Shown piece after piece: positions 1 through 31,107 of a stretch of 31,107 nucleotides of DNA. The notes beneath the pieces are model-generated. The model had not been told where the DNA came from and searched no databases. It worked only from the letters and a program-made list of their open reading frames with translations. Position 1 is the stretch's first letter. Each line of letters begins with the position of its first letter. The DNA comes from a virus, in IMG/VR virus record IMGVR_UViG_3300005432_000256, positions 1 through 31,107 of that record, one strand, 5' to 3'. The position numbers and the translations under genes are program-made.

Positions 1-147
1 ACTTTTAGACGGACCCCAAAGAAGTACAGAGCCAAAAAGTTTTACAGTTTAAAACCTAACTATATAAAATTTAAGGATGAAGATGACCAGCTCATTGAAA
101 TCAGAACTCATGAGCCAATGAACTGGGATCTAGTAAAGGTATACTAA
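1..147 (+). CDS. 3' end of an unidentified phage gene (partial)
   Basis: An open frame enters from the left edge and ends at TAA 145-147, giving the last 48 residues of a protein. The piece is basic at its start (RRTPKKYRAKK) and more acidic later (KDEDDQ), and it ends in DLVKVY. No domain is recognisable in so short a tail. The stop shares one base with the ATG of the next gene (TAATG), so the two are probably translationally coupled in one operon that continues from outside the window. Confidence 0.6.
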   Translation, partial: TFRRTPKKYRAKKFYSLKPNYIKFKDEDDQLIEIRTHEPMNWDLVKVY

Positions 148-356
148 TGAAGAGTTGGCAAAGAAGACAGATAGACATACACACAGATCAACTAAAGTTT
201 CAAGAAAAAAGAATTGAAGCTCTAGAGAAAGACTCTCATCCTCCTTGCCCTTTAGAATGCTTTGATGGATATGACGAATTAGTCAAGAAAATTCAAAAAT
301 TAGAAAAGGAAGTCGAAAGCTTAACTAAGTTATCGACCTTGAGGAATGGAAAATGA
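147..356 (+). CDS. Small coiled-coil protein, paralogue of the next gene
   Basis: A 69-residue charged protein without membrane segment or signal peptide. Residues 13-30 carry the segment TDQLKFQEKRIEALEKD, which is nearly repeated in the following gene. Residues 45-62 (LVKKIQKLEKEVESL) show heptad spacing expected of a coiled coil. A Cys-Pro-rich stretch (PPCPLEC) lies between the two helical parts. It overlaps the preceding stop by one base and the next start by four, so it sits in a tight operon just ahead of the lysozyme gene. That position could suggest a lysis accessory role, but no transmembrane helix supports a holin or spanin call. Function unknown. Confidence 0.65.
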   Translation: MKSWQRRQIDIHTDQLKFQEKRIEALEKDSHPPCPLECFDGYDELVKKIQKLEKEVESLTKLSTLRNGK

Positions 357-526
357 AGAATTACGAAATCGAGATGCATGCAGACAGACTAAAGTTTCAA
401 GAGAAGAGGATTGATGCTCTTGAGGAAAAACTTCAGTCACAGGCAGATGAAGTAGAAAAACAAAGAAAGCAGATCGAAGGTTGGATCAAGAGATCAAGAC
501 TAGATCCAAGTGGAAAAATGACATGA
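353..526 (+). CDS. Small coiled-coil protein, paralogue of the previous gene
   Basis: The ATG at 353-355 overlaps the TGA of the previous gene (ATGA) and has a GAGGA Shine-Dalgarno at 341-345, seven bases upstream. The 57-residue product begins MKNYEIEMHADRLKFQEKR and continues with a charged helix (EKLQSQADEVEKQRKQI). Residues 10-24 match the neighbouring protein closely (DRLKFQEKRIDALEE against DQLKFQEKRIEALEK), so the two arose by tandem duplication. It is probably an all-helical coiled coil. Its TGA at 524-526 overlaps the ATG of the lysozyme, again as ATGA. This short frame is easily missed because a longer reading of the lysozyme frame starting at 481 covers part of it. Function unknown. 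Confidence 0.65.
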   Translation: MKNYEIEMHADRLKFQEKRIDALEEKLQSQADEVEKQRKQIEGWIKRSRLDPSGKMT

Positions 527-969
527 ACAGAGAAGCAGTTTACGAACAGCTCAAGATTGATGAAGGAGTAGTGTATGAAATCTACAATGACCACCTCGGC
601 TATCCAACCTTTGGCGTCGGTCACCTTATCCTCGAAAGTGACGAGGAATTCGGAAGGCCGACTGGAACACCAGTTACTGAAGAACGAGTCAGGGCGTGTT
701 TCGCTAGAGACCTTGAAATTGCCGAAGGAGAATGTTGTACTCTATACGGAGAAGGGAGTTTTAGAGCCTTCCCCGACGAAGTCCAGCAGATCCTGGTCAA
801 TATGATGTTTAACATGGGCAGACCCAGACTGTCCAAATTCAAAAATATGAATAAAGCCATAGAGCAAAATGACTGGAAAAGGGCTGCCGTTGAAGGAAGA
901 GATTCCTTATGGTACAGACAAGTACGAAAACGAGCAGAAAGATTAATGACTAGATTGGAAAATGTTTAA
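523..969 (+). CDS. Endolysin: T4-type lysozyme (GH24 muramidase)
   Basis: Hydrolyses the MurNAc-GlcNAc bond of peptidoglycan to release progeny. The 148-residue product aligns along its length with T4 lysozyme. The catalytic triad is E14 (in IDEG), D23 (in YND) and T29 (in GYPTFGVGH), with the same spacing as E11, D20 and T26 in T4. Later hallmarks are VNMMFNMG and the LWYRQVRKRAERL segment, equivalent to the WYNQTPNRAKRV region of T4. There is no signal peptide or SAR helix, so a holin is needed to reach the cell wall. I chose ATG 523 because it forms an ATGA junction with the upstream gene; an in-frame ATG at 481 would overlap that gene by 46 bases. Its TAA shares a base with the thyX ATG. 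Confidence 0.92.
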   Translation: MNREAVYEQLKIDEGVVYEIYNDHLGYPTFGVGHLILESDEEFGRPTGTPVTEERVRACFARDLEIAEGECCTLYGEGSFRAFPDEVQQILVNMMFNMGRPRLSKFKNMNKAIEQNDWKRAAVEGRDSLWYRQVRKRAERLMTRLENV

Positions 970-1652
970 TGAATGTAGCTTTAGTAGCTCTAAGCAAGCC
1001 GTCTGCACAGACAGGATGCAACACGGCTGATGAATTTATAGCTTACTGTGCAAGAGTAAGTAATCCTGACAATCAGAACAACAATAAGACAGCTCCAGGG
1101 TTGTTGAAGTACCTAATCAAACACGGTCATTGGAGCCCGTTTGAAATGGTATCTCTTACTATGGAAATTCAAACTACGAGAGATATCTCCCACCAAATAG
1201 TACGGCATCGAAGCTTCTCTTTTCAAGAGTTTAGCCAGAGATACGCTGTAACTAATGTTTTTGAAATTCGTGAAGCCAGGTTGCAAGACGAGAAAAATAG
1301 ACAAAATAGTATTACACTTGACTACCATAACACTTGCCATAGAAGAGTAAACGAAAGATTTTCAATGGCACAAACAGAAGTTTTAAGAACTGCACGAGAA
1401 GCTTATGAAAGTGCTTTGGAAGATGGCGTTGCAAAAGAGCAAGCACGCGCTCTTCTTCCAGAAGGTATGAGCGGTACTACTTTATATATGGCTGGTACAC
1501 TTCGTAGCTGGATTCACTATTGTGAACTTCGTAGAGCAAATGGAACTCAACAAGAGCATGCCGAGATAGCAGAAAGATGCTGGAGTATAATCGGTGATCA
1601 CTTCCCAAGTGTAAGGAAAGCAGTAGATGATCTTAACTCTGTTACTAATTAG
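969..1652 (+). CDS. thyX: Flavin-dependent thymidylate synthase ThyX
   Basis: Methylates dUMP to dTMP using methylene-tetrahydrofolate, with FAD and NADPH as reductant, supplying dTTP for phage replication. The ThyX signature RHRx7S is present as RHRSFSFQEFSQR (roughly residues 79-91). Other conserved parts are HWSPFEMVSLTMEI before it, LLPEGMSGTTLYMAGTLRSW late in the protein, and the C-terminal EIAERCW helix. At 227 residues it has normal family length. The ATG overlaps the lysozyme stop (TAATG), so the two are co-transcribed. It works in the same pathway as the NrdA and NrdB proteins encoded 20 kb downstream and the DUF5664-like protein at 2635. A small membrane-protein gene starts inside its 3' end in another frame. 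Confidence 0.96.
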   Translation: MNVALVALSKPSAQTGCNTADEFIAYCARVSNPDNQNNNKTAPGLLKYLIKHGHWSPFEMVSLTMEIQTTRDISHQIVRHRSFSFQEFSQRYAVTNVFEIREARLQDEKNRQNSITLDYHNTCHRRVNERFSMAQTEVLRTAREAYESALEDGVAKEQARALLPEGMSGTTLYMAGTLRSWIHYCELRRANGTQQEHAEIAERCWSIIGDHFPSVRKAVDDLNSVTN

Positions 1653-1773
1653 TTTCCCAGTAGTATTGCTATTGGGTGCGGCTTACGGCGATAAAAAAGC
1701 CACGGGGTATTGGCCCTGGCAAAAAGAATTTGATGTAGAATCAATGAAGGCGAAAAGCCGAAAAAAATCTTGA
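1627..1773 (+). CDS. Small membrane protein overlapping the thyX 3' end
   Basis: A 48-residue frame starts at ATG 1627 inside thyX (26-base overlap) with AAGGA at 1613-1617, nine bases upstream. It reads MILTLLLISFPVVLLLGAAYG, a single hydrophobic helix or uncleaved signal anchor, followed by a soluble basic tail that includes GYWPWQKEF and ends KAKSRKKS. The N-out/C-in or reverse topology cannot be told from sequence. Its TGA (1771-1773) is part of the -35 hexamer of promoter P1, so gene end and promoter interlock. Position after an endolysin makes a holin or lysis-regulator role conceivable, but nothing proves this. The alternative is that the frame is a chance reading of the short gap between thyX and P1. 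Confidence 0.6.
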   Translation: MILTLLLISFPVVLLLGAAYGDKKATGYWPWQKEFDVESMKAKSRKKS

Positions 1774-1798
1774 CATCAATTACATTTTCTAGTATAAT
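1770..1798 (+). promoter_or_regulatory. Promoter P1, sigma70 consensus
   Basis: TTGACA at 1770-1775 and TATAAT at 1793-1798 match the sigma70 consensus exactly with a 17-bp spacer. An A-rich run (AAAAAAATC) precedes the -35. The predicted transcription start, about seven bases after the -10, falls at 1804-1806, which is the ATG of the next gene. It belongs to a family of six nearly identical promoters in this window. Confidence 0.9.
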
Positions 1799-1804
1799 AC
1801 TTGC

Positions 1805-2377
1805 ATGAATATTTTTATACTTGACGAAAATCACGATAAGTGTGCAGAGTATCACGTTGACAAACACATAGTCAAAATGCCTTTAGAGGCAGCTCAAATG
1901 CTGTGCACTAATATGTGGGTTGATAAATACTTAGGGTATGTACCCGAGAAGCTAAGTAAAGAACAGTTAGCTTTATTGAGAGAGAAAAAACAAAATGAGC
2001 CAAGGGACTTCCCTTACTTGCCTACAATGCATAACCATCCTTGCACTATCTGGAGTCGTACTAGCATGGATAATTTCGAGTGGCTACACTGTTATGCAGC
2101 TGCGCTCAATGACGAGTATGGATACCGATACGGTAAAAGCCATAAATCAGTGCATGACGTCATACTCAAATTACCCGAGCCCGTATCTATACCAAGAATT
2201 GGACTCACACCTTTCGCTCAGGCTATGCCTGAAGAGCTCAAAGGATCAAATGCAGTAGTAGCATACCGAAAGTTTTATCACAAAGATAAAGCTACATTTG
2301 CTTCGTGGAAGTACCGAGACAAGCCACCTTGGTGGAGTGAAGATGAAGCAGATTACCAACAACGAATATCTCGGTAA
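1805..2377 (+). CDS. Conserved phage protein of the MNIFxLD type, near-leaderless
   Basis: A 190-residue soluble protein beginning MNIFILDENHDKCAEYH, followed by DKHIVKMPLEAAQML, HNHPCTIW, DEYGYRYGKSH and a C-terminal YRKFYHKDKATFASWK. From memory this pattern is shared by hypothetical proteins of many phages. The conserved His, Cys and Asp residues (H17, H21, H78, C80) look like a possible metal or catalytic site, but I do not know a proven activity. The ATG lies seven bases after the -10 box of P1, so the message has essentially no 5' leader and no Shine-Dalgarno. It is the first gene of the P1 unit. Confidence 0.8.
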   Translation: MNIFILDENHDKCAEYHVDKHIVKMPLEAAQMLCTNMWVDKYLGYVPEKLSKEQLALLREKKQNEPRDFPYLPTMHNHPCTIWSRTSMDNFEWLHCYAAALNDEYGYRYGKSHKSVHDVILKLPEPVSIPRIGLTPFAQAMPEELKGSNAVVAYRKFYHKDKATFASWKYRDKPPWWSEDEADYQQRISR

Positions 2378-2392
2378 GAGTAGGAGATAGAA

Positions 2393-2632
2393 TTGTTAGT
2401 TAAACTATTGAAAGGTTTAAAGAATGCAGTTAGTCCAAATTATTGGGCAGAAAAAATAGGGGAAAAGACTGGAGCTTACGATAAAGCTAGGAACAGTAAA
2501 TTAGCTACTTGGGCATCTAATTTAGATGGCTGGATGTGGTGGCTGTGGCAGCTAGGAGTAGGCTTAATCTTTTTTGTTTTTATTGAGATCATACTAAATA
2601 TGTTCGGTATGACCTTATTACCTTGGGGATAG
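2393..2632 (+). CDS. Small single-span membrane protein (TTG start)
   Basis: A 79-residue protein with a basic amphipathic N-terminus (LLKGLKNAV), the segment SPNYWAEKIGEKTGAYDKA, and a tryptophan-rich C-terminal hydrophobic stretch of about 25 residues (WMWWLWQLGVGLIFFVFI and beyond) ending in LLPWG. It is probably anchored in the inner membrane by its C-terminal helix. The TTG start at 2393 is supported by AGGAGA at 2382-2387, five bases upstream. From memory, similar proteins occur in marine phages without known function. A holin-like role is possible given the lysozyme about 1.4 kb upstream, but the long soluble N-terminus is not typical of one. Confidence 0.7.
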   Translation: MLVKLLKGLKNAVSPNYWAEKIGEKTGAYDKARNSKLATWASNLDGWMWWLWQLGVGLIFFVFIEIILNMFGMTLLPWG

Positions 2633-2634
2633 AT

Positions 2635-3042
2635 ATGAGTGAAGGCAGAAAGTTTGATAGTGAGAAACCAAAGCTATACTTACTTCCTCCCAAGTCCATC
2701 ATAGAAATTGGTAAAGTATTAACCTATGGGGCAGAGAAGTATGATGCTGAAAACTGGCGTAAAGTAGATGATCTACAAAATAGATATACCAGTGCTGCAT
2801 TAAGACATATCTTTGCCCACATAGACGGAGAGAAGTTAGACGAAGAGACGGGGTTATCACACCTCGCTCATGCAATGTGCTGTTTATTATTTAAGTTGGA
2901 GGACGAATTACTTGGCGAGAGTGAAGAAGAAAGAACACGAGAAACTAACGCAGGAGAACATAGCCCACGTTATAGAGTTGTTGTCGAGGGAGAGTCCGAT
3001 AACAAAAAAGGAGGCTTGCGAGATTTTGAATATCTCGTATAA
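2635..3042 (+). CDS. dATP/dGTP pyrophosphohydrolase-like protein (DUF5664 type)
   Basis: Residues 5-95 carry the pattern of the DUF5664/MazG-related all-helical family: RKFDSEKPKLYLLPP, TYGAEKYDAENWRK, TSAALRHIFAHIDGE, then DEETGLSHLAHAMCCLLF. The acidic EET and the two histidines are the likely Mg-nucleotide site. Some family members hydrolyse dATP or dGTP to monophosphates; the exact substrate here is inferred. The start at ATG 2635 follows GGGGAT and avoids overlap with the upstream TAG; an in-frame TTG at 2623 is the alternative. The last 35 or so residues run through the 5' part of the next gene (131-base overlap) and look poorly conserved. Confidence 0.8.
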   Translation: MSEGRKFDSEKPKLYLLPPKSIIEIGKVLTYGAEKYDAENWRKVDDLQNRYTSAALRHIFAHIDGEKLDEETGLSHLAHAMCCLLFKLEDELLGESEEERTRETNAGEHSPRYRVVVEGESDNKKGGLRDFEYLV

Positions 3043-3562
3043 TACTACGAGACTAAACAGAATAATAGAAGATTTCCAAGACAAACTAAACTTTAGAGCG
3101 AAAAGAAAAGCTCAGTTAAAAGGTAAACCTGCAAGCAAAGAAGAGATAAAAGACGCAATAATGTCTTACCTTCGTGGTGAGTCTGTGTCTGAAATCTCTC
3201 AGGCTATGTACCGCTCTACGGGGTTTGTGAAATCTATACTGCAAAGAGTGGGAGTACCAACACGACCCGCATTAGTAGAAGAGCGAAAGGGTTATGCATA
3301 CTTGCCTGAACAGTGTGTGGCCGAAGATTTCAGTGTAGGAGAAAGAGTTTGGTCTGCTTTCTATCATGCGCCTGCACTTATAGAAAAAGAATATGAAGAC
3401 CCTATGTATCAGAATAAGTACGCAGGCAAATGTTACTCAATATATGTACTAGAAGAAACCGAAAGCCTAGGAGTTGGAGGGTTTTATGCTGCTTCAATAG
3501 CATATGATCTTGGAAAATTAACTCACTTGGAGCAGTATGGTATTGATATCGAAAAAATATGA
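2912..3562 (+). CDS. Helix-turn-helix phage protein (TTG start)
   Basis: A soluble 216-residue protein, basic in its first 110 residues. Residues 1-60 (ARVKKKEHEKLTQENI, then ITKKEACEILNISYNTTRL) form a helix-turn-helix-like segment, and residues 75-110 (KEEIKDAIMSYLRGESVSEI, then YRSTGFVKSILQRVGVP) a second one. The C-terminal half carries VGERVWSAFYH and GKCYSIYVLEE, ending in LEQYGIDIEKI. I recognise this as a recurrent marine-phage hypothetical (from memory). Role likely DNA binding or transcription, not proven. TTG 2912 has a strong GGAGGA at 2898-2903, eight bases upstream; the longer frame from ATG 2870 has no such site and overlaps the previous gene further. It overlaps the next start as ATGA. 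Confidence 0.75.
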   Translation: MARVKKKEHEKLTQENIAHVIELLSRESPITKKEACEILNISYNTTRLNRIIEDFQDKLNFRAKRKAQLKGKPASKEEIKDAIMSYLRGESVSEISQAMYRSTGFVKSILQRVGVPTRPALVEERKGYAYLPEQCVAEDFSVGERVWSAFYHAPALIEKEYEDPMYQNKYAGKCYSIYVLEETESLGVGGFYAASIAYDLGKLTHLEQYGIDIEKI

Positions 3563-4107
3563 TTGACTTGTTTCATAAACACGTGCTGGATCAAATTGGA
3601 TCCTCTGAAATCTTTCATACTAAATTTTTTTCCGAAAGTTTTACACACAGTTTATACGAGTTATTTAAAGATCATGATGAGTGGACTACAAAAAGATTCG
3701 CATATTCTACTCATGATGTTCACCTAGAGGAATCTTTTCCTGATCTTTTTGATTTAATAAAAGAAAGGTTTGATAACTCTATTCTAAAAGTAATGGCTGA
3801 TGTGTGGGCATTAGACCAAGCAGTAGAGACAAAAGATATTTTTATAGTTAAGTACTCGAAGGATACACAGACGAAACTAAAAACTCATGTAGATGATAGT
3901 TACATTAGTGGTAGTATAAAATTAAATAATAATTATAAAGGGGGAATATTGACCTTTCCTAGACAGTCTGTAACAAATCAAGAAACAGAAGTAGGTGACT
4001 TATTACTTTGGCCTAGCCAGATTACTCACCCCCATAATAGTACATTATTAGAGGAAGGAGAAAAATATTCGATCACTATTTGGACAGCATGCAAAAATAA
4101 TTCTTGA
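3559..4107 (+). CDS. 2-oxoglutarate/Fe(II)-dependent oxygenase, prolyl-hydroxylase-like
   Basis: A 182-residue protein whose C-terminal half fits the double-stranded beta-helix of the Fe(II)/2OG oxygenases. H110 and D112 (KTHVDDSYI) are the proximal iron ligands. A beta stretch follows (GGILTFPRQ), then GDLLLWPS, and the distal ligand is H157 or H159 (ITHPHNS). The 2OG carboxylate is normally bound by Arg in a GxRYSxxxW motif; here it is GEKYSITIW, so K169 replaces Arg. The reaction would be hydroxylation of an unknown protein or other substrate, using iron. It closes the P1 unit. Its last codons (AAT AAT TCT TGA) are also the conserved upstream block and -35 box of promoter P2. Confidence 0.78.
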   Translation: MIDLFHKHVLDQIGSSEIFHTKFFSESFTHSLYELFKDHDEWTTKRFAYSTHDVHLEESFPDLFDLIKERFDNSILKVMADVWALDQAVETKDIFIVKYSKDTQTKLKTHVDDSYISGSIKLNNNYKGGILTFPRQSVTNQETEVGDLLLWPSQITHPHNSTLLEEGEKYSITIWTACKNNS

Positions 4108-4132
4108 CAGAAATGTTAAATCGAGATATAAT
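4104..4132 (+). promoter_or_regulatory. Promoter P2, sigma70 consensus
   Basis: TTGACA 4104-4109, 17-bp spacer, TATAAT 4127-4132, preceded by the shared block AAAATAATTC. The expected start is near 4139, leaving a leader of about 20 bases with a GAGGA site before ATG 4159. The TGA of the preceding oxygenase gene lies inside the -35 hexamer. Together with the terminator at 4558 it defines a monocistronic unit. Confidence 0.9.
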
Positions 4133-4158
4133 ATGTAATATTAAAAATGAGGAAACCA

Positions 4159-4551
4159 ATGGGCGACCGATTTTATTTTCAACAACAACAAAGAGGAAAA
4201 CGCAGAATGGCGTGGGATGACGACAAGAAGGCGCAAGCCGTAGAGATGTATGAAGCACAGGATCCAACTCCTGAGACTTCAATGGAAATTGTAAAAGAAA
4301 TTGCAGAAGAATTAAGTGAAAGCCCTAATGGTGTTCGTATGATTCTTACAAAAGCTGGAGTCTATGTAAAAAAGACTCAAGCGACTGGGAATGGGGGAGC
4401 TTCTTCAGGTGGCTCACGAGTTTCTAAACAGGCTGCTCAAGATGCCTTGACAGCCGCCATCATCGACAAAGGCTTAGCCGTAGACGAAGATATTATATCT
4501 AAACTTACTGGTAAAGCCGCACAATACTTTGCAGGCTTATTGGCCGACTAG
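4159..4551 (+). CDS. Small HTH-like DNA-binding protein, monocistronic
   Basis: A 130-residue protein. After a basic glutamine-rich N-terminus (FYFQQQQRGKRR) comes a helical segment WDDDKKAQAVEMYEAQDPTP and then EIAEELSESPNGVRMILTKAGVYVKK, which looks like a Myb/homeodomain-type helix-turn-helix. A flexible Gly/Ser linker (GNGGASSGGS) leads to a C-terminal helical part rich in Ala. The recognition segment resembles the repeats of the protein encoded at 7027. I chose ATG 4159 because GAGGA at 4149-4153 sits five bases upstream; an in-frame ATG at 4147 lacks a site. A third ATG at 4207 starts the conserved part. It has its own promoter and terminator, suggesting strong separate expression, for example of a regulator or DNA-coating protein. 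Confidence 0.75.
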   Translation: MGDRFYFQQQQRGKRRMAWDDDKKAQAVEMYEAQDPTPETSMEIVKEIAEELSESPNGVRMILTKAGVYVKKTQATGNGGASSGGSRVSKQAAQDALTAAIIDKGLAVDEDIISKLTGKAAQYFAGLLAD

Positions 4552-4557
4552 TACTTC

Positions 4558-4586
4558 CCTCGGGTGAAACCCCCGAGGAATTTTTT
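4558..4586 (+). terminator. Rho-independent terminator
   Basis: A perfect seven-base-pair stem, CCTCGGG (4558-4564) with CCCGAGG (4572-4578), a seven-base loop, then AA and six T residues at 4581-4586. It lies seven bases after the stop of the preceding gene and closes the P2 unit. I see no clear promoter between it and the gene at 4641, so that gene probably depends on read-through or an unrecognised promoter. Confidence 0.9.
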
Positions 4587-4640
4587 GTTCCGAAAGTTAT
4601 AGGACAGTAAAAGATTTTACCTACCTAACTAAGGAGCATC

Positions 4641-4907
4641 GTGAAGAAGGAAGAACTAGCCAAACTTGTGAATGAGTATGGCGATGCTATCATTACATAT
4701 CGTAGTGAGAACTCTAAAAAACTAAAGTATAATGTCTGCACATTGGACTTTAGTACGCAATACATTCAAGACAAGAAAAACCGAGCGAAGGAATCTCAAG
4801 AAACCCTGCTATTATTTTGCTGGGATACGGATTCGTATCGCTTATTGAAACCTAAGAATGTAACGAGTGTAGTACCTCTTTCCTCGGTGCTGAAGAACGA
4901 CTCATGA
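4641..4907 (+). CDS. Conserved small phage protein (GTG start)
   Basis: An 88-residue soluble protein with a helical N-terminus (KKEELAKLVNEYGDAIITYRS), the segment KLKYNVCTLDF, and the motif LLLFCWDTDSYRLLKP, ending near VPLSSVL. From memory the CWDTDSYRLL segment is well conserved among small proteins of marine phages, with no known role. GTG 4641 is chosen because AAGGAG at 4631-4636 lies four bases upstream. Its TGA overlaps the next ATG (ATGA), linking it to the PC4-like gene, so a shared role in DNA or transcription is possible but unproven. Confidence 0.75.
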   Translation: MKKEELAKLVNEYGDAIITYRSENSKKLKYNVCTLDFSTQYIQDKKNRAKESQETLLLFCWDTDSYRLLKPKNVTSVVPLSSVLKNDS

Positions 4908-5221
4908 TACAACTACATGAGCCAGCACCTACATATGAACATATTGTTCACTATGATGAAGAAAAGCAAGTACAGATACGAGTAACTGTGAACACTTTTA
5001 GAGAAACAGAGTATCTTCACGTAAGAAAGTATTATATGGACTTTGATGAAGAGTGGAAGCCTACTCCAGAAGGAATAGCTATGCCACTTGATTTCAATAA
5101 TTCAAGAGCCATGTTTAAAGCACTTGCAGAAATATTATCCTTAGCAGAGTCTCAAAAAATAATTGAGGAACAGTTCAAGGACTTAATACAAGAATTATAT
5201 AGGCACGAAAACCCAAAATAA
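4904..5221 (+). CDS. PC4-like ssDNA-binding transcription cofactor
   Basis: A 105-residue protein whose residues 23-75 follow the pattern of the PC4/Sub1 domain: a beta strand VQIRVTVNTF, then EYLHVRKYYMDFDEEWKPT, then GIAMPLDF and the closing helix ALAEILSLAE. The PTxxGIxxPL motif is the best marker. PC4 domains dimerise and bind single-stranded DNA, and phage versions are thought to act in recombination or transcription. Helical extension after residue 75 ends the protein. The start forms an ATGA junction with the previous gene. The stop at 5219-5221 is inside the conserved upstream block of promoter P3. The domain call is from pattern memory. Confidence 0.72.
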   Translation: MIQLHEPAPTYEHIVHYDEEKQVQIRVTVNTFRETEYLHVRKYYMDFDEEWKPTPEGIAMPLDFNNSRAMFKALAEILSLAESQKIIEEQFKDLIQELYRHENPK

Positions 5222-5224
5222 TTC

Positions 5225-5253
5225 TTGACACTTTATCTTTTTTCTAGTATAAT
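5225..5253 (+). promoter_or_regulatory. Promoter P3, sigma70 consensus
   Basis: TTGACA 5225-5230, 17-bp spacer, TATAAT 5248-5253, preceded by AAAATAATTC. The last spacer bases TTTCTAG also match P1. The predicted start is 5259-5262 and the ligase ATG is at 5262, so the leader is 0-3 bases and holds no Shine-Dalgarno. Confidence 0.9.
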
Positions 5254-5261
5254 ATATTTAT

Positions 5262-6212
5262 ATGAGTGAGAATACCAACAAAAAATCCGCAGCAAGAATG
5301 TACTACGAAGGTGGTGACAGTTCCTTAACTGACGCTGAGTGGGACGCCTTGTATGAGGACGAAACTGTAGGGTATACTCCAGATGATGGAGTACGTCATT
5401 CATTTCCAATGCTGTCACTTAAAAAGACGTTTGATGAGGATGAGCTAGGTTCTTGGATTGCTTCACATGAAGGCCAAGAGGTTATGTGTACTCCAAAATT
5501 AGACGGCTCGGCAGTATCATTATTATACGATAGGGGAAAATTTGTAAGAGCAACTACCCGTGGAAACGGAAAAATTGGAGTAGATATCTCAAATAAAATG
5601 AGGTTTCTAGTGCCAGAAAAAATTAATTTTGCTAAGAAAGTACAAATTGATGGGGAAGTAGTTGCTCCTATAACTATACCAAATGCTCGTAACTATGCGG
5701 CGGGGTCTCTTAATCTAAAATTAGTGAGAGACTTTATACCTCGGTGCAATGAATTACGATTTGTTGCATACGATCTACGACCTCATGGATTTATTGAGTC
5801 TTGGTCTGTACTTCTCAGTTGGTTAGAGGGGCTTGGCTTTTCAACTGTTTACTCAGTTGATGCGTCACAGTACCCAACCGATGGAGAAGTACACAGAATA
5901 GATAATATTGACTATTGGACAAAACAAGGCTTTACTTCTCATCACCCTAGAGGATCGCTTGCCTTCAAAATTCAAAAAGAAGGCGTAGTAACTTATCTAA
6001 GTAATGTTGAGTGGCAAACAGGTAAGTCAGGCGTTGTTACACCAGTAGCAATACTTGGCCCTGTTATGATTGGGGATGCCCTTGTATCAAGAGCAACCTT
6101 ACATAATATGGCTCACATTGAGGAGTTAGGTCTTGAAATTGGTTGCAACGTCGAGGTCATACGAAGTGGTGAAATTATCCCGCGTATTGTCCGACGAGTT
6201 GAGGAAAAATAA
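5262..6212 (+). CDS. ligA: NAD+-dependent DNA ligase, N-terminal half (adenylation + OB)
   Basis: Seals nicks using NAD+. Residues 8-33 are a shortened domain Ia (MYYEGG then LTDAEWDALY), which binds NMN. The adenylation domain follows, with the nucleophile K79 in PKLDG, then TRGNGKIGVDIS, DGEVV, NARNYAAGSL and the motif V segment LAFKI. The OB fold carries VEWQTGKSGVVTPVAILGPV and SRATLHN. The protein stops after SGEIIPRIVRRVEEK, exactly where a normal LigA of about 670 residues would continue into its zinc finger. That missing part is the next gene. P3 places the ATG at the transcript's 5' end. Split ligases of this kind are known from phage T5. Adenylation may occur alone; nick sealing probably needs both parts. 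Confidence 0.93.
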   Translation: MSENTNKKSAARMYYEGGDSSLTDAEWDALYEDETVGYTPDDGVRHSFPMLSLKKTFDEDELGSWIASHEGQEVMCTPKLDGSAVSLLYDRGKFVRATTRGNGKIGVDISNKMRFLVPEKINFAKKVQIDGEVVAPITIPNARNYAAGSLNLKLVRDFIPRCNELRFVAYDLRPHGFIESWSVLLSWLEGLGFSTVYSVDASQYPTDGEVHRIDNIDYWTKQGFTSHHPRGSLAFKIQKEGVVTYLSNVEWQTGKSGVVTPVAILGPVMIGDALVSRATLHNMAHIEELGLEIGCNVEVIRSGEIIPRIVRRVEEK

Positions 6213-6215
6213 TTC

Positions 6216-6244
6216 TTGACATGAAACCTAAATTTCCGTATAAT
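6216..6244 (+). promoter_or_regulatory. Promoter P4, at the ligase split
   Basis: TTGACA 6216-6221, 17-bp spacer, TATAAT 6239-6244, preceded by AAAAATAATTC, whose TAA (6210-6212) is the stop codon of the ligase N-terminal gene. The expected start is near 6251, giving a 20-base leader with AGAGGA (6259-6264) before ATG 6271. Confidence 0.9.
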
Positions 6245-6270
6245 ATACTTTCAATTTCAGAGGAATCTTT

Positions 6271-7023
6271 ATGCAAGCGATAGAAGCTCCAGAATTTTGC
6301 CCCTCTTGTGAATCTTCACTTGAGTGGAAGAATGATCTGCTATATTGCATGAACTCTTTGTGTCCTGCTCAAATTCATAAACGAATAGAACATTTTGCAA
6401 AGAGCCTAAAGATTAAGGGGCTTGGCCCGAAGAGCATTGAGAAGCTAGGTCTATCCTCTTTTCAGTCTATCTATGATATGACTTACCTAGAGATTAGAGA
6501 TGCTCTTTCCTCTGAAAAACTAGCGATAAAACTTTTGCAGGAAATAACCCATTCTAAGAAAAGTAAGATGAATGAGCTATTACCAGCGTTTAGTATTCCT
6601 TTAATCGGAAAGACAGCAGCGCAAAAATTGTCCACTAAAATCAGTGATCTCTCTGAGCTTACTGCGGACAAATGTAAAGAAGCGGGTCTTGGCCCGAAAG
6701 CTACTGAACATTTAATAAACTGGTATTTCGATGAGTTTTTGAGTAGTTTGATTAAATTACCCTTTGATTTTTCTTTTGAAAAGGAGGACACAACGAGAGT
6801 TTTACAAGGCACAGTCTGTATTAGTGGTAGACTTAAAAGTTTTACTACTAAGGCGGATGCCACAGCAGCTTTGGTAAGAGAGGGGTATGTTGTAAAAAGT
6901 ACCATTACAAAAGACGTAACTATTCTTGTAAATGAATCTGGAATAGAATCCGCAAAAACAAAACAAGCCCAAGAGAAGGGCATAAAAATAGTAACCAACC
7001 TATTAAAATTTTTAGGAGAATAA
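6271..7023 (+). CDS. NAD+-dependent DNA ligase, C-terminal half (Zn finger, HhH, BRCT)
   Basis: The second half of the split ligase, 250 residues. A Cys4 zinc finger uses C10, C13, C26 and C31 (PEFCPSC, then CMNSLCPAQ). Helix-hairpin-helix motifs follow (KIKGLGPKSIEKLG, IPLIGKTAAQKL, and GLGPKATEHL), which grip DNA. Residues 175-250 are a BRCT domain (TVCISGRLKSFTTKADA, then LVREGYVVKS and TILVNE). It has no catalytic lysine and should act only with the upstream partner, clamping the DNA. AGAGGA precedes the ATG by six bases. In T5 the equivalent pair is annotated as two ligase subunits. It is followed after three bases by the gene at 7027. Confidence 0.92.
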   Translation: MQAIEAPEFCPSCESSLEWKNDLLYCMNSLCPAQIHKRIEHFAKSLKIKGLGPKSIEKLGLSSFQSIYDMTYLEIRDALSSEKLAIKLLQEITHSKKSKMNELLPAFSIPLIGKTAAQKLSTKISDLSELTADKCKEAGLGPKATEHLINWYFDEFLSSLIKLPFDFSFEKEDTTRVLQGTVCISGRLKSFTTKADATAALVREGYVVKSTITKDVTILVNESGIESAKTKQAQEKGIKIVTNLLKFLGE

Positions 7024-7026
7024 ACT

Positions 7027-7758
7027 ATGGCAACATTGCCTAAGTGGACAGATGAGCGTACCAACGAGCTCACAAATTTCGTTGGTGGAGAATCCCCAGT
7101 ATCTCAAGATACTGTTGCAGCAGCAGCAGATCAACTTGAGACTACTACACGGTCAGTTTCTAGCAAACTGAGAAAGATGGGTTATGATGTAGAACTTGCT
7201 TCAGCAAAGAGCACTCGTGCTTTTTCTGAGCAGCAAGAATCTACTCTTGCAGCTTTTGTTTCTGACAATAGCGGTGAGTATACCTATGCTCAGATTGCTG
7301 ACAACTTTGAAGGCGGAGCATTTAGTGCTAAGTCAATTCAAGGTAAGATTCTTTCTATGGAACTTACTGACCACGTTAAGCCAGCTCCCAAAGTGGAGAC
7401 TGTTAGAACCTACTCACCAGATGAAGAGGCTACCTTTATTTCTATGGTAAATGATGGTGCTTTCGTAGAAGCGATTGCAGAAGCCCTTGATCGTAGTGTA
7501 AACAGTGTTCGTGGCAAGGCTCTCAGCCTTCTACGTTCTGGCGATATTGACGCTATTCCCCGTCAAGAGCACACTAAAGGCTCAGCAAAGAGTGATCCTC
7601 TAGCCGACCTCGGTGATGTATCTGACATGACAGTTGAAGCAATTGCAGAAGCGATTGGTAAAACTGCACGTGGTGTTAAGACTATGTTGACCCGAAGAGG
7701 TTTGACAGCGTCTGACTACGATGGTGCGGCTAAAAAAGAAAAAGCAGCAGCATCTTAA
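7027..7758 (+). CDS. Protein with four tandem HTH-like repeats
   Basis: A 243-residue protein built of about four copies of a helical module. Each opens with a short aromatic/acidic strand (LPKWTDERTNELT; RAFSEQQESTLA; RTYSPDEEATFI) and ends with a recognition-helix-like segment (TTRSVSSKLRKMGY; SAKSIQGKILSM; SVNSVRGKALSLL; TARGVKTMLTRRG). The fourth copy has lost its first helix. This resembles Myb/homeodomain-type repeats and matches the single copy in the protein at 4159. It probably binds DNA along several turns, as a regulator or DNA-organising protein. AGGAGA seven bases before the ATG is a good ribosome site. It is co-transcribed with the ligase C-terminal gene from P4 and is followed by a hairpin. 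Confidence 0.72.
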   Translation: MATLPKWTDERTNELTNFVGGESPVSQDTVAAAADQLETTTRSVSSKLRKMGYDVELASAKSTRAFSEQQESTLAAFVSDNSGEYTYAQIADNFEGGAFSAKSIQGKILSMELTDHVKPAPKVETVRTYSPDEEATFISMVNDGAFVEAIAEALDRSVNSVRGKALSLLRSGDIDAIPRQEHTKGSAKSDPLADLGDVSDMTVEAIAEAIGKTARGVKTMLTRRGLTASDYDGAAKKEKAAAS

Positions 7759-7772
7759 TTTAGTGTTAATTC

Positions 7773-7804
7773 TACAGCCGTGATGAGGGGTCATTGCGGC
7801 TGTA
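7773..7804 (+). other. Intergenic hairpin, possible weak terminator or mRNA element
   Basis: A perfect eight-base-pair inverted repeat, TACAGCCG (7773-7780) with CGGCTGTA (7797-7804). The inner TGA and TCA can extend the stem across a small bulge. Only a short T-poor tail (TTCTTA) follows, so it is not a classical terminator. It separates the four-repeat protein gene from the helicase gene, and the helicase ribosome site begins nine bases later. Confidence 0.55.
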
Positions 7805-7822
7805 TTCTTATCGGGGGAATCT

Positions 7823-9175
7823 TTGAACATAGCAAGTGCTTATTTGAAGCAAGTTTTAGACCTGCAAGACTTTGAGTCTTGGTCTAGCACTCGCAAGCAC
7901 TATTTACCCTCTGCATACCATCGGCTCTTCACAGAGATCGATAAACATTGCGAGAAGTTTCATCGACTCCCTACGATTGAAGACCTCAAGTTTGAGATTC
8001 GTGATACAACTACCAAAGACCTAATCTTTGCGATAGATGCTATCGATGTAGAAGCTGAACCTTTCATGCTTTTACAGTACCTAAAAAATGAGTACACACA
8101 AAAAGAGATTCTCAACTCTCTTGAGGACTATGTAGACAACTCTATATCCTTTGAGGATGCGGAGGAGTCTGTAAATCATCTGCATCAAATTGTTCTTGAT
8201 ATCGAAGATAAAGTAGAGCTTCAAGAACCACAAGAGAGTATGCAACGTATTCCCTTGTTTGAGCCAGATGAGGAAATTGGAAAGTACCTGCCCCTCGGTT
8301 TAAATACTGAGTACGATCACGAGATCACGTTCTCCCCCCGAGACTTGATTCTTGTAGGAGGTCGTCGCGGGGCAGGGAAATCTATAACGTGTGCTAACAT
8401 TGCTAACACGGTATATTCTTCTGGTAAATCCGCCTTGTATTTCACTATTGAAATGGATAGCAGAGCAATACTGCAACGGTGTTGTTCTATAGCTACTGGT
8501 GTGCCTTTTTCTCGGCTTCGCACAAAGAACCTCAGTATCTCTGAGTGGGAACAGGTCGCCTCATGGTGGGCAGGAAGATACAAAGACAGTCAAGAAAAAC
8601 TTGCAGAGTATCGAGAACATCGAAACTTTGAAAAGTTTCATGATAAGTTAAAGACTAGCTGTGAGCTTCTCCCAACTCAACAGCTTGACGTAATTTATGA
8701 CCCCAGCTTGACTATCTCCAAGATACGATCTGAACTTGATAAGAAAATTAAAAGTAAGATGGATGTTGGCGTAATTATCGTTGACTACATCAATCAAGTA
8801 AAACGTTCAAGTATGCCCTCTCGGGGAGGTCAATACGATTGGACAGAACAGATAGAAGTTAGTAAGGCACTGAAGAGTATGGCACAAGAGTACGAAACCC
8901 CAGTATTCTCGCCATACCAAACTGACGCTAGCGGTGAGGCTCGTTTTGCCAAAGGAATTCTAGATGCTGCTGATGCGGCATATAGTCTTGAAACTTGGGA
9001 TCAGGAAGATAATTGTATTACCTTCAACTGTGTAAAAATGAGAGCAGCCGCTATGCGTTCTTTCTCTTCTACCATGGACTGGGAAACACTAAAGATTGGA
9101 CCAGAGACTGCACTTACGCCAAAAGAGAAAGAGGATAGCGACCAAAAAACTGGCGAAGAAATTAACGACATCTAA
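7823..9175 (+). CDS. Replicative DNA helicase, DnaB/RecA-type
   Basis: Unwinds DNA at the phage fork. The first 150 residues are an N-terminal helical region (HRLFTEIDKHCEKF, PTIEDLKFEI) like the DnaB primase-interaction domain. The RecA-like motor holds Walker A GGRRGAGKS at residues 179-187 with K186, TIEMD soon after, and Walker B VGVIIVDYINQ with D321. KMRAAAMRSF near the C-terminus is a likely arginine-finger region. At 450 residues it is of usual size for phage DnaB proteins. The start is TTG 7823, preceded by GGGGGA at 7813-7818. A primase gene follows downstream behind P5. The C-terminus (PKEKEDSDQKTGEE) is acidic and disordered. Confidence 0.92.
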   Translation: MNIASAYLKQVLDLQDFESWSSTRKHYLPSAYHRLFTEIDKHCEKFHRLPTIEDLKFEIRDTTTKDLIFAIDAIDVEAEPFMLLQYLKNEYTQKEILNSLEDYVDNSISFEDAEESVNHLHQIVLDIEDKVELQEPQESMQRIPLFEPDEEIGKYLPLGLNTEYDHEITFSPRDLILVGGRRGAGKSITCANIANTVYSSGKSALYFTIEMDSRAILQRCCSIATGVPFSRLRTKNLSISEWEQVASWWAGRYKDSQEKLAEYREHRNFEKFHDKLKTSCELLPTQQLDVIYDPSLTISKIRSELDKKIKSKMDVGVIIVDYINQVKRSSMPSRGGQYDWTEQIEVSKALKSMAQEYETPVFSPYQTDASGEARFAKGILDAADAAYSLETWDQEDNCITFNCVKMRAAAMRSFSSTMDWETLKIGPETALTPKEKEDSDQKTGEEINDI

Positions 9176-9184
9176 AAATAATTC

Positions 9185-9213
9185 TTGACATTTCATTTCA
9201 TTTCTTGTATAAT
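9185..9213 (+). promoter_or_regulatory. Promoter P5, sigma70 consensus
   Basis: TTGACA 9185-9190, 17-bp spacer, TATAAT 9208-9213, preceded by AAAAATAATTC. The expected start is about 9220, leaving a short leader with GTGGAGGT just before ATG 9238. It is the only strong promoter seen for the block from 9238 to 16441. Confidence 0.9.
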
Positions 9214-9237
9214 AATTATTCAAAATGTGGAGGTTTT

Positions 9238-9522
9238 ATGATTATAAACGGCAGTATGCGATACTCACCTAGTGGTAGACTTAGAAAAAATATCATCAAC
9301 AATGGTAAGAAACGAGTCGAGTTCATGCAGCTCCATGCTGAGAAAGAGCCGTATCGTAGAGAGACACCTGATTATCCGTCAGCTCCTCTTACTCCTTACA
9401 AGCCTCGTCCACGAGACGACTGGAAAGTAGAAGTATCTTCTCAATATACTATTGCACCTGCATATAACAAAGGTGCTTATCAAGTTATCAGCAAAGATAG
9501 TGTAGAGGATATTGGTAAGTAA
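9238..9522 (+). CDS. Conserved basic phage protein
   Basis: A 94-residue protein with a basic N-terminus (MRYSPSGRLRKN, then NGKKRVEF), a proline-rich middle (PSAPLTPYKPRPRDDW) and the C-terminal motif APAYNKGAYQVISKD followed by VEDIGK. From memory the AYNKGAYQVI motif recurs in small proteins of marine phages, with unknown role. ATG 9238 is preceded by GGAGG; an in-frame TTG at 9205 lies inside the promoter spacer and cannot be in the message. It is the first gene of the P5 unit and overlaps the next gene by one base (TAATG). Confidence 0.75.
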   Translation: MIINGSMRYSPSGRLRKNIINNGKKRVEFMQLHAEKEPYRRETPDYPSAPLTPYKPRPRDDWKVEVSSQYTIAPAYNKGAYQVISKDSVEDIGK

Positions 9523-9734
9523 TGATAATGGCTTTTTTATTAGTCGTAGTTATAGACGGAGATAGAGAGCCAACTGCGAATATGTATTTTCGTAATATAA
9601 ATAGATGTAATTATTTTTCCGATAGAATAGAGCGCGGTCGTTATAATAAGCGTTACTATCGAGGTTCACAAGCACTAGTAACAGCGTATTGCACGCCACG
9701 TATGGTACCAGAGGAGACACGATTTTGGGATTAG
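9522..9734 (+). CDS. Small conserved protein with hydrophobic N-terminus
   Basis: A 70-residue protein starting MIMAFLLVVVIDGD, a hydrophobic strand or short signal-anchor, then ANMYFRNINRCNYFSDRIERG, RYYRGS and ALVTAYCTPRMV. From memory the FFRNxxRCxYFxxR pattern is common in short proteins of marine phages and cyanophages; no function is known. The two cysteines (C29, C57) could form a disulfide or metal site. The ATG overlaps the previous TAA by one base. Its 3' end overlaps the next gene by ten bases. Confidence 0.72.
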   Translation: MIMAFLLVVVIDGDREPTANMYFRNINRCNYFSDRIERGRYNKRYYRGSQALVTAYCTPRMVPEETRFWD

Positions 9735-9991
9735 CACCTGATTATAAATTTAAACAACAAGATTTAACTGAGCTTAACGCAGACGGAAATCGTGAGCGGG
9801 GTCGTTACGGGGAAGATGAAACTAAGTACCCGAAACCTAAACCGCCTCTTAAAAGTAGTCCTGAAATTTCTGTAGAAATAGAGGAAGCTCAACAAGATAC
9901 AATAGTTCCGTTTCTTGAAGATGAGAACACGTCTTTGTACAATGAGTATCAGGCTGTCTATGGAAAAGAAGATGAGAATCCTAGCTGGTGA
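9725..9991 (+). CDS. Acidic, proline-rich hypothetical protein (TTG start)
   Basis: An 88-residue protein of low complexity: GLAPDYKFKQQDLTEL, a charged stretch RERGRYGEDETKYPKPKPP, and an acidic tail ending EDENPSW. It is probably largely disordered. I do not recognise it. TTG 9725 is preferred because GAGGAG at 9711-9716 is eight bases upstream; a TTG at 9689 in the same frame has no site and overlaps the upstream gene more. The TGA overlaps the primase GTG (GTGA), so it could be a coupled accessory of the primase. Confidence 0.65.
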   Translation: MGLAPDYKFKQQDLTELNADGNRERGRYGEDETKYPKPKPPLKSSPEISVEIEEAQQDTIVPFLEDENTSLYNEYQAVYGKEDENPSW

Positions 9992-10815
9992 ATGTAGAGA
10001 CTTTACTTACCGATAAGCAGATTTACTTCATGCCAAAAGGCGGCGACTTTCTTGTGCGTTGTCTAAACCCCGATCATGAAGATAGAAATCCTAGCATGAG
10101 AATAGATCAGATTACTGGTATATTTAACTGCTTTTCGTGCAATTTCAAAGGGAATTTATTTAATTATTTTGGCGAAAGGGCAAACCAATTACAACAACGA
10201 CGGGAACTTTTCAAGAAGAAACTTTTACAAAAGCGGTCTGAAAGTGTTGGTTTGTCTTTTCCCCAAAATAGTATGCCTTATGTAGGAAACTGGAGAGATA
10301 TTCGCCCAGAGACCTATAGAAAGTTTGAGGCGTTTCAGCACCCAGCACCTGACTATGTAGGAAGAATTGTTTTTCCTATCAGAGACATTGCAGGGCGCAT
10401 AGTTGCATTTCAAGGTAGACATACAGCAGATGGCAGACCTAAGTACAAATTTACACCACCAGGGGCAAAGCTGCCTCTGTTTCCTGTGGTTGAGTTTATT
10501 CAAGGTTCTGTAATCTTAGTAGAAGGAATCTTTGACATGATAAATCTTCATGACAAAGGACTTACCAATGCAGTATGTTGCTTTGGAACAAACAACTACA
10601 ATGAAACAAAACTATCTATGCTCCGAGTACAAGGAGCAGAGTATGTCGAAGTATTCTTCGATGGAGACGATGCGGGACAAAAAGCCGCAGAAAACATAAA
10701 GACTGAGTGTGAGAAAGCTGGTCTCGTAGCTAGGAATATTCATATTAAGAATACCGACCCTGGTGCTCTCAGTCAACTTCAAGTAGATAAATTAAGGAAG
10801 AAGTTATATGGCTAA
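9988..10815 (+). CDS. DNA primase, zinc finger plus Toprim (DnaG-like)
   Basis: Makes RNA primers for replication. The N-terminal zinc ribbon uses C25, H30, C48 and C51 (RCLNPDH, then NCFSCNFKG). The Toprim core has the glutamate E179 in VEGIFD and the acidic triad DGDDAG with D225, D227 and D228, which bind Mg. Conserved GRIVAFQGRH lies between. At 275 residues it lacks the C-terminal helicase-binding domain of bacterial DnaG, as in short phage primases. GTG 9988 is used, overlapping the previous stop. The ATG of the polymerase overlaps its end by eight bases, so priming and synthesis are co-expressed. Confidence 0.92.
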   Translation: MNVETLLTDKQIYFMPKGGDFLVRCLNPDHEDRNPSMRIDQITGIFNCFSCNFKGNLFNYFGERANQLQQRRELFKKKLLQKRSESVGLSFPQNSMPYVGNWRDIRPETYRKFEAFQHPAPDYVGRIVFPIRDIAGRIVAFQGRHTADGRPKYKFTPPGAKLPLFPVVEFIQGSVILVEGIFDMINLHDKGLTNAVCCFGTNNYNETKLSMLRVQGAEYVEVFFDGDDAGQKAAENIKTECEKAGLVARNIHIKNTDPGALSQLQVDKLRKKLYG

Positions 10816-13078
10816 AGTTGCCTTAGTAGAAACTAAACCGAGTAGGACGGACTACAGAAAAGAGTTTGAAGGAGCATTTGACTTCGATCAGTATCAACTC
10901 TGTTCTGATCCTACAATTAAGAAAGTATTAAAACGAGACTGTGACATAGACATTGATGCAAATGTTTATGACTGGATCGTATTAGTTGGAAGTGAAGCAC
11001 TGAAGTATTTTACAAAAATAACTTCAGTTACAGAATACTCTGGTAAGAAAGTAGAAGAAAAGTTTTTGCCAGTAATTAATCCTGCTATGCTTAAGTTTAA
11101 ACCTGAAGCTAAAAAGACGTGGGAAGAATCAAAAGAAAGTATCATTAAGTATATTAATGGTGAAATTGAGGAGGTGGTAATAGATGAAAGCATTGCGTTC
11201 GGGATTCAAGACACAGGAGACTGTAACAATTACTTACGAGAAGCCCTTGAAGACGATGGCGATTATATCGCGCTTGACTCTGAAACAACTGGTTTGTACC
11301 CTCGCGATGGGCACATACTTGGTATCTCACTTTCTTACAACGGCAAGCAAGGAGTTTACATCTCAACAGACTGCTTTGATGATGAGTCTGAAAGACTTTT
11401 ACAGGAACTCTTTGCTGAGAAAACAGTAATATTTCATAATGCTAAGTTTGATATGGCATTTTTTGAGTATCATTTTAATTTCAAGTTTCCAAAGTTTGAA
11501 GATACAATGTTACTCTCATACCTCATCAATGAGAACCCAGGCAATCACGGCCTGAAGACATTAGCTATCAAGTATACTCCCTACGGAGATTACGAGAAGC
11601 CAATGTATGATTGGATGGATAACTATCGTAAAGAGAATGGCATCCTCAAAGGAGATTTCCAATGGGGTTCTATTCCATTTGATGTAATGAAAACTTACGC
11701 AGCGATGGATGCTTTATGTACCTATCTAATCTTTGATAAATTTAAGAAGATCAAGCAGAATACCAAACTCAAGTGGGTATATGACAATATACTTATTCCT
11801 GGCACACGCTTTTTGATTGATGCACAGGACAATGGTGTTCCGTTCGATAAAACAAGACTATACAAATCACAAGAATTAATGCAGGATAACATTGATGAAG
11901 CAATTACTAAGCTATATCAGGATTCTGCTATAGGACGGTGGGAGACAATAAATGATAAAGATTTTAACCCTAACTCTACTGTTCAGTTACGTTCCCTTCT
12001 TTTTGACCACTTGGGTTTGCAACCTACTGGAAAGAAAACAGGAACGGGAGCGCACTCTACGGATGCAGAAGTACTCGGAGAGCTTAAAAGTCAATCCGAA
12101 GTTCCTGGACTTATCCTTGACATACGTCAACGATCCAAAATTAAAAATACTTACTTGGACAAAATCATACCGCAATTGGATAGAGATAGCAGACTTCGCA
12201 CATCGTTTAATCTTCATGGGACTACTAGCGGTAGGCTCAGCTCTTCTGGTAAGCTTAATATGCAACAGCTTCCTAGGGATAACCCAGCTGTAAAAGGATG
12301 TATTAAAGCAGCAGAAGGACATAAGATTGTTGCAATGGACTTAACTACAGCAGAAGTTTACGTTGCAGCAGTTCTTGCAGAAGATAAAGCGCTCATGGAG
12401 GTATTTCGCTCTGGTGGAAACTTTCACAGTAGTATTGCGAAAACAGTATTTAGACTACCATGTGAGGTAGAAGATGTAGCAGAGTATTATACTACCCAAA
12501 GACAGGCTGCAAAAGCAGTTACTTTTGGTATTATGTACGGAGCAGGCCCAAAGAAGATTAGCGAGCAAGTTACCAAAGACTCGGGCAAATACTTTAGTCA
12601 GCAAGAAGCAAAAGAAGTAATTGATGACTATTTTCAATCTTTCCATAAGCTCAAGCTATGGATAAATAATAACCACAAATTCATTGAACAAAATGGTTTT
12701 GTGTACAGTTTCTTTGGTAGAAAAAGGAGGTTACCAAATGTCAAATCTTCGGATGCTGGCGTCAAGAGTCATAGCATTAGGAGTGGTCTTAACTTTTTGG
12801 TCCAGTCTGCTGCTAGTGATATTAACCTTCTTGGGGCTATAGATATGCACGCAGATATACAAGCGAGTAACATGAAAGCTCGTATATTTGCACTTGTTCA
12901 TGACTCAATTCTCGCAGAAGTACCAGAGGATGAGATAGATATATACAGTGAAAAATTAAAGTACTGGATACAACTAGACAGAGGAATCAAAATTCCTGGA
13001 GCCCCTGTTGGGTGTGACTTCGAGATAGGAGACGACTACTCAATGGGTAAATTCGAGAAGCAATATGGCGTACTCTGA
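10808..13078 (+). CDS. DNA polymerase, family A, with 3'-5' exonuclease
   Basis: The replicative polymerase, 756 residues. Residues 1-125 are an N-terminal region I cannot name. The proofreading exonuclease has D157 and E159 (ALDSETTG), FHNAKFD and YAAMD. The polymerase has TSGRLSSSGKLNMQQ, motif A around D511 and E516 (DLTTAEVY in place of the usual DYSQIELR), and the O helix RQAAKAVTFGIMYG with K569 and F573, the position of Phe762 in E. coli Pol I. Motif C reads VHDSILAEV, with D699, where most family members have HDE. No 5' nuclease is attached; that activity is the separate gene at 21107. It overlaps primase and iscU. Confidence 0.95.
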   Translation: MAKVALVETKPSRTDYRKEFEGAFDFDQYQLCSDPTIKKVLKRDCDIDIDANVYDWIVLVGSEALKYFTKITSVTEYSGKKVEEKFLPVINPAMLKFKPEAKKTWEESKESIIKYINGEIEEVVIDESIAFGIQDTGDCNNYLREALEDDGDYIALDSETTGLYPRDGHILGISLSYNGKQGVYISTDCFDDESERLLQELFAEKTVIFHNAKFDMAFFEYHFNFKFPKFEDTMLLSYLINENPGNHGLKTLAIKYTPYGDYEKPMYDWMDNYRKENGILKGDFQWGSIPFDVMKTYAAMDALCTYLIFDKFKKIKQNTKLKWVYDNILIPGTRFLIDAQDNGVPFDKTRLYKSQELMQDNIDEAITKLYQDSAIGRWETINDKDFNPNSTVQLRSLLFDHLGLQPTGKKTGTGAHSTDAEVLGELKSQSEVPGLILDIRQRSKIKNTYLDKIIPQLDRDSRLRTSFNLHGTTSGRLSSSGKLNMQQLPRDNPAVKGCIKAAEGHKIVAMDLTTAEVYVAAVLAEDKALMEVFRSGGNFHSSIAKTVFRLPCEVEDVAEYYTTQRQAAKAVTFGIMYGAGPKKISEQVTKDSGKYFSQQEAKEVIDDYFQSFHKLKLWINNNHKFIEQNGFVYSFFGRKRRLPNVKSSDAGVKSHSIRSGLNFLVQSAASDINLLGAIDMHADIQASNMKARIFALVHDSILAEVPEDEIDIYSEKLKYWIQLDRGIKIPGAPVGCDFEIGDDYSMGKFEKQYGVL

Positions 13079-13475
13079 TAAAGTACTAGATCATTACGAA
13101 AATCCCAGAAATGTTGGAAAGTTCGATCCCAAAGACCAGACAATAGGAACAGGAATGGTTGGTGCTCCTGCTTGCGGAGATGTTATGAGGTTACAAATTA
13201 AAGTCTCTAAAGCAGGAGTGATTGAAGACGCTAAGTTTAAAACTTATGGATGTGGGTCTGCTATTGCATCAAGCTCGCTCCTAACTGAGTGGGTGAAAGG
13301 AAAAAGTCTTGATGAAGCTAGTGAAATCAAGAATACTGAGATAGCAGATGAATTAGCATTACCGCCCGTAAAAATACATTGTAGTGTTCTTGCGGAAGAT
13401 GCGATAAAAGCCGCTATAAGCGATTACGAGGGAAAAAATGTTAACCATAACTGCGAATGCCAAGAAGTATCTTGA
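13065..13475 (+). CDS. iscU: Iron-sulfur cluster scaffold IscU
   Basis: Scaffold on which [2Fe-2S] clusters are built from cysteine sulfur and iron. Residues 1-125 are almost the canonical proteobacterial IscU: DHYENPRNVG, then C37 and D39 (GAPACGD), C63 (TYGCGSAIASSSL), LPPVK at 99-103 and C106 (IHCSVLAEDAIKAAI). All cluster ligands are there, as is the LPPVK site that binds the chaperone HscA. No iscS, hscA or hscB is in the window, so host partners are presumably used. The C-terminal tail adds two cysteines, C130 and C132, in sequence shared with the iscA start (38-base overlap). The ATG overlaps the polymerase by 14 bases. Phage-borne IscU is rare as far as I know. Confidence 0.95.
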   Translation: MAYSDKVLDHYENPRNVGKFDPKDQTIGTGMVGAPACGDVMRLQIKVSKAGVIEDAKFKTYGCGSAIASSSLLTEWVKGKSLDEASEIKNTEIADELALPPVKIHCSVLAEDAIKAAISDYEGKNVNHNCECQEVS

Positions 13476-13743
13476 GGACAAATTAAAACGAGAAGGGCAC
13501 AAATATGCAGGTCTTAGTTTAAAACCAAGTGGTTGTGCTGGCTTCGAATATGTTTGGGACTATGCTGATGAAGATCACAATGGTCGAGTAGTTGCAGATT
13601 TAGTAGTGGTTGAAGAGAATGCAGAGCTTGCTGTAGCTGGAAGTGTAATTGACTACAACTCTAGTTTGGCAAGTTCTGAACTTACAATAACTAACCCAAA
13701 TATACAGGATGCTTGTGGATGTGGGGTAAGCTTCACAATATGA
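13438..13743 (+). CDS. iscA: A-type Fe-S carrier protein (IscA/ErpA family)
   Basis: A 101-residue HesB/IscA-family protein that carries iron or Fe-S clusters between scaffold and target. The three invariant cysteines are C33 (PSGCAGFEYVW), C93 and C95 (DACGCGVSF). TNPN before the CGC is another family marker. It could be IscA or ErpA by sequence; its pairing with IscU favours IscA. The ATG at 13438 has GAGGG a few bases upstream and lies in another frame inside the iscU 3' end, so the two are translated together. Likely clients are unknown: candidates are host enzymes with Fe-S clusters or phage enzymes not in the window. Confidence 0.93.
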   Translation: MLTITANAKKYLEDKLKREGHKYAGLSLKPSGCAGFEYVWDYADEDHNGRVVADLVVVEENAELAVAGSVIDYNSSLASSELTITNPNIQDACGCGVSFTI

Positions 13744-13753
13744 GGAAATATAA

Positions 13754-13858
13754 ATGATTTATTCATGGAAAGTATTAACCCTTTTAATAATGTTTGACAT
13801 AGGATTGCATATGGTCGAAATTATGTTAGACTTACACCAATCAGGAGTATTTAATTGA
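13754..13858 (+). CDS. 34-residue membrane miniprotein
   Basis: ATG 13754 follows GAGGA (13742-13746) by seven bases. The 34-residue product begins MIYSWKVLTLLIMFDIGLHMV, a likely single membrane helix, and ends LHQSGVFN. Its TGA overlaps the TTG of the next gene (TTGA), and the next gene's ribosome site lies within its coding end, so the frame is part of a coupled chain. I do not recognise it. Its small size leaves real doubt, but the spacing on both sides supports it. An apparent -35 box inside it is discussed under rejected items. Confidence 0.58.
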   Translation: MIYSWKVLTLLIMFDIGLHMVEIMLDLHQSGVFN

Positions 13859-14085
13859 GTAGTAAATGGAAGTTAACATGGTTACACCAAAATAAAAAAG
13901 ATTCTATGTCAGCAAAAATGCATAGTGTTGGACCTTATACTTATGCTAAAATGTTGGAAGGGCAAGGATGTACAGAAATAAAAATTTATTTAAACGGAGA
14001 GTTTGTTGATCATTACGTACAAGGACGTTCCACACGTAACCTTCCCTGTGTACCTCCTCCCCCACGACAACTGGAGTTATTCTGA
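13855..14085 (+). CDS. Small hypothetical protein (TTG start)
   Basis: A 76-residue protein with the N-terminus SSKWKLTWLHQNKKDSM, then HSVGPYTYAKMLEGQG, EIKIYLNGEFVDHYV and a proline-rich end PPPPRQLELF. TTG 13855 has AGGAG at 13843-13847 seven bases upstream and overlaps the previous TGA. The last 80 bases are also read in another frame by the next gene. No domain recognised; the QLELF ending resembles a short C-terminal protein-binding peptide of clamp-interaction type, which is only a guess. Confidence 0.65.
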   Translation: MSSKWKLTWLHQNKKDSMSAKMHSVGPYTYAKMLEGQGCTEIKIYLNGEFVDHYVQGRSTRNLPCVPPPPRQLELF

Positions 14086-14500
14086 CGGACTGTTGTTTTT
14101 AGACAATCAGTTATTAGACGATACAAATATGTCAGGAGAAACTTTAGGTATTCGTAGGGTGCAAACTCCTTTTACTGACCTTTTTCCCTTAAAAAATGCT
14201 TTAATAAGTCATACTGGTATATTAAAGCAAACAGGAAAAACTTTTATTGATTCTAGAGGCGAACCCTTCATTTATGACAAAACCTTAATGTGTAAACTTA
14301 AGTACTATAAGATCAGAAAGGTTGATAAAAAAGGAATTGCCTCTATTTTATGGGTAAAAGGAATTAATTTTCCTTTTACTATTCCAAGACCCCCAGAAGA
14401 TGGAAGAACTTGGGCGGGTATACTACATTTAAGAGATATACCTTGGATGTTGTACGAGTACTCTGAAGAAAAACTAAAAGACACTCGAAGAAAAATATAG
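14006..14500 (+). CDS. Conserved phage protein of unknown function (TTG start)
   Basis: About 164 residues. The N-terminus contains VYLLPHDNWSYSDGLLFLD and LLDDTNMSGETLGIRR, then VQTPFTDLFPLKNALISH. The middle is basic (KLKYYKIRKVDKKG) and the C-terminus contains RPPEDGRTWAGILHL. From memory the DNWSYSDGLLFL and TLGIRRVQTP segments recur in marine phages with unknown role. Two adjacent TTG codons lie at 14003 and 14006; the second is five bases from GGAGA and fits better. The frame overlaps the previous gene by 80 bases, unusually long for this genome. A shorter start at an ATG near 14129 would avoid overlap but would lose the conserved N-terminus. Confidence 0.65.
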   Translation: MIITYKDVPHVTFPVYLLPHDNWSYSDGLLFLDNQLLDDTNMSGETLGIRRVQTPFTDLFPLKNALISHTGILKQTGKTFIDSRGEPFIYDKTLMCKLKYYKIRKVDKKGIASILWVKGINFPFTIPRPPEDGRTWAGILHLRDIPWMLYEYSEEKLKDTRRKI

Positions 14501-14507
14501 AGAGTTT

Positions 14508-15161
14508 ATGGCTAAACGCAGTAAGACTCTGAATGGTTCTGGCTTAGAACTAGCAGAGATAGAACCCTTAACCCGTAATCAATTGATTGCTTTTGAAAGC
14601 GATAAAAATTTAGTTCTGCACGGATGTGCAGGCACGGGAAAAACTTTCATTTCATGCTATCTTGCATTTGATGATATGACAAAAAATCAGTATGAGAAGT
14701 TAGTAATCATACGAAGTGCAGTTCCTACTAGGGATATTGGTTTCCTACCAGGAACTGAAAAAGAAAAAAGCTCAGTGTATGAAGAGCCCTACTATGATAT
14801 AGCGATAGATCTATTCGAAAGGGGTGATGCGTACCAGATACTTAAAACTAAAAGATTAGTGCATTTTATGACTACTTCCTATATACGGGGGATAACACTA
14901 AGAGATGCAATTATACTTATAGATGAGTGTCAGAACATGAGTTTTCATGAGTTAGACTCAATCATAACAAGAGTCGGGGAAAACTGTAGAGTAATATTTT
15001 GCGGAGACTTTTCTCAGTCCGATTTAAAACAAAACGGAATGAAAGAGTTCTTCGAGATTCTAGCTTCTATGAATAGATTTGATTTTATAGAATTTGGAGT
15101 CGAGGATATTGTACGAAGCGGTTTTGTAAAAGAGTATATTATAGCAAAAGAGTACACATGA
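14508..15161 (+). CDS. phoH: PhoH-like ATPase
   Basis: A 217-residue P-loop ATPase of the PhoH family, a SF1-like helicase core common in phages, especially marine ones. Walker A is GCAGTGKT at residues 39-46 with K45. Walker B is ILIDECQN with D139 and E140, followed by RVIFCGDFSQSD, the sensor motif. A QLIAFESDKNLVLHG segment precedes the P-loop. The real activity is debated: RNA helicase, RNase-linked or recombination-related. It is not phosphate-specific in phages. Its TGA overlaps the ATG of the SF2 helicase (ATGA), and the upstream gene ends seven bases before it. Confidence 0.9.
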   Translation: MAKRSKTLNGSGLELAEIEPLTRNQLIAFESDKNLVLHGCAGTGKTFISCYLAFDDMTKNQYEKLVIIRSAVPTRDIGFLPGTEKEKSSVYEEPYYDIAIDLFERGDAYQILKTKRLVHFMTTSYIRGITLRDAIILIDECQNMSFHELDSIITRVGENCRVIFCGDFSQSDLKQNGMKEFFEILASMNRFDFIEFGVEDIVRSGFVKEYIIAKEYT

Positions 15162-16441
15162 AAGCTGTAATCAGCAATCGCATTTATTTAGAAGTAACAG
15201 ATAAATATAAGGAAGTTTTAAGCAAAGAACTTACCTATACTATTCCTTCGTACAATCCGAAAGACCCGCCCATGGTTATTAAAAATATGGCACGTATTAA
15301 GAGTAACTTGGTGAGTATACCGATTGGAAGAACGGATTTGATACCATCTGATTACGAAATAGTCGATAAGCGTGTTAACTTACCAGTAGACTTTCCTGAG
15401 TTTAAGTTTGATTTACGACCAAGTCAAGAGGATGCTTATAACGAGGTTGATGACAACTGTATAATAAACGCTTGGGTCAGTTGGGGAAAGACTTTTACAG
15501 GTCTTGCGATTGCAGGCAAGTTAGGACAGAAAACACTCATAATTGTACACACAGTTCCACTAAGAAACCAGTGGGCTGCGGAGGTAGAAAAAGTATATGG
15601 AATTACACCAGGCATTATTGGAAGTGGGAAGTTTGATCTTAGTAGCCCTGTGGTTATTGGGAACACTCAAAGTTTATACCGTCGTATCCAAGATATCCGT
15701 CGAGAATTCGGAACTGTTATCTTGGATGAAATGCACCATGTCTCTTCCCCAACGTTCTCTAAAGTAGTTGATACAAATTATGCAAGATATAAGATAGGCT
15801 TATCAGGTACTATAGAAAGAAAAGACGGCAAACATGTAGTTTTTCGTGATTACTTTGGACAAAAAGTAATTAAACCACCAAAAGAGAACTATATGACTCC
15901 AAGTATATGGATTCATCGTTCTGAAATACGATTTATGGATGGAAGTAATATTCCATGGGCAAATAAGGTAACACAATTAGCATATAACGAAGAATATGTA
16001 CACACCATTGCACTTTTAGCCGCTGCTTTTGCTACAAAAGGCCATAAAGTGTTAGTAGTAAGTGATCGAGTACATTTTTTGCAGGCCTGCGCCGAACTTG
16101 CAGGTGATAAAGCCATTTGTGTTACGGGTGAGGTACCACATGAACAGAGAGAAACGCTTATGTCTAAAATTACAGACGGAAAAGCAAATATACTCTTCGG
16201 TACTCAGGCAATATTTTCAGAGGGTATCTCCTTGGACGACCTTAGTTGTTTAATTTTAGGAACTCCTGTCAATAATGAACCTCTTTTAACACAGTTAATA
16301 GGTAGAGTTATAAGACAGAAGGAAGGAAAACGAAATCCAATAGTAGTAGACATACATTTGAAAGGAAATACTGCACGAAGACAGGCTTCGAATAGGATGG
16401 GATACTATATGAAACAGGGATACCAAATACAGGAACTTTAA
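15158..16441 (+). CDS. SF2 DNA helicase (UvsW/RadD-like)
   Basis: A 427-residue superfamily 2 helicase probably used in fork restart, branch migration or recombination-dependent replication. Motif Q/Ia-type FDLRPSQEDAYNEV precedes Walker A, AWVSWGKT at 105-112 with K111, an Ala-first variant of the P-loop. The DEAH-type box is DEMHH at 190-194, motif III is LSGT, and motif VI is QLIGRVIRQKEGK. Motif IV-V region is FGTQAIFSEGISL. The N-terminal 85 residues are a separate small domain. T5 D10 and T4 UvsW are the functional comparisons I would make. Its stop abuts the conserved block of promoter P6. Confidence 0.9.
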   Translation: MKAVISNRIYLEVTDKYKEVLSKELTYTIPSYNPKDPPMVIKNMARIKSNLVSIPIGRTDLIPSDYEIVDKRVNLPVDFPEFKFDLRPSQEDAYNEVDDNCIINAWVSWGKTFTGLAIAGKLGQKTLIIVHTVPLRNQWAAEVEKVYGITPGIIGSGKFDLSSPVVIGNTQSLYRRIQDIRREFGTVILDEMHHVSSPTFSKVVDTNYARYKIGLSGTIERKDGKHVVFRDYFGQKVIKPPKENYMTPSIWIHRSEIRFMDGSNIPWANKVTQLAYNEEYVHTIALLAAAFATKGHKVLVVSDRVHFLQACAELAGDKAICVTGEVPHEQRETLMSKITDGKANILFGTQAIFSEGISLDDLSCLILGTPVNNEPLLTQLIGRVIRQKEGKRNPIVVDIHLKGNTARRQASNRMGYYMKQGYQIQEL

Positions 16442-16452
16442 AAAAATAATTC

Positions 16453-16481
16453 TTGACACGAGTTATAATTTTTGATATAAT
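16453..16481 (+). promoter_or_regulatory. Promoter P6, sigma70 consensus
   Basis: TTGACA 16453-16458, 17-bp spacer, TATAAT 16476-16481, preceded by AAAATAATTC. It is the only clear promoter before the 10.8-kb block ending at the terminator at 27239. The next ATG (16482) follows the -10 box directly, upstream of the expected transcript start near 16488. Confidence 0.9.
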
Positions 16482-16883
16482 ATGCTATTCTATAATTGGA
16501 AAAAGATATTTGAAACTTGTAAAGGAAATGCTTCCGAAATGGTACGAGTTTTAAAGATGTTAGTAGAAAAACAAATCCCCATAAATCAATATGATAGAAT
16601 ATATAAGTATTCTGGTATTGACTTTCGAGGAGAATGTTTTTTACTACACCCAGACGTTCTTTTGTACAATGCTTATCAGTATGGCTACAAAGACGTTTGT
16701 ATTTACGTAGCAATGGCTAGTTTACGTTCGTATGCTGACTACGCTGCACACGGTAAGATCACATTGGATCTAATACATTTACCATTAGATCCTTTTATAT
16801 TTTTAGATAATCATAGTCTACTTTATGTAAAAGACGATCAACTTTGTTTTTTATATGAAGAAGCCCCAATGGAGATACATTAA
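16482..16883 (+). CDS. Conserved phage protein of unknown function
   Basis: Up to 133 residues: LFYNWKKIFE at the N-terminus, then MLVEKQIPINQYDRIYKYS, GECFLLHPDVLLYNAYQYG, VCIYVAMASLRSYADYAAHG and an acidic end. From memory the FYNWKKI and FLLHPDVLL segments recur in marine phages, which argues for the ATG at 16482. But that ATG touches the -10 box of P6 and cannot be in a transcript started there. ATG 16539 (residue 20) is an alternative, with AAAGGA twelve bases upstream. The full protein may come only from read-through messages. No function is known. Confidence 0.65.
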   Translation: MLFYNWKKIFETCKGNASEMVRVLKMLVEKQIPINQYDRIYKYSGIDFRGECFLLHPDVLLYNAYQYGYKDVCIYVAMASLRSYADYAAHGKITLDLIHLPLDPFIFLDNHSLLYVKDDQLCFLYEEAPMEIH

Positions 16884-16884
16884 A

Positions 16885-17511
16885 ATGGCAATATCATTTA
16901 ATCAGCAGAAGGGGTCTGCTCAAAAAACCTCTATCAGCACTTTTCAGTATACCGACGGAGATAACAGCATGCGTCTTTGTGGCGACATTCTTGCTCGCTA
17001 TGTATACTGGGTTAAAGGTGAGAACGACAAGAACATTCCTTTAGAGTGTCTGTCTTTTGATCGTAACGCAGAAGCGTTCAATAACAAAGAGAAGGATTGG
17101 GTTCGTGAATACTACCCCGACCTCAAGTGTGGTTGGAGCTATGCAACTCAGTGCATTGACAACGGTGAAGTAAAAGTTGTTAATCTAAAGAAGAAGCTCT
17201 GGGAGCAGATTATAACTGCTGCAGAAGACTTAGGCGACCCAACTGACCCAGAAACTGGTTGGGACATTAAGTTTAAGCGCGTTAAAACTGGTCCTCTACC
17301 CTATAATGTGGAATACCAGCTTCAGCCCTTAAAGTGCAAAGCCAGAGCACTTACAGACGCAGAGATGGCTCTTGTAGAGGATCTCAAGTCTATGGACGAC
17401 GTTATGCCTCGTCCAACTCCAGACGCTCAGAAAGAGCTTCTTGATCGTATACGTCAAGCAAGCGCTCCTGACATTGATGAAACCCTTGAAGCGGAGTTCA
17501 ATGTAGCATGA
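16885..17511 (+). CDS. Putative single-stranded DNA-binding protein
   Basis: A 208-residue protein with ARYVYWVKGENDKNIPLECLSF, here split as ARYVYWVKGEN and IPLECLSF, then KDWVREYYPDLKCGWSYA, VKVVNLKKKLWEQI, EDLGDPTDPETGWDI, VKTGPLPYNVEYQL and a C-terminal region ending in an acidic tail DETLEAEF. That architecture, an aromatic/basic core plus acidic tail, and its place ahead of SbcCD fit a phage SSB, and I recall similar proteins being called ssDNA-binding. No classical OB motif is certain. ATG 16885 follows GGAGA by nine bases; an in-frame ATG at 16855 would overlap the previous gene. The gene looks well expressed by codon choice (impression only). Confidence 0.6.
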   Translation: MAISFNQQKGSAQKTSISTFQYTDGDNSMRLCGDILARYVYWVKGENDKNIPLECLSFDRNAEAFNNKEKDWVREYYPDLKCGWSYATQCIDNGEVKVVNLKKKLWEQIITAAEDLGDPTDPETGWDIKFKRVKTGPLPYNVEYQLQPLKCKARALTDAEMALVEDLKSMDDVMPRPTPDAQKELLDRIRQASAPDIDETLEAEFNVA

Positions 17512-17708
17512 CCCAGAAGCAGTTTGCAATCGATAACTACGATACAATAAAGCTGATGACTCAATATGAAGGCGGGCAAAAGCTCGCCTCCATGTACTTT
17601 GAATCAACAGGTAAAATTATGAAAGATCCTCAACGGCTAATTAGAAAATTAGTTGCTGATGGTATTTTTACTCGTTTTAAACTAGAAGGCGAAACTATAC
17701 AAGCATGA
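17508..17708 (+). CDS. Small hypothetical protein
   Basis: A 66-residue soluble protein: QKQFAIDNYDTIKLMTQYEG, then KLASMYFESTGKIM, DPQRLIRKLVADGIF. The arrangement suggests a small helical, winged-helix-like fold, but I cannot name it. Both ends overlap neighbours by four bases (ATGA at 17508 and 17705), so it is coupled to the putative SSB and the SbcD-like nuclease and may be an accessory of the recombination set. Confidence 0.65.
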   Translation: MTQKQFAIDNYDTIKLMTQYEGGQKLASMYFESTGKIMKDPQRLIRKLVADGIFTRFKLEGETIQA

Positions 17709-18664
17709 TTTTATTTACAGCAGATTGGCACTTAAAACTGGGGCAGAAAAATGTTCCAGTTGAATGGGCTAAGAAAAGGTACAAATCTTTTTTCAAGCAA
17801 ATCAATGGGCTAGAGAAAGAGTGTAATATGCATATAATCGGAGGCGATCTTTTTGATCGTCTTCCGACCATGGAGGAGTTAGAATTATATTTTTCTTTTA
17901 TCCGAAGTGTAAGTATTCCTACTCTGATTTTTGACGGCAACCATGAAGCTACAAAAAAGAACAGAACTTTCTTTACACAGCTAAAGCAAGTTAGTAGAGA
18001 TATAAATCCCTTAATTCATGTTGTGGACTTTTCTTACGTTGATGAAGATAAGGGTTTTGGCGTATTACCTTATGCAGACTTACACAAGTCTGATAGTATA
18101 GAAGCATTTGACACTTCTAAACCTCTTTTTACTCATGTAAGAGGAGAAATACCTCCTCATGTAAAACCAGAAGTTGACTTAGATAGATTTGAAAATTTTC
18201 CTGTAGTTTTTGCAGGAGATTTACATGCACATAGTAATACACAAAGAAATATAGTATACCCAGGTAGTCCAATGACTACTTCTTTTCACCGCAATGAGGT
18301 TAAGACAGGGTACTTACTCATAAATGATAAAAACTGGACTTGGATGTGGGATAGGTTTGATCTCCCCCAGCTTCTTAGAAAGACTGTAAGTAGTCCAGAT
18401 GAGATGATTCCAAGCACATATCATCACACAATTTATGAGTTGGAAGGCGATATTCAAGACCTTTCAAAAGTAAAAAATTCAGAGTTGTTAGACAAGAAAG
18501 TAGTAAAACGTAGTACTGAAGCAACTCTAGTGCTTGACAAAGAAATGACAGTGAGCGAAGAACTAGCAGAGTATCTAGAATACATACTAGAACTTCCAGA
18601 AGAAAAAATATACAGTATCATAGGAACATTTAATGATTACTCTAAAACAGCTACAGTGGAATAA
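17705..18664 (+). CDS. sbcD: SbcD/gp47-like nuclease subunit (metallophosphoesterase)
   Basis: The nuclease half of the SbcCD (T4 gp46/47, Mre11/Rad50-type) complex that resects or opens DNA ends. Metal-binding motifs are present: D7 and H9 (TADWH), GDLFD with D48 and D51, and GNHE with N79 and H80. Later FTHVRG, then AGDLHAH, stand for the two C-terminal histidine motifs. At 319 residues it resembles phage versions. It overlaps the SbcC gene by 32 bases, the usual arrangement for a two-subunit complex. Confidence 0.9.
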   Translation: MILFTADWHLKLGQKNVPVEWAKKRYKSFFKQINGLEKECNMHIIGGDLFDRLPTMEELELYFSFIRSVSIPTLIFDGNHEATKKNRTFFTQLKQVSRDINPLIHVVDFSYVDEDKGFGVLPYADLHKSDSIEAFDTSKPLFTHVRGEIPPHVKPEVDLDRFENFPVVFAGDLHAHSNTQRNIVYPGSPMTTSFHRNEVKTGYLLINDKNWTWMWDRFDLPQLLRKTVSSPDEMIPSTYHHTIYELEGDIQDLSKVKNSELLDKKVVKRSTEATLVLDKEMTVSEELAEYLEYILELPEEKIYSIIGTFNDYSKTATVE

Positions 18665-20426
18665 CTGTTTTAGCTATGGTTCTGACAATGAGTTAATTTT
18701 AGACGATAATACTGTAACTCAGATTATTGGAACAAATGGCACAGGCAAGTCGTCTATACCTTTAATTATAGAGGAAGCTCTATACAATAAAAACTCAAAA
18801 GGAATCAAAAAAGCAGAAATTCCTAATAGATATATTGGTAAGGGTTATAATATTAAATTAACCTTTACAAAAGATGATGATGTTTATGTAGTAAGTATTG
18901 ACAGAAAAACAAGTATAAAAGTAAAACTTGAAAAGAATGGAGAAGATATCTCCAGTCATACAGCTACAAATACATATAAAACTATTCAAGAGATAATAGG
19001 AGTAGATTTTAAAACTTTTTCTCAGTTAGTATATCAAAGTACAAATGCAAGTCTACAATTTTTGACTGCAACAGACACAAATAGAAAAAAGTTTTTAATC
19101 GACTTATTACACCTTGAAAACTATGTAGAATTATTTGATATTTTTAAGGAAGCAGCCAGAGTAATCTCTATAGAAATCAATGGGATTCAAGCAAAGCTTG
19201 ATACCGTAGAAAAATGGTTGTCAGATAACAAGTTGAGTGATACTAACATACTTCCCATGTTAGATTTACCAATTTCATCGGATGAGACTGAGAAAGAATT
19301 CCGTCAGTTATCGAAAGAACTTGAAAATATTTCAGAAAAAAATAAAAAAATTTCAAAAAATAATCAACTTCTTAGCTTACTAAATCAAATTGATTTACAA
19401 GCAGCACAAAGTTGTAAAATAGTTGAAAAAGTTTCTTACGACGATTTACAAGCGTACGTAGGAGAGTATAAGCAAGTCGTAGCGGGGTCTCAACACCTTT
19501 TAGCAAAGCTAGAAAAATTAGGAGATACTTGCCCTACTTGTGAACAATCAGTAGACCCAACATTTAAAAGGTCACTCGTAGCTGAGGAAACACAAAAAGC
19601 TACAGAAGCGGAGAGCGAAATTGCAAAAATTGAGGAAAAAATTAGACGAATTAAGAATGACAATCGTGAATTCGAGCGTAGTCAAAAAATCCAAAATGAT
19701 TGGACGGACTTATATCGCAGCGTTGACCGAAGTTTACCAGCGGTACAACTGGACAAGAACCAGCTTGAAGAAAGGTTGGCAAGCGTTCGAACTGAGCTAC
19801 TTCAACGAAAGGAGCAGTTGGAGAGCACAGCAAAGGAAAATCAAAGAAGGACAAAGCACAACACCCGAATCCAAGTAATTCAAGAACAGACTGACAGTTT
19901 TTTGAAAGAACTGGCAGAGTTTCAAGATGTTCTTGCAAAACAGGATGCCTTGCTGTCCAATCTGGAGATACTTAAAAAGTCTTTCAGTACAAATGGACTT
20001 CTTGCCTATAAGATCGAAAATCTTGTAAAAGAGTTAGAAGAATTGGCGAACACCTATCTAGCGGAGCTTTCCGATGGAAGGTTTACTCTTGAATTTGTAG
20101 TGTCTAACGATAAGTTAAATGTGCAGGTTGAAGATGATGGCAAAATAGTAGATATTCTCGCACTTTCTTCTGGAGAGTTAGCTAGAGTAAATACGGCTAC
20201 TTTGATTGCTATAAGAAAGCTGATGAGCAGTATTTCAAAGTCTCGACTCAACATACTTTTCTTAGATGAAGTCATTGCAGTATTAGATGACACAGGGCGT
20301 GAGAAGCTAGTAGAAGTTCTTTTAAATGAGGATTTAAATACTTACATAGTTTCACACGGTTGGACTCACCCACTACTCGATAAAAAAGAAGTAGTAAAAA
20401 AAGAAAATATAAGTAGGTTAGAATGA
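18633..20426 (+). CDS. sbcC: SbcC/gp46-like SMC-type ATPase (Rad50 family)
   Basis: The ATPase of the SbcCD complex, 597 residues. Walker A IIGTNGTGKSS has K39. Two coiled-coil arms flank a zinc hook CPTC at C300-C303. The ABC signature is LSSGELARV, Walker B NILFLDEV with the D-loop AVLDD, and the switch is IVSHGW. The coils are shorter than in bacterial SbcC, as is usual in phages (T4 gp46, T5 D13). ATG 18633 has AGGA upstream. It works with the upstream gene product; the downstream ATGA overlap continues the operon. Confidence 0.92.
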   Translation: MITLKQLQWNNCFSYGSDNELILDDNTVTQIIGTNGTGKSSIPLIIEEALYNKNSKGIKKAEIPNRYIGKGYNIKLTFTKDDDVYVVSIDRKTSIKVKLEKNGEDISSHTATNTYKTIQEIIGVDFKTFSQLVYQSTNASLQFLTATDTNRKKFLIDLLHLENYVELFDIFKEAARVISIEINGIQAKLDTVEKWLSDNKLSDTNILPMLDLPISSDETEKEFRQLSKELENISEKNKKISKNNQLLSLLNQIDLQAAQSCKIVEKVSYDDLQAYVGEYKQVVAGSQHLLAKLEKLGDTCPTCEQSVDPTFKRSLVAEETQKATEAESEIAKIEEKIRRIKNDNREFERSQKIQNDWTDLYRSVDRSLPAVQLDKNQLEERLASVRTELLQRKEQLESTAKENQRRTKHNTRIQVIQEQTDSFLKELAEFQDVLAKQDALLSNLEILKKSFSTNGLLAYKIENLVKELEELANTYLAELSDGRFTLEFVVSNDKLNVQVEDDGKIVDILALSSGELARVNTATLIAIRKLMSSISKSRLNILFLDEVIAVLDDTGREKLVEVLLNEDLNTYIVSHGWTHPLLDKKEVVKKENISRLE

Positions 20427-20680
20427 ATGTTATAAAAGAGCATATGACAAAGTATCTGGAAGGACAGATTGCAAAACACACAATCAATGCACAGGTTTTT
20501 ATGAAAAACCCAGTAGGTGTAGCAGAGCACCCCGATACGATGGCAACAATAGAAGAAGAACTAGGAAAGATAGCGGAGTTCCAAGACAAGCTAAATGCCT
20601 TGAATCAAATAGGTTACGACTACCCAGACCCGCGGTCACAAAGCGAATATCTCGATAAATGGCAGAAGTCTGAATGGTAG
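20423..20680 (+). CDS. Small conserved phage protein behind sbcC
   Basis: An 85-residue helical protein: VIKEHMTKYLEGQIAKHTIN, then VFMKNPVGVAEHPDTM and EEELGKIAEFQDKLNAL, with a short C-terminus rich in Tyr, Asp and Trp. From memory the KNPxGxxEHxDxM pattern appears in small proteins next to gp46-type genes of phages, so a link to SbcCD is plausible. The ATG forms an ATGA overlap with the sbcC stop. No activity is known. Confidence 0.68.
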   Translation: MNVIKEHMTKYLEGQIAKHTINAQVFMKNPVGVAEHPDTMATIEEELGKIAEFQDKLNALNQIGYDYPDPRSQSEYLDKWQKSEW

Positions 20681-21117
20681 ACAGCAGGGCCAAAGGAGCC
20701 AGAGGCGAGTATTTAGTAAGAGACCTACTTCGAGAATCTACAAACCTTCAATTTGAACGAGTACCCATGTCAGGTGCACTAGAGTATCTGAAAGGGGATT
20801 TGTACGTTCCGAACGAAAAGAATTTATATTGTATTGAAGTAAAGAACTACGCTGAAACTCCTTTGACGGATAAAATACTTACGCAGAAGAAGACTAATAA
20901 TCTATCTCGCTGGTGGAAGAAAATTGTACAGCAAGCAAAAAGTGGTAATCAACAGCCTCTTTTATTTTTTAAGTATAATCGTTCTAAAATATATGTTACT
21001 GTAGGCACACAGCCAAAAAATACAGAATATATTTATATTAGTGACTTAGATTGTTACGTCTCTCTTGCAGAAACTTGGTTAACTAACGAAGAAATAAGGT
21101 TTATAAATGGCATTTAG
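20674..21117 (+). CDS. PDDEXK nuclease, Holliday-junction-resolvase-like
   Basis: A 147-residue protein with the PDDEXK nuclease pattern: E12 (KGARGEY), then MSGALEY, D42 (KGDLYVP) and the E-x-K pair E55, K57 (CIEVKNY). The order matches archaeal Hjc-type and related phage Holliday-junction resolvases, basic and about 140-150 residues long. The role is likely resolution of branched DNA before packaging, or repair with SbcCD. It overlaps the previous gene by seven bases. A general endonuclease of the same fold cannot be excluded. Confidence 0.78.
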   Translation: MVDSRAKGARGEYLVRDLLRESTNLQFERVPMSGALEYLKGDLYVPNEKNLYCIEVKNYAETPLTDKILTQKKTNNLSRWWKKIVQQAKSGNQQPLLFFKYNRSKIYVTVGTQPKNTEYIYISDLDCYVSLAETWLTNEEIRFINGI

Positions 21118-21931
21118 TTTCAATTCTCAGAAAAAAGAAGGAACAATGATAGTTGATGCCCTCAACTTAGCATTTAGATGGAAACATCAGGGCAGAACAG
21201 ATTTTAGGTATGAGTATGAAAAGACAGTACATAGTCTTGCAGACTCATATAAGTGTGGAGATGTAATTATCACCGCAGATGGTGGTTCTTCTAGTTATCG
21301 TAAAGCAATACTTCCTGACTACAAACAGAATAGAAAGGATAAGTATGCAACTCAAACGGAAGAAGAAAAAATTGCGTTTGAAGAATTTTTTGAGGAGTAT
21401 CAGGCAACTCTTGATATGTTAAGTCAGTTTATGCCTATACTACGATTCGATGGTGTAGAGGCAGATGACGTTGCCGCACATCTAGTAAAAAACAAAGATA
21501 AGTACGGTTTTGGTGAAATCTGGCTAATATCCAGTGACCGAGACTGGGACTTACTTATACAAGAAGGTGTAAGTAGGTTTTCTTATGTAAATAGAAAAGA
21601 AGTACGTATTCAAAACTGGTATGACCACTATGAAATAAGCCCAGAACAATATATCTCATTAAAATGCCTAACTGGAGATAAAGGAGATAATGTACCTGGG
21701 ATTTCAGGCATCGGACCGAAGAGAGCCAAAGACCTTATCATCGCTTATGGTGATGCTATGAATATTTATGACTCTCTTCCAATATCCAGTAAATACAAGC
21801 ACATCCAAGAGCTAAACGCCAGAGGAGAGCAAATTCTTAAAAACTATGAATTAATGGATCTAATGTCATATTGTGACGATGCTATTGGCTTAGCCAATAT
21901 AGAACAGATTGAGGAGAGAATTGCGTGTTAG
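21107..21931 (+). CDS. 5'-3' exonuclease / flap endonuclease
   Basis: Removes RNA primers and 5' flaps, replacing the domain missing from the polymerase. The FEN/PIN fold is recognisable: VDALNLAFRW near the N-terminus, ADGGSSSYRKAILPDYKQNR, then GVEADDVAA and SSDRDWDLL, which carry metal-binding acids, and LTGDKGDNVPGISGIGPKRA, the H3TH DNA-binding motif. At 274 residues it matches T5 D15 and T4 RNase H. It overlaps the nuclease upstream by eleven bases and nrdA by seven. Confidence 0.93.
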   Translation: MAFSFNSQKKEGTMIVDALNLAFRWKHQGRTDFRYEYEKTVHSLADSYKCGDVIITADGGSSSYRKAILPDYKQNRKDKYATQTEEEKIAFEEFFEEYQATLDMLSQFMPILRFDGVEADDVAAHLVKNKDKYGFGEIWLISSDRDWDLLIQEGVSRFSYVNRKEVRIQNWYDHYEISPEQYISLKCLTGDKGDNVPGISGIGPKRAKDLIIAYGDAMNIYDSLPISSKYKHIQELNARGEQILKNYELMDLMSYCDDAIGLANIEQIEERIAC

Positions 21932-23694
21932 TAGATTACAAAAGGGATAAGTATTTATCCGAGTTTAGTCATAAAACTTTACAAGATAGATACTTAATTG
22001 ACGGAGAAACTTCGCCTCAAGATGCATTTGCTCGGGCAGCAAAGGCATTTTCAGACAACGAGGCACACGCACAAAGGCTATACGACTATGCTAGTAAACT
22101 TTGGTTTATGTTTTCTACTCCTATACTTTCTAATGGTGGAACAACTCGTGGGTTGCCTATTAGTTGTTTTCTTAATTATGTTGAAGACAGCCGAACGGGA
22201 ATCACGGATCATTACACAGAGAATGCTTTTCTTTCTAGTGTTGGCGGTGGCGTTGGTGGGTCTTGGTCGGCTGTTCGTTCAGTAGGTTCAAAAACATCAA
22301 ACGGCTCCGAAAGTACTGGAGTAATACCGTTCATGAAAGTAGTAGACGCAGAAATGCTTGCATTTTCACAAGGAGTAACAAGGAGAGGTAGTTATGCTGC
22401 ATATTTGGATATATCTCACCCAGAAGTGGAAGAGTTTCTCGATGTTAGAAAGCCCACAGGGGGTGATGTTAATAGAAAGTCTGTTAATTTGCATCATGGT
22501 GTTGTTGTTAGCGATGCCTTTATGGAACTTATAGAAAGGGCTACGAGAGAAGAGGGTTTTGATGACTCTTGGGACTTAATTGACCCACACACAGGTAAAA
22601 TTACTAAAACAGTATCTGCTAAAACTTTATGGGTAAAACTCATACAAAATCGTGTAGAAACTGGAGAACCTTACATTATGTTCGGAGATACAGTTCAAAA
22701 TGCTTTACCCGACTGTCAAAAAGATAAAGGACTAGAAGTAAATCATTCTAATTTATGCTCGGAGATCACATTAGCAACTGATGAAAACAGAACAGCAGTA
22801 TGTTGCCTATCAAGTGTAAATCTTGAAGAGTACGACGAGTGGCGAAATGATGAAAATTTTATTCCTGACTTAATTCGTATGCTAGACAATGTTATCTCTT
22901 ACTTTGTAGAGAATGCACCGCCAGAACTGGCTAGAGCGGTTTATAGTGCAAGAAACGAAAGAAGTCTTGGATTAGGTGCAATGGGTTTTCATGCTTATTT
23001 ACAAAGAAATAATATACCGTTTGAAAGTGCAATGGCAAAAGGTGCAAACATGAAGATGTTTCAGCACATAAAATCGGAGGCATTAAATGCTACAAAAACT
23101 TTGGCAATGGAGCGTGGTGAAGCCCCTGATGCTGCTGGGTATGGGGTTAGAAATGTTCATTTATTGGCTGTGGCTCCCAATGCTAGTAGCTCTATTATTT
23201 GTGGCAATACTTCTCCTAGTATCGAGCCATACAGGGCTAATGCATTTACGCAAAAAACTAAATCGGGATCATCTCTTTTAAAGAATGAATACTTAGAACA
23301 CGCCCTGCAAGAGTTAGGGGAGGACAATGAAGAAGTCTGGAAAAGTATTATTACGAACAACGGTTCTATTCAGCATCTTGATTTTTTGGATGATTGGACT
23401 AAAGATGTCTTTAAAACCGCTGTAGAAATAGATCAAAGGTGGGTAATAGAAATGGCAGCAGATAGACAAGAGCAAATATGCCAAAGTCAGTCTCTAAATA
23501 TTTTCTTTCCTGCGAATGTTTCAAAACAAGAACTACATGCTATACATATGATGGCATGGAAACGAAAAGTAAAAACTCTATACTATCTACGTAGCGAAGC
23601 TATTAAAAGAGCAGAAACAGTATCAGATGAAGCGTTACGCCAGTATATATTTGATAGTATCGACGATGAAGGGTGTTTAGCTTGTGAGGGCTAA
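21925..23694 (+). CDS. nrdA: Class I ribonucleoside-diphosphate reductase, large subunit
   Basis: Makes dNDPs from NDPs with NrdB. Catalytic residues are C81 (LPISCFLN) and C293 as the redox pair, the thiyl C278 with N276 and E280 (NLCSE), and the radical-transfer Y553-Y554 (TLYYLRS). The C-terminal CLAC (C584, C587) is the reducible shuttle. At 589 residues it is about 170 shorter than E. coli NrdA and lacks the N-terminal ATP cone that turns the enzyme off with dATP. GTG 21925 has GAGGAG (21911-21916) eight bases upstream. It is followed by a small membrane protein and nrdB. No thioredoxin or glutaredoxin is in the window. Confidence 0.95.
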   Translation: MLVDYKRDKYLSEFSHKTLQDRYLIDGETSPQDAFARAAKAFSDNEAHAQRLYDYASKLWFMFSTPILSNGGTTRGLPISCFLNYVEDSRTGITDHYTENAFLSSVGGGVGGSWSAVRSVGSKTSNGSESTGVIPFMKVVDAEMLAFSQGVTRRGSYAAYLDISHPEVEEFLDVRKPTGGDVNRKSVNLHHGVVVSDAFMELIERATREEGFDDSWDLIDPHTGKITKTVSAKTLWVKLIQNRVETGEPYIMFGDTVQNALPDCQKDKGLEVNHSNLCSEITLATDENRTAVCCLSSVNLEEYDEWRNDENFIPDLIRMLDNVISYFVENAPPELARAVYSARNERSLGLGAMGFHAYLQRNNIPFESAMAKGANMKMFQHIKSEALNATKTLAMERGEAPDAAGYGVRNVHLLAVAPNASSSIICGNTSPSIEPYRANAFTQKTKSGSSLLKNEYLEHALQELGEDNEEVWKSIITNNGSIQHLDFLDDWTKDVFKTAVEIDQRWVIEMAADRQEQICQSQSLNIFFPANVSKQELHAIHMMAWKRKVKTLYYLRSEAIKRAETVSDEALRQYIFDSIDDEGCLACEG

Positions 23695-23845
23695 GCTATG
23701 GAAATTGTGGGCTATGTCTTTGGGCGAAAAAGCGTCCGAAGACTCCCAAGAGGCAGATTTAGTAGCAATTATAAGAACCGTAGTTGTATTAGTTAATTTT
23801 ATAACTTGTTTCTTTATAATGTCAGGAGTGGTACACCACTGGTAG
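23684..23845 (+). CDS. Small membrane protein between nrdA and nrdB (GTG start)
   Basis: A 53-residue frame from GTG 23684, overlapping the nrdA end by eleven bases: RAKLWKLWAMSLGEKASED, then an acidic part and a membrane segment IIRTVVVLVNFITCFFIMSG, ending VVHHW. A single C-terminal span in the inner membrane is likely. From memory, small proteins with WxLSLGEKA and a terminal HHW occur next to RNR genes in marine phages, so conservation supports it. An ATG at 23714 in the same frame is an alternative start. The nrdB ribosome site begins at its stop. Confidence 0.65.
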   Translation: MRAKLWKLWAMSLGEKASEDSQEADLVAIIRTVVVLVNFITCFFIMSGVVHHW

Positions 23846-23854
23846 AGGAATTGG

Positions 23855-24814
23855 ATGAGTTTATTAGTAGAAAGAGAATATTATAAGCCTTTTAACTATC
23901 CCTGGGCTTTTGAACATTACAAGACTCAACAGCATATGCATTGGCTTCCCGATGAAGTTAATCTTGCTGATGATTTGCGTGATTATAGGGATAGACTAAC
24001 ACCTGAGAATAAAAAACTTATAAGTCAAATCTTTAGGTTTTTTACTCAAGCAGATGTAGATGTTTGTTGTGGGTATGCAAAGCATTACTTACCTACTTTC
24101 AAACAACCTGAAGTACGCATGATGCTTTCAGCTTTTGCAGCAATGGAGGCTGTGCATCAGGAAGCATATTCTTTGCTTTTGGAAACGCTAGGTTTTGGTG
24201 ATGAAGAATATCAAAAATTCTTTGAACATAAGGAAATGTTAGCAAAACATGAGCACTTGAATAATTTTGGTATGGAAAGTCCAATGGATATCGCAAAGAC
24301 GATGGCTATCTATTCAGCATTTACCGAAGGGGTACAGCTATTTAGTAGTTTTGCTATCTTGCTTAACTTTCCTCGCCACAACCTTATGAAAGGTATGGGT
24401 CAAATTGTTACATGGTCTGTTCGTGATGAAACATTGCACGTTGAGGGAATGTCACAATTATTTCGTACTTTCATAAAAGAAAATCCAGATTTATGGACTG
24501 ATGATCTAAAGTATGAGATCTATTGTGCAGCAGAACGCACCGTAGAACTAGAAGATGCTTTTATTGATTTGTGTTTTGAAAACGCGGAAGTACCTGATCT
24601 AACACCAGAGGAAATAAAAGAGTATATTCGTTATATTGCAGATAGAAGACTATTAGGTCTTGGAATGAAAAAAATATTTGGGAGTGAGCAAAACCCTTTA
24701 CCATGGTTAGATTATATGTTAAATGGTGTTGAGCACACTAATTTCTTTGAAAATCGCGCAACGGAATATTCTCGCGCAAGCACAACAGGAAACTGGCAGG
24801 ACATATTTAAATGA
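23855..24814 (+). CDS. nrdB: Class I ribonucleotide reductase, small (diiron) subunit
   Basis: Holds the diiron centre and tyrosyl radical that activate NrdA. Metal ligands are D67 or D69 (TQADVDV), E98 and H101 (MEAVHQ), E158 (TEGVQ), E192 and H195 (RDETLH). The radical tyrosine is Y105, at E98 plus seven as in E. coli. At 319 residues it is of usual phage size. It needs two irons per subunit, so large amounts made during infection would draw on cell iron. AGAGGA precedes the ATG. The TGA overlaps the start of the next gene (ATGA). Confidence 0.95.
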   Translation: MSLLVEREYYKPFNYPWAFEHYKTQQHMHWLPDEVNLADDLRDYRDRLTPENKKLISQIFRFFTQADVDVCCGYAKHYLPTFKQPEVRMMLSAFAAMEAVHQEAYSLLLETLGFGDEEYQKFFEHKEMLAKHEHLNNFGMESPMDIAKTMAIYSAFTEGVQLFSSFAILLNFPRHNLMKGMGQIVTWSVRDETLHVEGMSQLFRTFIKENPDLWTDDLKYEIYCAAERTVELEDAFIDLCFENAEVPDLTPEEIKEYIRYIADRRLLGLGMKKIFGSEQNPLPWLDYMLNGVEHTNFFENRATEYSRASTTGNWQDIFK

Positions 24815-24966
24815 AATTTGAATTTAGCGTAGATGAAATCAATATTATTCTACAAGGTTTAGCGGAACTTCCCGCTAAACACAGTATGAATATTATTGCA
24901 AGAATCCAAGAGGATGCAGCAAAACAAATGCAGCCCGAAATCAATACGGAGGATAAAGACGTATGA
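24811..24966 (+). CDS. 51-residue helical phage protein coupling nrdB to the receptor gene
   Basis: ATG 24811 overlaps the nrdB TGA, and the TGA at 24964-24966 overlaps the ATG of the TonB-dependent receptor, so the three genes form a tight chain. The product is KFEFSVDEINIILQGLAELP, then SMNIIARIQEDAAKQM and an acidic end. From memory, short FSVxExNxILxxLAxLP proteins are common in phages, with unknown function. Its end contains the GGAGG ribosome site (24943-24947) used by the receptor gene. Confidence 0.68.
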   Translation: MKFEFSVDEINIILQGLAELPAKHSMNIIARIQEDAAKQMQPEINTEDKDV

Positions 24967-27233
24967 GTCGAGTTATAAAACTCTTCATATTAGCAAGTTT
25001 AATAGGCTTTTCAGGACCGAGCCTTTCCAATGAATATCTAGAAGAGATTGTGGTAGTTGCAGAAAAACGTGACGAAAATCTAAAAGATATATCACAAGCT
25101 GTAACAGTTCTCTTGGGGGAAGAGTTACGTCAGAAAAACATAAACACTTTTGTTGATCTGAGTGCTATAGCTCCAGGGGTAACTGTTACAAAAAATGAAG
25201 GCTATAAAACAATTATATCAATTCGAGGAATTGGGAATGAAACCAATCAGAATGCAATAGCAGCTCCTTCAGTAGCTTATCATTTGGACGGGGTCTATGT
25301 AGCCTCCCCATTTGCGCTTCAGACAGACTTTATAGATGTCGAGCATATAGAAATACTGAGAGGGCCACAAGGCACGCTTTTTGGACAAAACTCTACAGGG
25401 GGTGTTATAAATGTAATTAGCCAAGCGCCAAGTGATGTATTCGGTATGAATGCAGATCTTACTGCTGGAGACTATAATCTTACAAAGTTTAGAGTTTCTT
25501 TAAATAGTCCAATATCAGAAAGTTTTTCCACACGAAACTCTGTATCAGTTACAAATAGAGATGGTTTTTCTACTAATTTACTCAACGGACAAGATTTGGA
25601 CGACATGAGTTCGATTAGTGCTCGCACAGACTGGGAATACATGAAAGGTATCGCACGTTTGAGAGTATTTGGGCAATATTTTGATGCAGACAACAACGGT
25701 GCTGCAATGAAAGGCATAGATGACCAGACTCCAAATCCAAGAGAGCTAGTACAAGATACCGAAGCAAATTTTGAGTTAACATCAAAACTTGCAGCAGCTA
25801 TACTTGAAATCGGACTAAGTAATTCAACCTTGAAAGCGATAGCAAGTTGGCAAAAAGACGATGTGTTGATAAAGCGAGACAATGATCGACATAACTTTGG
25901 AGATATTCATATTGGTGGTCTTTGGGCAGGTCTCCCGTATATTCGAGCAGAGTATGACCCAGAAACATCCATAGTCGAGACAAAGACTTTTGAAATCAAC
26001 ATACTTTCTGAAACTCCGTTATTTGGTAAACTAGATTGGACAGTTGGAGGATTTTATCTCGACCATGAGATAGAAAATCATATTCGTGAGTACAAAGATG
26101 TAAACAACGTATATGAAGTAGGTTTGGCTGATGGACAGTTTACTCCCTATGTACATAATCCTGAGTGCCCTGCATGCTTTGCAATCTACGGAGCCGAAGT
26201 AGGATTTATTTCAGATGCATTTCCTACTAGAGAGTCGTATTCAGCATATGCACAGACAACTTTGCACATAACTGACACTCTCCGTCTGATTACAGGAATT
26301 CGATATACTGATGATACAGTAGATAGTTTTGTATCCAACTTCTTTGGAATACCTGGACAGGTGTATAATCTCAATGAGAACCTGACAGAGACTACGGGAA
26401 GAGTTGCAGTAGAGTGGGATGTAAGTGATGGGACGATGACCTACCTCTCTGTGACAAAAGGGTTTAAGCCAGGGGGCAGTAACCTTACATTTGGTTTCGA
26501 TAATGACAATGCTCCTGTAATGGTTTTTCCAATTTTTGAAAATGAAGAGATCATGGCATATGAGTTAGGTTTGAAAATGGCTGGCGAGTACACAAGACTC
26601 AATATAGCAATTTTTTACTATGATTATGAAAACTTACAGTTTCAAGCTACTGACCCTGATATCTACCGAGGAGGAGTGGCAAATATACCCGAAGTCGAAG
26701 TAAAAGGAGGTGAGCTAGAACTTACTCAACTTCTTACGGATTCTTTGACTTTTGACCTTAAAGTATCATTTTTAGAGTCAAATATCAAATCCTCTTACGA
26801 AGCCTTGGATAATGTAAAAGCAGAACCATACTTTTTTGGGCAAGAAGCAATAAGATATGGACTACGAGAAAACATACAAGGGAATGACTTGGCTAAAACA
26901 CCAAACATGACTGCGAACGCAAGTTTGAAGTATGAAAAGTTTTTTGATTCTGGGTTATTTACAGGAATTTTAGAATATGTCCATAGAGGAGAGTTTCAGC
27001 AGAGAGTAATAAACAACCCGACTGTTGACACAGTTCCAAGTTACAATATAGTTAATTTATTGCTTAGTTATGACTTAGCTAATGAGAAATTAGGGTTTGA
27101 CTTAATGGCTTATAATTTAACTGATGAAGTGGGTGTAAACTCACGTATGACTGATGTATTCGGAGTGAGTGCAACAGGCATAGAATTGATTCCTCCTAAA
27201 CAAATTATGGGAAGAATTAGATATACTTTTTAA
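24963..27233 (+). CDS. TonB-dependent outer-membrane receptor, complete
   Basis: A 22-strand-barrel transporter of 756 residues that would import iron complexes or other large nutrients using host TonB energy. Signal peptide 1-22 (RVIKLFILASLIGFSGPSLS); TonB box EEIVVVA at 27-33; plug domain at about 40-155 with SIRGIGN (86-92), HLDGVYV (107-113) and EILRGPQGTLFGQNSTGG (130-147). The barrel ends PKQIMGRIRYTF with terminal Phe, the Bam signal. C402 and C405 lie in a probable surface loop. Nothing is truncated. Type by sequence is the IroN/CirA-like group of gamma- and alphaproteobacteria; substrate unknown. It is coupled to the RNR operon and ends at a terminator. A host-derived moron is the likely origin; its codon choice looks like that of its neighbours. 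Confidence 0.94.
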   Translation: MSRVIKLFILASLIGFSGPSLSNEYLEEIVVVAEKRDENLKDISQAVTVLLGEELRQKNINTFVDLSAIAPGVTVTKNEGYKTIISIRGIGNETNQNAIAAPSVAYHLDGVYVASPFALQTDFIDVEHIEILRGPQGTLFGQNSTGGVINVISQAPSDVFGMNADLTAGDYNLTKFRVSLNSPISESFSTRNSVSVTNRDGFSTNLLNGQDLDDMSSISARTDWEYMKGIARLRVFGQYFDADNNGAAMKGIDDQTPNPRELVQDTEANFELTSKLAAAILEIGLSNSTLKAIASWQKDDVLIKRDNDRHNFGDIHIGGLWAGLPYIRAEYDPETSIVETKTFEINILSETPLFGKLDWTVGGFYLDHEIENHIREYKDVNNVYEVGLADGQFTPYVHNPECPACFAIYGAEVGFISDAFPTRESYSAYAQTTLHITDTLRLITGIRYTDDTVDSFVSNFFGIPGQVYNLNENLTETTGRVAVEWDVSDGTMTYLSVTKGFKPGGSNLTFGFDNDNAPVMVFPIFENEEIMAYELGLKMAGEYTRLNIAIFYYDYENLQFQATDPDIYRGGVANIPEVEVKGGELELTQLLTDSLTFDLKVSFLESNIKSSYEALDNVKAEPYFFGQEAIRYGLRENIQGNDLAKTPNMTANASLKYEKFFDSGLFTGILEYVHRGEFQQRVINNPTVDTVPSYNIVNLLLSYDLANEKLGFDLMAYNLTDEVGVNSRMTDVFGVSATGIELIPPKQIMGRIRYTF

Positions 27234-27235
27234 TG

Positions 27236-27258
27236 AAAGGGGCGAAAGCCCCTTTTTT
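27236..27258 (+). terminator. Rho-independent terminator between convergent blocks
   Basis: Stem GGGGC (27239-27243) with GCCCC (27248-27252), a GAAA tetraloop, extended by AAA-TTT pairing, and a T run at 27253-27258. It closes the P6 unit just after the receptor gene. On the minus strand the tract is shorter, so it may also stop, less efficiently, the tail operon. Confidence 0.93.
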
Positions 27259-27901
27259 ATTGAGGACAAACTTCAACTGTACCAAATCCAATAACGCTTG
27301 GATTAGCTGCATTTACACAGTTTACACCTGGAACCCAGATTTGATTATCGTCATCGTTAGTAGTATTTAAATTATTTATTATTTTTAGTAAGTAATTATC
27401 AATATTACTAAAATTACTTGAATAATCAGGGGTTGCGGGGTTTATATACTCCATGCTGCCTAATCCAAGATTCATCATATTATTTGAATTAGACCCCATC
27501 AAAGTATACAACTCTGAGGTATTTGCTTGTTCTGCTGTTATTTGTGCGAGAGAAGTATCTCGATTATATCTAGCCATTGCTTTAGTAGAATCATTAGATA
27601 ACCACATTGCACCTAACGAAGATACTGGGCCAGACAGTACAGACGCCCACTTTAAGGCTGCTGACTGTTGAGCTTGAGGAACTATAGGAGTTTGATTTGT
27701 CATAGCGAGAGCCATAACCGCGGCAGTTGCTGCCTCGTTGCCTTCTCCTGCAATTCTGCTTAGAGCGTTATATCTTGCCTCTTGAACCTTTGCCTGCGCT
27801 AGAGCTGCTCTTTCCATTGCTTCGTAATACTCAGTAGTGGACGTACTCGCACAGGCTCCAAGGCTGAGGGCAATTAACCCCGTAGCCAATAGTTTTTTCA
27901 T
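27257..27901 (-). CDS. Phage lipoprotein
   Basis: A 214-residue protein with a lipoprotein signal: basic start KKLLATGLIALSLGAC, with lipobox LGAC and lipidated C17. The mature part has an Ala/Gln-rich helical region (ALAQAKVQEARYNAL, then AATAAVMALAMTNQ), a segment SGPVSSLGAMWLSN that could touch a membrane, then a low-complexity Asn/Ser/Thr part and a C-terminal piece with two cysteines. The ribosome site AAAGGAGG (27911-27918) is perfect. It is the last gene of the tail block. The role could be virion-associated, lysis-related or receptor blocking, as T5 Llp is; no similarity to Llp is claimed. Confidence 0.78.
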   Translation of the reverse strand: MKKLLATGLIALSLGACASTSTTEYYEAMERAALAQAKVQEARYNALSRIAGEGNEAATAAVMALAMTNQTPIVPQAQQSAALKWASVLSGPVSSLGAMWLSNDSTKAMARYNRDTSLAQITAEQANTSELYTLMGSNSNNMMNLGLGSMEYINPATPDYSSNFSNIDNYLLKIINNLNTTNDDDNQIWVPGVNCVNAANPSVIGFGTVEVCPQ

Positions 27902-27935
27902 ATCATATTTCCTCCTTTAGGAATTGGGCTAAGCC

Positions 27936-28247
27936 CTATAATGTTGGTCGAGTATCAGGAAAGTCTGAAGTACTCGGCCAGTCTCTTAATTTTACTCGAT
28001 AGGCAGCTATCTCTGTTTTCTTTGGGTGATCTGTAAGAAGGGATAAAAGATCCGTTCTGTATAATTCTGAGTCTCTCCATATTCTAGCTTTCTGGTTAGT
28101 TGCTTCTGTTAGCTCTTCAGAACTAGGTGTAGGAGTTACATCTTCATGCGAGTATCCTTGACTTGTAGGGTAAGCTTCCTGTGCAAAAGCCATAGAACCA
28201 GATATAGTATTACTTACACCATCTTTTGTTATTTTAATATCTGCCAT
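27936..28247 (-). CDS. Tail-fibre assembly chaperone-like protein
   Basis: A 103-residue protein. The N-terminus is variable (DIKITKDGVSNTISGSMAFA), but residues 54-93 match the phage tail assembly chaperone pattern: RIWRDSELYRTDLLSLL then YRVKLRDWP, with the final Pro-rich end. A second copy of this domain is in the protein at 29763. AGGAG precedes the ATG by seven bases. It sits just downstream of the glycine-rich adhesin gene and may fold or cap that protein. Some such proteins stay on the virion. Confidence 0.68.
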   Translation of the reverse strand: MADIKITKDGVSNTISGSMAFAQEAYPTSQGYSHEDVTPTPSSEELTEATNQKARIWRDSELYRTDLLSLLTDHPKKTEIAAYRVKLRDWPSTSDFPDTRPTL

Positions 28248-28248
28248 A

Positions 28249-29271
28249 TTATGCTCCTAAACTCACTGGAAAAATAAGAACAATACCTCTTCCTCCAGCC
28301 CCTGATCGAGTAGCGCTACTATAAGCATAGGTTCCCCCACCCCCGCCACCCGCAGTTCCTTTTTGTCCAAATATAGTTCCATCAGCTACCCCTTTTGCTC
28401 CTTGAAAAGGGGCAGAAATACCACCATACCAGTGGGTGCCACCATGAAGATAGCCACGAGTTGTGGGACTACCTTCTGAATAACCACCCGAGTACCTATT
28501 TCTATACTCATTACCATACATCAATGGTGAATTTCCCGCTGTTTCGTCTAGCTGTTCCGTGGTAAAAATACCAGTAAAAGGTTCTACAGTTGTCCATGCT
28601 CCATATGCCCATGTACCAGAAGTTCCTCCGTGCCCCTTCTGATAATCAAATTGTCCACTAATATCTCCCGTTTCCATTCCCATTGTAGCTCCTGGAGCTG
28701 AATAACCATAAACAGCAATTGTGTTTTCTGCATCATTTCCATTTTGCCAGAGACCAACAGCCCCACCACCTGCACAGCCATAATTTGTTGTGCCTGAATT
28801 AAAACCTCCTCCTTTACCTCCAGTAAAGTTACCAAGAGTTCCTCCAGTTGCAGTTCCTCCTGCAGCTCCTGTTGTTGCTCCTGGAGCTGAGGAAGTAGAT
28901 GCAACACCTCCTGTTCCTCCATTCGCAGTCATTGTACTAATTCCAGAGCCTGAGAAAGAACTTGCACCTCCAGCACCCCCTGCTACTGCTGCACCGTTCG
29001 CTGATGAAGCTGCACCTGCCGCTCCAATTGTAATCGTATAAGACGTGCCAGAGCTAAGGTCTAATTTACTTACTGCACAGCCACCCGCGCCACCGCCTCC
29101 AGCATTGCCATTAGATGATTTAACTGCTCCGCCTGCTCCGCCTCCGCCTATTACATATACATAAGCGGTTAGGTCATAGGCAGGAGCCCATGTTCGAGAT
29201 GTCTGAAAACTTATAACGGGTAGCTGGCCACCTCCACCTCCACCACTTGCTGCTGCTCCTAATACTGGCAT
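28249..29271 (-). CDS. Glycine-rich tail-tip adhesin
   Basis: A 340-residue protein rich in glycine tracts: GGGGGGQLP near the N-terminus, VYVIGGGGAGG, GGGGAGGCAV, AGGAGGASSFSG, GGTGG, GGKGGGFNSG and GGGGGGTYAY, with the final GRGIVLIFPV. Such proteins form polyglycine-II sheets at the tip of tail fibres, with the receptor-binding loops between the runs (Gly_rich adhesin family, as in T2-type gp38 and gp37-like tips). The middle (residues 180-290) has aromatic-rich, non-repetitive sequence, the probable variable specificity region. The start is preceded by a weak GAGA; it follows the fibre gene by two bases. Confidence 0.82.
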   Translation of the reverse strand: MPVLGAAASGGGGGGQLPVISFQTSRTWAPAYDLTAYVYVIGGGGAGGAVKSSNGNAGGGGAGGCAVSKLDLSSGTSYTITIGAAGAASSANGAAVAGGAGGASSFSGSGISTMTANGGTGGVASTSSAPGATTGAAGGTATGGTLGNFTGGKGGGFNSGTTNYGCAGGGAVGLWQNGNDAENTIAVYGYSAPGATMGMETGDISGQFDYQKGHGGTSGTWAYGAWTTVEPFTGIFTTEQLDETAGNSPLMYGNEYRNRYSGGYSEGSPTTRGYLHGGTHWYGGISAPFQGAKGVADGTIFGQKGTAGGGGGGTYAYSSATRSGAGGRGIVLIFPVSLGA

Positions 29272-29273
29272 AA

Positions 29274-29753
29274 TTAAATCTCGAACCAGCCGATAGTATC
29301 ATCGACATAGACTAGCTGGGCAGAGGCACCTTGTGCTAAGGTACCGTCCTCTGCAGCTGAATTTATTTTTTGACTTCCGTTTCTTCCCACTGTCACAGCT
29401 CCTGCTCCTGCATTACATATGATTACTGTAGCTCCTGCTGAACCTGCGGGAAGTGTGATAGTAAAAGCGCTTCCACTATTTGCTATAAGCTGATCCTTGT
29501 CTACTGCAGTATACGTTCCTGTTTTTATTGTCCAGTCTGTATATGCTCGCCCACTGTCAGCAGTTATTGATGCAAAAGATAGTGTACCTGAACCATTTGT
29601 TTTTAAAAACTGCCCGTTTGAGCCATCAGATACATTTAAACGTGCAATATCTACTGCATTATCTGCTATTGTTGCTGCCGTAACTTTATCATCAGCAATT
29701 GCATAACCCGTACTAGCTAAATCTGCGAGTCTACGTCCTTTTGAGTATGCCAT
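29274..29753 (-). CDS. Tail-fibre or short tail-spike-like structural protein
   Basis: A 159-residue protein: YSKGRRLADLASTGYAIADD, then helical TAATIADNAVDIARLNV, NGQFLKTNGSGTLSF, and a beta part TDWTIKTGTYTAVDKDQLI, FTITLPAG, VTVGRNGSQKINS, ending QLVYVDDTIGWFEI. The last part is a repeating-trimer pattern seen in phage fibres (beta-rich, ending in a conserved IGW). An N-terminal helix may attach to the tail. AGGAGAG precedes the ATG. Its homologues are commonly annotated as tail fibre proteins. Confidence 0.75.
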   Translation of the reverse strand: MAYSKGRRLADLASTGYAIADDKVTAATIADNAVDIARLNVSDGSNGQFLKTNGSGTLSFASITADSGRAYTDWTIKTGTYTAVDKDQLIANSGSAFTITLPAGSAGATVIICNAGAGAVTVGRNGSQKINSAAEDGTLAQGASAQLVYVDDTIGWFEI

Positions 29754-29762
29754 CTATCTCTC

Positions 29763-30242
29763 CTACGAAGGCTTGACGGGCCAGTCGTTATCACCAGAAC
29801 CTTGAGGATCTGGGGATTTTAAGTAAGGCCAATTGCTGTGCTTTGTTATATCTCGAAGTGCTTGACGATAAGTTTTCCACGCATCTGACATAGTTACATC
29901 ACTATTTGCCATCCAATCTGTCTCTGCTAAACGACTATCTCGTTCAGCTCTTGTTGCTTCTGCGGCTGCGTTGTCTTTTGCAGTTTGTGCCGCTGCTTTT
30001 TGACTGTCATCGAGTGCTTCTATCTTATGTAGGTATACAACTCCATCTTCTATATAAGGATCTACACTAGTGCTTTTTTCAGTGAGTCCGTTATAACTTC
30101 GAAACACCGTAACAGGCAGAGCAGAATTTTGTGTCATCCAGTCTGCTGGAGGACCTGAAGCAGGAAAAGAAGTGTTTGAAAAGAGAACTCTATGGTCTCC
30201 TATCTTCTCTACTGCGTTGTCTTTAATTATTGCTATTTGCAT
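29763..30242 (-). CDS. Tail-fibre assembly chaperone-like protein, larger paralogue
   Basis: A 159-residue protein. The first 80 residues form a beta domain (QIAIIKDNAVEKIGDH, VTVFRSYNG, VDPYIEDGVVYLHKIEALDD), followed by a helix (SQKAAAQTAKDNAAAEATRA). The C-terminus is the assembly-chaperone motif: ERDSRLAETDWMANSD then YRQALRDITKHSNWPYL. It shares this C-terminus with the smaller protein at 27936. AGGAGA lies seven bases before the ATG. The two copies may serve two different fibre proteins. Confidence 0.75.
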   Translation of the reverse strand: MQIAIIKDNAVEKIGDHRVLFSNTSFPASGPPADWMTQNSALPVTVFRSYNGLTEKSTSVDPYIEDGVVYLHKIEALDDSQKAAAQTAKDNAAAEATRAERDSRLAETDWMANSDVTMSDAWKTYRQALRDITKHSNWPYLKSPDPQGSGDNDWPVKPS

Positions 30243-30252
30243 TTTTTATCTC

Positions 30253-31107
30253 CTAAATGTTTGAGAATACTTCTGTAGGTACATCAAAGTTAGAAGTATA
30301 TCGGGCTTTGAGAGTGACGCGATAACTGTCTATATAACCATTTAATAGGTAAGCGGTTGAATAATACCCTCCTATTGTAAGAACAGGATTTGCCAGATAA
30401 CTGTTTGTCCAAGCTATATCACTTCCTATTTGACTGCCACCAATGAAAATTTTAATAACCCCTGATGTCCGTACATACGCAAAGTGAATCCATGTGGTAG
30501 CACTAGGGGTGGCTTCGGAGTTGCCTTGTGTGCCGGTGCCTCCGCTTGCCTGAGTACCATAGTACGAGTGCCACTTTCCCTGATGAGGAGAATTTGCGTA
30601 AGTTCCTAATGCTGGGCCTTTGTTATGGCTGTTATTTAAAGATTGACTATCATAAACAAATAATCCCTGACCATCTGTAGGGGTTGAGTTAAAGTAAACG
30701 AAACCTTCTATAGTAAAATCACCTTTATATAAATAAGGGACATTGTTTACAAGAAGATAATCGCCATTTTCATCAAACTTTGCGCTTGCTGTACCGAATT
30801 TCTTTATAGAGGTATTTAACTGTGTATTGCCTATGGTTTCTATATTTGTGCTACCTGTTTGGTCAAACATAGCAGCATTCGTGCCATTTAGTAAAAGTCT
30901 TGTATAGCTGCCTTTTGTAAGAGGTGCTGTCGGTACAGTAAGAGTCTCTGCATTTGAGTAAGGGTTATAGTTAGTTCCTGTCGTAACTCTTACATCAGAC
31001 ATATAACCACCATAGTAAAAGTAACTCGCATAAGCAGGGCTATTACCAATTCTTACTCCTGTCGCACTAGAACTAAAATTTGGATTAGTAGTGGCTTCAT
31101 AGATTCT
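30253..31107 (-). CDS. LamG/ConA-lectin-like tail protein, 5' end outside the window
   Basis: The frame is open to the window edge: upstream of the Met codon at 31000-31002 the codons continue (NSPAYASYFYYGGYMSDVR), so that Met is internal and the gene is partial at its N-terminus. At least 284 residues. A jelly-roll domain of the LamG/concanavalin-A type is recognisable: SIKKFGTASAKFDENGDYL, DFTIEGFVYFNS, then WIHFAYVRTSGVIKIFIGG, NPVLTIGGYYSTAYLLNGYI and SYRVTLKARY. The end of an earlier copy (GGYMSDVRVTTGTNY) is seen at the left. Such domains bind sugars on the cell surface, so a receptor-binding tail-fibre protein is likely. Confidence 0.82.
   Translation of the reverse strand, partial: RIYEATTNPNFSSSATGVRIGNSPAYASYFYYGGYMSDVRVTTGTNYNPYSNAETLTVPTAPLTKGSYTRLLLNGTNAAMFDQTGSTNIETIGNTQLNTSIKKFGTASAKFDENGDYLLVNNVPYLYKGDFTIEGFVYFNSTPTDGQGLFVYDSQSLNNSHNKGPALGTYANSPHQGKWHSYYGTQASGGTGTQGNSEATPSATTWIHFAYVRTSGVIKIFIGGSQIGSDIAWTNSYLANPVLTIGGYYSTAYLLNGYIDSYRVTLKARYTSNFDVPTEVFSNI

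Follow-up and report, generated by a model that had tools for sequence, protein, structure and literature searches.

Layout of the ligase locus

The window, meaning the whole stretch of DNA analysed here, is IMG/VR record IMGVR_UViG_3300005432_000256 (31,107 nucleotides) from a marine phage. The first-pass annotation had placed within it an NAD+-dependent DNA ligase in two parts with a promoter between them, and this was borne out by the open reading frames, their codons, the promoter sequence and the domain matches. Inspection of the reading frames and of the start and stop codons gave two separate, intact genes, ligA and ligB, with a gap of 58 bases that is filled by promoter P4. The features of the locus are:

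5225..5253, + strand: promoter P3 (TTGACA-17-TATAAT) with the same upstream block as P4; it precedes ligA and is the positional counterpart of the annotated T5 promoter before ligA
5262..6212, + strand: ligA, the reduced Ia, adenylation and OB fold half of the ligase, 316 aa (domain, profile, PHROG and structure matches)
6205..6215, + strand: AAAAATAATTC, an A-rich element directly 5' of the P4 -35 box that overlaps the last codon and TAA of ligA; AAAAATA is nearly invariant across 75 distinct junctions
6216..6244, + strand: promoter P4 (TTGACA-17-TATAAT), counterpart of T5 P-K28a/b
6271..7023, + strand: ligB, the zinc finger, HhH and BRCT half of the ligase, 250 aa (profile, PHROG and structure matches)
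7027..7758, + strand: D5-like DNA-binding transcription regulator without a promoter of its own, starting 4 bases past the end of ligB
7773..7804, + strand: 14-bp hairpin 3' of D5, the probable end of a P4-ligB-D5 unit (14 pairs, 10 with compensatory changes in relatives)

The LigA protein ends in ...IVRRVEEK, followed by the TAA at 6210-6212, and the ligB ATG at 6271 lies 26 bases past the P4 -10 box, as first annotated, with AGAGGA as its ribosome site. Elsewhere in the window, overlapping IscU-like and IscA/ErpA-like Fe-S carrier genes (13065-13743) were recognised by eye directly 3' of the DNA polymerase gene, as was a full-length TonB-dependent receptor-like ORF (24963-27233) 3' of the ribonucleotide reductase genes of this phage contig, for which the only PHROG match was weak and unnamed. 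A search of the window for RNA families and tRNAs found none.

Identity of the two halves

In a domain search LigA matched the NAD-ligase adenylation and OB domains; a Pfam search with LigB gave no match, and LigB aligned to positions 387-648 of the LigA profile TIGR00575, so that the break loses little beyond a few linker residues. The clean break between OB fold and zinc finger that had been proposed from the letters alone was upheld, as it falls in the linker joining these domains, which in fused enzymes is 7-21 residues long. The top PHROG matches were the two-subunit families 3359 and 3498, both halves being nearer to T5-type subunits than to fused ligases. Two chains (A and B) that were solved and deposited together in the split ligase structures 9hu3 and 9i5i matched the halves over nearly their full lengths at 1.6e-54 and 2.7e-27, LigB matching the second chain, although the solved ligase is a related but different protein. 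In an alignment of 14 split ligases, K79, D81, G82, R100, E132 and K236 of LigA (among them the lysine of KLDG) and the zinc cysteines 10, 13, 26 and 31 of LigB were invariant. As in T5-type ligases, the window encodes separate adenylation/OB and zinc finger/HhH/BRCT proteins, keeps the catalytic and zinc-binding residues in them, and carries their genes between those for a PC4-like regulator and D5.

The two products are probably the subunits of a T5-type heterodimeric NAD+-dependent ligase, with complex formation predicted from homology. LigA would provide the nucleotidyl-transferase and OB core and LigB the zinc finger, HhH and BRCT DNA-binding parts, and the two would seal nicks as a complex.

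Promoter P4 and its upstream block

P4 (6216-6244) scored 12/12 against the sigma-70 consensus, which may not be the consensus of the host. None of 2000 shuffles of the 58-base gap reached 12/12, and this result, together with the recurrence of a promoter before ligB across relatives, led us to reject a chance promoter. The block AAAAATAATTC-TTGACA was found at five sites in the window (-35 hexamers at 4104, 5225, 6216, 9185 and 16453), and the sixth of the full-consensus promoters within the first 17 kb, 12/12 at 1770, has a variant block. The gene at 1805-2377 starts 6 bases past this sixth promoter.

The ligA TAA was originally described as belonging to the conserved block of P4; it does lie in AAAAATAATTC-TTGACA, but such a stop is not peculiar to the ligase: the gene 5' of ligA (4904-5221) has its own at the same place within the next block copy. 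Across relatives the register of the ligA stop varies, falling before the block, within it (as TAA or TAG), or at the TGA that the -35 box contains.

Published descriptions of T5-type promoters (PMC3326045, PMC7472727) include A-rich sequence around -43 and start regions rich in A/T, and the conserved block of the window fits them. The window promoter has the features of T5 early sigma-70 promoters (spacing of 17-18, A-rich near -43, A/T-rich start), whereas their -35 is described as TTGCT and that of the window is TTGACA. Judged from its sequence, P4, with its A-rich element 5' of the -35 box, is probably a strong promoter for the host sigma-70. That the ligA stop overlaps it so closely is best read as compaction, because in relatives the end of ligA slides against a fixed promoter or other genes intervene. 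We give this explanation as a whole (heterodimeric ligase of shared T5-type descent, host-type promoter, P4-ligB-D5 transcription unit and compaction) a probability of roughly 0.85.

Comparison with T5, fused ligases and T4-type cassettes

Compared gene by gene, the window and E. coli phage T5 are colinear over the D2-D15 interval, and the window is also colinear with other Demerecviridae; T5 and the window share the order D3, T5.114, T5.115, ligA, ligB, D5, D6, pri, pol. The T5 record AY543070 annotates promoters before D3 (P-N26), before ligA, in the ligA-ligB gap (P-K28b and P-K28a) and after D10 (P31A and P31B), and the window promoters at 4104, 5225, 6216 and 16453 lie in the same four places, which makes P4 the positional counterpart of P-K28. 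The likeness to the split ligase of T5 was correctly stated in the first-pass annotation and is stronger than was put there, T5 itself having annotated promoters at the split. In T5, as in the window, the two subunits are split at the OB/zinc-finger linker with a promoter in the gap; however, the gap in T5 measures 202 bases and holds two promoters (-35 TTGACA and TTGCTA), compared with 58 bases and one full-consensus promoter overlapping the ligA stop in the window, and the ligase proteins are about 36-41% identical. Fused phage and bacterial LigA enzymes (PHROG 3869, TIGR00575) have the same domains in the same order as the window halves, but they are single polypeptides without a promoter-like site at the linker, fall outside the T5-like clade and are about 22-34% identical to the LigA of the window. 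The two-part ligase with a promoter is the long-known T5 arrangement, which an entire group of related phages has inherited.

In T4-type mobile regulatory cassettes (PeSL), promoter copies flank inserted genes, and the window resembles them in that copies of an early promoter, with their flanks conserved, recur at gene borders. At the ligA-ligB gap no promoter copies were found around inserted genes, the block promoter lying only next to ligB with none at the ligA end; a cassette of this kind was rejected, since paired promoter copies were lacking in relatives with insertions.

Survey of relatives

The survey comprised 116 distinct loci that carry the two halves, drawn from IMG/VR contigs, Demerecviridae and two contigs binned with bacteria, after one locus, L218, that had been counted as split by script was removed as a mycoplasma genetic-code artefact (117 to 116); scans of IMG/VR sampled the best 80 matches per query. 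The ligase was split in 116/116, and all 116 had a promoter-like site (8-12/12) within 90 bases 5' of ligB, with at least 10 matches in 113, compared with a mean promoter score of 7.6 inside ligA. No fused member of the T5-like clade was present among the matches listed (best 80 per IMG/VR query). In a sample of 60 records spread across the 1,230 phage records that matched, those in which both halves matched at 35.7% identity or above were split, and at 28.4% identity or less the matches were single. The outcomes that had been named as fatal to the first description, a frame error, fused relatives, or a split without the promoter, did not occur within the T5-like clade, and the comparison of fused and split forms that it called for gave a split ligase with a promoter-like site before ligB throughout this clade.

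In relatives with 0.3-2 kb of genes between ligA and ligB, the block promoter was 37-58 bases 5' of ligB, and there was no block promoter at the ligA end of these loci. Vibrio and Proteus Demerecviridae have a further promoter about 155 bases 5' of ligB, and in four of their loci (L048, L049, L050 and L054) the promoters about 155 and 58 bases before ligB flank a leader of about 95 bases. In one sub-clade, comprising L037 (4772-5001) and the similar loci L038, L039, L041, L042 and L044, ligA is separated from the ligB promoter by a small hydrophobic ORF of about 50 codons.

Transcription of ligB and D5

The survey of relatives detected no promoter at the ligB/D5 border, where the usual best score was 7-8. 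The annotation of phage Sugarland has a terminator where the covarying hairpin lies 3' of D5; the U tract of the window hairpin is weak (TTCTTAT), and this hairpin may possibly be non-terminating. From these features we infer a unit P4-ligB-D5-hairpin, in which P4 would give ligB, and above all the D5 regulator, transcription of its own, ending at the hairpin. LigA would be read from its own promoter P3, and readthrough from P3 into ligB-D5 would be possible because the window has no terminator between ligA and ligB. That a P4-type promoter stays before ligB when genes intervene argues that P4 belongs to ligB and what follows. As P4 would also serve D5, which has no promoter of its own, there is a simpler reason for its presence than unequal subunit amounts; this need of D5 for a promoter leaves the lasting split of the ligase unexplained.

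In the nearest clade of the window, ligA starts 8 bases past the -10 box (5225-5262 in the window) without a ribosome site, so that its mRNA may be leaderless; in most other relatives the spacing from the -10 box is 22-29 bases and a ribosome site is present.

It is possible, as the first-pass annotation also suggested, though we consider it doubtful, that the promoter at the split is kept mainly for an excess of LigB over LigA, perhaps for a role of free LigB. Such an excess would be in keeping with ligB being readable from P3 readthrough plus P4, with the two promoters before ligB in T5 and several Demerecviridae, and with the short start of ligA in the nearest clade of the window, where ligB has a Shine-Dalgarno site and ligA has none. 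Yet as consensus promoters P3 and P4 of the window are equal in quality, ligA has a normal leader in other lineages, and the need to express D5 accounts for P4 without any demand for dosage.

Origin of the split

The T5-type split ligases formed one clade with support of 100/99 in a tree of the adenylation half and 100/100 in a tree of both halves, and the fused phage and bacterial ligases fell outside it. Because there is a single clade, the association of split and promoter counts as one event, in which cause and effect are indistinguishable. The split with its promoter is one inherited ancestral state and is neither recent nor a sequencing error; the split ligase probably came from an ancestor that the Demerecviridae share with a large marine group of T5-like phages.

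The jumbo phage Tunturi_5 (L239, PP885688.1 83460-88691) also has a split NAD+ ligase, with its halves 3.2 kb apart, and no sigma-70-like promoter was detected before its ligB. Its ligase was placed as sister to the T5 clade, and placement among the fused phage ligases was not rejected (p-AU 0.246). This is possibly a second, independent split; if instead Tunturi_5 shares the split of T5, the split may be older than the promoter.

The first-pass annotation had suggested that insertion of a promoter divided one gene. A promoter gained inside an ancestral fused gene could have ended the first half with its stops and given the second half its start with its leader, and then been kept; in favour of this, neither split nor promoter is seen without the other in the T5-like clade, ligA and ligB stand in the order of the fused gene, two reading frames meet a stop codon in the P4 block, from which the window ligA also takes its final codon and stop, and no promoter-like site occurs at the linker in fused genes, where scores are 6-8. 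However, all of these cases descend from one ancestor and so amount to one observation of the association; LigA stops at one and the same domain boundary irrespective of promoter position; the promoter follows the position of ligB and not the end of ligA; and Tunturi_5, which may share the split, lacks a detected sigma-70-like promoter before ligB. This evidence does not establish the suggestion, and we regard as improbable an insertion in the ancestor of all T5-like phages that cut the ligase gene and was fixed by giving D5 its own promoter. Were it true, the two-part ligase would be a by-product of regulatory evolution. A sequencing or assembly error that divided one gene has a negligible probability and was rejected, because cultured phages and over 100 distinct contigs share the same structure.

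Significance

These results assign a large set of uncultured marine phages to the replication lineage of T5, of which a promoter shortly 5' of ligB is a constant. Why the ligase of T5 is split, a long-standing question, thereby becomes open to experimental test.
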